DNA from: Herbaspirillum sp. ST 5-3
GTDB taxonomy: Bacteria > Pseudomonadota > Gammaproteobacteria > Burkholderiales > Burkholderiaceae_D
Assembly (NCBI RefSeq): GCF_004804275.1
Contig: NZ_STGI01000002.1
Span: 248,001-312,000, forward strand
Reading direction: 5' to 3'
DNA: 64,000 bases
Both the position numbers and the translations under genes were made by a program. Below, in pieces: positions 1-64,000 of this stretch. Positions within the stretch are counted from its first letter, which is position 1. Every line of letters begins with the position of its first letter. The notes below the pieces were generated by a model that did no database searches, was not told the origin of the DNA, and saw only the letters and a list, made by a program, of their open reading frames with translations.

Positions 1-80
1 ATGCGCCGCCCGCCAAGCTGGAAGGCGAGCGGCTCCCTGTCACCATAGGGGCCCGATCGGCTTTCGACATGTAGATGCAT
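1..80 (-). CDS. Partial hypothetical protein, N-terminal end only
   Basis: Reading leftwards from an ATG whose last base is 80, an open frame runs off the window edge, giving 26 residues that begin MHLHVESRSGPYGDREPL. A GGAG box lies 6 bases upstream of this ATG. The same frame also has an ATG at 113. No family is recognised and the fragment is short, so this is an inferred gene start rather than a secure call. Confidence 0.4.
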   Translation of the reverse strand, partial: MHLHVESRSGPYGDREPLAFQLGGRR

Positions 81-275
81 TAAACGCTCCACCAGGCCCG
101 GCCTGTCCCGCATGCGTATTTGGGCATGCGAATTTTCGATTCGTTCGCCTTGGCTGCATTCTGCTCCCAAGTGATGGAAAAGCTTGCGCAAACAGCGATT
201 GTCACCAAGAATGTGGGCAACACGGCAAGACACAGCGGCCGGTGATGGCAACCAAGTTCAGACGGAGAGCGGAAG

Positions 276-566
276 ATGTATTTAGATCACCCGAAAATCA
301 GCGCAACGAACAGCAATACCGAACCCGACCGCATCGAACGTCTGAATCGCGTGTACGGTTATGCGCTCGCGGTTGCCGACGCAAGCGGCAATGAGGAATT
401 TCTCGGCAAGCTGTCGCACCTGCACGACCACAAGGGCAAGCTGATCGTCGTCTGGTTCTCGGAGCCGACCGAGCAGGACAAGGAGTGCTTCGTCAAGGCC
501 TGGAACAGCAAGGTGGGCGATGAAAGTACCAACGTCGGGCATGAGGTGACACCGCCGACTGTTTGA
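276..566 (+). CDS. Small hypothetical protein (96 aa)
   Basis: An ATG is preceded by a purine-rich GGAGAGCGGAAG box and starts a 96-residue soluble protein with no signal peptide or membrane segment. The middle (about residues 25-70) is mixed charged and hydrophobic, and one Trp-Phe pair sits in a VVWFSEP stretch. A good rho-independent terminator follows about 50 bases after the stop, which supports a monocistronic transcript. Antisense frames over the same bases lack comparable start signals. No family is recognised. Confidence 0.7.
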   Translation: MYLDHPKISATNSNTEPDRIERLNRVYGYALAVADASGNEEFLGKLSHLHDHKGKLIVVWFSEPTEQDKECFVKAWNSKVGDESTNVGHEVTPPTV

Positions 567-616
567 ACTGGGATTGCTGCGCCGTGATCAGTCCGCGTGC
601 AGCAAGAGGAACGCAT

Positions 617-654
617 AAAAAAACCCGAATGCGTTTGAACGCAGCGGGTTTTTT
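617..654 (+). terminator. Rho-independent terminator after the 276-566 gene
   Basis: An A-tract and ACCCG pair with CGGGT and a run of T around a short loop, so the hairpin has A-tract and T-tract flanks. It can work in both directions and may also serve the minus-strand gene that ends at 699. Confidence 0.85.
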
Positions 655-698
655 GTCGCGATCTGCATTGAAAGATCATCGGTGCCTTGGCACCGATT

Positions 699-1106
699 TC
701 ATTTCGATGCCGGTACCAGTGTGATGACATTGGTGCTGGAAATCTGATCCTGAATCAGTTCGATTTCCGCCAATAGATTCATCAGCGATCGCAGCCACGG
801 ATAGCGCGTGTAACGAATGGTGCGGTTGTTGACCTCCAGGTCGACGATAAATTGCGGCGTGATGATGTGCGGGTGCCTGGAACTGCACACGCCACCATGA
901 AGTTGCGCGCGCTTGCCAAGATACGCCATGGCGCAGGCACGCTTGTATGCCACGGCGCTGCCGTAGCGATCGATGATGCTCTTGTCTTCGTTACACCTTG
1001 CGATGCATTGAAGATAGGCTTTCCAGTCACCTTCACGAATCTCGATAGCGCCCGATTTCGGGCTGATATTGGGAATCGCATCTTCTGAACCAAGTACTGC
1101 TGACAC
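699..1106 (-). CDS. Hypothetical protein (135 aa), GTG start
   Basis: The frame opens with GTG preceded by a near-consensus GGGAGG box four bases upstream, which decides the start. The product is 135 residues, soluble, with three cysteines (in YLQCIARCN and HGGVCSS) and no signal peptide. The bidirectional terminator at 617-654 lies beyond its stop. No domain is recognised. Coding is inferred from the strong ribosome site and terminator rather than from homology. Confidence 0.55.
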   Translation of the reverse strand: MSAVLGSEDAIPNISPKSGAIEIREGDWKAYLQCIARCNEDKSIIDRYGSAVAYKRACAMAYLGKRAQLHGGVCSSRHPHIITPQFIVDLEVNNRTIRYTRYPWLRSLMNLLAEIELIQDQISSTNVITLVPASK

Positions 1107-1423
1107 ACTACCTCCCGAGCGTCGCGATATGCGGAGTTGTTTGCTTCCCCGTGTTGAAGCGGTCTGTTTTGACGCAAGGGCAAAGGGAAAAGTTCACTCA
1201 GGAAACAGATCAATTTTGCTGCGACGCCTCAATGCAAAAACTCGTCGTGGTGGATGTCATCATCGGCAAATGCAGCGCTGCGCCCGTGGCGTCGATCGGC
1301 GGGATTAGAGGGTAAACCGACGCCTGATTGTCGGTTAAAAAAAGCTTCGCCATGGTGCAATAGCATGGCGGTCGATTGTCATAGTGGGGCAGCCGACTCG
1401 CGTTTCCTCCGAGGTCGAGATTG

Positions 1424-1458
1424 GACCCGCCGGCGCAAGGCTGGCGGGTCGTTTTCTT
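1424..1458 (+). terminator. Rho-independent terminator with no protein gene upstream
   Basis: GACCCGCC pairs with GGCGGGTC around an 11-base loop and is followed by GTTTTCTTT. No convincing coding region on the plus strand lies between 1107 and this hairpin. The interval 1107-1578 therefore holds at most a small RNA ending here plus the promoter region of the next small gene. Confidence 0.7.
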
Positions 1459-1578
1459 TACGCGACAACGCGCGTGCGAATTTTTTGCCATACTTCTCAA
1501 TGTGCGCGCGGAACGGACTATACTTCTTCCAGAATTTCTCCGCGATGCCATCACGGAACATCATCTTTCGGCTCGATC

Positions 1579-1782
1579 ATGAAGGCAGACCATACCGACG
1601 ATCGCACTGACCCTGTCAGACAGGCTGAAATCGCGCAGCCCAAAAGCATTGCGGACCTGAAGCCGAAGGGCGCGTGCTGGTATTGCAATCAGCCGCTCGA
1701 CAATGTGCGCCGTTTCTGCAGCAAGACCTGCGCCGACGATTACCGTATCGAAGAAGAAGCATTCAACAATCCTCCGCCCTAG
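1579..1782 (+). CDS. Small zinc-ribbon-like protein (67 aa)
   Basis: The 67-residue product has four cysteines arranged as CWYC in the middle and CSKTC near the C-terminus, a CxxC...CxxxC pattern typical of small treble-clef or zinc-ribbon proteins. The acidic tail reads RIEEEAFNNPPP. The frame stays open upstream to 1384, but only the region after ATG 1579 looks protein-like; the preceding bases contain the terminator at 1424-1458, which argues against the longer version. Function is unknown; metal binding is inferred from the cysteines. Confidence 0.6.
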   Translation: MKADHTDDRTDPVRQAEIAQPKSIADLKPKGACWYCNQPLDNVRRFCSKTCADDYRIEEEAFNNPPP

Positions 1783-1971
1783 CAACTTCGCTCGTGCTGC
1801 TGTGATGCAACACAGTTTTAACAAAGCTTGAGCATGAACAATACCGGGACGCTCCCGCTTCGGGTTTTCTCAGACTGTTGTCTCCCGATCAAGATTAACT
1901 TCGGTTAAGGCAAGCAAGGAAATCAATGCCTTCATTGAAAAGTTAGTCCGCATTACGGACCTCAGGAGCGA

Positions 1972-2205
1972 ATGATGACACCGGAAGAAATCGTTACCGA
2001 TCTCAATACGAAGAATCGGGACATACTCTATGCCCGCACGGACTATCAGCATCTGACGCACGACCAGGTGCTTGCGATGATGGACTCGGCTGCCATGCGT
2101 GGATTCAAGCTGGGGAGCAATGTGGCTTTGTCCATGGTGAAAGGCGCGTTGCTGGTGCAACTGGCAAGGGCGGTCGGCGCACGGAAAGACACATCGGGCG
2201 TCTAG
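1972..2205 (+). CDS. Small hypothetical protein (77 aa)
   Basis: An AGGAG box sits just upstream of tandem ATG codons at 1972 and 1975. The product is predicted soluble and mostly helical, beginning with TPEEIVTDLNTKNRD and carrying a hydrophobic stretch SNVALSMVKGALLVQLA that may be an amphipathic helix. No family is recognised. The clear ribosome site and isolated position support coding. Confidence 0.6.
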   Translation: MMTPEEIVTDLNTKNRDILYARTDYQHLTHDQVLAMMDSAAMRGFKLGSNVALSMVKGALLVQLARAVGARKDTSGV

Positions 2206-2249
2206 GAACCCATTGCGCGCGTGCGCTCATCCGGCTCAGAGCAACTCCC

Positions 2250-2271
2250 GGGAATTCATCGGGAATTCATC
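2250..2271. repeat. Tandem 11-bp direct repeat
   Basis: GGGAATTCATC occurs twice head to tail, followed by a third partial GGGAA. It lies in the 218-bp gap between two small genes. It may be slippage or part of a regulatory site; no function can be assigned. Confidence 0.8.
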
Positions 2272-2423
2272 GGGAAACGACGCTTGCCTTCCGCGAGACC
2301 GGAAACCGGCTTCCGCAGACTGGCGAACGACGATACATTCCGTTACATTTCTCTGTATTACTTTTGATTTGGTGCAGCGTTTACAGGGATAGTATCGAGG
2401 TCCAAGTTTCCTGGGAGTCATAA

Positions 2424-2921
2424 ATGAATACGCGAGCGAAACTCATCGCTTCTCTTGTCTGCTTTTTCAGCCTGCCCGCAGCCTATGCGGCCGACTTTGA
2501 CGACTATGCGCGCGTCATGAGTGTGACGCCGCAGGTCGAACAAGTGAATTATCCGCAACAGGAATGTCATACCGAATACGTGCCTGTGCAACGCCAGCAG
2601 CGCGGCGTCGGCGGCTCCATTCTCGGCGGACTGGCGGGCGGCATCATCGGTAATCAGGTCGGCGGCGGCAGCGGCCGCTCCGTAGCGACAGCGGCTGGCG
2701 CCATCGCCGGTGCTATCGTCGGTGACCGCATGGAAAACAGCGAAACACCGGCGACCGAATCGCAGCCGGTAAATCGCTGCCGCACTGTCGATAACTGGCA
2801 GTCGCGCACCAACGGCTATGCCGTGACATACGAATACCACGGCCATAGCTACACCAGCGTGATGCCCTACGATCCCGGCGAGCGGATGCGAGTCCGCGTC
2901 TCCGTGATGCCGGCACGCTGA
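2424..2921 (+). CDS. Glycine-zipper 2TM envelope protein
   Basis: The 165-residue product begins with a Sec signal peptide (MNTRAK, then a hydrophobic core ending at AYAA, about residue 22). Residues 60-95 form a glycine-zipper motif (GGSILGGLAGGIIGNQVGGG followed by a second alanine/glycine helix ending VGDR), the hallmark of the 17-kDa surface antigen/SlyB-type family. Two cysteines occur in the mature part. There is no lipobox at the cleavage site, so it is probably a periplasmic or outer-membrane-associated protein rather than a lipoprotein. Such proteins are associated with envelope integrity; the exact role is unknown. Confidence 0.85.
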   Translation: MNTRAKLIASLVCFFSLPAAYAADFDDYARVMSVTPQVEQVNYPQQECHTEYVPVQRQQRGVGGSILGGLAGGIIGNQVGGGSGRSVATAAGAIAGAIVGDRMENSETPATESQPVNRCRTVDNWQSRTNGYAVTYEYHGHSYTSVMPYDPGERMRVRVSVMPAR

Positions 2922-3278
2922 TCTTCCGCCGCAACAATCCCTTCCTTGCAGGACGCCGGCTCGGTGCCGGCACCTGCATCTCCGCTCCAACGCTTCGCGC
3001 TTCAATATCTGTGCAGCACATGTCTGCACAGATCGCTTCCACCTCCTGACATTTCCAGGCAGATTTATCAAGGGAACATTTTTCCCGGCCGGGAGTCAGC
3101 TTGAATGGTTCAAGCGGTAAAGAAATCGCAATACGAACAATACGAACGCGTTGAAGCATCCAGTGTTCACTCAGCGTTGATCGAATTCAAGCGGCGCAGG
3201 CATTGATCGCCTGCGCGGCCGACCCATTGTGCAAGCAATCGAGGGGCAGTGCTCGCCTTCCTTTGGATACACATCGCC
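2922..3278. other. 357-bp intergenic region with small hairpins and a tandem repeat
   Basis: No convincing gene is seen. It contains two short inverted repeats (GGGAA/TTCCC at 3072-3086 and CTTGAA/TTCAAG at 3100-3114) and a 9-bp tandem repeat AATACGAAC at 3130-3147. It probably holds the promoter of the following glycosidase gene, but no clear -35/-10 pair was identified. Confidence 0.5.
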
Positions 3279-5483
3279 ATGATCTTGAAAAAACCGGAAA
3301 AACAATCATTGCAACCGACGACAAAGCAGCTTGAATTATGGGGAGGCATTGAATGCACGGTGGTGCGCATTCAGGACAGTTACCGCAATCAGATCGCTGA
3401 AACAGGGCACGCCGATCGCATCGACGACCTCGATGCGATCGCGGCGCTGGGCATTCGCACGCTACGCTACCCGGTGCTGTGGGAAACCGTCGCGCCCGAC
3501 CATCCGGACACATCGGATTGGCATTGGCACGATGCCCGGCTCGGCCGCTTGCGCGAGCTGGGCGTGGTGCCGATCGCCGGCCTGGTCCATCACGGCAGCG
3601 GGCCGCGCTACACCAGCTTGCTCGATCCCGCATTTCCAGACCTGCTGGCGCGATATGCGGGGCGCGTGGCGCAGCGCTATCCCTGGATAAAACGATTTAC
3701 GCCGGTCAATGAGCCGCTGACCACCGCGCGCTTCAGCGGACTTTATGGACATTGGTATCCGCATGGGCGGGATACGCACACGATGCTGCGCGCGCTGTAC
3801 ACGGAATGCCGCGCCGTGGCGCTGTCCATGTGTGCGATTCGACGCAGTATTCCGGACGCCCAACTGGTGCAGACGGAGGATATGGGTAAGGTGTTCAGCC
3901 TGCCTGACCTGAAGTTTCAGACGGACTATGAGAATGAGCGGCGCTGGTTGTGTTTCGATTTGCTGTGCGGCCGCATCGACGCATCCCACTCATGGTACAG
4001 GGCATTCATCGATGCCGGCATCGACGCGCGCCAGATGGATTTTTTTGTCGAACAGCCCTGCGTGCCCGATATTATCGGCATCAACCACTACGTCACCAGC
4101 GAGCGGTTTCTGGATCATCGCAAGCGCGACTATCCCGCGGCCTTCCACTGCGAGGGCGTGCCGTACGTCGATATTCACGCCACGCGCGTCCATTACGCGG
4201 ACGGCCTGACCGGCCCTGCGCAGCGCCTGCGCGAAGTATGGGAGCGCTATCGCTTGCCGATTGCCGTCACCGAGACGCATCTTGGCGGAGCACGCGATGA
4301 TCAACTGCGCTGGCTGCACGACATGTGGCAGGCCGCGCACACGCTGAGAGGCGAGGGCGCGGACATTCGGGCGGTGACCGCATGGTCTATCTTCGGCTGT
4401 ATCGACTGGAATTCGTTGCTGACGCAGAACAAGGGCTTCTATGAAAGCGGCTTGTTCGATGTGCGCGGCGGTTCGGTGCGGCCGACCGCTCTGGCAGGCG
4501 CCGCGGCATCCCTGGCAAAGACGGGCAGCTTCGACCATCCGGTGCTGGATGCGCCGGGGTGGTGGCACCGCCCGGACCGCTTCTTCGCGCACTCTCCGCA
4601 GCGCATCGTCGCGCCGGAGATCATCAAGTCGGCACGCAAGCTCGCGATCACCGGAGCAAGGGGAACGCTCGGACGGGCGCTGTCGCGCATTTGCACACAA
4701 CGCGCGCTTGCGCATGAATTGCTGACGCGGGACGACATGGATATCGCGGATGAGGCATCGGTGGAGGCAGCGTTGAAGTTGCATCGGCCGTGGGCGGTGA
4801 TCAATGCCGCCGGCTACGTGCGCGTGCCGGACGCCGCGCGAGAATCGGAGCGCTGCTTTCGCGAGAATGCCGCCGGCGCGGAAGTACTGGCGCGAGCCTG
4901 CGCCAGGCTGGGCATTCCGTATGTCACCTTTTCCTCGGACCTGGTCTTTGATGGCAGCCTCGGCCGTGCCTATGTCGAGAGCGACCTGGTTTCGCCCTTG
5001 TGCGTCTACGGCAGCAGCAAGGCCGAAGCCGAGCGCCGCGTGCTGCAAGCTTTCCCCGACGCACTCGTGGTGCGCACCAGCGCTTTCTTCGGCCCATGGG
5101 ACCGATACAACTTCGTACATGGCGTGCTGCGCGATCTGAGTGCCGGCAGACGCGTCGCGGCAAGCGATGATTCGCAGGTGTCGCCCACCTATGTTCCCGA
5201 TCTTGCGCATGCAACGATGGACTTGCTGATCGATCGGGTGAACGGCATCTGGCATCTTGCCAATCAGGGCGCAATGTCCTGGTTCGAACTGGCAGAACGT
5301 GCGGCGCGCCAGGCAGGTCTGGATGCATCGATGCTAAGCAAGACACATGGCGGCGGTCGCGGGATGACAGCCTTGTCGAGCGAGCGCGGGCTGATCCTGC
5401 CTAGCTTCGCCAGCGCGCTTGAGCGCTACGTGCGGGAAAACCTCGTGGCATGGAATGACAAGCCGGAGCGGGAGGCGGCGTAA
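3279..5483 (+). CDS. GH1-family glycosidase fused to RmlD-like sugar-nucleotide reductase
   Basis: The 734-residue protein joins two enzymes. Residues 20-410 form a glycoside hydrolase family 1-like barrel: the acid/base motif TPVNEP (Glu145) and a VTETH motif (Glu332, equivalent to the ITENG nucleophile) are both present. Residues 453-730 form a short-chain reductase of the RmlD type, with the nucleotide motif GARGTLG (459-465) and a YGSSK catalytic Tyr577/Lys581 pair. The frame stays open to a GTG at 3249, but ATG 3279 is a more natural start. No signal peptide, so it is cytoplasmic. A GH2 enzyme follows 95 bases downstream, suggesting one saccharide-handling operon. The substrate is unknown. 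Confidence 0.85.
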   Translation: MILKKPEKQSLQPTTKQLELWGGIECTVVRIQDSYRNQIAETGHADRIDDLDAIAALGIRTLRYPVLWETVAPDHPDTSDWHWHDARLGRLRELGVVPIAGLVHHGSGPRYTSLLDPAFPDLLARYAGRVAQRYPWIKRFTPVNEPLTTARFSGLYGHWYPHGRDTHTMLRALYTECRAVALSMCAIRRSIPDAQLVQTEDMGKVFSLPDLKFQTDYENERRWLCFDLLCGRIDASHSWYRAFIDAGIDARQMDFFVEQPCVPDIIGINHYVTSERFLDHRKRDYPAAFHCEGVPYVDIHATRVHYADGLTGPAQRLREVWERYRLPIAVTETHLGGARDDQLRWLHDMWQAAHTLRGEGADIRAVTAWSIFGCIDWNSLLTQNKGFYESGLFDVRGGSVRPTALAGAAASLAKTGSFDHPVLDAPGWWHRPDRFFAHSPQRIVAPEIIKSARKLAITGARGTLGRALSRICTQRALAHELLTRDDMDIADEASVEAALKLHRPWAVINAAGYVRVPDAARESERCFRENAAGAEVLARACARLGIPYVTFSSDLVFDGSLGRAYVESDLVSPLCVYGSSKAEAERRVLQAFPDALVVRTSAFFGPWDRYNFVHGVLRDLSAGRRVAASDDSQVSPTYVPDLAHATMDLLIDRVNGIWHLANQGAMSWFELAERAARQAGLDASMLSKTHGGGRGMTALSSERGLILPSFASALERYVRENLVAWNDKPEREAA

Positions 5484-5578
5484 TCGGCATTCGTCATCGA
5501 CATTCTTTGTGCAGCGATGGGAACAGCCTTGATTGGCAACACTCCAAATGAGGTAGCGTTCACCGCAAAGGAACCAGA

Positions 5579-7369
5579 ATGGCCGATACCGCATACCCGC
5601 GTCCGCAGTTGGTGCGCGAGCACTGGCAATCGCTGAATGGCCAGTGGAAATTTACCTTCGACAACAACAAGCAATACAAGCATCCCTCCGACACTATCCA
5701 GTGGTCGCACGACATTCAAGTTCCTTTTCCTCCGGAATCACAGGCCAGCGGCATCGGCGATCGCGGCTTTCATCGGGCATGCTGGTATCAGCGTGAATTC
5801 AGCATCAAACCGGAAGGCGGCCGCATTCTCCTGCACTTCGGCGCCGTCGATTATCACGCCAAGGTGTGGGTTGACGGTCACAAGGTTGCCGAGCATGAGG
5901 GCGGGCACAGCTCGTTTCGCGCCGACATCACGACCGCACTCGGGCAGGATGAGCGGCATACGCTCACAGTCTATGTGGAGGACGATCCGCATGACCTGTC
6001 CAAGCCGCGCGGCAAGCAGGACTGGCAACCCGAGCCGCATTCCATCTGGTATCCGCGCACGACCGGCATCTGGCAAACCGTATGGCTTGAGCGCGTGCCG
6101 CATACTTATATCGACCGACTGCGCTGGACACCGCATTTCGACGGCTTCGAGATCGAGTGCGAAAGCTTTGTCGCCGGCGACCTGGAAGATAACCTGTCGG
6201 TGGAGGTGAAGATACGCAGCGGCTCGAAGATGCTGGCGGACGACACCTACCAGATCATCGGTGGCGAAGCGCATCGCAAGATTGCCTTGTCCGACCCGGG
6301 CATTGACGATTCGCGCAACGAACTGTTGTGGAGTCCGGAGCATCCGACTCTGCTCGATGCCGAAGTGACGCTGCGCCACAAGGATCAGGTGCTCGACAAG
6401 GTGCGTTCCTATACGGCGCTGCGCTCGGTGACGATCAATCGCGACCGCTTCATGCTCAATGGCAGGCCATACCACCTCAAGCTGGTGCTCGACCAGGGCT
6501 ACTGGCCGGAGACCTTGTTGGCCTCGCCCTCCGACGAGGCCTTGCGCAGGGACGTGGAGCTGGCCAAGGCAATGGGCTTCAATGGCGTCAGAAAGCACCA
6601 GAAGATCGAAGACCCGCGTTATCTGTACTGGGCCGATCGGCTCGGCCTGCTGGTCTGGGAGGAAATGCCCTCCGCATACCGCTTCACGCCGCTGGCGATC
6701 AACCGCATGGTGCGCGAATGGAGCGAAGTGATCGAGCGCGACTACAGTCACCCATGCATTATCGTCTGGGTGCCCTTCAATGAATCCTGGGGCGTGCCCA
6801 ACCTGACCTCGATGCAGGCGCATCGCAACGCAGTCGAAGCCTTGTACCACCTGACGCGCACCTTTGATTCGACGCGGCCGGTCATCGGCAATGACGGCTG
6901 GGAGGCGTCCGCCACGGATCTGCTCGGCATTCATGACTACGACGGCGACCCCGAGCGGATCAAGGCCCGATACGCATCGGGCGTGAGCACGCAGGAATTG
7001 TTCGACCGGCGGCGGCCGGGAGGACGGATACTGACGCTGGATGGCTATCCGCATCGCGGCCAGCCGATTATCCTGACGGAATTCGGCGGCATCACCTACG
7101 CGAAGAAAGCGGAGCCGGGTGTCAGCAATGTCTGGGGATATTCGCTTGCCGACAGCGATCAGGATTTCCTCGACAGCTATCGCCGCCTGCTGGAAGTGGT
7201 AAACGAAACACCGATGTTCAGTGGTTTCTGCTATACCCAGTTCGCCGACACATTCCAGGAAGCGAACGGCCTGCTGACTGCCGACCGTACGCCCAAGCTG
7301 CCGCTGGAGCAGATCTCAGACGCTACCAGGAACCACAAGCCGCATGCGAAGAAGCAGTACGGGATTTAG
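5579..7369 (+). CDS. Glycoside hydrolase family 2 protein (beta-glycosidase)
   Basis: The 596-residue protein shows the GH2 order: an N-terminal sugar-binding jelly roll (residues 10-175, beginning RPQLVREHWQSLNGQWKF), an immunoglobulin-like domain (180-280), and a TIM barrel. The acid/base Glu402 lies in VPFNESWG and the nucleophile Glu501 in ILTEFGG, both intact, so it should be active as a beta-galactosidase, glucuronidase or mannosidase-like enzyme. There is no signal peptide, so it acts in the cytoplasm on imported or internal glycosides. It is convergent with the next gene, only 9 bases apart. Confidence 0.88.
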   Translation: MADTAYPRPQLVREHWQSLNGQWKFTFDNNKQYKHPSDTIQWSHDIQVPFPPESQASGIGDRGFHRACWYQREFSIKPEGGRILLHFGAVDYHAKVWVDGHKVAEHEGGHSSFRADITTALGQDERHTLTVYVEDDPHDLSKPRGKQDWQPEPHSIWYPRTTGIWQTVWLERVPHTYIDRLRWTPHFDGFEIECESFVAGDLEDNLSVEVKIRSGSKMLADDTYQIIGGEAHRKIALSDPGIDDSRNELLWSPEHPTLLDAEVTLRHKDQVLDKVRSYTALRSVTINRDRFMLNGRPYHLKLVLDQGYWPETLLASPSDEALRRDVELAKAMGFNGVRKHQKIEDPRYLYWADRLGLLVWEEMPSAYRFTPLAINRMVREWSEVIERDYSHPCIIVWVPFNESWGVPNLTSMQAHRNAVEALYHLTRTFDSTRPVIGNDGWEASATDLLGIHDYDGDPERIKARYASGVSTQELFDRRRPGGRILTLDGYPHRGQPIILTEFGGITYAKKAEPGVSNVWGYSLADSDQDFLDSYRRLLEVVNETPMFSGFCYTQFADTFQEANGLLTADRTPKLPLEQISDATRNHKPHAKKQYGI

Positions 7370-7378
7370 GCTTGGAGT

Positions 7379-8077
7379 CTAATCTTCGGCCTGATCCGCG
7401 CCGCAGCACTTCTTGAATTTCTTGCCGCTGCCGCAGGGGCAGGGATCGTTGCGGCCGACTTTGGGCGCGTCGCGCTGCACCTGCTGCACCGCCGATTTGC
7501 GCAGCGGCTTCCAGAAGCGATGGATATGCGGAATGGCCGCCTCCATTTCCACGGCCAGCTTGTCGCGCTTGAAGGGGTCATCGACCAGCGCCATTTCATC
7601 TTCCGCGATTTCGTCCGCACCGAGCAGATAAATCGGCTCGACCATTTCCGCGATGTTGGACGACCAGATCGGCTCCCAGGCTTCGCCACGCAGATTCATC
7701 GCCTGCCAGAACCCCCACGCCCAAGCCTCGCCATCGATCAGGGTGCGGCCTTCGACCTCGTGTTCGCAGAACAGCGGCTCGAACTCCTTCGGGGCCACCT
7801 CGAAAGTCATCACGACTTCGTTCATGAAACGCGCGATCAGGGCGGTGATGCGCTCGGCTTCCCTGGGCGACTTGAAGGCCGGTCCTTCCTTGCCTTTTGA
7901 ACCCCACACTAGCGGCAGCCATTCGGCCATCAGCACTTCTTCAGGGCCGATCGCCAACGCTGTCAGGAAGCCGTGCAATGAGTCCATCGTCATGCCATCG
8001 TCGGCACAGCGGTCGGAGAGGAGGAACTGGTCGAGCTCCTTGAATTCCTTGTCGGAGAGGGGGTCGTCGAAGTGCAT
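7379..8077 (-). CDS. YecA/UPF0149 family protein with C-terminal SEC-C zinc motif
   Basis: The 232-residue product has the UPF0149 helical domain (residues 8-185, starting [13 protein letters not shown] with the conserved HGFLTAL segment at about 35-42) and ends in a SEC-C motif with [15 protein letters not shown], where the four cysteines bind zinc. SEC-C tails also occur in SecA. The cellular role of the family is poorly defined. The protein is cytoplasmic. It stands alone and is convergent with the GH2 gene. Confidence 0.9.
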
Positions 8078-8149
8078 GCGGATTAGTCAAAGTGAGCGAT
8101 GAAGGCGGTAGTGTAGCGCTTCGGGCGGGACGAGCGTCAATGAAATAAG

Positions 8150-8193
8150 AACGGCCGGGGAAGAAATATTTTTCTACCCCGACCGTGGCCGTT
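8150..8193 (-). terminator. Hairpin terminator at the end of the minor-pilin operon
   Basis: On the minus strand AACGGCC pairs with GGCCGTT and an inner GGGG pairs with CCCC, followed by the T-rich CTTATTT. It lies 20 bases after the pilY1 stop and probably ends the operon transcript. Confidence 0.6.
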
Positions 8194-8213
8194 TCCGCAA
8201 CGCTCGTCAGTTG

Positions 8214-11200
8214 CTACTTCTTGTACCAGTAGACTCGCCGGGTTCTCTTGGAGATGTTGGCATCCTTGTAGCAATTTTCGAGTGCAGAGGTGCAAGGAAT
8301 TGTCGACGTTTGCGGCGGCTGCCCTTCGGCCGACACACAACCGATGCAGAAGCCGACTTTCTTCGTGCCCGAGCTGTCGGTGATCGACACGACACCGCTT
8401 ACCGGTGAAGGTGGCAGTCCGCCGCCGTCGAGAGTCGTCGTCGTGGTCGTTCCGGTGAGCAAGCCCAGACTGTAGATTCGCGCAACGCCGAGCGTAGTTG
8501 TACAGGAATTTTCGTCCGGCTGGATGGCCTGATTAGTGCCGAAGTTTGTAACGCCACCGATGGTCAAGGGTGCATTGACCGACTTTTCGCCGGTTTGCAG
8601 GGTGTGGTAGTATCCGTGCCCCGAACCATCGTAGGCTGTGCTTGTGGCGTTAAACAGGTTAGTTTCCGTGATCGTCGCCTGTCCGCTCGCATCCTTGCCC
8701 GGCTTCATGTCTTTCAGCATGTACAAGCGATTGGTGACGCTGTACGAGCCGTTGGTATACAGGGGGTGTTCCCGGTCACCGGAACCAACCAGCACGGCAT
8801 CGTAAGAATCAGGATTCGTCGCCGATCCGATCGGAACCACGCTGGGTTGGAAAAGGAATTTGCGGGGAGTAGCTCCGGCATCGCATGTACCTGTGCCGCA
8901 TCCGAGCGCGGCAAGCTTGGTGACTTGCCAGCTTGACGGAGTCGATCCGCCAGTTGGCTCAAGGTCGACGCGCCATACATTGCCGCCAACGTCGACCGCA
9001 TACATGCGCTCCACGTAGCCGTCGTTGTCGCGGTCGAGCAGCGAAATGTCTGCCACGATGCTGTAATCCATTCCGGAGACCTGACGTGTTGCCGCTGCCG
9101 TCGGGCCCGCGCTCCACACCAGGCTGCCGTCGGTTGCGTCCAGCACAAACACGCCACGGCCCATGGTATCGGCCGTTGGGGGTTCGCTGTCCTGCGTCGT
9201 GCTGTAGCCCGCGCCGAATACCAGCACGGGGTGCGCATAACCTTTCACGATGGCGAGGCGCGGGCGCGACCAGGTTTGCCCGAGTTCGCCCATGCCGGAA
9301 TCGCTATAGGACTTTTTCCACAATACCCGCGGACTTGCCGGTGTAGTTACATCGAGTGCGTAGATGAAACGTCCGCCACGCCGCATGGTGAGATAGATGT
9401 AGGCGTGCGCGATGGTGCCGTCGGAATTGAGCTTCTGGTACATCCCGGTCGGACCGTCGACGAAGTAGTCTTTAGGCTGCGGGTGCAGATCTTCGTCCGT
9501 GTTGGCCAGCTTCAACGGTGGAGTGTTGTCGCGCTGGCGCTTGAGCTTGCCATAGAATTCCGGCAGTACCAAGCTCCACAGCTCGCTACCGGCCGGCACG
9601 CTGCCGATGGCGGCTGTCTGGTTGCCGTTCACTGCGTGGAATACGCCGTCGTTGCTGCCATAGTAAACTACGACCGATTCCGTTTGGCCGCCATAGCTGA
9701 TGACCACCGGGCGAGAATGCAACACGTCGCCATGAATCGATGGTCTCACAGTCACGCCGCCGGGACCGCTCTCGTCGCCCTTGTTGTCTGCACCACGCAC
9801 CCAGTTGATCAGATTAGTGCGATCGCTGTCCGAGGATACGCCCAGCATGGCCTGCGTGATCGCGGTGTTACTGGTGGCGAAGAGATTGGCGGTATTGGTC
9901 AAGTCGGCGTTGCAGCTAGTGCCACCCGGGCAATAGGTGTAAAGCCGACGCGGATTGGAGCTGGAACCGGCAGCGCTGGAATAGTTGCTGTTCAGGTTAT
10001 CGATGCGGAGCCGTTGCGCTGCACCGCCTTTTTCAACCACCTCGCCATCCGGAGAGTCGTAGCCGAGGCCGGCTCCTTGCGGCTTGTTTTTCCAGAAGCC
10101 GCCATTGTTATCCGGGGATGTCGTCGTGTTCTTGACAGTCCAGAAACTGACGGCGTTCGGCGAAATGAAACCGGTACCGGCAGAACTGATTGCGGATTCC
10201 CCGGTTTTGTCTGCAAGCCGCAGCACACCCGACGAATCCAGTTTGAACTGGTATTGCTTCAGATTGCCCACCCAGCGCGGGTTTCCGTCGGCGTCCGGAC
10301 GGAACATGCCCATGTAAATCTGGTTCAGGAAAGTCCCCTGTGTGTTCACGCTGACAGGCAGACTCGACGATGCGAACTGGCTGTTAATCGCGAGCACTTC
10401 ATTCAGGATCTTCGTCAGAGCGGTGCTGATCTCACTGTAGCTGGATGTCGCAAAATATTTGCCGCCGCCGACGTTTGCCATGCTGTTGAGCAGAGCAGGA
10501 TAGTCCGACTTGCAGCTCGGGCCGAGCAGGCCGACCGTGTAGGTCTTGATGTTGCGCGAGCCTCCCGCGTGGCCGTCGAGATCAATCTGAAACATGTAGC
10601 GGGTCCACTCGTCGGCGTACAGACCGGACGAGTCGGTATGGTTGCCCATCGAGTAGGAGCCGCAGGAGAACGCCGGGCTGGTGACCGTCGCGCAGGTCGT
10701 GCCTGAGCTGAAAGGGCTGTAGCCGAAAGTTCCGTAGCATCCCGACTGAATCGTGATATTTGTCTTCAGGGCAGCGGTGATGCCGGGAGCGGTGTTCAGC
10801 GATGCGCTTGGACTTGTACTGCCGCCATCGCCTGGCGTACCGCTGTTCTGGAAAGCGTTGCCGATGAAAACGACATAGTTCTTCTGGCAAGAGCCGCTGC
10901 TCGGCGCAGTATAACGGGTTCCCGACAGCCCAGTGCTGCCGGCGAAGTAGGCCCATGCCTCCTGGATCACGGCGGCGGTCGCTTCACCGCTTGCCTTGAT
11001 GTTGTACTGGGAATTGCCCGATGTGACCCATTGCCTGATCCAGGCTTTCAGGCTTGCCTTGTTGGCGGCCGTCATGGGTACCAACGCCTTGACCAGGCAG
11101 CCACCGTTGCCGCCGCTTGCGCAGCCATAGCTCGTGCCGTAGCTTGCGTTATACATCATCATCCCGATATTGACTTTGGCGCTGCCGTCTGCATTTACGT

Positions 11201-11465
11201 CGAGCGCGTTGATGACGTTGTAGATGGCGCACTGTTCTATGCCGCCGGCTGTGCTGTTCAGCGATGGCGCCGTGCCATCGTCGTCATAGGTGCAGTTGCC
11301 CGAGCTGGCGGAAAAATTGGCGGCATTGTCCAGGATGATCAGCAAATTGGGGGCGGTACCGGCGACATTGCCATCGTAGATGTCGATGTCGTCGGCTCGG
11401 CCGGCCACGGGCGAGATCAGCAGTGCGGCGAGCAGGCTGGCCTGAATAAAACGCATCGTTTTCAT
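8214..11465 (-). CDS. pilY1: Type IV pilus tip/assembly protein PilY1
   Basis: The 1083-residue protein is the last gene of the minor-pilin operon. It has a signal peptide (MKTMRFIQASLLAALL to about residue 25), a von Willebrand A-like N-terminal half beginning APNLLIILDNAANFS, and a C-terminal beta-propeller with a DRDNDGY calcium loop at about residue 810, the PilY1 hallmark. The usual DxSxS metal-binding motif is replaced by DNAANFS. PilY1 primes pilus assembly and sits at the pilus tip. ATG 11465 follows a GGGAGGGAAC box, so the upstream open frame to 11738 is not used. It lies 80 bases downstream of pilX. Confidence 0.93.
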   Translation of the reverse strand: MKTMRFIQASLLAALLISPVAGRADDIDIYDGNVAGTAPNLLIILDNAANFSASSGNCTYDDDGTAPSLNSTAGGIEQCAIYNVINALDVNADGSAKVNIGMMMYNASYGTSYGCASGGNGGCLVKALVPMTAANKASLKAWIRQWVTSGNSQYNIKASGEATAAVIQEAWAYFAGSTGLSGTRYTAPSSGSCQKNYVVFIGNAFQNSGTPGDGGSTSPSASLNTAPGITAALKTNITIQSGCYGTFGYSPFSSGTTCATVTSPAFSCGSYSMGNHTDSSGLYADEWTRYMFQIDLDGHAGGSRNIKTYTVGLLGPSCKSDYPALLNSMANVGGGKYFATSSYSEISTALTKILNEVLAINSQFASSSLPVSVNTQGTFLNQIYMGMFRPDADGNPRWVGNLKQYQFKLDSSGVLRLADKTGESAISSAGTGFISPNAVSFWTVKNTTTSPDNNGGFWKNKPQGAGLGYDSPDGEVVEKGGAAQRLRIDNLNSNYSSAAGSSSNPRRLYTYCPGGTSCNADLTNTANLFATSNTAITQAMLGVSSDSDRTNLINWVRGADNKGDESGPGGVTVRPSIHGDVLHSRPVVISYGGQTESVVVYYGSNDGVFHAVNGNQTAAIGSVPAGSELWSLVLPEFYGKLKRQRDNTPPLKLANTDEDLHPQPKDYFVDGPTGMYQKLNSDGTIAHAYIYLTMRRGGRFIYALDVTTPASPRVLWKKSYSDSGMGELGQTWSRPRLAIVKGYAHPVLVFGAGYSTTQDSEPPTADTMGRGVFVLDATDGSLVWSAGPTAAATRQVSGMDYSIVADISLLDRDNDGYVERMYAVDVGGNVWRVDLEPTGGSTPSSWQVTKLAALGCGTGTCDAGATPRKFLFQPSVVPIGSATNPDSYDAVLVGSGDREHPLYTNGSYSVTNRLYMLKDMKPGKDASGQATITETNLFNATSTAYDGSGHGYYHTLQTGEKSVNAPLTIGGVTNFGTNQAIQPDENSCTTTLGVARIYSLGLLTGTTTTTTLDGGGLPPSPVSGVVSITDSSGTKKVGFCIGCVSAEGQPPQTSTIPCTSALENCYKDANISKRTRRVYWYKK

Positions 11466-11545
11466 GATAGTTCCCTCCCAGGCGCCGAGGCGCCGATTTT
11501 CTTTCTTGAAGTTCGACGTTGCGGAGATCGTTTGTCGATGGCGGA

Positions 11546-12076
11546 TCAGCATCCGGAATCCCGACCTGCCCGAATGAGAACACCTTGCACGATGGTGGTC
11601 TTCGCACCGCTGTTGGTGTCGGCGACGTCCGCCTGGATTTCCCACAGATCCTGATTGCACAAGGCTTGCTGACCTATCTGCCTTTCTTGCGCGCCGTCCA
11701 TGTGCGTCACGCTTGAAACGTCGGAGTCGCCGAGGCAATACGCATCCTCGGGATGTGCGTTGATATCAAGACTTTCCCGTGGTACCTCGCTCGTATTGCC
11801 GCAAACGGGCGGGGAAACATTGACCGTATAAGTGGCAGATCCCATCGGCACAGTAATGGTCTGGGCAGCGGGGGTGGTGTTGTAATCAGTGGAGAGAACC
11901 TGTTCGATCGCTTGTTGCGCGGCCGCCGTAGTTTCTCCCTGGATCTGCATGTTTCCGGTGATGCGCAGGTTTGTGGTACTGGAGCGAATCGAGGATACGA
12001 CCAGCAAGGTGAGCACAACTAGCATGATCATGCTGACCACCAGGGCGGCGCCGGTTTGTGTACGTTTCTTGTTCAT
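11546..12076 (-). CDS. pilX: Minor pilin PilX
   Basis: The 176-residue protein starts MNKKRTQTG followed by the hydrophobic helix AALVVSMIMLVVLTLLVVSS, a class III/prepilin-type leader cleaved after Gly9, without the usual Glu5. A conserved segment NLRITGNMQIQGETTAAAQQAIEQ follows, typical of PilX N-terminal domains. It forms part of the pilus-initiation complex with PilV, PilW, FimT/FimU, PilE and PilY1. Its ATG overlaps the pilW stop by 4 bases, indicating translational coupling. Confidence 0.93.
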   Translation of the reverse strand: MNKKRTQTGAALVVSMIMLVVLTLLVVSSIRSSTTNLRITGNMQIQGETTAAAQQAIEQVLSTDYNTTPAAQTITVPMGSATYTVNVSPPVCGNTSEVPRESLDINAHPEDAYCLGDSDVSSVTHMDGAQERQIGQQALCNQDLWEIQADVADTNSGAKTTIVQGVLIRAGRDSGC

Positions 12077-13167
12077 GATAACGGCCTCCGTCCACTCGGA
12101 TTGGTGGCACGAATGACTTCAGAAAAAACACGACGCTTGTAGCTGTCGTGAAATGGTCCTACTGTCCCGGCCGTGCCGAGGCTGTAGGTCTTTTTATCGT
12201 CGTAGGTTAGGGTGCGTTCGGTATTGCGGGCCAGCAGATTGACCCGGATCGTCATGATGTTGCCCCAGTCTGCCGCGGTCATCGCCACGCCGGCATCGGT
12301 ATTGGTGCCGGTGGTGTAGTAGTTCGCCGAACCGTCCGGGCTGGTCTCGGAATCGATCCCGTAGTCCAGTTGCATGTTTTCGATACCTTCAGCCAGTGCA
12401 ACCGTCGTGAACGCGGCCGCGCCTCCCGAGACAGTCAGCTCCATGCGTTTGAGCGTTGGGATCGAGGTGCCGCCGTCGTCCGTGCTGCCATTGCATGTGG
12501 TCCCGCTGGCCGGCACATTGCACGGGCTGACGAAATAGATATGCACAGCATAGGCGCGCAATGGCGCGGTGCCCCCGGTTCGTCTTTTCAGCGTGAACAC
12601 GCTGGTGTCCGAGCCGCTTCCAACGACGAAGGCCATCGTGTTGGAGACATTGATGCCGGATTGCAGATATGGCTGGCCCGCGACCGCGCTGGCGACGTCA
12701 ACGGTTGACGTCTCCGCATGCCGCACTATCAGGATGTCGGTGCCGGAGACATGATTTCCGTTTGCCAGGCAGGCGGATAAAGGCGATGGCACCGTGGCGG
12801 GCGAATCGTAGCCCTGAATCGGCAAGCTGATCGCACTGGCCAGGGTTGCGATAGTCTTGTCGCACGGATCAACTATGGTGGTTGGTGCCGGCACGTTGTA
12901 GAACTCGCCGTAGAAGCCTGCCAGCTCGACGTCTTCCCGCAGTACCTGCGACGCGTAGCGTCCGTTTTCGATTTGTCGGCTGGCCTTGTCGAGTTCGGTC
13001 GATGCGCTGCTTTGCTGGGCGATCAAGGAGGTGATTCCGGCCATCAGCATGAGGCCGATGGTCACCGAAATCATCAATTCCACCAGCGACAGGCCGGACT
13101 GACGATTGAGGCGTCCCGCATGTGGCGGATGCGAGGAGCGAACTAGCTCGGGTGTATGGTTATCCAT
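12073..13167 (-). CDS. pilW: Minor pilin PilW
   Basis: The 364-residue product has a prepilin motif RQSG|LSLVELMISVTIG at about residues 23-36, with the conserved Glu at position 5 of the mature helix. The rest is a large periplasmic domain with three or more cysteines, as in the PilW family. It is 18 bases after pilV and overlaps pilX. Its function is as part of the minor-pilin priming complex in the inner membrane and pilus tip. Confidence 0.93.
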   Translation of the reverse strand: MDNHTPELVRSSHPPHAGRLNRQSGLSLVELMISVTIGLMLMAGITSLIAQQSSASTELDKASRQIENGRYASQVLREDVELAGFYGEFYNVPAPTTIVDPCDKTIATLASAISLPIQGYDSPATVPSPLSACLANGNHVSGTDILIVRHAETSTVDVASAVAGQPYLQSGINVSNTMAFVVGSGSDTSVFTLKRRTGGTAPLRAYAVHIYFVSPCNVPASGTTCNGSTDDGGTSIPTLKRMELTVSGGAAAFTTVALAEGIENMQLDYGIDSETSPDGSANYYTTGTNTDAGVAMTAADWGNIMTIRVNLLARNTERTLTYDDKKTYSLGTAGTVGPFHDSYKRRVFSEVIRATNPSGRRPLS

Positions 13168-13185
13168 GGCAGTCAGTGCATTCAG

Positions 13186-13779
13186 TCAGGGCGCAAATGT
13201 CAGAGTAACGCTTACCACGCGTCGCCATTTTTCATCACCGTAGTTCCCTTTTGCGCAGGCCCATGAATCGGGCGGCGCGCTTGTCTTGCCCAGTCCCTGC
13301 CAGGACACGCTGACTTGATAGACGCTGGTGGTTGCATCGTAGGTGACGCAACCGCGTGCACCGTTCATGGCGCCGACGTTGGTATTTGCATCGGTTCCCT
13401 GAACGACCTCGGCCGCGCCGGTGAGCAGGCTGCTCCATTCATCCATGTCTCGCACGGCGGTTGCCTGCTGTGTGGCATTGCCGGATGCGCAGGCAGGCGT
13501 GGCGGTGGCTGAGGTGCCCAAGTAGGGTGTTCCCGCGGTCGCGTCGGTGGTGAATGCATAGCAGTCGGCGACCAGACGGTTGGCCTGGATGCGCGACACC
13601 ATGTCTTGCAGCAGCACGAGCGCCTGGGCGCGCTGATAGGATTCCGCTTCGGAGCGGTGTCCATGCATCATGGTGCCGGCAAGACCGAGCAGGCCGAGCA
13701 GCAGGATGGCCATGGTGACCAGGACCTCAATCATGCTGAAGCCGGATCGGGAGCGCACGCTGTAGTCTTGGCTTTTCAT
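13186..13779 (-). CDS. pilV: Minor pilin PilV
   Basis: The 197-residue protein carries the prepilin motif RSG|FSMIEVLVTMAILLLG (residues 11-28), with Glu5 intact, followed by HRSEAESYQRAQALVLLQDM, the typical PilV N-terminal stretch. The start codon shares one base with the fimT stop (TGATG), so translation is coupled. It belongs to the pilus tip complex. Confidence 0.93.
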   Translation of the reverse strand: MKSQDYSVRSRSGFSMIEVLVTMAILLLGLLGLAGTMMHGHRSEAESYQRAQALVLLQDMVSRIQANRLVADCYAFTTDATAGTPYLGTSATATPACASGNATQQATAVRDMDEWSSLLTGAAEVVQGTDANTNVGAMNGARGCVTYDATTSVYQVSVSWQGLGKTSAPPDSWACAKGNYGDEKWRRVVSVTLTFAP

Positions 13780-14264
13780 CAGCAGGCTCCAGTCTTGCTA
13801 TTGGGCAGGCCGCTGAGGCTGACGCTGACGCAGCGCGTGCGTGAACTGCCGCTGATTGCAAACGTCGGGACCGTAGTCCCCTGGACTCGACCGTTGCCGC
13901 CATACGTGACGCTGGTGACCGAGCTGGTAATGCTGACGGCACTGCTGTAGGCAGCCTGCCTGCCGAGTGTGGTGGTGGTGCCACCGCTGGTGACGGTTAC
14001 GGTCCAGCCGTCTTTCCAGTCGCTCGATGCAGGAGTCACGACGACATTGGTATTGCGCTTGATGGCCTCGCTGCGCGCCAGCACAAGCATGGCGGTCACA
14101 TCAAATGACGCTGTGCCGACTGCCTGATTCTTGATGAAGTCCACCAGCGACGGCATGCCGATGCTCATCAGGACCGCAGCGATGCTCACGGTCACCAGCA
14201 GTTCGACCAGGGTAAAACCGCTGTGCCGGATTGTCGATTTTCCCGAATGTGCTGTGCTTGTCAT
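13779..14264 (-). CDS. fimT: GspH/FimT family pseudopilin
   Basis: The 161-residue protein has the prepilin cleavage site RHSG|FTLVELLVTVSIAAVL and then a GspH-like domain with the usual LARSEAIKRN helix near residue 60. ATG 14264 is preferred over the upstream TTG at 14273 that abuts the pilE stop. Two cysteines near the C-terminus probably form a disulfide. FimT/FimU proteins help start the pilus and, in some species, bind DNA for natural transformation; which role applies here is unknown. Confidence 0.9.
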   Translation of the reverse strand: MTSTAHSGKSTIRHSGFTLVELLVTVSIAAVLMSIGMPSLVDFIKNQAVGTASFDVTAMLVLARSEAIKRNTNVVVTPASSDWKDGWTVTVTSGGTTTTLGRQAAYSSAVSITSSVTSVTYGGNGRVQGTTVPTFAISGSSRTRCVSVSLSGLPNSKTGAC

Positions 14265-14273
14265 GATAGGCAA

Positions 14274-14681
14274 TCACCAGCAGGCGGTAACGGTGCTTGA
14301 GCCGCTGATGCTTTTTGTCCCGTTCTGCGTCAGAGTCAGAGTTCCGCAGGCGGCGTCGGCGGTTGACTGGCTGCCGCTCGGCGTGGCGGTAATGGTGTAG
14401 GTCGGCGGTGCGGTGCCCGTGGTGATCGAGATGGTGTAGTAGCGGGAAACGTCGGACGGCGTGCCGAGCAGGAGACTTGAGTCGTTGGTATATTGCCGAT
14501 TGTCGAGCAAGTACTGCTCTTCCCGGTTGGCGAGCGAAAACATGAAGCTTTCGGCGGCTGCGCGATTCGATTTCGTGACATGCCTCGTGTATGCCGGATA
14601 GGCAACGCCCGCCAGAATCCCGACAACTGCAACGGCAACCATCAATTCAATCAGGCTAAAACCGGTGCGGCGGTTTCGCAT
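14274..14681 (-). CDS. pilE: PilE-type minor pilin
   Basis: The 135-residue protein is the first gene of the minor-pilin operon. The leader MRNRRTG is cut before FSLIELMVAVAVVGILAGVAYP, with Glu5 intact. A conserved NREEQYLLDNRQYT segment and two C-terminal cysteines (AACG...TVTACW) give the disulfide loop of PilE/ComE-like pilins. ATG 14681 has AAGGA 8 bases upstream; ATGs at 14699 and 14708 are alternatives and the open frame reaches 14999. The 211-bp gap to the divergent srkA gene should contain the operon promoter. Confidence 0.9.
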   Translation of the reverse strand: MRNRRTGFSLIELMVAVAVVGILAGVAYPAYTRHVTKSNRAAAESFMFSLANREEQYLLDNRQYTNDSSLLLGTPSDVSRYYTISITTGTAPPTYTITATPSGSQSTADAACGTLTLTQNGTKSISGSSTVTACW

Positions 14682-14892
14682 GCCGGGAGTCCTTGTCATT
14701 CTGTTCATGTCATGTGCTTTCGGGTATGCGGATAAGTGGCGAGAGATCAACATGTCTATAGGATATGAATGTGATGGCAATAGGCAACAAAAAGCGGATA
14801 GCAGGCAGTTTTCCCGGGATAAGCGGTTGCACTTCCGCGTTGCCTTTTCAACACGTTCTTGGCATACGTCCTTCCGCGTACAATGTCCGACG

Positions 14893-15885
14893 ATGAACAT
14901 CACCGCCTCCCACCCTTTCACCAGCCTGACTCCCGATTCAGTTCTTGCCGCTTTGGAAAGCATCGAGCTGTACGGCGACGGCCGCCTGCTTGCGCTCAAC
15001 AGCTACGAGAACCGGGTTTATCAAATTGGCATGGAGGATGGCCCGCCGCTTGTTGCCAAGTTTTACCGCCCGCAGCGCTGGAGCGATGCGGCCATTCTTG
15101 AAGAGCATGCGTTTGTTCAGGAGCTGGCCGAGCGGGAAATTCCCGTGGTGCCGGCGCTATCGCTGGCGGGAAAGGGAACGCTGCATCATTTCGAGGGATT
15201 CAGTTTTGCCGTCTTTCCCCGGCATGGCGGCCGCGCGCCGGAGCTGGACGACCGCGCGACGCTGGAGTGGATGGGGCGCTTCATCGGACGCATTCATGCA
15301 GTCGGCGCGTTGCAGCCGTTCCAGACGCGGCCAACGCTCGATGTGGCGAGCTTCGGGGAAGAGCCATACGAATACCTGCTGACACACGGTTTCATTCCGC
15401 CTGATCTGGTCGATGCATACCGCAGCGTCGTCACGCAGGCGCTGGATGGCGTACGGCGTTGCTATGACCGCGCCGGCGAGGTGCGCTACCTGCGCCTGCA
15501 TGGTGATTGCCATTGCGGCAACGTCCTCTGGACCGATGCCGGCCCGCATTTCGTCGATTTCGACGACAGCCGGATGGGGCCGGCGATCCAGGATCTATGG
15601 ATGTTGTTGTCGGGCGAGCGGACGGACATGGTGCGGCAACTGTCCGACCTGCTGGCGGGATATGAAGACTTCTTTGAATTCAACGAACGGGAATTGCATC
15701 TGGTCGAGGCGCTGCGCACGCTGCGCCTGATTCACTATGCCGCATGGCTGGCGCGGCGCTGGGATGACCCGGCTTTTCCCGCAGCCTTCCCGTGGTTCAA
15801 CACTCAGCGCTACTGGCAGGACCGCATCCTCGAACTGCGCGAACAGATCGCGCTGATGGATGAACCGCCGCTGTGGCAGGGCTGA
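14893..15885 (+). CDS. srkA: Stress response kinase A (YihE/RdoA family Ser/Thr kinase)
   Basis: The 330-residue protein follows the SrkA family in length and motifs: Lys56 in PLVAKFYRP, catalytic Asp205 and Asn210 in HGDCHCGN, and metal-binding Asp222 in FVDFDD. In E. coli this kinase protects against stress-induced death by acting against MazEF-type toxicity; whether that holds here is not shown, although a mazEF pair lies 26 kb away. It is a cytoplasmic protein. Start 14893 aligns with the family; the frame is open further upstream but that part overlaps the pilE leader. Confidence 0.92.
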   Translation: MNITASHPFTSLTPDSVLAALESIELYGDGRLLALNSYENRVYQIGMEDGPPLVAKFYRPQRWSDAAILEEHAFVQELAEREIPVVPALSLAGKGTLHHFEGFSFAVFPRHGGRAPELDDRATLEWMGRFIGRIHAVGALQPFQTRPTLDVASFGEEPYEYLLTHGFIPPDLVDAYRSVVTQALDGVRRCYDRAGEVRYLRLHGDCHCGNVLWTDAGPHFVDFDDSRMGPAIQDLWMLLSGERTDMVRQLSDLLAGYEDFFEFNERELHLVEALRTLRLIHYAAWLARRWDDPAFPAAFPWFNTQRYWQDRILELREQIALMDEPPLWQG

Positions 15886-15901
15886 ACACTCAGCGCCTGA
15901 A

Positions 15902-16240
15902 TCAGACCTTTTGCGCAGCGGCCGCGAGCGCGTCCAGATTCTCGATCAGCTTGTCGACCGTCGGCGCATTGTGCGCGGTCACGACCGCGTATTCGATTGC
16001 GTCGTCGCGTGCAGTCTTCGAGAAATACTTCAGCAGGTAGTCCGCATTTTCCACGCCGGGCTTGCCGCGCAGGTCGTCCCTTGCGAGCTTGCGCACATAC
16101 CAGACGGCATAGCCGTTCGACTCTTCGCAGCAATAGATTTCGACCGAGTGGAAAGGTCCGAGCGGATGCGTCTCCGGATCGGTATGCCAGATCACCTTGC
16201 GCCACAGGTGGCTCTTCTTGGTTTCAGGGATGGAATGCAT
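15902..16240 (-). CDS. Conserved small hypothetical protein (112 aa)
   Basis: ATG 16240 has AAAAGGAGC 6 bases upstream, which decides against the longer frame starting at 16261. The protein is soluble and rich in aromatic residues, with a CC pair in EIYCCEESNGYAVWYVRKLA and an Asp-rich DDAIEYAVVTAHN segment. No domain is recognised. It is the gene downstream of the Lrp regulator (33 bases from that stop) and may be in the same transcript. Confidence 0.75.
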   Translation of the reverse strand: MHSIPETKKSHLWRKVIWHTDPETHPLGPFHSVEIYCCEESNGYAVWYVRKLARDDLRGKPGVENADYLLKYFSKTARDDAIEYAVVTAHNAPTVDKLIENLDALAAAAQKV

Positions 16241-16272
16241 GATGTTGCTCCTTTTCGGCATGGGGTTGATTT

Positions 16273-16719
16273 CTAGATAGGGCTTCGATCAATGCGCTTG
16301 GTGAGGATAATCGAGGTCGAGGTCTGCCGCACGCCTTCGATGGCGCCGATCTGGTCGAGCAGCCGGTCGAGTTCACCGGTGGACTGGCAGCGCAGGGTGA
16401 GCATGTAGTCGACCGGGCCGCTGACGGCGCACAGGGTTTCCACTTCCGGCATTTTCTGCAGCACCTTGACCAGATTGGTCGCCTTGCGCGGGTCCATCAC
16501 GATGCCGACATAGGCGCGCACCGCCGGTTGATACAACTCCTGGTTCAGTCGCACGCCATAGCCGGCGATGATGCCGCGCTTTTCCAGATTGCCGATGCGC
16601 GCAATGGCGGTAGTGCGCGCAATATCGACCCGCTTGGCGATGGTGGAGGTCGGCATGCGTGCGTCATCCATCAGCAAGGCCAGGATCTTGTTGTCGATAT
16701 CATCGAGAGTCGGCTTCAT
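16273..16719 (-). CDS. Lrp/AsnC family transcriptional regulator
   Basis: The 148-residue protein has the two-part Lrp layout: an N-terminal winged helix (residues 5-60, opening LDDIDNKILALLMDDARM with recognition region RTTAIARIGNLEKRGII) and a C-terminal RAM/ligand-binding domain (65-145) containing VSGPVDYML. It is divergent from the lysine-catabolic enzymes with a 131-bp shared promoter region, so it is most likely their amino-acid-sensing activator or repressor (inferred). Confidence 0.93.
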   Translation of the reverse strand: MKPTLDDIDNKILALLMDDARMPTSTIAKRVDIARTTAIARIGNLEKRGIIAGYGVRLNQELYQPAVRAYVGIVMDPRKATNLVKVLQKMPEVETLCAVSGPVDYMLTLRCQSTGELDRLLDQIGAIEGVRQTSTSIILTKRIDRSPI

Positions 16720-16850
16720 CTTGTGCGATCTGTCCTGTCGTTTCGTCAGATTGTAGTTGAATCATACGTTATGACAACGCTTTGCTCCCTGTTTTCTGAC
16801 ATCGGGCAACTTTAGACTGAGGACATGTCCCCACAATGGAGGTTCGCGCC
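16720..16850. promoter_or_regulatory. Divergent promoter region, Lrp regulator and lysine dehydrogenase
   Basis: The 131 bp between the regulator start and the dehydrogenase start is AT-richer than its surroundings (for example TTGTAGTTGAATCATACG). It must contain both promoters and is the natural place for Lrp binding. No unambiguous Lrp site or -35/-10 pair was fixed by eye. A GGAGG box at 16838-16842 serves ATG 16851. Confidence 0.6.
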
Positions 16851-17942
16851 ATGAAAACCAAACTCATCCTCCTCGGTGCCGGCAAGATCGGCGACGCGAT
16901 CCTGAACCTGCTGTCGCATTCGGGCGATTACCAACTGACGGTTGCCGACCGTGATCCGCAACGGCTTGCCCATGTGCAGGCAATGCGCTTTCCCGATGTC
17001 GCGGTCGTGCAGGCTGACATCGCCGACGGAAAAACAGTGCTGGAGCTGATCGACGGGCACGACGTCAGCTTGTCCGCGTGTCCCTACTTCCTGACCCCGG
17101 TGATCGCGGCGGCGGCGAAAAAAGCAGGCTCGCATTATTTCGACCTCACCGAAGACGTGGAGAGCACGCGCGTGGTGAAGCAACTGGCCGAAGGGGCCTT
17201 CACCGCCTTCATGCCGCAGTGCGGCCTCGCGCCCGGCTTCATCTCGATCGTCGCCAACGACGTCGCCAGCCGCTTCGACACCCTGCGCGACGTGCACATG
17301 CGGGTCGGCGCGCTGCCGACGTTTCCGAGCAATGCGCTGAAGTACAACCTGACCTGGAGCACCGACGGTCTGATCAATGAATACTGCAATCCCTGCGAAG
17401 CGATTGTTGACGGGCAGTTGCGCGAGGTGTCGGCGCTGGAGGAGGTCGAGCATTTCTCGCTCGACGGCATCGACTACGAGGCGTTCAATACCTCGGGCGG
17501 TCTCGGCACACTGTGCGAAAGCCTGGCGGGCAAGGTGCAGAATCTGAACTACAAGACGGTGCGCTATCCGGGTCATCGCGATATCATCAAGATGCTGGTG
17601 CGCGATCTGCAGCTGGGCTTGCTCGACCGCCGCCCGATCCTGAAGGAAGTCCTGGAGACAGCGATACCGATCACCCGGCAGGATGTGGTGCTGGTGTTCA
17701 CCAGCGTGTGCGGCATGCGCGAGGGCAGGCTGGAGCAGGAGACCTACGCGAAGAAGATCTACAGCCAGCAGGTGAATGGCCAATTGTTGTCCGCCATCCA
17801 GATCACGACGGCAGCCGGAATCTGCACGATGGTGGATCTGGTGATGCAGGGCAAGCTGCCGAAGGCGGGCTTGATCCGGCAGGAACAGGCGAAGCTGAGC
17901 GATTTCCTGGACAACCGCTTCGGCCGTTTCTATGCCGCCTGA
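16851..17942 (+). CDS. Saccharopine dehydrogenase family protein, probable lysine 6-dehydrogenase
   Basis: The 363-residue protein has an N-terminal Rossmann fold (KLILLGAGKIG, residues 4-14) and a saccharopine dehydrogenase-type C-terminal domain (about 115-340). Length and placement directly before an aminoadipate-semialdehyde dehydrogenase suggest it oxidatively deaminates the epsilon-amino group of lysine to 2-aminoadipate 6-semialdehyde, or cleaves saccharopine; the former is preferred because no saccharopine-forming partner is nearby. ATG 16851 follows a GGAGG box at 8 bases; an earlier ATG at 16836 overlaps that box. It is the first gene of the catabolic operon, divergent from the Lrp regulator. 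Confidence 0.8.
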   Translation: MKTKLILLGAGKIGDAILNLLSHSGDYQLTVADRDPQRLAHVQAMRFPDVAVVQADIADGKTVLELIDGHDVSLSACPYFLTPVIAAAAKKAGSHYFDLTEDVESTRVVKQLAEGAFTAFMPQCGLAPGFISIVANDVASRFDTLRDVHMRVGALPTFPSNALKYNLTWSTDGLINEYCNPCEAIVDGQLREVSALEEVEHFSLDGIDYEAFNTSGGLGTLCESLAGKVQNLNYKTVRYPGHRDIIKMLVRDLQLGLLDRRPILKEVLETAIPITRQDVVLVFTSVCGMREGRLEQETYAKKIYSQQVNGQLLSAIQITTAAGICTMVDLVMQGKLPKAGLIRQEQAKLSDFLDNRFGRFYAA

Positions 17943-17972
17943 TTCTATGCCACCTGATAAAGGAGCAGTCGA

Positions 17973-19478
17973 ATGGAATCCGTAACGCACTTATTCGCTG
18001 AACTCGGCGTCGATCTGACGCCATACCAGGGCAGAAGCCTGCACAGCATCAGCCCGATCGATGGCGAGACGCTGGCCGGCTTGCACGCCGACACGCCGCA
18101 TCATGTGAAGGAAAAAATCGCGCGCGCCCACGCCGCATTCGGCCAGTGGCGCGTAGTTCCGGCGCCGCGGCGCGGGGAACTGATCCGTTTGTTCGGCGAG
18201 GAGTTGCGCACGCACAAGGAAGCGCTCGGCAAGCTGGTGACGATGGAAGCCGGCAAGATCCTGCAAGAAGGACTGGGCGAAGTGCAGGAAATGATCGACA
18301 TCTGCGACTTCGCCGTCGGCCTGTCGCGCCAGTTGTATGGATTGACGATCGCGTCCGAGCGGCCGGGCCATCGGATGATGGAAACCTGGCACCCGCTCGG
18401 CGTGGTCGGCGTGATCTCCGCGTTCAATTTTCCGGTGGCCGTGTGGTCTTGGAATGCCGCGCTGGCCTTCATCTGCGGAGACAGTGTGGTATGGAAACCC
18501 TCCGAGAAGACGCCTCTGACGGCGATCGCCGTGCAGGAACTGTTTGGCAAGGCAATGCGACGCTTTGGCGCCGACGCGCCGCAGGGTTTGTCGGAATTGA
18601 TCATCGGCGGACGCGAAGTGGGGCAGGAACTGGTGGACGACGCGCGCGTGCCGCTGGTCAGCGCCACCGGCAGTACGCGCATGGGCCGCGCGGTCGCGGA
18701 ACGCTGCGCGCAACGGCTTGCACGCTCCATCCTGGAACTGGGCGGGAACAATGCGATGATCGTCGCTCCCAGCGCCGAGCTGGAACTTGCGACACGCGCC
18801 ATCGTATTCTCCGCGGTCGGCACCGCCGGCCAGCGCTGCACGACCTTGCGTCGCCTGTTCGTGCATGACAGCGTGTACGACACGCTGGTGCCGCGCCTCA
18901 AGAAAATTTATGCATCGCTGCCTGTCGGGAATCCGCTGCTGAAAGAGACCTTGGTCGGGCCACTGATCGACGGCGCCGCGTTCGACGGCATGCAAATTGC
19001 GCTGGACAGGGCCCGCTCGGAAAACGGCCAGGTGTTCGGCGGCGAGCGTGTGCAGATCGCGGAATGCGAGACCGCGTACTACGTCCGTCCGGCGCTGGTG
19101 GAAATGCCGGCGCAAACGACCGTCATGCATCATGAAACCTTCGCGCCAATACTATATGTGGTGCGCTATCAAACGCTGGACCAGGCCATCGCCTGGAACA
19201 ATGAGGTGCCGCAGGGCCTGTCGTCGAGCATCTTCACCACCGATCTGCGCGAAGCGGAGCGGTTCATGTCGTCAAGCGGCAGCGATTGCGGCATCGCCAA
19301 CGTGAACATCGGTCCGAGCGGCGCGGAAATCGGCGGCGCGTTCGGCGGCGAAAAGGAGACCGGCGGCGGCCGCGAATCGGGTTCGGATGCGTGGAAGGCA
19401 TATATGCGGCGCGCGACCAACACAGTCAACTACAGCCACGCATTACCGCTGGCGCAGGGAATCAATTTTGATTTTTGA
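17973..19478 (+). CDS. amaB: L-2-aminoadipate-6-semialdehyde / piperideine-6-carboxylate dehydrogenase (ALDH7)
   Basis: The 501-residue NAD-dependent dehydrogenase has ELGGNN (Glu255) and GQRC (Cys289). The C-terminal [19 protein letters not shown] signature (about 449-467) is specific to the ALDH7/antiquitin group, which converts aminoadipate semialdehyde to 2-aminoadipate. It sits 30 bases after the lysine dehydrogenase-like gene, and the pair would carry lysine to 2-aminoadipate. AGGAG lies upstream of ATG 17973. The next gene begins 44 bases later. Confidence 0.9.
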
Positions 19479-19522
19479 AGCGGGCGGCGTTGGCCTTGTC
19501 ATTGGAAGAACAATCAAACACA

Positions 19523-20791
19523 ATGGAAAATGGAATGACTGCAACGCAGCGACTTGATGCAAAGGCAATGTCCGATGCCGAGCCTGTCACACGGAAAACT
19601 TTTGACGAGGTGATGGTGCCGGTCTACGCACCGAGCGCGATGGTGCCGGTGCGCGCGCATGGCCTCGATCTGTGGGATCAGGAAGGCAAGCACTATCTCG
19701 ATTTCACCGCAGGCATCGGCGTGACCAGCCTGGGGCATGCCCATCCGGCGGTCGTCGAGACGCTGTGCACGCAGGCGGAAAAGCTATGGCATGTGGGCAA
19801 CGGCTACACCAACGAACCGGTGCTGCAACTGGCGCGCGCACTGACCTCGGCCACCTTCGCGGACCGCGCGTTCTTCTGCAACTCCGGCGCGGAGGCGAAT
19901 GAGGCGGCGTTCAAGCTGGCGCGCAAATATGCTCACACGCGCTTCGGTCCGTCCAAATCGCGCATCGTGTCCTGCGTCAATGCCTTCCATGGACGCACAT
20001 TGTTCACCGTCTCGGTCGGCGGCCAGCCGAAATACACCGAGGGTTACGAGCCGTTGCCGGCGGAGTTGCTGCACATTCCGTTCAATGACATCGACGCCGC
20101 GCGCGCCGCAATCGGCGACGATGTTTGCGCACTTGTCGTGGAGCCGGTGCAGGGCGAGGGCGGGGTGCTTCCGGCGGATGCGGAATATCTGAAGGCATTG
20201 CGCGCACTCTGTGACGCGCACGGCGCCTTGCTGATCTTCGACGAAGTGCAATGCGGCATGGGCCGCACTGGCGACCTGTTCGCCTACATGGGCTACGGTG
20301 TCACGCCGGATATCCTGACTTCCGCCAAGGCGCTCGGCAACGGTTACCCGGTCGGCGCGATGCTCACTACCGACGACGTGGCGAGCGCATTCACGGTCGG
20401 CGCACATGGCACGACATACGGCGGCAATCCCCTGGCGGCATCGGTCGCGCTGAAGGTGCTGCAAACCATCAATACGCCGGATTTCCTGGCGCGCGTGAAG
20501 CAGGCTTCGGTGACGCTGGTGCAAAAGCTGGAAGCGATCAAGCACGATTATCCGCAGGTATTCGCCCAGGTGCGTGGCAGGGGGCTGATGCTCGGCATGG
20601 TGCTGACCGACGCCTGGCGCGGCAAGGCCAAGGACATCACCAAGGCAGCCGAAACCCAGGGATTGATGCTGCTGATCGCCGGCCCGGACGTTGTGCGCCT
20701 GCTGCCGGCGCTGGTGGTGAGCGATGCGCAGATCGAGGACGCACAGATTCGCTTGCGGCGCGCGCTCGACGTCGTGCTGTCCGCGCAATGA
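19523..20791 (+). CDS. astC: Succinylornithine/acetylornithine transaminase AstC
   Basis: A class III PLP aminotransferase of the ArgD/AstC group, with the PLP lysine in [10 protein letters not shown], the [12 protein letters not shown] aspartate motif and the FHGRTL segment. In the AST pathway it transfers the amino group of succinylornithine to 2-oxoglutarate. Downstream ast genes show the catabolic rather than biosynthetic role. Three starts are possible: ATG 19523 (used here, 422 aa), 19535 and 19568; the last aligns best with the N-terminus of E. coli AstC (MSxPxTRxxFDExMxPVYAP). The frame is also open from a TTG at 19475 that touches the previous stop. Confidence 0.92.
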
Positions 20792-20823
20792 GGGGACGCG
20801 TCGGCTATTGATGGGAGAACTCC

Positions 20824-21855
20824 GTGTTCGTGGTCCGGCCCGCAGCAAGCTCAGACATTCCGGCACTTGAAGCCTTGGCGTCGATGGTAACGCCCGGCGT
20901 GCACACCTTGCCGAGAACGCGCAGCACGATAGAAAGCGCGGTGGAGCGGTCGAATGCCTCGTTCGCGGCGCACCCCGATACGCCGTCGACGGAAGCCTAC
21001 CTGTTCGTGCTGGAGTCGGCGGTCGACCAGCCGCTTGCCGGCACGGCGGCGATTTCCGCCACGGCCGGCGCGAGTGGTACTTTCTTTGCATTCCGCAACG
21101 ACGTGTTGAGCCAGGTATCGCGCGACCTGAATATCAGTCACAACGTGCACGCACTGAGCCTGTGCTCGGACTTGACCGGGCATTCGCAACTGTCCGGCTT
21201 TTACCTGCGCGAGCGACGCCGGGCAGGAGCCGAGGCCGCATTGCTGTCGCGCGCGCGGCTGTTGTTCGCGGCGGTCGCACCACGCCGTTTCAGTGAAAAA
21301 TTCTTTGTGTCCATGCCGGGCATTACCGATGCCGACGGCAGCTCGCCGTTCTGGGAAGCGCTGGGGCGCAAGTTCTTCCAGATGGATTTCCTGCAGGCCG
21401 AACGCATGATCGAAGGCGCGCGCAATCGCACCCTGATCGTCGAGCTGATGCCTCCCTATCCGGTGTATGTGCCGCTGCTTCCTGCCGAGGCGCAGGACGC
21501 CCTGGGACAGGTGCATGGTGAAGGCGAATTGCCGTTCCGGCTCCTGACCGAGGAAGGCTTCGAGCACGACGCCTATGTCGACATTTTTGACGGCGGTCCG
21601 ATCCTGTGCGCGCGCAGGAATGCCTTGCGATCGTTCTCCCGTTCGATGCCGCGCATCGTCACCGACGAGGCAGGCAAGGCAGCCCGCGCAAGCCGCGGCA
21701 TGTACCTGATTGCCACGGCGCGCGACGAGCACTTCCGGGCCATCCTGGCCGAATGCGCTTCTCCCAGGCTGTCGGACAGCATCACGCTCACCCAGGAGGC
21801 GATGCGCGGCCTGGATGTGGTGAAGGGCGATTCCGTGTTGTGTGTGAAGCTATGA
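20824..21855 (+). CDS. aruF: Arginine/ornithine succinyltransferase, alpha subunit
   Basis: The 343-residue GNAT-fold enzyme of the AstA family starts at GTG with GGGAGAAC upstream. Family blocks are visible: LNISHNVHALSLCSDLTG (about 100-117), SPFWEALGRKFFQMDF and VDIFDGGPIL. Together with the next gene it forms the two-subunit succinyltransferase of arginine catabolism known from Pseudomonas, moving succinyl from succinyl-CoA to arginine. It is 33 bases after astC and its stop overlaps the reading region of the next gene. Confidence 0.93.
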   Translation: MFVVRPAASSDIPALEALASMVTPGVHTLPRTRSTIESAVERSNASFAAHPDTPSTEAYLFVLESAVDQPLAGTAAISATAGASGTFFAFRNDVLSQVSRDLNISHNVHALSLCSDLTGHSQLSGFYLRERRRAGAEAALLSRARLLFAAVAPRRFSEKFFVSMPGITDADGSSPFWEALGRKFFQMDFLQAERMIEGARNRTLIVELMPPYPVYVPLLPAEAQDALGQVHGEGELPFRLLTEEGFEHDAYVDIFDGGPILCARRNALRSFSRSMPRIVTDEAGKAARASRGMYLIATARDEHFRAILAECASPRLSDSITLTQEAMRGLDVVKGDSVLCVKL

Positions 21856-21863
21856 GGCCGACG

Positions 21864-22910
21864 ATGCCAAAGCTGGTAGTCCGCGCCATCCGGGAACAGG
21901 ATCTGGACGGCCTGCTGGCGCTGGCGCAACGGGTCGGTTCCGGCATGACCACATTCAAGCCGGACCGCCTGGCGCTGCGGCTGAGGGTTGAAGTCGCCTG
22001 CGCTTCGTTCGCCGCGCAGATTGCGCCGACGCAGCGCGATTATCTGTTCGTGATGGAAGATGTCGAGGCAGCGCGGGTGGTCGGCGTCTGCGCGATCAAG
22101 AGCGCGGTCGGCCTGGTCGACCCGTTCTACAACTACCGCATCGGCACCCTGGTGCATTCCAGCAAGGAGCTGAACGTCTTCTCCCGCATGGACACGCTCT
22201 ACCTGTCCAATGACCTGACCGGATGCGCGGAATTGTGCTCGCTCTTCCTGCATCCCGATTACCGCGTCGGCAACAATGGCAAGCTCTTGTCGCGCAGTCG
22301 CTTCATGTTCATCGCGCAGTTTCCGCATCTGTTTCCGGAAAAGCTGATCGCGGAAATGCGCGGCTATCAGACGCCGGAAGGCCGTTCGCCGTTCTGGGAC
22401 AGTCTCGGTCATCATTTCTTCCAGATGGATTTCGACCGCGCGGACGATCTCACCAGCCTCGGCAAGAAATCCTTCATCGCAGAACTGATGCCGCGCCATC
22501 CGCTGTATGTCGCCTATCTGCCGCAGGAGGCGCAGGACGTGATCGGGCGCGTGCATGTCGATACTGCGCCAGCGCGCCACCTGCTTGAACAGGAAGGCAT
22601 GCACTACGAAGGTTATGTCGATATTTTCGACGCCGGCCCGGTCTTGCAGGCCCGCGTCGGCGAGTTGCGCGCATTGCGCGACAGCGACTTGTTCACTGTT
22701 GAAACCGGCAACGCGACAAAGGCCGAATCGCCATCGCTCGTAGCGAGCACGGCGATGCAGGATTTTCGCGTGATCGTGGCCGATGTCAATCCGAACGCCG
22801 GCAGCATTATGTTGTCGGAGGATCAGCAGGTACTGTTAGGCTGCGGCGACGGCGACGGCGATGTCGTGCGCTGCATGTCCCTTAACCCGAGGAAGAGTCC
22901 TCATGCATAG
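21864..22910 (+). CDS. astA: Arginine N-succinyltransferase, beta subunit (AstA/AruG)
   Basis: The 348-residue protein is a paralogue of the preceding gene and closer to E. coli AstA: YNYRIGTLVHSSKELNVFSRM, GCAELCSLFLHPDYR, SPFWDSLGHHFFQMDF and YVDIFDAGPVLQ blocks are in order. ATG 21864 has GAGG 6 bases upstream; ATG 21852 overlaps the aruF stop and is an alternative. The end of the gene overlaps astD by 8 bases. It catalyses the first step of the AST pathway with AruF. Confidence 0.93.
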   Translation: MPKLVVRAIREQDLDGLLALAQRVGSGMTTFKPDRLALRLRVEVACASFAAQIAPTQRDYLFVMEDVEAARVVGVCAIKSAVGLVDPFYNYRIGTLVHSSKELNVFSRMDTLYLSNDLTGCAELCSLFLHPDYRVGNNGKLLSRSRFMFIAQFPHLFPEKLIAEMRGYQTPEGRSPFWDSLGHHFFQMDFDRADDLTSLGKKSFIAELMPRHPLYVAYLPQEAQDVIGRVHVDTAPARHLLEQEGMHYEGYVDIFDAGPVLQARVGELRALRDSDLFTVETGNATKAESPSLVASTAMQDFRVIVADVNPNAGSIMLSEDQQVLLGCGDGDGDVVRCMSLNPRKSPHA

Positions 22911-24366
22911 TCATTTTCTGAACGGGCAATGGGTAGCCGGCGAAGGTCCGCCGCTTCTTGTGCACAATCCGGCCGACGGAATGCAGATATGGAGCGGCAG
23001 GGCTGCCACCGCAACCGAAGTCGATGTCGCCTGCATGTCGGCGCGTGCCGCCTTCGGCAAGTGGGTGATGCAGCCCGTGGATGAACGCGTTGCGATATGC
23101 CAGCGTTTCCGCGATCTGCTGAAGGAGAACAGCGAGGAGCTGGCAAGGCTGATTTCGCTGGAAGTCGGGAAACCCCTGTGGGAATCGCGCACGGAAGTAA
23201 GCACCATGGCCAACAAGATCGACATCTCTGTCCAGGCCTATCATGCGCGCACCGGAGAATCGCTGAGCAAGGTCGCGGATGGCAATGCGGTGCTGCGCCA
23301 CCGACCGCACGGCGTGTTTGCCGTGTTCGGCCCGTACAATTTCCCCGGCCATCTGCCCAACGGCCATATCGTGCCGGCCCTCATTGCCGGCAATACCATC
23401 GTGTTCAAGCCGAGCGAGTACGCGCCGCAAACGGCGATCAAGACCACGGACCTTTGGGAGAAGGCCGGCCTTCCCTATGGGGTGTTGAACCTCGTGAACG
23501 GCGGCCGCGATACTGGCGCGGCGCTCGCGCAGCATCCGCAGCTTGACGGCATCCTGTTCACCGGGAGTTATCAGACCGGCGCGCTGCTGCACAAGCAGTT
23601 TGCCGGCCAGCCGGGCAAGATGCTGGCGCTGGAAATGGGCGGCAACAATGCGCTGGTCGCCTGGGATGTCGGCAACATCGACGCAGCGGTGCATCACGCG
23701 ATTTTTTCCGCGTTCGTCAGCGCGGGGCAGCGCTGTACCTGCGCGCGCCGATTGATTGTCCAGGACTCGCCGCAGGGACAGACCTTGATCGACCGGCTGG
23801 TCGAGGTTGCCGGAAAAATCCGCATCGGAAAATTCGATCAGGAGCCTGCGCCGTTCATGGGTCCGGTGATTGCGGCCCAGGTTGCACGGAAACTGCTGCA
23901 GGCTCAGGATGATTTGATCGCGCGCGGCGGCAAGGCCTTGCTTGCAATGCGATCGCTTGCGGCGGATACAGGGTTCCTTACGCCGGGCATCATTGACGTG
24001 ACAGGCGCGGTGGACGTGCCTGACGAAGAATGGTTCGGGCCGCTGTTGCAGGTGCTGCGCGTTGCCGATTTCGATGCTGCGCTGCATGCCGCCAATGCCA
24101 CGGCCTACGGCCTCGCTGCCGGCTTGCTGTGCGACGATGAAGCGCTGTGGCGGCGCTTCGTGGTGCAGGCGCGCGCAGGCGTCGTCAACTGGAACCGGCC
24201 TACGACCGGTGCGGCCAGCACCGCACCCTTTGGCGGCATCGGCAAGTCAGGCAACCACCGCCCGAGCGCGTATTATGCTGCCGACTACTGCGCCTATCCG
24301 GTCGCCTCGATCGAGAGCAACACGCTCGAGATGCCGAAGAATCTCTCGCCGGGTCTGGCGTTCTGA
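22903..24366 (+). CDS. astD: Succinylglutamate-semialdehyde dehydrogenase AstD
   Basis: The 487-residue NAD-dependent aldehyde dehydrogenase has LEMGGNN (Glu244) and AGQRC (Cys278) in the AstD style, and the family blocks FNFPGHLPNGHIVPAL (about 145-160) and RPTTGA. ATG 22903 follows a GAGGAAGAG box and overlaps astA by 8 bases, so translation is coupled. It oxidises succinylglutamate semialdehyde to succinylglutamate, the fourth AST step. Confidence 0.95.
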   Translation: MHSHFLNGQWVAGEGPPLLVHNPADGMQIWSGRAATATEVDVACMSARAAFGKWVMQPVDERVAICQRFRDLLKENSEELARLISLEVGKPLWESRTEVSTMANKIDISVQAYHARTGESLSKVADGNAVLRHRPHGVFAVFGPYNFPGHLPNGHIVPALIAGNTIVFKPSEYAPQTAIKTTDLWEKAGLPYGVLNLVNGGRDTGAALAQHPQLDGILFTGSYQTGALLHKQFAGQPGKMLALEMGGNNALVAWDVGNIDAAVHHAIFSAFVSAGQRCTCARRLIVQDSPQGQTLIDRLVEVAGKIRIGKFDQEPAPFMGPVIAAQVARKLLQAQDDLIARGGKALLAMRSLAADTGFLTPGIIDVTGAVDVPDEEWFGPLLQVLRVADFDAALHAANATAYGLAAGLLCDDEALWRRFVVQARAGVVNWNRPTTGAASTAPFGGIGKSGNHRPSAYYAADYCAYPVASIESNTLEMPKNLSPGLAF

Positions 24367-24378
24367 AAGAGGGGAACC

Positions 24379-25725
24379 ATGTCGATTGCACGCGAATACA
24401 ACTTCGATGGTCTGGTCGGCCCGTCGCACAATTACGCCGGCCTGTCCTTCGGGAACGTGGCTTCCTCCCGCAACTTCGGCAGCGTGGCCAACCCGAAGCA
24501 AGCGGCGCTGCAGGGGCTCGCCAAGATGCGCGCGCTGGCGTCGCGCGGTTTCGCGCAAGCGGTTCTTCCGCCGCAGCTGCGACCGAACTTCAGCCTGCTG
24601 CGCACCGTCGGCTTCAGCGGCAGCGATGCGGAGGTCATCGCCCGCGCCAGCAGGGACGCGCCCGCCATCCTCGCTTGCGCTTATTCGGCCTCGCCGATGT
24701 GGACCGCCAACGCGGCGACCGTCAGTCCATCCGCCGACACCGCCGATGGACGCACACACTTTACCGTGGCCAATCTGAACAACAAGCTGCATCGGTCTTT
24801 CGAACATGTGGAAACCGAACGCGCCTTGCGCGCCATCTTCGCCGACGAGAAGTTTTTTGCCGTGCATGGAGCGCTGCCGTCGACGCCCGCGTTCGGCGAT
24901 GAAGGTGCCGCAAACCATACGCGCTTGTGCGCCTCATACGGCATGTCGGGCGTGGAAGTGTTCGCCTACGGCCGCGTGGAATTCGAACCCGACGCGCCTG
25001 CTCCCCGGCACTTCCCGGCGCGCCAGACGCTCGAAGCCAGTCAGGCGATCGCCAGACGGCACGGCCTGCACGAGCAGCGCACGATATTCGTCCAGCAAGA
25101 CCCGGCCACCATTGACCAGGGCGTGTTTCATAACGACGTGATCGCCGTCGGCAACGGCAATGTGCTGTTCTATCACCAGCAAGCATTCGTCAACGAGGCC
25201 GAGACGATTTCCGCGCTGCGCAGGGCGATGGAGAACGTGGGGGCGGAATTGCGCCCGATTCGCGTGACGGCAGGCGAAGTCTCGGTCGCCGATGCGGTAT
25301 CGAGCTATCTGTTCAACAGCCAGCTGCTCTACCGGCCGGATGGAAGGATGGTCCTTGTCGTGCCGCAGGAATGCCGCGAGAATCAGGCCGTGTCGCGATA
25401 CCTGCAAAACCTGGTGGAAAGCGAGGATCCGATCGACGAGCTGATCAGCTTCGACCTGCGCCAAAGCATGCGCAACGGCGGCGGACCCGCATGCCTGCGT
25501 CTCCGCGTCGTGCTGAACGACGCGGAGGCGACGGCAATGCATCAGGGCGTGATCATGACCGAGGACTTGCATGGCCAGCTGGTCGCGTGGGTGCAAAGAC
25601 ACTATCGCGACCGCCTGGCGCCGGAGGATCTGGCCGACCCGATGCTCGCGATCGAGATCAGGACTGCGCTCGATGAACTCACCGGGATTCTGCGTCTGCC
25701 CGGTTTATATGACTTTCAGCGGTAA
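24379..25725 (+). CDS. astB: N-succinylarginine dihydrolase AstB
   Basis: The 448-residue protein matches the family length (447 in E. coli) and shows the amidinotransferase-fold catalytic residues Glu175 ([11 protein letters not shown]), His251 ([10 protein letters not shown]) and Cys372 ([11 protein letters not shown]). It hydrolyses succinylarginine to succinylornithine with release of ammonia and CO2. GAGGGGAAC precedes ATG 24379 and the gap to astD is 12 bases. It is convergent with the CZB gene. Confidence 0.96.
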
Positions 25726-25749
25726 GTAGAAATAGCGCAAAGGTTCCGC

Positions 25750-26124
25750 TCATGCGGCATGCTTCGCCGCATCGCGTGTCGAGATCACCTTTTTCAGTCG
25801 CAGCAGCGCGCTTACCACGTCGGTCGATGCCGCAGAGTAGGTTGGCGACGAAAGCATCCGCTCGGCTTCGTCATACTTTTGCCAGTTGATCAGGCTGGCA
25901 ACCTTGCCCGCCTCGACATGGAAATCGCGATGCTTTGCAATGACCTGGGCGAATTCCGAAACATGGCCATGCGCAGCCTTGCCTTCGGCGTGCAGCCATT
26001 TGCCGAGCTCGCAGCAATTGTCCTTGCAGATCGAGGCTACATCCATTTGCTCTTTTTTCGTAATAGCGGCACGGAACTTCACCTTCCATTCCGCATGCTT
26101 GCCTGCTGCGCTTTCGAGATCCAT
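25750..26124 (-). CDS. Stand-alone CZB (chemoreceptor zinc-binding) domain protein
   Basis: The 124-residue protein is essentially a single CZB domain: a His near the start (GKHAEWKVKF), the core CCELGKWLHAEG, and HRDFHVEAGKVA, giving the 3-His/1-Cys zinc site. CZB domains sense zinc or oxidants in chemoreceptors and cyclases, but this one lacks any attached output domain or membrane segment. ATG 26124 has GAGG 6 bases upstream; the open frame to 26208 is less likely. It lies on the opposite strand between astB and astE, an unusual interruption of the AST cluster. Confidence 0.82.
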   Translation of the reverse strand: MDLESAAGKHAEWKVKFRAAITKKEQMDVASICKDNCCELGKWLHAEGKAAHGHVSEFAQVIAKHRDFHVEAGKVASLINWQKYDEAERMLSSPTYSAASTDVVSALLRLKKVISTRDAAKHAA

Positions 26125-26501
26125 TTTCATCCTCGTAAAAGTATGTCCGCTGTCGAGATAGTTCGACCGGCTCTGCATCGATAGACGCAAATTGCATACC
26201 AGATACAAACTGTTGCATATTGTTGGGCGAAAGCCTCGGCGAGATGCCTCTGCCTCATCATTTCAACTGAACTTGTTCCCGAAAACGGGACGATACTTCT
26301 CGGTCAGCGGAATAAAGGTATTGGCAATGCGTCAATTTTTGGATCCAGGACAAGAAAACGACGCGGCCTGTACACGGCTGTGCACCACGTGCAAAATGTC
26401 CTTGTGCACCTTGCGCTTGGAGAGGGGCTGGCAGGCTTGCTTGTCCAGGAACGGAGCGAAATGGCAAGGCAGATGACCCAACAGAGCGGACCCGGATCAA
26501 T
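26125..26501. other. 377-bp region between the CZB gene and astE
   Basis: This holds the divergent promoters of the CZB gene and astE. A 94-codon open frame at 26192-26476 has no ribosome site and reads like non-coding translation, so it is not called. GTGCAC occurs twice near 26380-26405. No terminator or known site is recognised. Confidence 0.45.
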
Positions 26502-27491
26502 ATGAATCCCGACATCTCCGATTCAGTACGCGCAATAGCCGCGGGCGAACTGACGCAGATCGCCGCTTGCTTCGTCGCCTCCGGATATGTCGTAACGCAG
26601 CCGGCAAGCGGCATCCTGCTGGTCAACACGCCCGACGCTGCGCCATCGCGTGCACGACTCCTGCTGTCGGTTGGCGTGCACGGCGACGAAACCGCGCCCA
26701 TCGAAATGCTGGCGCATATTCTTCATGAACTCGCCGCACAGCCGCATTCCCTGCGGGTGAATCTGATGGTGGTGATTGGCAATCTGGCGGCCATCCGACA
26801 GAGCAAGCGTTTCATCGACGTCGACATGAACCGCTTGTTCCGCGAGGAGCGCGGCGTGCTGCAATCCGGCGTCGAGGCACAGCGTGCCGACGAGCTGATG
26901 CGTGCCGCCAGCACGTTTTTCTCAGATGCGGATGCAGAGAACTGGCATCTTGATCTGCACACCGCGATTCGTCCTTCGCATTACCCGACCTTTGCCGTCA
27001 TCCTGGCCAACATCGCCGCGCCACGCAGAAATGTGCTGGCGGGCTGGTTGGGGCAAGCCGGCATCGGCGCGCTGATCATCAGTCCGCCCTCTGCCGGAAC
27101 CTTCAGCGGCTTCACGGCAACTCGTTACGGCGCCGCCAGTGCGACGGTGGAATTGGGGCAGGTGGGTGCGCTGGGCAGCAACGACCTGAGCCGGTTCGGC
27201 GCCGCACAGCAGGCGATCGACGGTTTTCTTCGCAGCGGCCACGTGCCGGCAGGTATCGAGCGTCCGCATGTGTTCACCGTGGCGCAGGAGCTGATCAAAC
27301 GCAGCGATGCGTTTCGCATGGCCTTCGATGCCAGCACGAAGAATTTCACGCCGATGGAGCCGGGTACAGTCATTGCGGAGGATGGCGACACCGTGTATCG
27401 CGTCGGGCCTGCCACGGAATATGTGGTGTTTCCCAATCCGGATGTGCGCGTCGGATTGCGTGCGGGTTTGATGGTGGTGCGTCAGGCCTGA
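26502..27491 (+). CDS. astE: Succinylglutamate desuccinylase AstE
   Basis: The 329-residue zinc hydrolase of the aspartoacylase/AstE family has zinc ligands His60 and Glu63 (GVHGDET) and His153 (DLHTAIRPS), and the catalytic Glu217 in TVELGQ. It releases glutamate and succinate as the last AST step. It is separated from astB by the opposite-strand CZB gene, so it needs its own promoter. The DNA upstream of ATG 26502 lacks a strong ribosome box. Confidence 0.94.
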   Translation: MNPDISDSVRAIAAGELTQIAACFVASGYVVTQPASGILLVNTPDAAPSRARLLLSVGVHGDETAPIEMLAHILHELAAQPHSLRVNLMVVIGNLAAIRQSKRFIDVDMNRLFREERGVLQSGVEAQRADELMRAASTFFSDADAENWHLDLHTAIRPSHYPTFAVILANIAAPRRNVLAGWLGQAGIGALIISPPSAGTFSGFTATRYGAASATVELGQVGALGSNDLSRFGAAQQAIDGFLRSGHVPAGIERPHVFTVAQELIKRSDAFRMAFDASTKNFTPMEPGTVIAEDGDTVYRVGPATEYVVFPNPDVRVGLRAGLMVVRQA

Positions 27492-27534
27492 ATCGGGGGA
27501 CACGACCCGAACGCGCGATGCAATATCGGCTTGT

Positions 27535-29211
27535 TCAACTCAGCAAGGCCGGCTTGCCGAAGTGGTATCCCTGTCCGAGCGCGACGCCGAAGCCGTGCAG
27601 CATGTCCGCCGTTTCCTGGTCTTCCACCCATTCGGCGATGACGTCCATGCCGAAGACCCGCGAGATTTCAACCATGGCGCGCACGAAGACCTGGTCGTTC
27701 GGGCTGTGCGGCAGCTTGGCGATGAAAGAACCGTCGAGCTTGAGGTAGTCGAAGTCCAGTTCCTTGATGTAGTAGAACGAAGAAAACCCGACGCCGAAAT
27801 CGTCCAGTGCAAAGCGGCAGCCGAGGCTCTTGATGCGGCGCACGAAATGCCGTACTTCTTCGAGGTTGTAGAAGGCCGCGGTTTCCGTCAGCTCGAAGAT
27901 GATGCGGCTGGGGTCGATGTCCAGGCTCTTGATGCGCGTCTCGATCAGGTGCAGCAGGTCGGGGTCGCCGATCGACTTGCCGGAGAGGTTGATCGCAATC
28001 CCGGCATTCGCGGGCACGCGCGCCACGTCCCGCAAGGTGGCCTTGACCACGGCGCGATCCAGTTCCCCGATCAGGCCGAATACTTCGCAGGTCTTGACCA
28101 GTTCGCCGGTATTGCACGGCGTGCCGTTGTCATCCATCAGCCGCAACAAGGCTTCGTAATGGCTGATGGTTCCGGTGTCGAGATTGATGATCGGCTGATA
28201 GTGCATGGCAATGCGTTGCGTATCACGCAGCGCCGCGCGCACCACCGCGACGGTATTGAGCTGATGTGACAGCTCGCGCTTGTGCACATCGTCCGCTTCA
28301 CTGTACAAATGGATGCGGTTGCGGCTGCGGTCGCGCGCCAGATGCAGCGCGAAATCGGCGCGGTTGAGCAGGTCTTCCATTTCCATCATGCCGTAGGCAC
28401 AGGCACCGCCGGCGACCACGGTCAGCGTGAGCACTTCGCCCGCCAGCGGCATCTTGGTGCTCTCGACCGTTTCGGCCACATTGAGAATCCGTTGTTCGAC
28501 CTGCCCATGCTCAACCGCATTGAAGTGGATGGCAAACATGTCGCCGCCGAAGCGGGCGAGCAGATCCGATGAACGCACCAGGCGCGACAGGATGCGCGCG
28601 GAAAGCTGCAGCGCCTTGTTTCCTTCGTTGCGTCCGTAGCTGTGGTTGATATGGTTGAGGCCGACAATCTTCAACAGCAGCAGCGCGCCGGCGGAAGCTC
28701 CCTCCGGCATGTCCCGCAGGCGATCTGTCAGGAGCTTTGAAAATCCCGCCTTGTTCATCAAGCCGGTCAGCGTATCGTGGTGCGCCAGCGCCATCTCATT
28801 GACGGACGCGCTTTTCTGTTCTTCATACTTCGCGATCGCGTCGGCCACGGTAGCGCGCAGGGTATCGAAGCGCAAGGGTTTGGTCAGGTAGCCGTAGGCG
28901 CCGTTGCGCAGCGATGCGACCGCGTGCTCGGCATCGTTGTGGCTGGTGGACATGATGAACAGCGGCGGCTGCGGGCGGCCACGCGTTGCTTCCAGCAGGC
29001 CCATGCCGCCGATACCCGGCATCGAAATATCGCACAGCACCAGATCGGCCGGCTGATCTTCCAGCAGGCGCAACGCTTCTTCTCCGCTGGCCGCGGTGAT
29101 AACCGAGAAGCCCAACTTTTCCAGCATCGACTTTCCTGCCATGCGCTCGACCGGCCCGTCATCGACGACCAGTGCGCTTTTTGCGGGAAGTTTATGAACC
29201 GCCGAATCCAT
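27535..29211 (-). CDS. Response regulator with degenerate GGDEF and intact EAL domain
   Basis: The 558-residue protein has a receiver domain (residues 10-125, phospho-Asp61, Lys111), a GGDEF domain (145-305) and an EAL domain (315-555). GGDEF reads GGDMF (222-226), so cyclase activity is unlikely, but the RSSD motif before it (213-216) keeps the c-di-GMP inhibitory site. EAL residues are all present: EAL at 353-355, Asn409, Glu440/Glu443, Asp470-Asp471, Lys491, Glu527 and Gln547. It should be a c-di-GMP phosphodiesterase with an allosteric sensor. It is the last gene of a three-gene signalling operon, 6 bases after the CheY-like gene. Confidence 0.9.
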   Translation of the reverse strand: MDSAVHKLPAKSALVVDDGPVERMAGKSMLEKLGFSVITAASGEEALRLLEDQPADLVLCDISMPGIGGMGLLEATRGRPQPPLFIMSTSHNDAEHAVASLRNGAYGYLTKPLRFDTLRATVADAIAKYEEQKSASVNEMALAHHDTLTGLMNKAGFSKLLTDRLRDMPEGASAGALLLLKIVGLNHINHSYGRNEGNKALQLSARILSRLVRSSDLLARFGGDMFAIHFNAVEHGQVEQRILNVAETVESTKMPLAGEVLTLTVVAGGACAYGMMEMEDLLNRADFALHLARDRSRNRIHLYSEADDVHKRELSHQLNTVAVVRAALRDTQRIAMHYQPIINLDTGTISHYEALLRLMDDNGTPCNTGELVKTCEVFGLIGELDRAVVKATLRDVARVPANAGIAINLSGKSIGDPDLLHLIETRIKSLDIDPSRIIFELTETAAFYNLEEVRHFVRRIKSLGCRFALDDFGVGFSSFYYIKELDFDYLKLDGSFIAKLPHSPNDQVFVRAMVEISRVFGMDVIAEWVEDQETADMLHGFGVALGQGYHFGKPALLS

Positions 29212-29217
29212 TTCTGT

Positions 29218-29619
29218 TCACCCCTGTTTATGCATTCGTTTCTGCTTCAGGCAGTTTTCGATGGCGTCGACCACCTTGATTGCGTTGAAAGGCTTGACCA
29301 CGAAGCCGCTCGCGCCCGCCTGCAATGCGTTCTGAACATTCTCCAGGGTGGGAAGCGCACTGATCATGATGACGCCGACATTCGGCAGCTTTTGCCGGAT
29401 CGTCTGCGTCGCCTGGTGTCCGTCCATGCGCGGCATGGCGATGTCGATGAAGGCAAGATCCGGCTTGTGCATCTCGCACAGTTCAATCGCCTTTTCGCCG
29501 TCGCGCGCCTCGCCGAGGACCTGGTGGCCATGCTCGCGCAGCAGCATGCGCAGCACGTGGCAGGTGGTGGCGTCGTCATCGGCGATGATGATGTTCAGAC
29601 CCTTGGTTCGTTTGCGCAT
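29218..29619 (-). CDS. CheY-like single-domain response regulator
   Basis: The 133-residue receiver has the acidic pocket ADDD at 13-16, phospho-acceptor Asp59 (AFIDIAMPRMDG) and Lys109 (VVKPF). No output domain is attached. It lies 9 bases after the hybrid kinase and 6 bases before the EAL protein, so it is likely an intermediate in the same phosphorelay. Confidence 0.92.
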   Translation of the reverse strand: MRKRTKGLNIIIADDDATTCHVLRMLLREHGHQVLGEARDGEKAIELCEMHKPDLAFIDIAMPRMDGHQATQTIRQKLPNVGVIMISALPTLENVQNALQAGASGFVVKPFNAIKVVDAIENCLKQKRMHKQG

Positions 29620-29628
29620 AGTCCTCCG

Positions 29629-31578
29629 TCAGGAAAGCATCGAGAGCAGTTTGTCGCTGATGCGCCGATATTCGGCTTCGATGGCCTTCATGCGTCTTTC
29701 AAAATCGATCCTTGCACCGCTCTTCATGAGCATCTCCAGATCCCTGCACAATGCCGACAGGCCGGAAGCGCCGATCGATGCGCTGCTGCCGCCGAGCGCG
29801 TGCGCTGTCTTCGCCAATAGTACATGGTCGCCGCGTGCATGGGCCTGGCGCAGCATCGCCAGGCGCGGCGGCGCGTCGTGCTGGTATAGCGCGGCAAGCT
29901 CGCGGAAATCGGCGCCGAACGCATCGCGCACATACTCGAGTTCATCGGTGCAGGGCGCAAGCATCGGCTCCACCCCCGTCCCTGCATGAACCGGCAGCCA
30001 GCGTCCCAGCGTTTCCTGCAAAAGCTGCGGTCGAATCGGTTTGGAAATAAAGTCGTCCATATCGGACGCCAGGCATTTGTCGCGCTCGTCCTGGGTCGTG
30101 CACGCGGTCAGCGCCACAATTGGCGTGCGACGGCCGTTGCCCTGCAATAAGCGAATCGTCTGCGTGGCTTCAAAGCCGTCCATCACGGGCATGTCGCAAT
30201 CCATCAAGATCAGGTCGTAGCCGCCTTCGCGATGCATGTCGACCGCCCGCTGTCCGTTGTCCGCAAGGTCGGCCTTGCAGCCGAGGTTTTCAAGCATGCG
30301 CAGCGCGACTTGCTGATTCACCGGATTGTCCTCGGCGATCAGGATGCGGCGGCCGGCAAGGGGGAGTCGCGCACCGTTGCCTTCAGGCGTTGTAGTCGTG
30401 CCGCTGGCGCGGACGCTGACGAACGGTAGCTTGCCCTCCCTGATTGCCTCGCACAAGCGCAGCAGTGCGGCCGCATCGCGCAGCAACTCCGGTTTGACGA
30501 ACAAGGCTGAAAATCCGGACTGCGTCACGCTGGCCTGATCCGGCTGCGCCTGCTCGTCCAGGAGTACCAGCGTGACATGCTGGTATGCCGCATCGGCCTT
30601 GATCGCCGCGCCCAGCAGTTCGCCGTCCATGCCTTCTATCCAGCGGTCGAGCATGACGAGCTGAAAAGGGTCTTGCGTTGCCTTTGCCTCGGCCAGGGTG
30701 TTCAATGCCTCCACGGCGGAACCGCTGGTCTGCACGCGCATACCCTGTGCGGCCAACATCGCGGCGAATGCCTCGCGCTGCGGAGATGCTTCCGATACGA
30801 GCAGCGCTCGCATGTCGGCTGCGGGATTTGGCGCAAGCGGCAATGAAAGGGAGAGGCGCAGGGTCGTGCCCTGTTGCGGGAGGCTGTTGATGCCTATCCG
30901 TCCGCCCATCAGCTTGGCCAGTTGCACGCACAGTGCCAGTTCAAGGGCGGCGGTGCTGCGCGGCGGGGGCGCCGGTTCCGTTTCCTGGTTCAAGATCGCG
31001 ACAAGACGTTCGCCGACGTCGAATAGTCCTGGGGCGTGGATATGGATGCGCAAATCGCACGCGTTGTTCCCGCACTCGGCCTGCGTGGTAACGGTGATAT
31101 CGGCCTGCTCCGAGAGGCGGATTGCACCATCGACCAGCATCGAGACCAGTTGCCGCAGCCGCGCAGGATCGCCTTCCACCAGCACCGACGGCGGCTCGTC
31201 GAGATGCAACTGGACACCTTTGGTGCGTGCGGCTGCGATCTTGTGCAAGCATGCTCCGTGGATTTCCGGGCGCAGGTCGAATCGCGTCCGCGCCAGCGCG
31301 AAACGCTTCGCTTCCAGGAGCGACATGTCGACGACGCGTTCTATCAGGTCGAGCAGCGTATCGAGCTTGCTTTGAACGATCGTCGCATATTCCCGCTGGG
31401 AGTCGGACAGATTCGTGTCGCGCAGCATGGTCAACATGCCGGCGATGCTGTTCATCGAGTTGCGGAGGTTGTGATTGATGTCGGCAAACTGGCGGCTCAA
31501 TGCCGACGTGCCGGAGTCGTCCAGGATTTCTACCGCCTGATCTGCAGGCTCTGTCATCTTCGTGTTTATATCGGGCAT
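29629..31578 (-). CDS. Hybrid sensor protein HisKA-like/ATPase/REC/REC/HPt with degenerate kinase core
   Basis: The 649-residue protein has no transmembrane or PAS segment. The order is a HisKA-like domain (His36 in DINHNLRNSM), an ATPase-like domain (about 130-250), a receiver with Asp311, a second receiver (410-525, acidic Glu416/Asp417, Asp460, Lys513) and an HPt domain with His593 (KTAHALGGSS). The kinase core looks impaired: the acidic residue after the His is Asn, the N-box Asn is missing (LVDGAI) and no DxGxG box is seen. It may act mainly as a relay. It is the first gene of the signalling operon, divergent from the coiled-coil gene. ATG 31557 is an alternative start. Confidence 0.85.
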   Translation of the reverse strand: MPDINTKMTEPADQAVEILDDSGTSALSRQFADINHNLRNSMNSIAGMLTMLRDTNLSDSQREYATIVQSKLDTLLDLIERVVDMSLLEAKRFALARTRFDLRPEIHGACLHKIAAARTKGVQLHLDEPPSVLVEGDPARLRQLVSMLVDGAIRLSEQADITVTTQAECGNNACDLRIHIHAPGLFDVGERLVAILNQETEPAPPPRSTAALELALCVQLAKLMGGRIGINSLPQQGTTLRLSLSLPLAPNPAADMRALLVSEASPQREAFAAMLAAQGMRVQTSGSAVEALNTLAEAKATQDPFQLVMLDRWIEGMDGELLGAAIKADAAYQHVTLVLLDEQAQPDQASVTQSGFSALFVKPELLRDAAALLRLCEAIREGKLPFVSVRASGTTTTPEGNGARLPLAGRRILIAEDNPVNQQVALRMLENLGCKADLADNGQRAVDMHREGGYDLILMDCDMPVMDGFEATQTIRLLQGNGRRTPIVALTACTTQDERDKCLASDMDDFISKPIRPQLLQETLGRWLPVHAGTGVEPMLAPCTDELEYVRDAFGADFRELAALYQHDAPPRLAMLRQAHARGDHVLLAKTAHALGGSSASIGASGLSALCRDLEMLMKSGARIDFERRMKAIEAEYRRISDKLLSMLS

Positions 31579-31959
31579 GGCTGATGCTGGCGGTCGGCGG
31601 TACGGCTAGGAACGGCGCAGCAATTTCATAACGAAATTAGCAATGAATCATAACGAGGTTCCAGCTACTGTAGTGCTTTTTGAAACGATTTGTCTCGTGT
31701 TCACATCAAGTGTTTTTGTCAGCAGGCGGTGTCTTCAGCGAGATGTTGTTGAAACGACAATCTTGATGACGCGCGCAATCCCTTTTGGACGAGATTGTGG
31801 ATGCAATATATGCAATACATATTCACGAACTGGCTCGGATTTCCCCCTTTATTCGCATGCCCGATTCGCGATCGCGCCTCTGATAATGCATGTTAAGAAA
31901 TTCCGGCCAGCGGCGCGAACAAGAGAATGCCGGAATCGCTCATCCAGCGGGAGTCCAAG
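31579..31959. promoter_or_regulatory. Divergent intergenic region between signalling operon and coiled-coil gene
   Basis: The 381 bp carries the promoters of both directions. A 9-bp direct repeat ATGCAATAT/ATGCAATAC lies at 31801-31818. A plus-strand open frame through it (31643-32089) runs into the coiled-coil gene in another frame and has no protein character. No known operator is recognised. Confidence 0.5.
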
Positions 31960-34900
31960 ATGGAAACGAATCAGGCGATGCGAAACAACCTCAATGTGCA
32001 GGACAAGCCCTTCGACGACGAAGACGTCGATCGAAGCGCTGGGGTGCAGCCGGCCGCGACCAATCCGCGCACCGGCGGGGTCGATCTGAAAGCGATCCGC
32101 GAGGCCATCGCCCGCGTCGAAGCCGAAGCGAAAGCAACCGTCGCCGCCGAAAATCGCGCCCACGCCGAAGCGCGCGCGCGGGCACTCGCCGAAGACAAGG
32201 CCAAGATGGAAGCGGCCGCCGCCGCCGAGGCCTATCAAAACGCCCGGGCAGCCGAAGAAGCGATCGAAGCAGGCCGCGCGCGACTGGATGCGGAACGCCA
32301 GGCCCGCGAAGCCAGCGAGGCCCGCGCCGCCGCCGTCAAGAAGGAGATCGAAGCACTGCGCGCACGTGCCCAGGCCGAAGCCGAGGCCAAGCGCATGGCG
32401 GAAGAACGCGTCCGCGCCGAGCAGGAAGCCCGCAAGCGCGCAACCGAACAGATCGTGAAGGAAACCGAGCTGGCCGCGCGCGCCACTGCCGCCGCCGAGG
32501 AGCTGGCCCAGGAAACCGAACTGGCGCGCTGGCAAGCCGCCCAGCGCGTTGCCGCCGCCGAAGCCGCGAAACAGGAGGCGGAAGCCCGTGCCCGTGCCGA
32601 TGCGCGCATGGTCGAGCTGGCCCGCGAACAGGAACGTCGCGAGCGCGAAGCACGCATGGCCTCCGAGATGCTCGCCAAGGCGCGTGCCGAGGCGATGGAA
32701 GTGGCACGCGAACGCGAGCGTGCCGAAGAGATGGCACTGCACGCGGCCTTGAGCCGCGCTCCGGTCGAAGTCCGTGCACGCGAGGAAGCCCGCGCACGCG
32801 CGCTGGCCGAGCAGGAAAGCGAAGCCTCCGCGCAAGCCCGGGCCGACCTCGAACGCAAGGCCGCCGATGCCTACCAGTTGCGCCTGCAGGCCGACGCCGA
32901 GCTGCGCGACGCCGCCGTCCGCCGCGAACATGCCGAGTCACTGGCCGCCGCGGCCGCCCAGGCGCGCCGCGAAGCGGAAGAGCGTATTCGCATTGCGACC
33001 GAAGCGCGCATCCGCACCGAGCGCGAACTGCAAACCCTGGCGCTGACCCGCGTCGAAGCCGAGCACAAGGCCGACATGCAGGCCCGCGCACGCGCCGCCG
33101 CGGAAGCGCGCGCCGTGTGCGAGGCGCGCGAGCGTGCCGAAGCCGAACAACAAGTCGCCGAAGCGATGCAAAGCCGCGCGGAAGAAGAGCAGCGCGCCAG
33201 GCAGCTCGTCGAGAAGCGTATCGAATTTGAACGCGCCGCCGCCAAGATGGCCGCCGACCAGGCCGCTGCGGAACAGCAGGCCTATGAGCGTGCCGCCGAA
33301 CATGCGGAACTGCAACGCCAGACCGCCGAATTCGCCGCCGCCAAGGCGCGTGAAGCGGTGGAACTGGCGCGCGCCGAGCGCGAGCGCGCGGAGGCCGAAC
33401 AGAAAGCCGTCGTGGCCTTGCAGGAAAAGCTGCGTGCCGAAGAAGCCGCCATGGCGCAAGCCGTGGCGCGTGCCGACGCTGAGCGCCAGCACACCGGTTT
33501 GTTGCGCATGCAGGAACAGGCGGAGCAGACAGCCCGCGCAGCCAAGGAAGAAGAATGCGAAGCTGCCAAGACCGCGCTCGCCAAGGCGATGGAGCGCGCC
33601 GATGCGCAACGCGAGGCTGCCAATGCCGCTGTCCTGAAAGCGCATGAGGCGGTCGAACTTGCACGCCTGGAACGCCAGCGCGCAAAAGATGAACAGCAGG
33701 CCCTCGAGACCTTGCAGCAGAAAGTGCAGGTCGAGCGGCAGCGTGCGGAGGCAGCGCAGAAGGTACTGAAAGCCACCCAGGAAAAGCTCGCCGCGGAACA
33801 GGCCGCGCTGGCCGAGGCCGAAGCGCGTGCCAAGGCCGAACTCGAACTGGCCGAATCCCTGCGCGCAAAGGAGGAATCCGACCGCGCCTTGCGTGCCGCG
33901 CATGAAGCCGAATCCACCGCCGCACGGCATACCGCCGAGCAAACCAATGCCGCTGTCGAACTGCAGCGCAAGGCCGCCCAGCTTGCCCTGCTGAAGGCAC
34001 GCGAAGCCACCGAAGCCGCGCGTGCCGAACGCGAGCGTGCCGAGGCCGAACAGAAAGCGCTGCAAGCCGAGCAAGCCCGGCGCCAGGCCGACGAAGCGGC
34101 GCGCGTCGAAGCGGAAGCGCGCATGCACGCCGAGCAGGAGCAGGCCGAATTGCTGCGCGCAAGGGAGCGCGAAGAACTGGAAGCGCGCTCGGCAATTGAA
34201 GCCCGGCTGGCTGCGGAAAAGGAGCATTTGGAGCAGGCCGCCCGCAAGGCCGAACTGGAACGCGAAGCCGCCGAGGCGGCCGAAGCCAGCGCGCGCGAAG
34301 CCGTCGAACTGGCCCGCACGCAGGAAGAGCGCGCCGCCGCCGAGAAGCAGGCGCTGGAATCCATGCAGAAGAAGCGCGCCGCAGAGGAAGCGGTACGCAA
34401 CTATGCTGCCGCCCGCGCCCGCGCCGAGACGGAACACGCGGAAACGATGCGCGCCCGCGAACAGGCTGAGCAGGCCGCGCGTGACGCCATCCAGGCCCGG
34501 TTGGCGGCGGAAAAGCAGCAGCTGGAACAGGCAGCGCAACAAGTCGCCCTGGAGCGCAAGGCCGCCGAAGCGGCGGAAGCGAAAGCGCGCGAAGCCGGCG
34601 AGCTGGCTCGTATCGAACAGGAGCGCGCCGCCGCCGAACAGCGCGCGCTGGACGCCCTCCGCGACAAGCTCGCTGCCGAACAGGCTGCAAAAGCCGATGC
34701 CGAAGCACGCGCACTCGCCGAGCATGAGCAGGCCGAAACGATCCGCGCAACCGCGCAGGCCGAGCGCAAGGCGCGTGAATCGGTTGAAACCCAGCTTGCC
34801 GCCGAAAAGCAGCGCATGCAGAAGGCGGCAGAGCGTGCCGAACTGGAACGCCAGGCCGCCTACGTCGCGCTGAGAAAGGTACGCGAAGCGATCGATCTGG

Positions 34901-36246
34901 CCAAGGCGGAGAAGGACCGTGTCGCCGCCGAGCGCGAGGCACTCGAAGCCATCCAGGCAAAGCTTGCCGCCGAAACGCAACTGCGCAATGAAGCGCAGGC
35001 ACGCGCCAAGGCGGAAACGGAGCAGGCCAAAGCGATGAAGGCGCGCGAGCAGGCTGAGCGCGCAGCGCGTGAAGCGAGCGAAAGCGCTTGCGTCGCAGAG
35101 CAGGAGCTGCTGGCGAAGGCCGCCGAGAAGGCCGAATCACAGCGCAAGACTGCCGAACTGGCAATCGCGAAGGCGCGCGAAGCGATCGACCTCGCCACCG
35201 AAGAACGCCGCCGTGCCGCCGCCGAGCAGAAATCGCTGGAAGCGGTGCAGGAAAAACTGCGTATCGAGCGCGAGCGCGCCGACACTGAACAGAAGACGCT
35301 GGCCGCGATCGAAGAAAAATTGTCGGCGGAAAAGAATGCTGCAGACGATGCGCAAGCACGGCTTCGCATCGAGCAAGAGCAGGTGCAGATCACCCGCGCG
35401 CGCGAGCAGGCCGAACGCACAGTGCGGCTTGCGAACGAAAGCCGGCTTGCGGTCGAAAAGCAATTCCTGGAAAAGGCGCGCGAGCAAGTCGAGTCGCAGC
35501 GCCTCGCCGCGGAAACTGCCGAAGCCAAGGCGCGCGAAGCCATCGAACTGGCACGTGTCGAGAGCGCCCGTGCCAAGGCCGAACAGCAGGCGCTGGCAGC
35601 GATTCAGGAAAAGCTGAAAGCAGAAGACATCGCACGTATCGAAGCCGAGCAGCGCGCCAGGGCGGAACGCGAAGCGGCCGACCTGGCCAGCAAGCGCATG
35701 GAAGCGGAAATCGAGGCGCATGCCGCCGAAGAAGCACGGGTGGCCGCCGAGCGTCGCGCATTGCAGGCTGCGCGCAGGCAGAAGGAATATGCGGCAACGA
35801 GCACGGAGCAGGCTGAGACGCTGCGTGCCAGAATCGAACGCGAACAGGACGAGGCGCAGGCGATCGCCGCCGACCTGATCGAACGCATGGCGCAGAAGAG
35901 CGAAGCGCTCGGCGACTGGCGCGTCCGCGCCGAGAGCGTGCTGGCCGAATCGCCGGTGCCGGCAGTCAAGGCCCGCGCGGTCCGACGGCCGCTGGTCGCC
36001 GTACTGGGCGGCGCCGCCTTCGCCGCAGGTGTGGCGGTTGCCAGCACCTGGACCCTGCAGACTACCCCGGCAAGTACGGGATTCGCGCACAAGGCGGTCC
36101 CGGCCGTCGCAGCCTCCGTCAGCCAGTCCGGCCCGATCGGCCTTGCCAACCCCTCAAAATTGCAAATGTCCTATCAACTCAGCGCACAGCCGGAAACAGC
36201 CCCAGCCGTCGAGAGCACAGCGCAGGCCGACGCAGTGAAGGAATAG
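31960..36246 (+). CDS. Giant tail-anchored coiled-coil protein with 98-residue repeats
   Basis: The 1428-residue protein has a short acidic N-terminal region (to about residue 40), then about 1290 residues of uninterrupted Ala/Glu/Arg/Lys/Gln-rich helix with almost no Pro or Gly. From residue 462 it is built from seven tandem units anchored by [KS]xREAxELAR-like motifs. Near the C-terminus, after a basic stretch (VKARAVRRP), one membrane helix (about 1344-1365, VAVLGGAAFAAGVAVASTW) is followed by a roughly 60-residue tail, so the coiled coil should be cytoplasmic and the tail periplasmic. ATG 31960 has GGGAG 7 bases upstream; ATG 31927 is an alternative. No family is recognised; a structural tether or scaffold is inferred. 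Confidence 0.85.
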   Translation: METNQAMRNNLNVQDKPFDDEDVDRSAGVQPAATNPRTGGVDLKAIREAIARVEAEAKATVAAENRAHAEARARALAEDKAKMEAAAAAEAYQNARAAEEAIEAGRARLDAERQAREASEARAAAVKKEIEALRARAQAEAEAKRMAEERVRAEQEARKRATEQIVKETELAARATAAAEELAQETELARWQAAQRVAAAEAAKQEAEARARADARMVELAREQERREREARMASEMLAKARAEAMEVARERERAEEMALHAALSRAPVEVRAREEARARALAEQESEASAQARADLERKAADAYQLRLQADAELRDAAVRREHAESLAAAAAQARREAEERIRIATEARIRTERELQTLALTRVEAEHKADMQARARAAAEARAVCEARERAEAEQQVAEAMQSRAEEEQRARQLVEKRIEFERAAAKMAADQAAAEQQAYERAAEHAELQRQTAEFAAAKAREAVELARAERERAEAEQKAVVALQEKLRAEEAAMAQAVARADAERQHTGLLRMQEQAEQTARAAKEEECEAAKTALAKAMERADAQREAANAAVLKAHEAVELARLERQRAKDEQQALETLQQKVQVERQRAEAAQKVLKATQEKLAAEQAALAEAEARAKAELELAESLRAKEESDRALRAAHEAESTAARHTAEQTNAAVELQRKAAQLALLKAREATEAARAERERAEAEQKALQAEQARRQADEAARVEAEARMHAEQEQAELLRAREREELEARSAIEARLAAEKEHLEQAARKAELEREAAEAAEASAREAVELARTQEERAAAEKQALESMQKKRAAEEAVRNYAAARARAETEHAETMRAREQAEQAARDAIQARLAAEKQQLEQAAQQVALERKAAEAAEAKAREAGELARIEQERAAAEQRALDALRDKLAAEQAAKADAEARALAEHEQAETIRATAQAERKARESVETQLAAEKQRMQKAAERAELERQAAYVALRKVREAIDLAKAEKDRVAAEREALEAIQAKLAAETQLRNEAQARAKAETEQAKAMKAREQAERAAREASESACVAEQELLAKAAEKAESQRKTAELAIAKAREAIDLATEERRRAAAEQKSLEAVQEKLRIERERADTEQKTLAAIEEKLSAEKNAADDAQARLRIEQEQVQITRAREQAERTVRLANESRLAVEKQFLEKAREQVESQRLAAETAEAKAREAIELARVESARAKAEQQALAAIQEKLKAEDIARIEAEQRARAEREAADLASKRMEAEIEAHAAEEARVAAERRALQAARRQKEYAATSTEQAETLRARIEREQDEAQAIAADLIERMAQKSEALGDWRVRAESVLAESPVPAVKARAVRRPLVAVLGGAAFAAGVAVASTWTLQTTPASTGFAHKAVPAVAASVSQSGPIGLANPSKLQMSYQLSAQPETAPAVESTAQADAVKE
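33343..35526 (+). repeat. Seven tandem 98-residue (294-bp) coding repeats, two extended to 119 residues
   Basis: Anchor motifs like KAREAVELAR begin at protein residues 462, 560, 679, 777, 875, 973, 1071 and 1190. Successive spacings are 98, 119, 98, 98, 98, 98 and 119 residues. 98 is 14 heptads and 119 is 17 heptads, so the coiled-coil register is kept in every unit, and the two long units carry three extra heptads. Units also share blocks such as RLAAEKxxLExAA and MRAREQAEQAAR. DNA identity between units is diverged, pointing to old duplication under selection. Confidence 0.9.
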
Positions 36247-36465
36247 GCGAGGGCAGCCAGCGTTGTTTTTTCCTCTGCCGGTACTTGCACGATTGGTATG
36301 CCGCCGCTTCCGAAATAGCGTATTTAAGGCAGGAAGTATAGAATGCACTGGTTTAAAAATCGGCGCGGGCGGCTTGTCAACAGCGCTGCATTCCGGCTAC
36401 CGTACGATTTCCATGCGCTTTCCGTGCGCTTTCTGTTTGCTGCAAAATAACACCAACCAAGACTC

Positions 36466-37584
36466 ATGACTTTCTTCTCGCGCCGCATGATCAGTATTCG
36501 TTTGCGCCCTGTACTGAATAACACCATTGCATTGTCCGGTCTGGTGGCAGCCTTGTTTGCCGGTCCCGCGTTTGCGGACGATTACACCGACGTCAACAAG
36601 CTCATGCGCGGCGGTCAATATGCGGAAGCACTGACGAAAGCGGATGCCTTCCTGAACAAGAATCCGCGCGATGCGCAGATGCGCTTCCTCAAGGGCGTGA
36701 TTCTCACCGAACAGAACAAGTCGGCCGAAGCCATCACGGTCTTCACCAAGCTGACCGAGGACTATCCGGGATTGCCTGAACCGTACAACAATCTCGCCGT
36801 GCTGTACGCGGCCGCCGGTCAGTACGAGAAGGCGCGCCTCGCACTTGATGCTGCCATCCGCACCAACCCGAGCTACGCGACCGCCTATGAAAACCTGGGC
36901 GATGTGCATGCCAAGCTCGCAAGCCAGGCCTATGACAAGGCCTTGCAGCTCGATTCCGGCAATTCCGCTGCGAAGTCCAAGCTGACGCTGGTACGTTCGC
37001 TGGTGGGCAACATGAACGGCGGCTCCAAGGTGGCCGCCACTGCACCTGCGCCGGCTCCGGTAACTGCGGCGCCTGCACCGGCACCCAAGGCTCCGACCCC
37101 GGCAGTGCCGGCACCGGCCGCGCCGCCGGTCGCTGCTGCACCCGTCCCGGTCAAACCGGCACCGATTGCAAAAAATGAAGCCCCCAAGCCCGAACACAAA
37201 GTGGAGCCCAAGGCCGAGCCGAAACCAATGGCGAATGCCAATGTCGAACGGGACGACGTGTTGAAGGTCGTGCATGGCTGGGCCAAGGCCTGGAGCTCGC
37301 AAGACGTGAAGTCGTATCTGGGCTATTACGGCAGCGATTTCCATACGCCGAACGGCCAGTCCCGCAAGGCATGGGAAGACGACCGGCGCGCACGCATCGT
37401 CGGCAAGAGCAACATCAGCGTCAAGGTCGAATCCCCGCAAGTCAGCATCAATGGCAATACGGCAACGGTGAAATTCCGCCAGGTCTATGTGTCGGACCGT
37501 CTGACCGCAAACACCCGCAAGACCCTCGTGCTGGCCAACAAGGGCGGCAAGTGGCAGATCAAACAGGAGAATACGGGTAGCTGA
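36466..37584 (+). CDS. Exported TPR protein with C-terminal NTF2/Cds6-like domain
   Basis: The 372-residue protein has a signal peptide (cleaved near FADD, residue 40), about three tetratricopeptide repeats (42-170, e.g. EPYNNLAVLYAAAGQYEKARLALDAAI), a long Pro/Ala/Lys linker (185-255) and a C-terminal domain (260-372) resembling the NTF2-like domain found in L,D-transpeptidases. It is periplasmic. The stop overlaps the start of the L,D-transpeptidase gene (TGATG), so the two are translated together and probably function together at the cell wall. An alternative start is ATG 36487. Confidence 0.85.
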   Translation: MTFFSRRMISIRLRPVLNNTIALSGLVAALFAGPAFADDYTDVNKLMRGGQYAEALTKADAFLNKNPRDAQMRFLKGVILTEQNKSAEAITVFTKLTEDYPGLPEPYNNLAVLYAAAGQYEKARLALDAAIRTNPSYATAYENLGDVHAKLASQAYDKALQLDSGNSAAKSKLTLVRSLVGNMNGGSKVAATAPAPAPVTAAPAPAPKAPTPAVPAPAAPPVAAAPVPVKPAPIAKNEAPKPEHKVEPKAEPKPMANANVERDDVLKVVHGWAKAWSSQDVKSYLGYYGSDFHTPNGQSRKAWEDDRRARIVGKSNISVKVESPQVSINGNTATVKFRQVYVSDRLTANTRKTLVLANKGGKWQIKQENTGS

Positions 37585-38858
37585 TGTTGCGTTTCCAATC
37601 TACCAGGCGCCAGGCAACGGCCGGCACCGCCAGACAAGTCCTGTCCTGGTTGCTGGCTGCCAGCCTCATGACGGCGCCTTTCGCCGCGAACGCGAAGGCG
37701 CACGCCAAAAAGCCGGCGCCCGCGCCCGCGCGGGCAGTTGCCGCGCCCGTGGCGGACAAGCCCGATCCTGAAGTATTGCTGGTCGAAGTGTATAAAGAGC
37801 TGGGGGCCAACCGTTTGCGGCAGGCACTGGCCAAGGCCGACAAACTGGTCGAGGACTATCCGAATTTTCGTCTCGGCCATCTGATTCGCGGCGACCTCCT
37901 CCTGATGCAGACGCAGCCGGTCACCACCTTCGGCGCGGTGAATGGTCCGGAGGACAAGCTCAAGAACTTGCGCCAGGAAGCGATCGTGCGCCTGAAGTGG
38001 CTGCGCGAACGTCCGGATCCGAGCTTGCTGCCGCGCCTCGTGCTGCAATTGCGCGAGGACCAGAAGCATGTGATCCTGGTCGATGCCAAGCGCTCGCGCT
38101 TGTACGTGTATGCCAATGACGCCGGGCGCCTGAAATTCGTCAGCGACTATTACGTCAGCCAGGGCAAGCTCGGCGTCAACAAGCTCAAGGCCGGCGACCA
38201 GAAAACGCCTATCGGCATCTACTACATCACCAGCCATCTCTCGGGCGAGCGTCTGCCCGACTTTTACGGCTCCGGCGCATTGCCGATCAATTATCCGAAC
38301 GAATGGGACAAGGTCAACGGCCGCAGCGGATCGGGTATCTGGCTGCACGGCACGCCTCCCGACAGTTACAGCCGTCCGCCGCTGTCCTCCGACGGTTGCG
38401 TCGTGCTGACCAACCCGGACCTGCACAAGCTCGCCGGCTCGGTCGAGATCGGCAAGACGCCGGTGGTGATCAGCGAAAGCGTGGACTTCGTCAGCAAGAC
38501 CAAGTGGGAAAGCGATCGCCACCTTGCGACGCACCTGGTGGACGACTGGCGGCGCGACATGGAGAGCATGAATCCGCAGCGCGTGATGGAAAATTATTCC
38601 CGCCAGTTCCGTTCTGATCGCGGCGAGGACCTGAGTACCTGGTTTGCAAAGCATCAGCAATTCATGAGCGGCGTGAAGGATGTCTCGATCGAGCTGAAAG
38701 ACTCGACTTTCTTCTTCTATCCTGGCCGCGACAACATGATTGTCAGCACCTTCACCCAGGAGTCGAGAGTAGGGAAGGGCAAGACATCGATTCGCAAGCG
38801 CCAGTACTGGGCGAAGGAAGGTTCGCAGTGGAAAATCGTGTACGAGCTGAACCTCTGA
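37584..38858 (+). CDS. L,D-transpeptidase (YkuD domain) with C-terminal NTF2-like domain
   Basis: The 424-residue exported protein has a signal peptide (to about residue 38, ANAKA), a Pro/Ala-rich linker, a helical region with a short TPR-like stretch (65-145), a YkuD catalytic domain (about 155-300) with the HGTP...SSDGCVV active-site motif, and a C-terminal domain (310-424) of the same kind as the preceding protein. It should cross-link or modify peptidoglycan, or attach proteins to it, through a catalytic cysteine. It is translationally coupled to the TPR gene and followed by a terminator. Confidence 0.92.
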   Translation: MLRFQSTRRQATAGTARQVLSWLLAASLMTAPFAANAKAHAKKPAPAPARAVAAPVADKPDPEVLLVEVYKELGANRLRQALAKADKLVEDYPNFRLGHLIRGDLLLMQTQPVTTFGAVNGPEDKLKNLRQEAIVRLKWLRERPDPSLLPRLVLQLREDQKHVILVDAKRSRLYVYANDAGRLKFVSDYYVSQGKLGVNKLKAGDQKTPIGIYYITSHLSGERLPDFYGSGALPINYPNEWDKVNGRSGSGIWLHGTPPDSYSRPPLSSDGCVVLTNPDLHKLAGSVEIGKTPVVISESVDFVSKTKWESDRHLATHLVDDWRRDMESMNPQRVMENYSRQFRSDRGEDLSTWFAKHQQFMSGVKDVSIELKDSTFFFYPGRDNMIVSTFTQESRVGKGKTSIRKRQYWAKEGSQWKIVYELNL

Positions 38859-38899
38859 GACGACACGAATAACGCGCGCAATGCGCATAATGATCAAGG

Positions 38900-38936
38900 A
38901 ACGGCTGCCTGATGGAAAGGCGGCCGTTTTCTTTTT
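38900..38936 (+). terminator. Rho-independent terminator after the L,D-transpeptidase gene
   Basis: AACGGCTGCC pairs with GGCGGCCGTT (one wobble) around an 8-base loop, followed by TTTCTTTTT. It ends the TPR/L,D-transpeptidase transcript. Confidence 0.9.
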
Positions 38937-39119
38937 GCGGTCCGCTTTTCGTTCTCGCGGGAATCTCTGCCGATGATGTTGCGATGATATTGATCAAGCT
39001 AGGTGCTCCTTTTCGCTCGGAAGCACCGAAAGGACCGGGCGGCATATTTTCCTGTTGAACTAAGTTTTGCCAAGAATGGTCATTCAAAGGCATGTGCATC
39101 GGATAACACGCAGGTCGCC

Positions 39120-40391
39120 ATGCGATGCCAGAATTGCGGGGCGGAAAATACTGGGTTTGCACGGATTTGCGCCTCTTGCAGCAAGCCAATGCCCTTTCCG
39201 GGTGGCTACCAGAAGTTCAGTCAAACCGGCCATGCCCAGTTCGAAGGCAAGGGCATCGGCGGCGCGTCGTCTTTGCTTGAATACGGAGTACGGCTGCGCG
39301 CTCATCGATTCAGGAGGACATGCCATTTGACCGCTGCCAAGCAACGTACCCCACCTGCAGAGCCGAAACGCGAGGATCTGCACCGTAATAGCGCCGCGGC
39401 AACCGCTCCCCGCGGCGAGCGATCACGCACTCCACAGGAGTCCTCCGCGGATTCGACTACCCGGCAACGAACCGAACCGCACTGGAACGACACTGCAGCC
39501 GCGCGCGCTGCCGCCTTCGCGCATCAGGAGCCGCCCTGGCAGACCGCCTTTCAGGAGGGGAGGCCCAAACCTCGCCGCATCTCGCGTCTCATGCTGATGT
39601 CGGGGATTTTCGTCATTGGTGCGGCCGTCGGCCTGGGCGTCGCCGTCTGGTTCAGTAAAACCGGCGCACGTCAGACTCCTGTCCATGCGTCCCAGCCGCT
39701 GCCTGCGGTTCAGGCGCCATCGCAAGCGGGAGTGCAGGGCGCGCGTGCTCCGGTTCGCGGCATCAGTCCGGATGAACTTCCCTACGACGGTGCACCACCG
39801 CCGCAGCAAGCCGAGCAAGCGCCCGCAGCCCCGCCAGTCCCGACGCTGAAGTCTGGTGAGCACGACGATGTCGTCAACTCTGGCAGGGGAGCGACGACCT
39901 CCAGGAGCAAGCAAGGCGATTCCGATGCGCTCAGCGCAGCACCTCCGAAGCGCGCCAGGAAACCGGAGATTTCCGAGGCGGGCCAGGCTGCATTGGAAAG
40001 CACTGCACCCAAGCCGCGCGCAAAGCCGGTCGAGAGGAAGACAGCCAAGGCGCCGTCGAAGCGTCATGTACCGCAGCAGGCCGCCGCGAAGGACAAGGAG
40101 ATCGAGCGTATCCGGCAGCAGGCGGAAGAAGAGTTAAAAAAAAAGACTAGCGCCGGGCGAGTCGTAGGAGAAGCGCGCCTGTCCAAACGCAAGCGCACCG
40201 GCCAGGCTTATGGCGGGCCGACGATGTCCGCCTCGTCGCAATCTCGCTACGCCGTCACGCGCGCCACGCTCGCGCGCTGCGAACGCATTCAGGGCCTCAT
40301 CGATCGCGAGAAGTGCAAGTGGCGCCTCTGCGCCGGCAAGTGGGGCAAGAACGGTTGCCCATCCTACGAGCCGCACATTCCCGCTTATTGA
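39120..40391 (+). CDS. Zinc-ribbon, single-pass membrane protein of unknown function
   Basis: The 423-residue protein opens with a zinc ribbon (MRCQNCGAE...ICASCSKP, two CxxC pairs), followed by a low-complexity basic/acidic region, a single membrane helix (about 155-180, LMLMSGIFVIGAAVGLGVAVWF), a long Pro/Ala/Lys region that ends in charged helix (KDKEIERIRQQAEEELKKK), and a conserved-looking C-terminal domain with ARCERIQGLIDREKCKWRLCAGKWGKNGC. The topology suggests a cytoplasmic zinc ribbon and a periplasmic cysteine-rich end. ATG 39120 has CAGG upstream; the frame is open to 39003. No function is known. Confidence 0.8.
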   Translation: MRCQNCGAENTGFARICASCSKPMPFPGGYQKFSQTGHAQFEGKGIGGASSLLEYGVRLRAHRFRRTCHLTAAKQRTPPAEPKREDLHRNSAAATAPRGERSRTPQESSADSTTRQRTEPHWNDTAAARAAAFAHQEPPWQTAFQEGRPKPRRISRLMLMSGIFVIGAAVGLGVAVWFSKTGARQTPVHASQPLPAVQAPSQAGVQGARAPVRGISPDELPYDGAPPPQQAEQAPAAPPVPTLKSGEHDDVVNSGRGATTSRSKQGDSDALSAAPPKRARKPEISEAGQAALESTAPKPRAKPVERKTAKAPSKRHVPQQAAAKDKEIERIRQQAEEELKKKTSAGRVVGEARLSKRKRTGQAYGGPTMSASSQSRYAVTRATLARCERIQGLIDREKCKWRLCAGKWGKNGCPSYEPHIPAY

Positions 40392-40691
40392 TCGTTTCCC
40401 TTCCCGCACGCGACTCCCCATCTTTTCGCTTCGCTGCGCACCTCTTCAAAGCGCCAGTTTCCCTTCCCGTAACTTCAAGTATTTTTTGAAGTTTACTTAA
40501 AGTGTTACTTCATTAGTTGCGCCTGGTGAATTCTCGTTTTTCCGGTTTACCAATGACATCTCATCCTGTTTTTCATTATGGTTAAAACAAAGTAATAACA
40601 TAAAAATTTTTGTACCAACATTGTTTTAATAAAAATTTGCTATGCGGTAATTTTGTTGTACTATGTTAGAACATTGGTTCGAGGAACTTCT
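40392..40691. other. AT-rich intergenic region upstream of the mazEF-flhD group
   Basis: This 300-bp gap has no gene. From about 40500 to 40680 it is strikingly AT-rich against 62% GC neighbours (for example ACATAAAAATTTTTGTACC), which often marks acquired DNA or a strongly regulated promoter. The promoter entry at 40637-40664 lies within it. Confidence 0.7.
40637..40664 (+). promoter_or_regulatory. Candidate sigma-70 promoter for mazEF-flhD
   Basis: TTGCTA (40637-40642), a 16-base spacer and TACTAT (40659-40664) make a plausible -35/-10 pair about 28 bases before the mazE start. The match is imperfect and is supported by position and the AT-rich surroundings. Confidence 0.5.
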
Positions 40692-40946
40692 ATGAAGACT
40701 GCAATCCGCAAGATGGGCAATTCGCAAGGGGTGTTGATTCCCAAGCCATTCTTGATGCAGACCGGTCTTGATATCGGCGAGGTCGAGATTGAGGTGGAGA
40801 ACGAAGCAATCGTGATCCGCAAGCCGAGGAAGAAATCCCGCGAAGGATGGGCGGAGGCATGTCGTTTGCTTGCGGACAAGTCGACAGAACTTCCAATCGC
40901 CTGGCCTCTGATTATCAACGAAGCGGATAGTGGATTCACATGGTAA
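40692..40946 (+). CDS. mazE: AbrB/MazE-type antitoxin
   Basis: The 84-residue protein has the swapped-hairpin AbrB/MazE DNA-binding fold: MKTAIRKMGNSQGVLIPKPFLMQTGL followed by EVEIEVENEAIVIRKP (residues 1-42). The C-terminal half (45-84) is the toxin-binding tail. GAGGAAC precedes ATG 40692. It overlaps the toxin gene by 7 bases, the standard layout. It should repress its own promoter and block the toxin. Confidence 0.9.
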   Translation: MKTAIRKMGNSQGVLIPKPFLMQTGLDIGEVEIEVENEAIVIRKPRKKSREGWAEACRLLADKSTELPIAWPLIINEADSGFTW

Positions 40947-41260
40947 AGCGGGCCGACGTATGGCTGGCCGATTTTGAAAAACCGATCGGCAGCATGACTC
41001 AGAAGCGATGGCCTTGCGTCGTCGTCTCGCCTGAGGAAATGGACGAGTACCTGTCCACGCTCATCATGGCGCCGATGTGCACGCACGAACTGCCCGCACC
41101 GTTTCGTATTCCCGTCACGTTCATGCAGAAAGAGGGACTGATCCTGCTGGATCAGATCTGCACCCTCGAGAAGTCGCGCTTGGTAAAGAAGCTGGGGGTC
41201 ATCAGCGAAGAAACGATGGCCAAGACTCTGGAAGTACTACAAGAAGTTTTCGCTTATTAA
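40940..41260 (+). CDS. mazF: MazF/PemK family endoribonuclease toxin
   Basis: The 106-residue protein shows the MazF fold motifs: KRADVWLADFEKP at the N-terminus, QKRWPCVVVSP carrying the conserved Arg23, APMCTHE with the catalytic-region Thr, and LDQICTLEKSRLVKKLG. It should cleave mRNA when free of antitoxin. All family motifs look intact. The stop is only 18 bases before flhD, so toxin and flhD are probably co-transcribed. Confidence 0.92.
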   Translation: MVKRADVWLADFEKPIGSMTQKRWPCVVVSPEEMDEYLSTLIMAPMCTHELPAPFRIPVTFMQKEGLILLDQICTLEKSRLVKKLGVISEETMAKTLEVLQEVFAY

Positions 41261-41278
41261 ACATAAGGACCGTACTCA

Positions 41279-41593
41279 ATGGCTAACGATTATTTGTCAG
41301 AAATTCGCGATGTCAATCTGAGCTACCTGATGATTGCCCAGCAAATGATTCGCCACGATCGCGCAGAGGCCATATTCCGCCTCGGCATCAGCGGCGAGAT
41401 TGCCGATCTGCTGGCCAGCATGAGTAACGGTCAAGTCCTGAAAATGGCCAGCTGCAACGTGATGCTCTCGCGTTTCCGCTTCAACGACACGGCGATCCTG
41501 TCGACGCTGCTGCGCGACAAGGCCGGCACCGCCAGTGCGCCGGTGCATGCATCGATCATCATGGCGTCGCAGGCGCCCGAAACCATCCTCTGA
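41279..41593 (+). CDS. flhD: Flagellar transcriptional regulator FlhD (orphan)
   Basis: The 104-residue protein matches FlhD along its length: SEIRDVNLSYLMIAQQMIR, RAEAIFRLGISGEIADLLA, and MASCNVMLSRFRFNDTAILSTLL, including the conserved cysteine (Cys60). FlhD normally forms a hexamer with FlhC to switch on flagellar genes. AAGGA lies upstream of ATG 41279. No flhC follows; the next gene is an unrelated membrane-anchored protein. It may be a second FlhD copy or pair with an FlhC encoded elsewhere. Confidence 0.9.
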   Translation: MANDYLSEIRDVNLSYLMIAQQMIRHDRAEAIFRLGISGEIADLLASMSNGQVLKMASCNVMLSRFRFNDTAILSTLLRDKAGTASAPVHASIIMASQAPETIL

Positions 41594-41700
41594 CGGCGCA
41601 TCGACGCCGCCAGCCCTTGCGATCATGTGCGCCTGTTCCGGACTGCCGCTTGCTTTGCGAACGCGTGTCGCATGCATCGCCGCGCTAGGAGCGGCATAGC

Positions 41701-42747
41701 ATGCAAGCGCTCGACGTGCTCAATGTGCTCGACAGTCCCCTGCGGTGGGAGACCGAACGGCAAAATCGCATTCATCAGGAAGCCCTCGAGCAAAAGAAGA
41801 AACAGCCGCGCACCGTCGATGCGCGCAAAGATCTGCGCCTGATCGCCAATCCCGCGCAAGACAAGAACACCAGCGCGGCCGTCACCCTCCCGCAGGAATG
41901 GGTCGACAAGGTCCGCAACATTCCCGATATGCGCTCCGCGCTGATTCCGCTCGACGAGCAGACTGAAGGCAGCGAGTGGAGCAAGCCGTTTTCCCTTTGC
42001 AAGGCGGACATGGAGCCGTGGCTATCCTTTTACCAGGGTTACCGCGAGTCGCGCCTGTTCCTTGAGAATGCTTCCGCCGACCAGCAGGATGCCTCGCAGC
42101 TCGATTTTCCGGTGCGCGCGCTGCTGGAATTGAAGCAAGCCGGCGCGAACATCATCCTGCAGCCGCCAGTTCAGATCAACGGATTGGTCGAATACCACGA
42201 TCTCGAGGGCGAATTGAACGCGTGTCGCGATCAGGTACTCGCCAAGGCACTCTTCAAGGTGGCCAACGAAGTCCATCAAAACCATCTCAGGAAAGCGGTC
42301 GAACGCGGCCGCGCAATGGGCAACCTGCTGCATGATGCCCTGATGGGCGACGGCCACGCGAATCTGATCCGGGCCTGGGAAAAGGTCTACAAGCGCAAGC
42401 CGACGATCGACGAGCTGCACCAGATGCTGACCACCGGACGCGTCAGACTCTCGGAAAAGCGGCAATCGGCGCCGGAACCCAAGGCCATCCGGAGTCAGGA
42501 GAGGATGGCTCCAAGCCGCAGGGAAGCAGCGCCTGATCCCGAGGATGATGCGATCGTCGTCAACGTGGCGCGCACGCGGCCAAATCCAACCGCGTTGCCG
42601 CCGGAAGAACGCGAGAAGACCGCCGCTCCGGCCCAATCCCAGTCTCAGTCCCAGCCCACGCCCGGAAAAACGCGCGCAATCCTCGTCCATGTCTTGCAGG
42701 CGACGGTTTGCTGCGCAGCACTTGCCGCACTGGTCTTCCTGACCTGA
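41701..42747 (+). CDS. Tail-anchored protein of unknown function
   Basis: The 348-residue protein is hydrophilic with a helical body (to about residue 250), a linker rich in Pro, Gln and charged residues (255-322, with a QSQSQSQP run) and a C-terminal membrane helix ending at the last residue (AILVHVLQATVCCAALAALVFL). There is no signal peptide, so the body should be cytoplasmic. AGGAG lies upstream of ATG 41701. It is 107 bases after flhD and before cheW, hinting at motility or signalling, but no domain is recognised. Confidence 0.78.
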   Translation: MQALDVLNVLDSPLRWETERQNRIHQEALEQKKKQPRTVDARKDLRLIANPAQDKNTSAAVTLPQEWVDKVRNIPDMRSALIPLDEQTEGSEWSKPFSLCKADMEPWLSFYQGYRESRLFLENASADQQDASQLDFPVRALLELKQAGANIILQPPVQINGLVEYHDLEGELNACRDQVLAKALFKVANEVHQNHLRKAVERGRAMGNLLHDALMGDGHANLIRAWEKVYKRKPTIDELHQMLTTGRVRLSEKRQSAPEPKAIRSQERMAPSRREAAPDPEDDAIVVNVARTRPNPTALPPEEREKTAAPAQSQSQSQPTPGKTRAILVHVLQATVCCAALAALVFLT

Positions 42748-42898
42748 TCTTCCCGAAAGCAGGAAGCGACTCCCGTCCTCGGGAACCGGCAGGAGGCTTG
42801 GTGTCCGACCTCATGCGAAGCTCCGCGACTCTGGCAGAGTGCCAAAAGGCTTCGATGGCATAAAACTTGCGACATGGCAAGTTTTACACAGGCCAATC

Positions 42899-43378
42899 AT
42901 GAATACTTCCGAAGTCCACAATGCTTCCTCCATGGAAGTCATCGCTTTCACCCTGGGAAGCGAAGAGTATGGCATCGACATTCAACGGGTGCAGGAGCTG
43001 CGCGGTTACGACGCGGTCACCCGCCTCGCCGACTCGCCGGATTACATCAAGGGCGTCGTCAATCTGCGCGGCTTGATCGTGCCGATTGTGGACATGCGCA
43101 TCAAGTTCAATCTCGGCACGCCTACCTATGACCAGTTCACAGTCGTGATCATTCTCAATATCGCCGGCAAGGTGATCGGCATGGTCGTCGACAGCGTCTC
43201 CGATGTCATTACCCTGGCCGGGGAAGAAATCAAGCCGGCGCCGGACCTGGGCTCCACGCTCAATACCGATTACCTGATCGGCCTCGGCACGCGCGACGAG
43301 CGCATGCTCATCCTGGTCGATATCGACAAGCTCATGTCCGGAAGCGAGATCGGATTGATCCAGCGCCTTGCCGCATAA
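42899..43378 (+). CDS. cheW: Chemotaxis coupling protein CheW
   Basis: The 159-residue protein has the CheW double beta-barrel motifs: EVIAFTLGSEEYGIDIQRVQEL, VVNLRGLIVPIVDMR and VIGMVVDSVSDVITL. It couples chemoreceptors to CheA. The frame is open from a GTG at 42839, but ATG 42899 matches the family start. It stands 151 bases after the tail-anchored gene with no cheA or receptor gene nearby, so it is a stray copy relative to a main chemotaxis cluster. Confidence 0.95.
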   Translation: MNTSEVHNASSMEVIAFTLGSEEYGIDIQRVQELRGYDAVTRLADSPDYIKGVVNLRGLIVPIVDMRIKFNLGTPTYDQFTVVIILNIAGKVIGMVVDSVSDVITLAGEEIKPAPDLGSTLNTDYLIGLGTRDERMLILVDIDKLMSGSEIGLIQRLAA

Positions 43379-43621
43379 GACAGTGTCGATTGGCGCGGCG
43401 GCTTGTCGTCGGCATGACGGTCTTCGTCCCGGAAGAAGCGCTCAAGAGTGGCAAGCCGGATGCTGACGGCAGGCAAGCACGCCTTGCGGAGGCGCGGGGA
43501 TGAACCTCGCAGCGCGAAAAAGGTCTTCAGGAAAGCTGGCTGCGGCAACGGAAAATGTGTCCGAAGACCTTCGCGAGCCCTCCTGTTTCTGAAATGAGTT
43601 CTACGCCAAAGGAGAATTTCG

Positions 43622-43810
43622 ATGGCAACTCATCAAGCTGAAGACAAATGCGCGCTTCCACGCTGCACCTGTTCCGTACCCGTCGGACAACTGTATTGCA
43701 GCGAAGAATGCCGGCGCGAACACGCGAACCAGGACGAGCAGGGCGAGCAGTGCCCCTGCGGTCATGCGGAATGCTCGTCGAACGGGCCAAGCGGCGGCGT
43801 GACCTTGTAG
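43622..43810 (+). CDS. Bacterial metallothionein-like protein
   Basis: The 62-residue protein has 8 cysteines (residues 10, 15, 17, 26, 30, 44, 46, 51) and histidines at 34 and 48, in the order CxxxxCxC...YCSEEC...CPCGHAEC seen in SmtA/BmtA-type metallothioneins. It probably binds zinc or other soft metals in the cytoplasm. An AAAGGAG box at 43609-43615 precedes ATG 43622. It stands alone. Confidence 0.8.
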   Translation: MATHQAEDKCALPRCTCSVPVGQLYCSEECRREHANQDEQGEQCPCGHAECSSNGPSGGVTL

Positions 43811-43939
43811 ATCCGCGATCTCGCGGCGGTCGAGGGCTCGATCCCGAAAGCCAGGGAAGAGGCGATCAACATCATTCTCGAAGTTCGGGTGGCGATTTCG
43901 CCTTGGGTCTTTCGCTTTGCACCCAAAAAGAATGTCGCC

Positions 43940-44047
43940 ATGAATGCGGCACAGATTGGATGTGCGGTGCTGCTCCTTGCAATTTGGGCGATGGTGCGCG
44001 ATCAGGACTTCCAACGCTGGCGGCATGGCGGACACACCGCGACGTAA
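43940..44047 (+). CDS. Candidate 35-residue membrane peptide
   Basis: A 36-codon frame starts at ATG 43940 and encodes MNAAQIGCAVLLLAIWAMV followed by a polar tail with RWRHGG. A hydrophobic helix of about 14-15 residues and a terminator 26 bases after the stop are the reasons to list it. The ribosome site is weak, so this is a hypothesis; the rest of the 307-bp gap (43811-44117) shows nothing else. Confidence 0.3.
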   Translation: MNAAQIGCAVLLLAIWAMVRDQDFQRWRHGGHTAT

Positions 44048-44073
44048 ACACGCTACTGCTGCAAAACAAATCG

Positions 44074-44108
44074 ATCCCCTTGGGACATGCATCCAAGGGG
44101 ATTTTTTG
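44074..44108 (+). terminator. Strong rho-independent terminator
   Basis: ATCCCCTTGG pairs perfectly with CCAAGGGGAT around a 9-base loop and is followed by a T-run. On the other strand it lies 10 bases beyond the stop of the DUF2905 gene and could end that transcript too. Confidence 0.9.
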
Positions 44109-44117
44109 TATGAATGA

Positions 44118-44318
44118 TCAGCGGCGGAAAATCCAGAGCAGAAGCGACAGCAGTAGCGACACAAGAATGCTGGTCATCACCGGGAAATGGAAGCTGAAAC
44201 CTTCACGCACGATATGTATATCCCCAGGCAAGCGGCCAAGCGGAAGCCTGGACAGCCACGGCCAGAACAGGCCGGCAAGCACGAGCAGGGTACCGGTAAT
44301 CAGGAGAAAACGCTGCAT
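44118..44318 (-). CDS. DUF2905 family small inner-membrane protein
   Basis: The 66-residue protein has two membrane helices (about residues 3-20 and 42-62) joined by the family core LPLGRLPGDIHIVREGFSFHFP and ends LWIFRR, as in DUF2905 proteins. Function is unknown. ATG 44318 matches the usual family start; the frame is open to a GTG at 44348. Confidence 0.88.
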   Translation of the reverse strand: MQRFLLITGTLLVLAGLFWPWLSRLPLGRLPGDIHIVREGFSFHFPVMTSILVSLLLSLLLWIFRR

Positions 44319-44552
44319 GTGAAGGATTGCCGCAAGGATGATCGACACTGCATTGGACGCCGGGTATCCTTCGCAATTCCCGACCAGGAAGCCAGCAAGT
44401 TGTGAGCTTTCCGTGTGCCTTGATGCGAGTCAATGAAATATTTTTTGGAAAGAAATACCTTCTCCTCATTAGCAGACGCAAAGAACAGGAGCGCGTCCGA
44501 TTCCACCGCGTGACACTTAAATAAATCACGCAACATCTTCATCACGTCTGCA

Positions 44553-45101
44553 ATGAAAATTTCTGTAAAACTTGCCGCGGCCGCACTGGCGCTTGCTGCG
44601 CATACGGCTTGGGCCGGCAATCTCGCGCTGTTCGGATTGGAACTTGGGGTTGCCACTCTTGACGACGTGCAAAAAGAAATCGGCGCAAAAACGCGCCTGG
44701 TTCCGGCAGGAACCAACCGGTATACGCGCGGCCCGATGCTGTCCGGCCCGGGCAAGGGAATCAATGTCGAAGGACTGAGCGAAATCGTCTTCATCTTCGA
44801 CACGGCCCGAAAACTGAACGCCGTCGTCATGTACTTTCCGAACGGCGAGGGCAGCCGTGACGGACGAATCGCCACCTTTCGCAAGGCCATGAACGGACTG
44901 GCCGCCAAATACACGCTGGTTGAAAAGAGCATCGCGTCGGGCGGTGACGCCTACGCGCGCTTCAAGCATGGCAATGCAGTCATCGAGCTTGATGCGCCGC
45001 GCTATGACTTCGACATGACGCTGCGCTACATCACCGGTGATCTGCAGGACGCGTTTATCAGGCAAACCGGCAGTACGCCGCCTGCGAAGGGGGCCGGTTA
45101 G
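44553..45101 (+). CDS. Exported hypothetical periplasmic protein (182 aa)
   Basis: A Sec signal peptide (MKISVKLAAAALALAAHTAWAG, cut after residue 21) is followed by a compact domain with LFGLELGVATLDDVQKEIG, reminiscent of proteins that start with a hydrophobic LxGxxLGxxT motif, and a GKGINVEGLSEIVFIFD strand. The mature part contains no cysteine. No function is recognised. It stands alone, 144 bases before the aldehyde dehydrogenase gene. Confidence 0.8.
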   Translation: MKISVKLAAAALALAAHTAWAGNLALFGLELGVATLDDVQKEIGAKTRLVPAGTNRYTRGPMLSGPGKGINVEGLSEIVFIFDTARKLNAVVMYFPNGEGSRDGRIATFRKAMNGLAAKYTLVEKSIASGGDAYARFKHGNAVIELDAPRYDFDMTLRYITGDLQDAFIRQTGSTPPAKGAG

Positions 45102-45245
45102 CCCTTGCCGGTTTGCGCGCGGTGCAGACTGTCTGAAACGTCTTGCACGATTTGACAAGCCCGCTGCACGGGCCTTCAAGCTTCGGGGCGATCCCCGGTG
45201 TTACGTTGTGTGCTTCGCATAACAACCAACACCAGGAGACGCTCC

Positions 45246-46727
45246 ATGACCAATCTCGCAGACATCCGCCAATCCATCCGTTCGAAGATGCTCATCAACG
45301 GAGAATGGTGCGGCGCCCAATCCGGCAAGACATTTGCCGTTTTTGATCCGGCAAGCGGCGAAGAGATCGCGCAGGTGCCCGAATCGGACGCCGGCGACAT
45401 TGACAGGGCGGTGCGCGCCGCACGCGCGGCCTTCGAGTCATCCGCCTGGCGCGACATGCTGCCGGCGCAGCGCGAGCGCCTGCTGCTGAAACTGGCCGAC
45501 CTGGTTGAAGCCAACAGCCTGGAACTGGCGCAACTGGAGACCTTGAACAACGGCAAGCTGCTCGGCGTGTCGCAAGCCATCGACATCAGCGCCAGCGTGC
45601 AGTGGCTGCGCTACATGGCCGGATGGACCACCAAGATCGAAGGCAGCACGCTGGATCTGTCGATCGGATTTACGCCGGGCGTCAAGTACAACGCATCCAC
45701 GCGCCGCGTTCCGGTCGGCGTGGTCGGCGCCATCGTGCCGTGGAACTTCCCCATGCTGATGGCGATCTGGAAAATCGCTCCGGCGCTGGCCTGCGGTTGC
45801 ACGGTGGTCCTCAAGCCCGCCGAGGAAACGCCGCTTACCGCCTTGCGTCTGGCGGAACTGGCGCAGGAAGCCGGCTTCCCGCCGGGTGTGCTGAACGTGG
45901 TGACCGGCGACGGTCCGGTGGCAGGCGCGGCGCTTGTCAATCATCCCGGCATCGACAAGGTGACTTTTACCGGTTCCACCGAAGTCGGTCGCATCATCGG
46001 CCAGCAATGCGGCCAGGCCATCCGCCGCGCTTCGCTCGAGCTTGGCGGCAAGAGCCCGGTGCTGGTCCTGGAAGACTGCGATCCGGAACTCGCCGTGCAG
46101 GGCGCTGCCGCCGCGATTTTCCTCAACCAGGGGCAGGTCTGCACCGCCGGTTCGCGCCTGTATGTGCACAAGAAGAACTACGACCGCGTGGTCTCCGGCC
46201 TGGCTTCCGTGGCGGAAAACACCGTGCTCGGATCCGGCTTCGATCCCGCCACGCAAATGGGCCCGCTGGTATCGGCGCGTCAGCGTGAGCGCGTGATGGG
46301 CTACATCGAAAGTGGCCGCACCGAAGGCGCGGAAATCGTCAGCGGCGGCGTCGCACCGAATCGTCCGGGCTACTTCGTCAAGCCGACGGTCGTCTCGAAC
46401 ACCGCCTGCAAGCCGCTGACCGTGGTGCGCGAAGAGATTTTCGGGCCGGTCGTGGTCGCCATGCCTTTCGACGATATCGATAGCGTGCTGAGGGAAGCCA
46501 ACAACAGCCAGTACGGCCTGGGCGCCAGCATCTGGACCAACAACCTGAGCGCGGCCAACAAGCTGATCGACCGCATCGATGCCGGCACGGTCTGGGTCAA
46601 TACGCACAACGTAGTCGATCCCAGCATGCCCTTCGGCGGCTTCAAGAGCTCGGGCGTCGGCCGCGAACACGGACGCGCCGCGCTGGATGCCTATACCGAA
46701 ATCAAGTCGGTCTGCATCGCCTACTGA
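45246..46727 (+). CDS. NAD-dependent aldehyde dehydrogenase (phenylacetaldehyde/betaine-aldehyde DH-like)
   Basis: The 493-residue enzyme carries LELGGKSPV (Glu265) and NQGQVCTAGSR (Cys299), both intact, and the MPFGGFKSSGVGRE C-terminal block. AGGAGA precedes ATG 45246; the frame is open to 45198. Its place directly before a quinoprotein alcohol dehydrogenase and a FeaR-like regulator suggests oxidation of the aldehyde made by that enzyme, possibly an aromatic or short aliphatic aldehyde. The substrate is inferred only from context. Confidence 0.9.
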   Translation: MTNLADIRQSIRSKMLINGEWCGAQSGKTFAVFDPASGEEIAQVPESDAGDIDRAVRAARAAFESSAWRDMLPAQRERLLLKLADLVEANSLELAQLETLNNGKLLGVSQAIDISASVQWLRYMAGWTTKIEGSTLDLSIGFTPGVKYNASTRRVPVGVVGAIVPWNFPMLMAIWKIAPALACGCTVVLKPAEETPLTALRLAELAQEAGFPPGVLNVVTGDGPVAGAALVNHPGIDKVTFTGSTEVGRIIGQQCGQAIRRASLELGGKSPVLVLEDCDPELAVQGAAAAIFLNQGQVCTAGSRLYVHKKNYDRVVSGLASVAENTVLGSGFDPATQMGPLVSARQRERVMGYIESGRTEGAEIVSGGVAPNRPGYFVKPTVVSNTACKPLTVVREEIFGPVVVAMPFDDIDSVLREANNSQYGLGASIWTNNLSAANKLIDRIDAGTVWVNTHNVVDPSMPFGGFKSSGVGREHGRAALDAYTEIKSVCIAY

Positions 46728-46807
46728 TTGATTCAGCGCCGGCAAGAGCGCTCACGTCCCGGTCGCTCGGCCGGGACGACGATTTTCCATAAGAAGAGGA
46801 GGAGTGA

Positions 46808-48916
46808 ATGAACAAGAAAGCAGTGGTCGCCATGGCATTTGCCGCAGCGGCTTTCATCGCGCCGCAGTGGGCTGCCGCCAAGGCCGGGCCGGCCAACGTC
46901 GACGCCGCACGCATTGCGGCCTCGCAGAAAGATGGCGCCAACTGGCTCAGCCACGGCCGCACCTATGCGGAGCAGCGCTACAGCCCGCTGGCAAAAATCA
47001 ATGATCACAATGTCGATCGGCTCGGGCTGGCGTGGTTCGCCGATCTCGACAATGACCGTGGCCTGGAAGCGACGCCCATCGTGGTCGATGGCGTGCTGTA
47101 TGCGACACTCGCCTGGAGTCGGGTGTTCGCGGCGGATGCAGCGACCGGCAAGAAACTGTGGGAATTCGATCCCGGCGTCGAGAAATCGAAGGGGCGGCAC
47201 GCATGCTGCGACGTCGTCAATCGCGGCGTCGCGGTTTGGAAAGGCAAGGTCTATGTCGGCACCATCGACGGACGCCTGATCGCGCTAGACGCATCCAGCG
47301 GCAAACAGATCTGGTCCGCCCAGACCACCGACAACACACTGGCTTACACGATCACCGGCGCACCGCGTGTCGTCAACGGCAAGGTCATCATCGGCAATGG
47401 CGGCGCGGAACTCGGCGTGCGCGGCTACTTCTCGGCCTATGATGCGAACAGCGGCAAGATGGCCTGGCGTTTTTATGTGGTGCCGGGCGACCCCTCCAAG
47501 CCGCAAGAATCGCCCGAACTGGAAAAGGCGCTGAAGACCTGGAACGGTGAGTGGTGGAAATATGGTGGCGGCGGAACCGCGTGGAATGCCATGGCCTACG
47601 ACCCGCAGCTCAATCTGCTGTATGTCGGCACCGGAAATGGTTCGCCATGGAACCGGCAGATCCGCAGTCCGGAAGGCGGCGACAACCTCTACCTGTCGTC
47701 CATCGTCGCCGTCAATGCCGATACCGGGCGCATGGTCTGGCACTACCAGACGACGCCGGGCGATTCATGGGACTTCACCGCGACCCAGGACATCATCCTC
47801 GCGGACATGGAGATCAACGGCAAGAAGCGCAAGGTGCTGATGCAGGCGCCGAAGAACGGCTTCTTCTACGTGCTTGACCGCCAGACCGGCGAGCTGCTGT
47901 CGGCCGAAAAATTCGGCAAGGTGACCTGGGCCGAGCGCGTCGATCTCAAGACCGGCCGTCCCGTCGAGACGCCGGGTGCGCGTTACGAAAAGGACCCATC
48001 GGTGCAATGGCCAGGACCGTTCGGTGCGCACAACTGGCAGCCGATGTCCTTCAGCCCGAAAACCGGCCTCGCTTATATCCCCTACCATGAGCTGCCCTTC
48101 GTGTATTCCAACGGGGCGAAGGATTTTCACTATCGTCCCGGCGCCTGGAACCTCGGTTCCGGTGAGGAAAACTTCACCGCCTTCCCGCGCGAAGTCGCCA
48201 GCGGTGCACTGGTCGCGTGGGATCCGGTCAAGCAGAAGGCCGCATGGACCGCGCCGTATGCCTTCCACTGGAACGGTGGCACGATGGCGACCGGCGGCAA
48301 CCTGGTGTTCCAGGGCACGGCTGATGGCCGCTTCGTCGCCTATTCCGCCGATGCCGGCAAGAAGCTGTGGGAATTCGCGGCGCAGACCGGCGTGATGGCG
48401 GGTCCGGTCACGTACTCGGTCGGCGGCAAGCAGTACGTCGCTGTCATGGCCGGGTGGGGTGGCGCAGCAGGCCTGATCGGCGGCGAAGCTACCCTTGCGC
48501 CCGGCGTGCGCAACATCAGCCGCTTGCTGGTCTTTGCACTTGACGGCAAGGAAGCGCTGCCGCCGATTCCGGTCAAGAAGGTCGTCTATACGCGCATACC
48601 GCAACCGGTGCAGGCATCGCCCGAGACGATCGCACACGGCAGCAGGATCTTCCACACGACCTGCGCCATGTGTCATGGGGTCGGTGCGGTGAGCGGCGGA
48701 ATCATTCCCGACCTGCGCTTCTCCTCCGATGCCACGCGCAATGCCTTCGACGAGATTGTGCTCAAGGGCGCGTTGCACGCACGCGGCATGGCGTCGTTTG
48801 GCGACATCCTGACCGGCGCCGACCTGGCGGATGTCAAGGCATACATCATGGACAAGGAATATGCCGACTACATGAAGAGCAAGGAACAGCGCGACAAGCA
48901 GAACGCGCAACGCTGA
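46808..48916 (+). CDS. PQQ-dependent quinohaemoprotein alcohol dehydrogenase
   Basis: The 702-residue exported enzyme has a signal peptide (to about residue 25), an eight-bladed PQQ propeller with the adjacent cysteine pair Cys133-Cys134 (HACCD), catalytic Asp322 ([11 protein letters not shown]), and a C-terminal cytochrome c domain with CAMCH (619-623) and likely Met661 ligand. Residue +2 from the catalytic Asp is Thr, not Asp, so it is a calcium-type rather than lanthanide-type enzyme. It oxidises alcohols in the periplasm and passes electrons through its own haem. A very strong AGGAGGAG site precedes ATG 46808. No PQQ biosynthesis genes are in the window. Confidence 0.95.
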
Positions 48917-48935
48917 TTTTTCCTTTTTTCCCCAG

Positions 48936-48974
48936 CGGCATCGATGTTCTTTTGGCGTCGATGCCGTTTTTTTT
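48936..48974 (+). terminator. Rho-independent terminator after the alcohol dehydrogenase gene
   Basis: CGGCATCGA pairs with TCGATGCCG around a loop and is followed by TTTTTTTT. The rest of the 304-bp gap to the next gene (48917-49220) should hold the AraC-gene promoter; no site is recognised there. Confidence 0.9.
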
Positions 48975-49220
48975 ATTCCGATTATTGATCCACGGAAATG
49001 CTGTTTCTCATACTTTCGTTTGTTAAAACGTAGACAATCGGCGTCAGACAATTATGGTAATCTGCACAGACAAAAAGCTGTACCGAATAACATCCGCAGG
49101 AGACAACGGCAGGCTCGCGTCGCGGTCGCTTCATTGAAAGCGGCATCGACGAACCGCCGTCGCACGCGCAGTGCGATCCACTCGTTGCATGAGCCGCCGT
49201 ACCACATTGGAGATAGCGCC

Positions 49221-50189
49221 ATGGCATCGCTGTTTGCGCCGCAAGTCGACCGGCTTCATGAGTCGCATGTGCATTCCCTCGATCAGTTGACGGAGATGGT
49301 GCATACCAGCTTCTACGAACTGGACTGCCGCTACACTACGCCGGACCGTTGTCACACACGCGCACTGGCGGCGAAATTCAAGGACAGCCTGGTATCCATG
49401 GTGGACACCACGCCCGCGATGTTCCGCCGCACCGATGGCGCATCGTCGCGTTCCGATGCCGGCACCTTCAAGATCATGTGGCAGATCACCGGGCAAAGCT
49501 GCATCCAGCAGGGCGGTCGCGAGGCCATGCTGGTTCCCGGCACCTGGGCCGTGTACGACAGCACCCGGCCGTACAGCGTCAACGTGCTCGATGAGGACAG
49601 CCGCTTTGTCGTGCTCTTCTTGCCGCAGAACGAAGCCTATGCCTGGGGACCGGCGATTCCGCGCCTGCTCGGCACCGCGCTCTCGGGCAAGGGAACGGCG
49701 GAAGTGGCGCTGTCGGCCATCGGGCGCTTGCTCGACGATCAGGTCACGCTCGACAGCGCGGGGCAGATGGTGGTGCAGGATTCGGTGGTCGCCCTGATGG
49801 CTGCGGCCATGCGGCAGACCGGCAATTGCGACACATCGGCGCAGTCGCGCGTCATGAACCCGCACAAGCTTGAGCAGATCCGCGAGTTCATCCTCGAACA
49901 CATTTCTGAACCTGACCTGTCGGCCGAAAGAATCGCGCAGGCCTTCTCGATGTCGCGCCGTTCACTCTACTACCTGTTCGACCGGATGGGCGAGACGCCG
50001 CACGCCTATATCCTCGGGATGCGCCTGGAGGCCGCACGCAAGAGCCTCGGCGATCCGCGCGAGGCGGACAAGACGATTACGCAGCTCGCGTACGAATTCG
50101 GTTTCTCCGATGCCGCGCATCTGAGCCGCGCATTTCACGAACGCTTCGGCGTCAGCCCCAGCGGCTGGCGCGCGCATCGACGCATGTGA
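49221..50189 (+). CDS. AraC family transcriptional regulator (FeaR-like)
   Basis: The 322-residue protein has an N-terminal AraC-binding-like domain (about 20-200) and two C-terminal helix-turn-helix motifs (about 215-315, SAERIAQAFSMSRRSLYYLFDRMGETP and TITQLAYEFGFSDAAHLSRAFHERFGVSP). This architecture resembles FeaR, the activator of aromatic amine/aldehyde oxidation genes, matching the neighbouring aldehyde dehydrogenase. GGAGA precedes ATG 49221; the frame is open to 49020. It probably controls the alcohol-oxidation cassette. Confidence 0.9.
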   Translation: MASLFAPQVDRLHESHVHSLDQLTEMVHTSFYELDCRYTTPDRCHTRALAAKFKDSLVSMVDTTPAMFRRTDGASSRSDAGTFKIMWQITGQSCIQQGGREAMLVPGTWAVYDSTRPYSVNVLDEDSRFVVLFLPQNEAYAWGPAIPRLLGTALSGKGTAEVALSAIGRLLDDQVTLDSAGQMVVQDSVVALMAAAMRQTGNCDTSAQSRVMNPHKLEQIREFILEHISEPDLSAERIAQAFSMSRRSLYYLFDRMGETPHAYILGMRLEAARKSLGDPREADKTITQLAYEFGFSDAAHLSRAFHERFGVSPSGWRAHRRM

Positions 50190-50307
50190 CACGCGTTGCG
50201 CTTGCACGCAAGTTCAATTCCCTGCATGAATCTGCAAGCACGGCTTGCCGGCCTGCTGTTACCTTTCCCCAGGCAAATACGTCATGACGCAGAGGCGCTT
50301 GACGTCG

Positions 50308-52407
50308 ATGAACAAGAAAAGGATTGCGTCATTCATGCTCGACCACTTCAAACCCGCGTCTTCCGCACTGGCAGGAATCGTGATTGCCGGCACCTGCATT
50401 ACCGCGTCCGCCCAGGAACGCTCGCTCGCGCCGGTGAGCGTCACCGCCAATCGCGTTCAGCAACGCCTGTTCGACACGCCCGCCGCGGACGGGCTTGAGC
50501 TCGACTGGCGCGAGGGCGCCGCGCCAGCAGTAAGCATGACGGAAGCCTTGACGGCCGTGCCCGGCATTGCCGTGCGCGACCGACAAAACCTCGCGCAGGA
50601 CGTTCAACTCTCGATCCGCGGCTTCGGCAGCCGGGCGACCTTCGGCTTGCGCGGCAGTCGCTTGCTGGTCGACGGCATTCCGGCATCGACGCCGGACGGG
50701 CAGGGGCAGGCATCGACGGTCAGCATGATCGCCGCGCAGCGCGTCGAGGTGCTGCGCGGGCCATGGGCGCAGATGTATGGCAATGTCGGCGGCGGCGTGA
50801 TGCTGGTGGAAACCCGCCCGGCACCGGATGCGGCGGAGGCCGATATACGGTTTGCGGCAGGTAGTCGCGGGTTTCGGCAGGCGATGCTGAGCGGTGGCGC
50901 GCCGCTCGGCTCCGGACTCGGCATGCGCGCGGATGTGTCCGGATTCGACACCGATGGCGCGCGCGAGCATTCGGCCGCGCGGCGTCGCTATCTTGATCTG
51001 CGCATGGACTGGAAAGCGGATGCAAAAACCTCGCTGCGATTCGGCATCAACGGTTTTTCGCAACCGCTCGCGGAGGATCCGCTGGGACTGGCGCAGGCAG
51101 AGTACCAGCGCAATCCGCGCGGCGTGACTCCCGTGGCCGAGCAATTCAACACCCGCAAGACGGTGGATCAGTACCAGATGGGCGTGGCTGGCGAGCACCG
51201 CCTCGGCGCAATCGACCGGCTTTCGTTCAGCAGCTACGCCGGACAGCGCAAGCTGCGCCAGTTCCTTGCGTTCAGCGGCGCCGCTCTCACCAGTTCCGGC
51301 GGCGTGGTCGATCTGGAGCGCCAGTATTACGGCGCATCGGCCGCATGGCATCACGATTTCCGTACCAGCGACAAGGTGCCTGTGCGCTGGAGCGTCGGCA
51401 GCGAAATCGAGGCCACGCGCGACAAGCGCCTCGGTTTCGTCAATGCCAACGGCAGCGCGGGCGATGTGCGCCGCGACGAAGACAATGACGCCACCGCGTA
51501 CGGGCTGTACGCGCAGGCGGATGCCTACGTGCATCCGGAAGTGCTGCTGTCGGCGGGTGCGCGCTACAGCCGCGTCGACATGCGCGTCGATGATCGCTAC
51601 ATCACATCCGTCAGCCCGGACGACAGTGGCAGCATTTCCTACAGCCGTTTCAGTCCTGTGGTCGGCGTGCTCTGGCATGCGACGGAATCACTCAATACCT
51701 TCGCCAACGTCGGTTACGGATTCGAGACACCCACGCTGAGTGAACTGGCCTATCGCCAAAGTGGCAGCGGCTTCAATTTCGCGCTGCAACCGGCGCGCAG
51801 CCTTCATGCTGAAACCGGCCTGAAGTGGATGCGCAATGGGACATCGCTGCAGGCCACGCTGTTCCGCAGTACCACGGATGGCGAGATCGTGCCCTTGGCC
51901 AACCAGGGCGGGCGGACCATCTTCCGCAATGTCGATGGCGTCGAGCGCTATGGCCTGGAATTGGGCGGCAAGCTGCGTTGGCGGCAAATCGATTGGACGC
52001 TCGCCTATACCTGGCTGCAGGCGCGATTCACGGAAGGTTTTCAAAGTGCTGATGGCAGGACGGTCAATGCGGGGAACCGCTTGCCCGGTACCGCGCGTCA
52101 CACAATCCAGCTTGAAGCTGCGTGGAAGCCAAGCGAGACCTTGCGCTTCGGCGCGGAATTGCATGCGGAGAGCCGCATTCAGGCGGATGATCTGAACACC
52201 GAGGCAGCGCCCGGGTACTTCACGCTCGGCCTCAATGCAGAGCGCGCGTTTCAGGTGGGGTCGCACCGCGCCTCGGCCTTCGTGCGGTTCGACAATCTGC
52301 TGGACCGCAACTACATTGGGTCAGTCATCGTGAATGAATCGAATCGCCGCTTCTATGAACCGGCCGCAGGGCGTGCTGTCCTCGTCGGCATGCGCATTTC
52401 CTTGTGA
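50308..52407 (+). CDS. TonB-dependent outer-membrane receptor
   Basis: The 699-residue protein has a signal peptide (ending near SAQE, about residue 37), a plug domain (40-170, with TEALTAVPGIAVRDRQNLAQDVQLSIRGFG) and a beta-barrel ending in GRAVLVGMRISL, the usual terminal strand. ATG 50308 is used; ATG 50284 is also in frame. It follows the alcohol dehydrogenase/AraC pair, so it may import PQQ, a metal or a substrate for that system; no ligand can be read from the sequence. Confidence 0.92.
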   Translation: MNKKRIASFMLDHFKPASSALAGIVIAGTCITASAQERSLAPVSVTANRVQQRLFDTPAADGLELDWREGAAPAVSMTEALTAVPGIAVRDRQNLAQDVQLSIRGFGSRATFGLRGSRLLVDGIPASTPDGQGQASTVSMIAAQRVEVLRGPWAQMYGNVGGGVMLVETRPAPDAAEADIRFAAGSRGFRQAMLSGGAPLGSGLGMRADVSGFDTDGAREHSAARRRYLDLRMDWKADAKTSLRFGINGFSQPLAEDPLGLAQAEYQRNPRGVTPVAEQFNTRKTVDQYQMGVAGEHRLGAIDRLSFSSYAGQRKLRQFLAFSGAALTSSGGVVDLERQYYGASAAWHHDFRTSDKVPVRWSVGSEIEATRDKRLGFVNANGSAGDVRRDEDNDATAYGLYAQADAYVHPEVLLSAGARYSRVDMRVDDRYITSVSPDDSGSISYSRFSPVVGVLWHATESLNTFANVGYGFETPTLSELAYRQSGSGFNFALQPARSLHAETGLKWMRNGTSLQATLFRSTTDGEIVPLANQGGRTIFRNVDGVERYGLELGGKLRWRQIDWTLAYTWLQARFTEGFQSADGRTVNAGNRLPGTARHTIQLEAAWKPSETLRFGAELHAESRIQADDLNTEAAPGYFTLGLNAERAFQVGSHRASAFVRFDNLLDRNYIGSVIVNESNRRFYEPAAGRAVLVGMRISL

Positions 52408-52426
52408 GACACGCTGCCGGAAATTT

Positions 52427-53455
52427 CTACGCCGTCCGCAAGCCGCAACTGGCTGCGCTCGCCGGCTGCTGTGCAGCAGTCTTGCCATGGCCGGCCTGTT
52501 GTTCCGGCACGAGCTGAATGCCGTTTCTGATCGCGGTCATCTCTGCGAGAATCGAGATCGCGATTTCGGGGGGCGTCTTGCTGCCGAGATGCAGCCCGAT
52601 CGGACCGTGCAGCTTCCCGATCTGGGCATCGGTGAGGTCAAACTGCTTGAGGCGCTCGCGCCGCTTTTCGCTATTCGCGCGTGAGCCGATCGCGCCGACA
52701 TAAAACGCATCGGAACGCAGGGCTTCCATCAGCGCCAGATCGTCCAGCTTCGGATCATGGGTGAGCGCGACGACGGCGCTGCGGGAATCGAGCCGCATCT
52801 CCATCACCAGGTCGTCCGGCATCGCATGGACCACCGGCACTTCGGGCAGGTTCCATGCAGTGCGGTATTCTTCGCGCGGGTCGCACACCACGACCTGGTA
52901 ATCCATCCCGGTCGCGATCTGCGCCAGAAAGCGCGAAAGCTGGCCGGCGCCGATCACAAGCAGACACCAGCGCGGGCCATGGACGGTCACCAGTTCTGTT
53001 TCGCCGAGCAGCAGGCACTGCCCCGCGCGCGCAGGCAGCAATTGCACCTGGCCACGCAACAGATCCAGATGACGAGCCACCAGCTCCTGCTGCGCCACGC
53101 GCTGCAGCAGTTCCGGGATGCGGCTGGCGTCCGACAAGGGCTCCAGCGCGAGCCGAATCGTGCCGCCGCAGGGCAGGCCGAAGCGATGGGCTTCGTCCGC
53201 CGATACGCCGTAGGTGACGATGTGCGGAAGATCCGCGGGTATGCCGTGCATGCGCACGCGCTCGATCAGGTCGTCCTCGATGCAGCCGCCCGACACCGAA
53301 CCGACGACCCGGCCATCGGCGGCCATCGCCATCATTGCGCCCTCGGGACGGGGACTGGAACCCCAGGTCTTGACGACGGTGACAAGCTGGCAGCGCAGCC
53401 CGGCAGCGAGCCAGTCGGCACAGGCTTTCAGAACTTCAAGATCGATGCTGTCCAT
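52427..53455 (-). CDS. xdhC: XdhC/CoxI family molybdenum-cofactor insertion protein
   Basis: The 342-residue protein has the N-terminal XdhC_CoxI domain (residues 10-95, VTVVKTWGSSPRPEGAMMA and GSVSGGCIEDDLI) and a C-terminal Rossmann domain (165-310, LLVIGAGQLSRFLA and GAIGSRANSEKRRERL). Such proteins sulfurate and insert molybdenum cofactor into xanthine-dehydrogenase-like enzymes, matching the molybdenum hydroxylase subunit at 62.6-64 kb. It is convergent with the TonB receptor gene and 82 bases downstream of mmsA. Confidence 0.93.
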   Translation of the reverse strand: MDSIDLEVLKACADWLAAGLRCQLVTVVKTWGSSPRPEGAMMAMAADGRVVGSVSGGCIEDDLIERVRMHGIPADLPHIVTYGVSADEAHRFGLPCGGTIRLALEPLSDASRIPELLQRVAQQELVARHLDLLRGQVQLLPARAGQCLLLGETELVTVHGPRWCLLVIGAGQLSRFLAQIATGMDYQVVVCDPREEYRTAWNLPEVPVVHAMPDDLVMEMRLDSRSAVVALTHDPKLDDLALMEALRSDAFYVGAIGSRANSEKRRERLKQFDLTDAQIGKLHGPIGLHLGSKTPPEIAISILAEMTAIRNGIQLVPEQQAGHGKTAAQQPASAASCGLRTA

Positions 53456-53537
53456 AGCGGATTGTCCTGTTCATATGTCCGGCAAATGATACCTGCCGCC
53501 GTTCCCGATCGCGGCGGCAGGTTTCCGCTGAAGCGCC

Positions 53538-55061
53538 TTACTTCGAGGTCGGCATCGCGAATTCGGCGCCTTTCGCGATCGAGGCCGGCCAGCGCTGCAT
53601 GACTGACTTGTAGTGCGAGTAGAAACGCACGCCTTCTTCGCCATAGGCATGGATGTCGCCGAACAGGCTGCGCTTCCAGCCGCCGAAGCTGTGGAATGCC
53701 ATCGGCACCGGAATCGGCACGTTCACGCCGACCATGCCGACCTTGATCTGCTTGCAGAACTCGCGCGCCGTGCCGCCATCGCGCGTGAACACGCAGGTGC
53801 CATTGCCGAACTCATGCGCGTTGATCAATTCCACCGCGGAAGCGAAGTCGGGAACACGAACCACCGCCAGCACCGGCCCGAAAATCTCTTCGCGATAAAT
53901 CTTCATTTCAGGCCGCACATGATCGAACAGCGTGCCGCCGAGATAGAAGCCGTTTTCATGGCCCGCCAGCTTGAAATCGCGTCCGTCGACCTTCAGATCC
54001 GCGCCTTCTTCCACGCCCGACTGGATGTAACCCATGATCTTTTCGCGATGCTGGCTGGTGACGACCGGTCCCATTTCGGCGGAGAGGTCCATGCCGTCCA
54101 GAATCTTCAGATTGCGCACGCGGGGAATCAGTTTTTCAATCAGCGCATCACCGGTATTGCCGACCGCGACCGCCACCGAGATCGCCATGCAGCGTTCGCC
54201 GGCCGAGCCGTAAGCCGCGCCCATGAGCGCATCGACCGCCTGGTCGAGGTCGGCATCCGGCATCACGATGGCATGGTTCTTCGCGCCGCCCAGCGCCTGC
54301 ACGCGCTTGCCCTTGGCCGCGCCGGTTGCGTAAATATACTCGGCGATCGGTGTCGAACCGACGAAGCTGACGGCGGCGATGTCGGGATGATGCAGGATGG
54401 CGTCCACGACAGTCTTGTCGCCCTGTACCACATTGAACACGCCGTCCGGTAGTCCTGCCTGCTTGAGCAGTTCCGCCATCAAGAGGCTGGGCGAAGGATC
54501 GCGCTCAGAGGGCTTGAGAATGAAGGTATTGCCGCAGGCAATGGCAACAGGAAACATCCACATCGGCACCATTACCGGGAAGTTGAATGGCGTGATGCCG
54601 GCGCATACGCCCAGCGGCTGGCGCATGGCGAAAGCGTCGATGCCAGTCGCGACTTGGGCGGTGTAATCGCCTTTGAGCAACTGCGGAATGCCGCACGCAA
54701 ACTCCACCACTTCGATGCCGCGCTGCACTTCACCCTGCGCGTCGGTGAACACCTTGCCGTGTTCGGCGGTGATCATCGCCGCCAGGTCGTCCTGATGCTG
54801 TTCCAGCAGGGCCTTGTACTTGAACATCACGCGCGCGCGGCGCAGCGGCGATACCTCCGACCACGACTTGAACGCCTTGCCGGCCGCCGCGACCGCCTTG
54901 TCCACTTCGGCGGCATCGCCGAGCGCAACACGTTTCGTCACCCGGCCGGTCGACGGATTGAAGACGTCGGCGAAGCGGCCGGTTGCCGACGGGCTGACAG
55001 CGCCGCCGATGTAATGCTGGATATCTTCCTGCAGATGAACGACTTCTGTTGGGGCATTCAT
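53538..55061 (-). CDS. mmsA: CoA-acylating methylmalonate-semialdehyde dehydrogenase
   Basis: The 507-residue enzyme has Cys291 in GSAGERCMA and lacks the usual general-base Glu (QALGGAKNH replaces ELGGK), the mark of the CoA-acylating ALDH6 group. It turns methylmalonate or malonate semialdehyde into propionyl-CoA or acetyl-CoA in valine, beta-alanine or inositol breakdown. ATG 55061 has AGGAG 9 bases upstream; the open frame to 55349 is not used. It is divergent from the ABC transporter operon across a region with two identical operators. Confidence 0.94.
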
Positions 55062-55367
55062 GTTTTCTGGGCTCCTGTTAACAATAGGGTGTGAAACATA
55101 CAAATTCGCCTGCATGCGATATGCAAGCGCCGCGACCGCGCACCATTGCTCCGCCGCCGGGACGATGACGCGTCCGGATCGGCGCCATGCAGTGCAGCAT
55201 TCGCATCTGCGCGCTGCCAGGGGTGCGCCGTGCCAGGTCTCGTGAAACGGACGTGGCGCACCGAGTTTCGGCTTTTCGTTGCAGCAGTGGCTTGCACCGT
55301 CGGCGGAACTTGCCGGTAACGCGCCAGCAGCTGGAATCGTGATTGACATCGGATTCCTCAGCCACTA

Positions 55368-55387
55368 TATTTACCAACGGGTAAATA
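55368..55387. promoter_or_regulatory. Operator 1, 20-bp palindrome
   Basis: TATTTACCAACGGGTAAATA, with 8-bp arms TATTTACC/GGTAAATA and centre AACG. It overlaps the -10 of the rightward promoter and reaches the -10 of the leftward one, so binding should block both. A TetR-type dimeric repressor is inferred from the layout. Confidence 0.85.
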
Positions 55388-55415
55388 ATATATTATGATT
55401 CGGCGAACGGCAAAC

Positions 55416-55435
55416 TATTTACCAACGGGTAAATA
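55416..55435. promoter_or_regulatory. Operator 2, identical 20-bp palindrome
   Basis: The same 20 bases as operator 1, including the asymmetric centre AACG, 48 bp further right. It is adjacent to the -35 of the leftward promoter and in the early transcribed region of the rightward one. Confidence 0.85.
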
Positions 55436-55621
55436 AATATTATTATTCGAGCAGCAGGTAACCGGTTTTTTGCCGGCGGAGTTGTAGTGCGCAGGGACTG
55501 CCTCACGTACCGTCGGTGCAAAAGGCTGAAGAAGAAGTGGAGCGAATGCGCGCATCCGAGCAGAAAGCATGCCTCGGAACGCCAACATAAAGAGCTGTAT
55601 TTCCAACTTGGAGGAGTCAAC

Positions 55622-56872
55622 ATGGATAACTCGAAACATAGCAAGATGCGCCGCAAGGTCCTGCGCACCATGGTCGCCGGCGGTACGCTGGCGGCCGGCA
55701 GCGCGGCATTGCCGTCGCTGGTGCGCGCGCAATCGGACACGGTACGCGTCGGCTTTCCCGTTCCGCTGACCGGCGCGTTCGCAGCCGAAGCGCAAGCCGT
55801 CGTGCGCGGCGCGGAACTGGCGATAAAGGAATTCAACGATGCGGGCGGACTCAATGGTCGCAAAGCCGAATTGCTGGTGCGCGATGACAAGCTCAATCCG
55901 CAAGAGGCCGCCACCCGCACCATCGAACTGATCGACAAGGACAAGGCACACTTCATCGTCGGCTCGGTGTCCTCGGCGGTGCAACTGTCGGTCAACAACG
56001 TGACCAAGCAGCGCAAGGTGATCTACAACTCGATCAGCCAGTCCGACACCATCAACGAGGCGAAAGACTGGAGCCGCTACACCTTTCATGAATGCCTCAA
56101 TCCGCACATGACAGCGGGCGCCGTGGCACGCTACGCAATTCCGAAAATGGGCAAGCGCGTGGTCTTCCTGACGGCCGACTATGCCTACGGCCATGAAATG
56201 GTGCGTGGCTTCCAGACTGCCGGCAAGGCACTCGGCATGGAAGTCCTGGCCGATATCCGTCATCCGCTCGGCACCACCGACTTTTCCAGCTATTTCCCCA
56301 GGATCCTTGCGCTCAAGCCGGATGTCCTGATCGTCTGCAATTTCGGCCGCGATCAGCAGATCGCCTTCAAGCAGGCGAACGACTTCGGCATCAAGAAGCA
56401 GATGAAGATCATTGCGCCCCTGCTGATGCACAACGGTCGCAGCGTCGACGGACACAAGACCTACGAAGGTGTCATTGGCGGCACCGGCTACTACTGGGGC
56501 CTTGAAGGCTCGCTCGCATCGTCGAAGAAATTCAATGATGCGTTCAAGGCATTGCACAAGGGCGTGTACCCGACCGACTACGCCGGTCTCGGTTACGCCG
56601 GCGTGCGCAACGTGCTTGCCGCCGCCAAGGCCGCAGGCACCACCGATACCGAAAAGGTGGTGGATGCACTGCGCGCGGTCAAGGGCGACCTGTACAAGGG
56701 CAACGTGTTCTTCCGCCAGTGCGATCACCAGGCCGTGCAGTCCGTACTGATCATCGAATCGAAAGACCGCTCCGCCGCGGCCAATGACCAGGACATCTTC
56801 AGGATCGTGGCGACGGAAACCTTCGACGAAAGCAAACTGCGGTCCTGCAACGAGCTCGGGCATCAGGCCTGA
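55622..56872 (+). CDS. Liv-type ABC transporter substrate-binding protein, first copy
   Basis: The 416-residue type I periplasmic binding protein opens with a twin-arginine-like leader (KMRRKVLRTMVAGGTLAAGSAALP) ending near VRAQ, then the Leu/Ile/Val-binding fold beginning DTVRVGFPVPLTGAFAAEAQ. GGAGGAG lies 6 bases upstream of ATG 55622. It heads an operon with two permeases and two ATPases. Its motifs are closer to the urea/short-amide/aromatic-acid branch than to classic LivK; the ligand is unknown. Confidence 0.92.
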   Translation: MDNSKHSKMRRKVLRTMVAGGTLAAGSAALPSLVRAQSDTVRVGFPVPLTGAFAAEAQAVVRGAELAIKEFNDAGGLNGRKAELLVRDDKLNPQEAATRTIELIDKDKAHFIVGSVSSAVQLSVNNVTKQRKVIYNSISQSDTINEAKDWSRYTFHECLNPHMTAGAVARYAIPKMGKRVVFLTADYAYGHEMVRGFQTAGKALGMEVLADIRHPLGTTDFSSYFPRILALKPDVLIVCNFGRDQQIAFKQANDFGIKKQMKIIAPLLMHNGRSVDGHKTYEGVIGGTGYYWGLEGSLASSKKFNDAFKALHKGVYPTDYAGLGYAGVRNVLAAAKAAGTTDTEKVVDALRAVKGDLYKGNVFFRQCDHQAVQSVLIIESKDRSAAANDQDIFRIVATETFDESKLRSCNELGHQA

Positions 56873-56978
56873 TTCGAAAACGAGAGGAGGGCGCGCCGGT
56901 TGAACGGCGCTGCCCTCCACGCTGCGCGCATGCTACCCGTTGCGCAGCGCGGAATTCAGCACAACAGTCAGGTTGATC

Positions 56979-57860
56979 ATGGATCTCTCTTTCAGTCTCA
57001 TTGCGCAGCAGCTTGTCACAGGCCTTGCGCTCGGTTCGATATATGTCCTCGTTGGTGTCGGCCTGTCACTGGTTTTCGGCCTGCTTACGATCGTCAATTT
57101 CGCGCATGGCGCGTTCTTCATGGTCGGCGCGTATGTTGGGGTGTTCGTTTTCGCCAGGACGGGCAATTTCTGGTTCTGCATGATCGCGGTTCCGCTTGCC
57201 ACGGGCGCGATCGGCCTCGTGGTCGAACGCTTCCTGGTGCGCCCCTTGTACGGCAGGGGAATCGACTATCCGCTGCTGCTGACCTTCGGCCTGGCCTACG
57301 TCATGATGGATGTGGTCCGCATGGCTTTCGGCGTGCAGGGCGAACAGTTCGACACGCCTGAACTCCTCCAGGGTGCGGTCGATATCGGCATCGGCATGTT
57401 CCCGATCTATCGCCTGTTCCTGATCGCGGTGACGGCGGTGGTGCTGTTGCTCTTGTGGCTGGTGATTGAAAAAACGCGCTTCGGCCTGATCGTGCGTGCC
57501 GGCGCGCGCGACCCGATGGTGCTGCGTGTGCTGGGCATTGATGTGTCGAAGGTTTGGCTGGCCATCTTCGGCGTGGGCACGGCCATCGCCGGGCTGGCGG
57601 GCCTGCTCGCGGCACCGATGCGCGGCGTGTCGCCGGAGATGGGCGTTCCCGTTCTGATCGAGGCCTTCGTCATCACCGTGGTCGGCGGCATGGGCTCGCT
57701 CGGCGGTGCCATTGCAGCCGGCCTTCTGGTGGGCGTTGTCATGAGCTTCACCACCTTGTTCGAGCCTGAACTGGCCGACTTTTCAATGTTCGCCTTGATG
57801 GCGATAACGCTGATCTTCAAGCCGAACGGCTTGTTCGGCCGCAAAGGTTTGATGAGCTGA
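56979..57860 (+). CDS. livH: Branched-chain amino-acid-type ABC permease LivH
   Basis: The 293-residue integral membrane protein has about eight helices and the LivH motifs LVGVGLSLVFGLLTIVNFAHGAFFM and GGMGSLGGAIAAGLLVG. AGG lies upstream of ATG 56979; the frame is open to 56940. It pairs with LivM to form the channel and is 106 bases after the substrate-binding protein gene. Confidence 0.94.
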   Translation: MDLSFSLIAQQLVTGLALGSIYVLVGVGLSLVFGLLTIVNFAHGAFFMVGAYVGVFVFARTGNFWFCMIAVPLATGAIGLVVERFLVRPLYGRGIDYPLLLTFGLAYVMMDVVRMAFGVQGEQFDTPELLQGAVDIGIGMFPIYRLFLIAVTAVVLLLLWLVIEKTRFGLIVRAGARDPMVLRVLGIDVSKVWLAIFGVGTAIAGLAGLLAAPMRGVSPEMGVPVLIEAFVITVVGGMGSLGGAIAAGLLVGVVMSFTTLFEPELADFSMFALMAITLIFKPNGLFGRKGLMS

Positions 57861-57865
57861 TTGCC

Positions 57866-58870
57866 ATGGAAAAAACCTCTTCACCCATTCTCTCCAAACC
57901 GGCTGTCATCGCACCGGCGTACCGCGTTCCGGCTATCGGAAGCCTGCTGGCACGGCATCCCGCCGCAAGCGCAATTGCGGTGCTCGCGCTGTTCCCGCTG
58001 GTATTTCCGTTTTACTCCCTGGCCATCAACATACTGTTGTTCGGCCTGTTCGCGGCGGGCTACAACCTGACCTTCGGTTACACCGGCAAGTTGTCGTTCG
58101 GGCATGCGGCCTTCTTCGGCAGCGGTGCTTACGGCTGCGGCATCCTGATCTCGCAGTTCGGCATGGGCTGGCACATCGCCCTGATTTCCGGCGTGCTGCT
58201 GGCGGGCGTGATCGCGCTGGCCATCGGCCTGCTGGCGATGCGCACGCGCGGCATTTATTTTGCGATGGTCACGCTGGCACTTGCGCAATGCGCCTACTTC
58301 CTGTTCTTCCATGCCACTTCGCTGACAGGCGGCGACAACGGTCTGCGCGGCGTCAACGTGGGCGCCGTCAACCTTGGCTTCGTGAAGCTCGATTTGCTCA
58401 ATCCCTTGACCAAGTACTACTTCACGCTGGTCTTCGTGGCGCTGGCCGTGTGGCTGCTCGCACGCATTCTGCAATCGCCGTTCGGCGCGATCCTCGAAGC
58501 CTTGCGTGAAAACGAGCATCGCGCACGAGCCTGCGGCGTCAACGTCGAACGCACGCGACTGCTGTCGCTGGTGATCTCCGGCATGATCTGCGGTCTGGCC
58601 GGGGCACTGAACGCCATCAACCTTTCGACGGTGTCGATCGACAGCCTGTCCTACCACACCTCGGGGCAGGTCATGATGATGACGCTGCTGGGCGGCATGG
58701 GAACCTTCTTCGGCCCCTTCATCGGCGCCGGCATGTTTCTCGGCATCGAGCACATCGTCACGGGTTTCACCGAGCGCTGGCAAATGATCGTCGGCGTCAT
58801 CTTCATCGTCCTTGTGCTCTTCTTCCCGAAAGGCATCTGGGGCACTGTTCTGGATTGGTACAAGAAATGA
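57866..58870 (+). CDS. livM: Branched-chain amino-acid-type ABC permease LivM
   Basis: The 334-residue membrane protein has the LivM blocks YNLTFGYTGKLSFGHAAFFGSGAY and LGGMGTFFGPFIGAG. It is 5 bases after livH and its stop overlaps the livG start (ATGA), so the genes are coupled. Confidence 0.94.
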   Translation: MEKTSSPILSKPAVIAPAYRVPAIGSLLARHPAASAIAVLALFPLVFPFYSLAINILLFGLFAAGYNLTFGYTGKLSFGHAAFFGSGAYGCGILISQFGMGWHIALISGVLLAGVIALAIGLLAMRTRGIYFAMVTLALAQCAYFLFFHATSLTGGDNGLRGVNVGAVNLGFVKLDLLNPLTKYYFTLVFVALAVWLLARILQSPFGAILEALRENEHRARACGVNVERTRLLSLVISGMICGLAGALNAINLSTVSIDSLSYHTSGQVMMMTLLGGMGTFFGPFIGAGMFLGIEHIVTGFTERWQMIVGVIFIVLVLFFPKGIWGTVLDWYKK

Positions 58871-59619
58871 ACGCTTCCGCCATCCTCAGCACCCGCAACA
58901 TCACGAAAAAGTTCGGCGGATTTACCGCCAACAAGGATGTCAGCGTCGATTTTCCGAAGGGGAAGCTGACTGCCATCATCGGGCCGAACGGTGCGGGAAA
59001 GTCCACGTTCTTCAACATGGTGTCGGGCAGCTTCGCTCCGACCTCGGGCGACATCCTGTTCGACGGCAAGAGCGTCGTCGGCCTCAAGCCGCATGAGTTC
59101 GCGAAGGCCGGCATCTCGAAGTCGTTCCAGATCACCAACCTTTTTCCGGCGCTGACCGTGCTGGAGAACGTACGGGTCGCGGTGCAATCGATGCACAGCG
59201 CCTACGACCTCTGGACTCCGCGCAGTCGCCGCGCCGAGTGGGTGGAACAGGCGGAGCGCTTGCTGGAGCTGGTCGGCCTGCAGGACAAGCGACGCGAGAG
59301 GGCGGAAAACCTGGCACACGGCGAACAGCGCAGCCTGGAAATCGCGGTCGCACTCGCCTGCGATCCGAAGCTGTTGCTGCTCGATGAACCGACCGCCGGC
59401 ATGAGTCCGGAAGAGACGCGGGTCATCATGGACCTGATCCTCAAGCTGCTGGAGCATCGCACTGTCGGATTGGTCGAACACAAGATGAAACTCGTCATGG
59501 GCGTGAGCGACAACATCATCGTCCTGCATCACGGCGAACTGCTGGCGCAGGGCGCACCGGATGAAATCCGGTCCAATGAAGAAGTGAAGCGCGTCTATCT
59601 GGGCAAGGGGAATCACTGA
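58867..59619 (+). CDS. livG: ABC transporter ATPase LivG
   Basis: The 250-residue ATPase has Walker A GPNGAGKST (about 42-50), signature LAHGEQRSLE, Walker B LLLLDEPTAG and an H-loop in VGLVEHKM. Start ATG 58867 overlaps the livM stop by 4 bases; livF starts on its last base. Confidence 0.95.
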   Translation: MNASAILSTRNITKKFGGFTANKDVSVDFPKGKLTAIIGPNGAGKSTFFNMVSGSFAPTSGDILFDGKSVVGLKPHEFAKAGISKSFQITNLFPALTVLENVRVAVQSMHSAYDLWTPRSRRAEWVEQAERLLELVGLQDKRRERAENLAHGEQRSLEIAVALACDPKLLLLDEPTAGMSPEETRVIMDLILKLLEHRTVGLVEHKMKLVMGVSDNIIVLHHGELLAQGAPDEIRSNEEVKRVYLGKGNH

Positions 59620-60341
59620 TGGCAGAGCAGGCAATTTTGTCGGTGGACAAACTCAACGCATGGTATGGGCGCAGCCACATCCTGCAAGGCGTGAGCTTTC
59701 ACGTGATGCCGGGTGAGGTGGTGTCCCTGATCGGACGCAACGGCGCAGGCAAGACGACGTCCATGAAGAGCATCATGGGCTTGTTGTCCCGCACTTCCGG
59801 TTCTGTCCGTTTTGATGGAAACGATATCCTGCAGGAACCGGCACATCAGCGCTTCCATCGCGGACTCGCCTATGTCTTCGAAGAGCGGCGCATCGTTCCG
59901 GGATTGACGGTGATGGAAAATATCGAGCTCGGCGTCATGGCCTCGCCCGAAGATCGCCGCCGCACACGCGAGGTGGTCGAGGAAATCGCGGAGACTTTCC
60001 CTCGGCTCAAGGAACGCCTGTCGCAGGAAGCGGTCACGATGTCGGGCGGCGAACAGCAGATGCTGGCGATTGCCCGCGCGATGGCAGCGCGGCCGAAGAT
60101 GATCATGCTCGACGAGCCGAGCGAAGGCATCATGCCCAAGCTGGTCGATGAAATGTTCGAGTACTTCGAGGCCCTGAAGAAACGCGGCGTCACCATTCTG
60201 CTCGTCGAGCAAAGCGTGGAACACGCACTGCGCATCTCCGATCGCGCCTACATCATGGACCAGGGGGAGATCGTCTACGAGTCCACCGCCAAGGCGCTGC
60301 TGGCGGACGAGCAGATGCAGGAGCGCTATTGCTCGGTGTGA
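59619..60341 (+). CDS. livF: ABC transporter ATPase LivF
   Basis: The 240-residue ATPase has Walker A GRNGAGKTT, signature MSGGEQQML and Walker B MIMLDEPSEG. The start shares one base with the livG stop (TGATG). It completes the importer. The last codons sit in a 12-bp tandem duplication. Confidence 0.95.
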   Translation: MAEQAILSVDKLNAWYGRSHILQGVSFHVMPGEVVSLIGRNGAGKTTSMKSIMGLLSRTSGSVRFDGNDILQEPAHQRFHRGLAYVFEERRIVPGLTVMENIELGVMASPEDRRRTREVVEEIAETFPRLKERLSQEAVTMSGGEQQMLAIARAMAARPKMIMLDEPSEGIMPKLVDEMFEYFEALKKRGVTILLVEQSVEHALRISDRAYIMDQGEIVYESTAKALLADEQMQERYCSV

Positions 60342-60355
60342 CACTCGGTGTGACG
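60332..60355. repeat. 12-bp tandem duplication at the livF stop
   Basis: CTCGGTGTGACA is followed directly by CTCGGTGTGACG, 11 of 12 bases identical. The first copy contains the livF stop codon and the second contributes the left arm of the next hairpin. Confidence 0.85.
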
Positions 60356-60368
60356 ACCCGTCACACCG
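60346..60368. terminator. Perfect 10-bp hairpin between convergent genes
   Basis: CGGTGTGACG pairs with CGTCACACCG around ACC. It lies just after livF. No T-run follows, so it may be an mRNA-end stabiliser, or it may act with the next hairpin as a termination zone. Confidence 0.55.
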
Positions 60369-60377
60369 GCTGCGACA

Positions 60378-60407
60378 CAGGATGGGCAAGCACGATCGCC
60401 CATCCTG
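60378..60407. terminator. Second perfect 10-bp hairpin between convergent genes
   Basis: CAGGATGGGC pairs with GCCCATCCTG around a 10-base loop. It lies between livF and the end of the convergent binding-protein gene and could serve both. A T-run is lacking on both strands. Confidence 0.55.
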
Positions 60408-60413
60408 CCCGGT

Positions 60414-61541
60414 TCAATACGACAAGCGCGCGTTGACCCCGACAACGGCGATGTCGAGATAGGAAGAGCCGCGGCGATTGGTGCTTGTGAAGTCGATCGG
60501 ATAACCGGCCAGTTTATAGTCATGCATGGAGCTCAGGCTCTGCGTCACTTTTTCCGGGGTCGGGTGCGGGCCTGACAACTTGATGGCTTCGACGGCGAGC
60601 CGGATGTTCAGATACGCCTCGAAGAGGAACGGGCTGGGTGTGATTCCCTTGAGGCTTGGCGTCTGCATGAAATTCTTGAATTCCCTGCTCAAGGCAAACT
60701 CGGACGAATTCGGATTGGGCACAACCTGGCTGATCCCGATGCCGCGAACTTTTTCTTCGCCCGCGAATTCCGCCAATCCCTTCGGCGATACGAAGGACAA
60801 GGCATAGAGCTGTGCAAAGCCGGTCGGTGCGTCATACACCTTCATGAACCGGTATACCGCTTCCGGCACGCCCATCAGCAGAATCGCCTGGGGCTTGGAA
60901 GCGATGAGCTGTTTCGCGTTGGCGGCGAAGTCGCGCTCTCCCGGCTTGTAGGGCGATTTGAGAACGATGTCGAAATTGTATTGCTGCGAAGCCTTGGTCA
61001 GACTGGCCAGGACATCCGCGCCGAAACCATCGTCCTGGTAGAACACCGCCACACGCTTCAAGCCAATGGTGGATACATGCCGCGCGATCTTCATGATTTC
61101 GTCGTTATACGACGCGCGGGTGTGGAATATCTGATCCGAACCCGGTCCTCTGATCGCCTCGGAACCGCTGTACACACCAACCAGCGGCAGCTTGTACTTG
61201 TTCAGGGTGCCGGTCTTGACCAGGGTTGCCGTATTGGCGGTGCCGGCACCGTTGACGAGCACGACGACATGGTCCTTTGCGACGATGTCCTCGACCATGC
61301 CGACTGTTTTCTTGGGATCGTAACCGTCGTCGCGCAGGACAAGCTTCAACTGATTGCCATTGACTCCGCCCTTGGCATTGACCTGGTCAAGATAGGTGGT
61401 GGTTACCTTGAGCACGTCGGCCGTGGTGAGCGCAAGGGGGCCGGTTATCCCCGATACGCATCCGATCTTCACTTCTTCGGCATTGGACAAACCAAGCGCC
61501 AGACTCGCGGCCAGCGCCGCTACGATTTTCTTCGAATTCAT
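60414..61541 (-). CDS. Liv-type ABC transporter substrate-binding protein, second copy
   Basis: The 375-residue exported protein has a signal peptide (MNSKKIVAALAASLALGLSNA, cut near residue 21) and the type I fold (EEVKIGCVSGITGPLALTTADVLK). It is only distantly like the first binding protein and is transcribed towards livF. It resembles binding proteins for aromatic or heterocyclic acids. It may feed the same permease or belong to the downstream catabolic genes, which are on the same strand. Confidence 0.92.
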   Translation of the reverse strand: MNSKKIVAALAASLALGLSNAEEVKIGCVSGITGPLALTTADVLKVTTTYLDQVNAKGGVNGNQLKLVLRDDGYDPKKTVGMVEDIVAKDHVVVLVNGAGTANTATLVKTGTLNKYKLPLVGVYSGSEAIRGPGSDQIFHTRASYNDEIMKIARHVSTIGLKRVAVFYQDDGFGADVLASLTKASQQYNFDIVLKSPYKPGERDFAANAKQLIASKPQAILLMGVPEAVYRFMKVYDAPTGFAQLYALSFVSPKGLAEFAGEEKVRGIGISQVVPNPNSSEFALSREFKNFMQTPSLKGITPSPFLFEAYLNIRLAVEAIKLSGPHPTPEKVTQSLSSMHDYKLAGYPIDFTSTNRRGSSYLDIAVVGVNARLSY

Positions 61542-61751
61542 GTGTCCCCCCTTGTGTTGTGTGGTTGTACAGACGTGTCTCCGCCTTTCTGGTTGATGTT
61601 AGCTGATTTATGTGGGAAAAGGTATGGTCGGCCGTGCTCGTTGTCGTAAGTCGGAACAACTGTCATGAGCGCGACATTTGCATGGCCGAGAGTCAGGACC
61701 GCATAGCGGAATTGGGCCGGCGGAGGTCGTTGTCGATGTGCCGCATTGGCG

Positions 61752-62141
61752 TCACGGCTGTTGCTGTTCCGCTATGTATTCCGCAATGACGCGATCGGCG
61801 ATCTTGAAACCTTCCGACGCAATCGGCACGCCAGCGTAGACGCCCGCCTGCAATAGCACTTCGGCGATTTCCTGCTCGGTCACGCCATTGTTAAGTGCAC
61901 CGCGCACATGCAATGCCAGCTCATTCCAGCGCGCCATGGCCGCCAGCATGGCAAGGTTCAACATGCTGCGCGTCTTGCGATTCAGTCCTTCCCTGGACCA
62001 CACATAGCCCCAGCATTGCGTCGACGTGAAATCGACAAAATGCTGGTAGAAGGGCGAGGCGGTCGCCACGTTGCGGTCGACGAAGGCCGCGCCCAGCACC
62101 TCGCGGCGAATCGACTGACCGATCTGCTTTGCATCCGACAT
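61752..62141 (-). CDS. Carboxymuconolactone decarboxylase family protein
   Basis: The 129-residue protein has the family core ELALHVRGALNNGVTEQEIAEVLLQAGVYAGVPIASEGF (about 72-110) and the length of PcaC-type enzymes. The redox CxxC of the AhpD branch is absent, which favours a PcaC-like decarboxylase in aromatic-ring breakdown. It lies 26 bases downstream of the tautomerase gene, in one operon. Confidence 0.9.
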   Translation of the reverse strand: MSDAKQIGQSIRREVLGAAFVDRNVATASPFYQHFVDFTSTQCWGYVWSREGLNRKTRSMLNLAMLAAMARWNELALHVRGALNNGVTEQEIAEVLLQAGVYAGVPIASEGFKIADRVIAEYIAEQQQP

Positions 62142-62167
62142 GATTTTTTCCTCTCAGTGAACAGTGT

Positions 62168-62560
62168 TCAGGCCTGGAGTGGCGGGACGTATTGCGCGAC
62201 GCCGTTGCCGAACGACCAGTCCTCCTTGCGTACCTCGACAAGATTGATGATCAGGTCCTTCGGATTGAAACCGATTGCTTCCACGCCTGCGGCGAGCGCG
62301 CGGTACAGTGCTTGTTTCAGTTCGATGGTTCGCCCGGCATTGAGGAAGATCTGTACGAAGATCACCTCGTCTTCATGCGGTATCCCCAGGTAGGAATCGG
62401 GGAATGCCAGGTTGCCGGGACCATGCTCGGTGATGATCTGGAACTTGTCGGCAGGCGGGACATTGATGGTGTCGACCATGGCCTGATGAATGGCATTGCT
62501 GAGGCGGCGGCGGAAATCTTCGTTTTTCCCTTCGCGCAGGTTGACTCTGACTACAGGCAT
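62168..62560 (-). CDS. Tautomerase superfamily protein
   Basis: The 130-residue protein starts MPVVRVNLREG, leaving Pro as the new N-terminal residue after Met removal, the catalytic base of 4-oxalocrotonate tautomerase-type enzymes. At 130 residues it is about twice the 62-residue 4-OT and resembles the fused two-unit (cis-CaaD/MSAD-size) members. It is in an operon with the decarboxylase-like gene, suggesting ring-fission product processing. Confidence 0.88.
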   Translation of the reverse strand: MPVVRVNLREGKNEDFRRRLSNAIHQAMVDTINVPPADKFQIITEHGPGNLAFPDSYLGIPHEDEVIFVQIFLNAGRTIELKQALYRALAAGVEAIGFNPKDLIINLVEVRKEDWSFGNGVAQYVPPLQA

Positions 62561-62641
62561 GTTGTCTCCGGAAATGAGAGTACGTGGATGAAGTAAACGG
62601 TGAAGGCCGCTGCGACATTGGCGGCGGCGGCCTTGATTGGC

Positions 62642-64000
62642 TTAGATCGTGCCGAGCGCGCGCAGGATCTTTTCCGGCGTGATCGGCTGCGATGTGACCG
62701 ACACCTTGAATGGCGACAGCGCATCATTGATCGCGTTCATGACGGCCGCCGGCGCGCCTGCGGTTCCTGCTTCACCGGCGCCTTTTGCACCGAGCTGCGA
62801 AGTCGCGGTAGGCGTCTCCACATGCGCCAGCACGATGTCCGGCATTTCCGACGCCATCGGCACCAGGTAGTCGGCCATGCTGCCGTTGGTGAGCAAGCCG
62901 TTGCTGTCGTACAGGCATTCCTCGAACAGTGCGCCGCCGATGCCTTGCACGATCGCGCCGCGCATTTGCTCGTCGACCAGCATCGGGTTCAGGATCCGTC
63001 CGCAGTCTTCCACCGCCCAATGCTTCAGCAGCTTCACGAAGCCGGTTTCGACATCCACTTCGACATAGGAAGCCTGTACGCCATTGGTGAAGGCAAACGG
63101 ATAGTCGCGTTGGGCATAGGTGCGCGTGACGACCAGTTCAGGCAAGGGGCCGGGCGGAAGGGTGTCGGGGCGGAAATGAATGATGCGGCCGAGTTCGGCA
63201 AGCTCGACAAGACGCTCGCCGCTCGCGCGATCCACCACATGGCCGCGCGCGATGTCCAATTCCGCGACGTCGCGCTTGAGTACGATGCCTGCAAGCTTCC
63301 GCAAGTTCTCGCGCAATGCCAGGCCGGCCTGCAAGACCGCCTCGCCGCCGATGCCCGCACCGCGCGACGCCCAGGTGCCGCCGCCATACGGCGTCACCTC
63401 GGTGTCGCCGGTGACGACCTTGACGCACTCCATCGGCACGCCGACGGCATCGGCGGCGATTTGCGCAAAGATCGTTTCGGTGCCCTGGCCTTGCTCGCCC
63501 ACGCCGACGAGGCAGGTCACCGTGCCGGTGGGCTCGAAGCGGATCGTCGCGCCATCCTGCGCGGCGATGCGCGCTCCGCCGACACCATAGAATGCCGCGC
63601 CGGGATTGGTCAGCTCGATCAGCACCGCAATCCCGATGCCGCGATAAATTCCTTGCTCGCGCAGCCTTGACTGCTCGCGCCGTAGCGCAGGGTAATCCAT
63701 CAGCTTTTCCAGCTTGTCCAGGCATTGCTGGTGCGACAAGCGCTCCAGCTTGATACCCGACGCACCGGAACGCGGAAAGCTGTCGTCCGGCATGACGTTC
63801 CTGCGACGCATCTCCAGCGGGTCGATGCCCAGCTTCACGGCGGCGGCGTCGACAACGCCCTCCGTCACCGCGCACGCGATCGGATGGCCCACGCCGCGGT
63901 ACTGACTGGTCGGTGCCTTGTTCTGGAACACGACGTCGAGCGTCGCACGGTATTCCTTGTGCTGATAAGGACCGCCAACGATGTTCAGCACCTGGTTGCC
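62642..64000 (-). CDS. Molybdenum hydroxylase (xanthine dehydrogenase/CoxL family) large subunit, partial
   Basis: The frame enters from beyond the right edge and gives the C-terminal 452 residues. Typical blocks are SQYRGVGHP (substrate-site arginine region), GVGEQGQGTETIFAQIAADAVGVP, and GAKGAGEAGTAGAPAAVMNAI, which carries the catalytic Glu of the GxGE motif. It belongs to the xanthine/aldehyde oxidase and CO dehydrogenase-like group and would hydroxylate an aromatic N-heterocycle or aldehyde. Cofactor insertion would use the XdhC protein encoded at 52.4 kb. It is 81 bases upstream of the tautomerase gene. Confidence 0.92.
   Translation of the reverse strand, partial: GNQVLNIVGGPYQHKEYRATLDVVFQNKAPTSQYRGVGHPIACAVTEGVVDAAAVKLGIDPLEMRRRNVMPDDSFPRSGASGIKLERLSHQQCLDKLEKLMDYPALRREQSRLREQGIYRGIGIAVLIELTNPGAAFYGVGGARIAAQDGATIRFEPTGTVTCLVGVGEQGQGTETIFAQIAADAVGVPMECVKVVTGDTEVTPYGGGTWASRGAGIGGEAVLQAGLALRENLRKLAGIVLKRDVAELDIARGHVVDRASGERLVELAELGRIIHFRPDTLPPGPLPELVVTRTYAQRDYPFAFTNGVQASYVEVDVETGFVKLLKHWAVEDCGRILNPMLVDEQMRGAIVQGIGGALFEECLYDSNGLLTNGSMADYLVPMASEMPDIVLAHVETPTATSQLGAKGAGEAGTAGAPAAVMNAINDALSPFKVSVTSQPITPEKILRALGTI

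Follow-up and report, generated by a model that had tools for sequence, protein, structure and literature searches.

Giant tail-anchored helical rod proteins of Oxalobacteraceae and a possible link to peptidoglycan trimming

Introduction

Domain II of TolA is a long helix rich in Ala, Glu and Lys in which Ala alternates; the protein is anchored at its N-terminus, and the helix lies in the periplasm. Crescentin of Caulobacter is a cytoplasmic helical rod protein that shapes the cell and is not known to have a transmembrane anchor. The rod protein described here resembles it in build, but Crescentin is not known to be tied to a Csd6-type enzyme, and the family libraries used here gave no match to the rod.

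The systems nearest in build are the growth pole ring proteins, GPR of Agrobacterium and RgsE of Sinorhizobium, and depletion of a protein of this type leads to curved, irregular cells (accessible part of PMC7327166). The rod protein is likewise very large (1428 aa, with relatives of up to 1997 as open frames) and is predicted to be cytoplasmic, helical and membrane-anchored. The two are set apart by their descriptions: GPR and RgsE belong to Rhizobiales and relatives and are reported to carry apolipoprotein A1/A4/E domains, whereas the rod has no Pfam match.

The nearest working parallel is provided by the bactofilin BacA and LmdC, where a cytoplasmic polymer places a wall peptidase at the inner curve through a bitopic protein (accessible part of PMC10945521). 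In that system the enzyme itself spans the membrane, whereas here the rod would span it and the enzyme is predicted to be periplasmic. Bd1075, Pgp2 and Csd6 are three shape-determining LD-carboxypeptidases compared in PMC8938487. In Bdellovibrio, Bd1075 localizes to a single lateral face and gives the cell its bend, by a targeting mechanism that its authors state is not known (PMC8938487). The accessible part of the same paper describes no tail-anchored rod partner for these enzymes.

Rod protein and its conserved parts

The window (the whole 64,000-nucleotide stretch analysed) belongs to a genome, G000, that was placed in Noviherbaspirillum, a genus represented by 15 genomes in our set. The rod and its parts are as follows.

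31960..36246, + strand: giant helical rod protein of 1428 aa, rich in Ala, Glu and Arg, with a membrane anchor at its C-terminus
32077..32445, + strand: conserved head of the rod, aa 40-162, GVDLKAIREAIARVEAEAKATVAAENR...
32761..32763, + strand: codon of Pro268, the only proline inside the rod
35914..35943, + strand: conserved membrane-proximal motif DWRVRAESVL, aa 1319-1328
35992..36060, + strand: single transmembrane helix, ~aa 1345-1367, with basic residues on its N-terminal side (from the sequence and the hydropathy and charge of relatives)
36061..36243, + strand: tail, predicted periplasmic, with the conserved motif LQMSYQL at 36160-36180

An earlier note on this DNA had described a 1428-residue protein rich in Ala and Glu, and the reading frame indeed gives this length; by composition count the whole protein holds 28.9% Ala, 17.5% Glu and 12.3% Arg. 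A second in-frame ATG is present 11 codons upstream of the ATG at 31960. A short variable N-terminus is followed by the head, a helix of ~1285 residues, a single hydrophobic helix and a 61-residue tail. The head has a mean column identity of 80% over 12 aligned relatives.

The family comparisons are based on 99 rods, 44 with a C-terminal helix (anchored) and 55 without it (anchorless; one of the 55 is cut off by its contig). This set omits L127 and frames shorter than 600 aa (for example L059, L083 and L111); L038 lacks its N-terminal end and L117 its C-terminal end, which makes the missing anchor of L117 uninformative. Exactly one proline lies inside the rod in 35 of the 44 anchored relatives, and none in 40 of the 55 anchorless ones. 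In 26 of the 44 anchored relatives it sits in a PxEVRxRE-like motif. Pro268 is possibly a hinge of the rod.

Net charge averages +2.9 over the 14 residues that precede the membrane helix versus -0.2 after it (38 rods, under a stricter helix criterion), which predicts a cytoplasmic rod and a periplasmic tail. This positive-inside pattern across the family supports the membrane helix and outside tail proposed earlier. The LQMSYQL-like motif of the tail is found in 41 of 44 anchored rods versus 0 of 55 anchorless ones.

Searches of Pfam (E 0.001), NCBIfam, PHROGs and the PDB returned no family for the rod, in agreement with the earlier note; the PDB sequence search gave a single match at chance level (E 0.054). 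Among distant relatives, searched against Pfam at 0.01, no family passed its cut-off, and one anchorless rod showed a weak Arg_tRNA_synt_N match below the cut-off of that model. No published name for these rods was found in the open-licence literature, a restriction that makes this absence weak.

TolA and a surface adhesin were both considered and rejected. In contrast to TolA, the anchor is C-terminal: the only strong hydrophobic segment lies near the C-terminus, and no Tol family was matched in Pfam or NCBIfam. An adhesin is disfavored by the hydrophilic N-terminus, by basic residues preceding the C-terminal helix and by the lack of a match to any adhesin family.

An open frame of 1007 residues runs antisense to the rod (32336-35359, minus strand), along with other antisense frames. 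It is probably a by-product of high GC content and repeats.

Repeats and heptad register

33343..35820, + strand: repeat zone of the rod, aa 462-1287, with eight 98-residue units, two of them enlarged to 119
33718..33780, + strand: first 21-residue extra, aa 587-607, similar to the preceding 21 residues
35263..35325, + strand: second 21-residue extra, aa 1102-1122, similar to the preceding 21 residues

KAREAVELAR-like anchors begin at residues 462, 560, 679, 777, 875, 973, 1071 and 1190. Recounting from these starts reproduces the spacings given before (98, 119, 98, 98, 98, 98 and 119 residues), all multiples of seven. Self-identity of the rod at lag 98 is 0.343 versus 0.161 expected from composition (z 17.0); heptad-class shuffles (n = 300), which keep the composition of each heptad position, leave z at or below 6.9 over lags 10-259. 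Mean self-identity is 0.203 at lags that are multiples of 7 and 0.148-0.162 at other lags.

The 98-residue period thus stands as a strong signal, but it is neither the smallest unit nor a property of the whole rod. The smallest unit has 14 residues (7 x 14 = 98), its columns being basic, nonpolar, x, Ala, Glu, x, Glu-rich, nonpolar, nonpolar, x, Ala, nonpolar, x and Ala, and the clear repeat is confined to aa 462-1287. Upstream of residue 462 the repeat is only faintly traceable, if at all: best-shift identity to the consensus is 0.37-0.42 against a shuffle 99th percentile of 0.34, but the shuffles used fewer offsets. Once the 21 extra residues are removed from two of them, the eight units share 42-60% mutual identity. 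Since each extra resembles the 21 residues before it, both appear to be tandem duplications, and the heptad register is preserved through them, as had been proposed.

The relatives keep heptad-exact repeats as well. Lag 98 is the top lag in 31 of 44 anchored rods (among the top five in 40) and in 9 of 55 anchorless ones (top five in 18). All 220 top-five lags of the 44 anchored rods are divisible by 7, and so are 269 of 275 in the anchorless rods.

Tandem duplications of 21 and 98 residues in a high-GC, repetitive gene could also come from replication slippage in a low-complexity, Ala-rich protein that has no specific scaffolding role. We consider this explanation very improbable, as the head, the tail motif and the single proline are conserved across genera and the family reaches 140 of 245 Oxalobacteraceae genomes.

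Is the rod a coiled coil?

In a two-stranded coiled coil, one turn of the supercoil takes close to 98 residues. The best heptad position of the rod holds 31% large hydrophobic residues and 39% Ala, and the other positions hold 7-17% large hydrophobics. The heptads lack a clean a/d pair, the hydrophobic seam is Ala-rich and weak, and the strongest 7-residue signal is that of acidic and basic residues. An AlphaFold2 model of aa 440-1428 (989 residues) is helical over nearly all of the rod, at a low-to-middling mean pLDDT of 65.6; it shows three gaps within the rod and does not call the membrane segment a helix. The coiled coil described earlier is plausible, with strict heptads and a mostly helical model but a weak seam. 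The length of ~190 nm follows from taking ~1285 residues, at 0.1485 nm each, as a single straight helix.

Charge pairing between two rods was scored at different staggers. Parallel in-register and near-register staggers reach 224.5 versus at most 105 in 60 heptad-class shuffles, a weak control because the shuffles destroy the repeats, and most of the score comes from the heptad. Among parallel staggers, those of 7, 1 and 21 residues rank highest. Those of 91 and 99 residues score 113.5 and 105.5, barely over the shuffle maximum of 105, and a myosin-like stagger of 98 residues is not supported as such. No antiparallel stagger of the rod scored above the shuffles.

It is likely that the rod is a long helix that probably self-associates, and a lone helix is possible. 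In the latter case, a single Ala/Glu/Arg helix would act as a passive spacer that holds the nucleoid, or a protein bound to the head, away from the membrane without self-assembly. The weak seam, the Ala content of 29%, the alternation of Ala and charge early in the rod and the variable length of anchored rods (~1000 to 2000 residues) are consistent with such a spacer. However, the heptad register is kept through every duplication (the 220 top-five lags above), as expected if helix packing is selected, and the head is conserved beyond the needs of a loose grip. A passive spacer is accordingly quite unlikely in our judgment.

Distribution and two forms of the rod

The search for homologues across Burkholderiales was productive: the head was matched in 140 of 245 Oxalobacteraceae genomes, covering 24 of 44 genera, and the C-terminal 131 residues in 14 of the 15 Noviherbaspirillum genomes. 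Among the best 80 of 93 relatives, the head matches include named Herminiimonas, Oxalicibacterium, Paucimonas, Massilia and Janthinobacterium. In the wider order, 19 of 250 genomes had head matches, 15 of these outside the family and some of them weak. Seven loci from outside Oxalobacteraceae were inspected; four have a C-terminal membrane helix and tail, two end before the C-terminus, and one has no helix. Carriers of the rod are environmental bacteria that include named type strains (Noviherbaspirillum, Herminiimonas).

As open frames, family members range from ~700 to 2000 residues, and the anchored rods from 767 to 1997, the shortest of which lacks its N-terminus. The longest, L120, L121, L133 and L138 (open frames of 1740-1997 residues), belong to genus g56, where the enzyme pair considered below lies elsewhere in the genome.

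The tail-anchored form is found in most rod-bearing genera, and the anchorless form in the Massilia/Janthinobacterium group. By one pattern, 20 of the 55 anchorless ends resemble the stretch that precedes the helix in anchored rods. A tree built from 81 of these 99 sequences separates the two forms by one branch with a support of 100/100, which suggests, if the rooting allows it, that there was probably a single loss of the anchor, in the Massilia/Janthinobacterium group. The 18 sequences outside the tree were missed by the head pattern and include L126, the anchorless rod of genus g53, which would be a second case of anchor loss.

The rods make up a new sequence family, and their tail-anchored layout and suggested partner are new as well; giant membrane-anchored helical scaffolds as such were already known. 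Their growth by duplication preserves the heptad with unusual strictness, and one clean loss of the anchor offers a natural experiment in the evolution of long helices.

Neighbouring genes

29629..31578, - strand: hybrid histidine kinase, HisKA-HATPase-REC-Hpt (Pfam), divergent from the rod and adjoining it in most Noviherbaspirillum loci
36466..37584, + strand: TPR protein with a C-terminal NTF2-like (Cds6_C) domain (Pfam), with a signal-peptide-like start by eye
37584..38858, + strand: YkuD and NTF2-like (Cds6_C) enzyme (Pfam), with a signal-peptide-like start by eye
39003..40391, + strand: zinc-ribbon-like protein, unmatched in Pfam and NCBIfam, with a membrane helix by eye, following the enzyme in most Noviherbaspirillum loci

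The start of the YkuD enzyme overlaps the stop of the TPR gene by one base. In the enzyme, Pfam YkuD covers residues 162-296 and Cds6_C residues 319-421; the name Cds6 appears to be a spelling variant of Csd6, the H. pylori shape determinant (accessible part of PMC4398505). Its best PDB match is Bd1075 (7o21, E 2.8e-39, aligned over 145-421), followed by Pgp2 (4.1e-18) and Csd6 (1.7e-17). It shares with these three enzymes the YkuD and NTF2-like domains and the catalytic His and Cys, and it has a Val where Bd1075 carries Val158 (accessible part of PMC8938487). The catalytic motif WLHG...SDGCVV, which aligns with Bd1075, is kept in 26 of 26 distinct relatives of the enzyme. The enzyme, known here from its sequence, differs from Bd1075 in a longer N-terminal part before YkuD; Trp303, which closes the NTF2 domain of Bd1075, is not evident, as the window enzyme ends in ELNL after the last aligned residue. 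The NTF2 part of the TPR protein also matches Bd1075 7o21, by sequence (1.9e-6) and at rank 3 by fold (model mean pLDDT 62, weak overall).

Upstream of the rod, on the opposite strand, Pfam identifies response regulators together with the hybrid kinase, which is possibly a regulator. In a Herminiimonas locus, a giant kinase-AAA-GAF-HK protein and a REC-DUF3369-HK-REC protein precede the rod on the same strand. Scans for promoters and terminators near the rod yielded no signal above shuffles by which an operon could be established; a terminator-like site at 36414-36428, between the rod and the TPR gene, is at shuffle expectation.

A flagellar setting is suggested by flhD, which lies 5 kb downstream in the window and is followed by a CheW gene. 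In three other genera flhD is divergent and directly beside the rod (L033:4740-5072, L036:4533-4991 and L124:8563-9126), hinting at an old flagellar neighbourhood, and in L053 frames resembling MotB, REC and CheA were recognized by eye beyond it. The rod could then be a motility-linked scaffold that helps to place flagellar or chemosensory gear, with flhD as its ancestral neighbour. Against this, the rod is away from flagellar genes in most loci; loci of Herminiimonas, Paucimonas and Undibacterium-like genomes have other neighbours, and the neighbours in the anchorless group are varied. We therefore regard a role in motility as improbable.

A PemK/MazF-like toxin gene (40940-41260) immediately precedes flhD (41279-41593), a pairing that is kept in several Noviherbaspirillum loci. 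Between flhD and the CheW gene lies a 348-residue protein (41701-42747) that is conserved in the genus and has a C-terminal membrane helix by eye; neither Pfam nor NCBIfam gave a match to it.

Strength of the link between rod and enzyme

Of the 14 Noviherbaspirillum genomes with a rod, 13 have it directly upstream of the TPR and YkuD genes (the TPR-LDT pair) and on their strand, the exception being G010; the contig of G012 holds the end of the rod only. Rod and pair are also direct neighbours on one strand in genera g8, g22, g47 (by coordinates, in 9 of its 10 rod-bearing genomes), g51 and g54. By coordinates, and in part on draft contigs, the rod and the enzyme are not neighbours in 11 of 17 anchored genera. 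In g56 the distance is 72 to 105 kb in four genomes compared on one contig and larger in another; elsewhere the two are on different contigs. Anchored rods of four other families have no pair nearby.

The enzyme is present in 61 of 63 genomes that have anchored rods versus 9 of 75 that have anchorless rods, where the class was assigned per genus from representatives (G083 and G107 are unclassified) and the contrast amounts to about a single observation, because the anchorless group is one clade. Anchorless rods and the enzyme occur together in g53 and in 8 of 17 g64 genomes. Within Noviherbaspirillum, G010 has an anchored rod and no enzyme at a cut-off of 1e-60, and G011 has the pair without a rod. 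Among enzyme-bearing genomes, 48 of 120 have no head match, at least one of them (G012) owing to the end of its contig. The TPR and LDT genes are paired in all 13 further loci examined, including four from genomes that lack a head match, and the pair lies beside unrelated genes in all three loci whose neighbours were identified. The pair therefore has a job of its own, to which the rod is at most an addition, and it is older and wider than its link with the rod.

These observations bear on the possibility that the rod is a giant membrane-anchored scaffold of a pole or growth zone, comparable to GPR/RgsE, that would organize the pole or the machinery of elongation, its adjacency to the pair reflecting only shared regulation or inherited synteny. 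Such a scaffold is consistent with the 11 anchored genera in which the enzyme is unlinked, with the anchorless rods of the Massilia/Janthinobacterium group, and with the curved, irregular cells that follow depletion in the GPR/RgsE-type case (accessible part of PMC7327166). Nevertheless, direct adjacency to a wall-trimming pair recurs in 6 genera, the apolipoprotein match reported for RgsE is missing from the Pfam results, and the rod belongs to a branch of the phylum different from Rhizobiales. On balance, we view this explanation as possible but rather unlikely.

Proposed role of the rod

We tentatively favor, well short of confidence, a scaffold that positions peptidoglycan trimming across the membrane through the neighbouring pair. 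The rod family would consist of tail-anchored cytoplasmic helical scaffolds for peptidoglycan editing at the membrane. We propose that the head, together with the charge pattern of the 98-residue (7 x 14) repeat, promotes parallel association of rods in the cytoplasm, while the C-terminal helix is predicted to cross the inner membrane. In the periplasm, the LQMSYQL-like tail may dock onto the TPR-NTF2 protein, the YkuD-NTF2 enzyme or both. Such docking would concentrate LD-carboxypeptidase trimming of the Bd1075 type on part of the wall and thereby set the shape of the cell. Most likely, the tail meets one of the two proteins and so biases the sites of stem-peptide trimming.

This scaffold is favored by direct adjacency in Noviherbaspirillum and five further genera, by the homology of the enzyme to Bd1075 and by the co-occurrence contrast (61/63 versus 9/75). 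The distribution of the tail motif (41/44 versus 0/55), the proline kept in 35 of 44 anchored rods and the parallel staggers above shuffles point the same way. Conversely, the pair is wider than the rod, 11 of 17 genera are unlinked, the anchor was apparently lost a single time, Trp303 is not evident, and the stagger score is mostly that of the heptad. The envelope tether suggested in the earlier note gains support from the adjacent TPR-NTF2 protein and the Bd1075/Csd6/Pgp2-type enzyme, and the earlier interpretation as a whole is partly supported.

A more specific version, which we consider doubtful, makes the rod a positional cue. Parallel rods would line one side or zone of the inner membrane, their tails would gather the TPR-NTF2 protein and the Bd1075-type enzyme, and the repeat would show the same face at each turn, allowing in-register stacking. 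If so, one giant protein would join a cytoplasmic filament, a membrane tether and wall editing, with a rod length that depends on the species. The discoverers of Bd1075 describe it as unsolved how such an LD-carboxypeptidase is directed to one side of the cell (accessible part of PMC8938487), and the rod is a concrete candidate for such a cue. In the open-licence literature we found no report of a curved-cell phenotype for these species (Noviherbaspirillum, Herminiimonas).

In one further locus (L156:5364-8909), the TPR-LDT pair stands between an accA-like gene and peptidyl-prolyl isomerase-like genes, as judged by eye, and the rod is encoded elsewhere in the genome.
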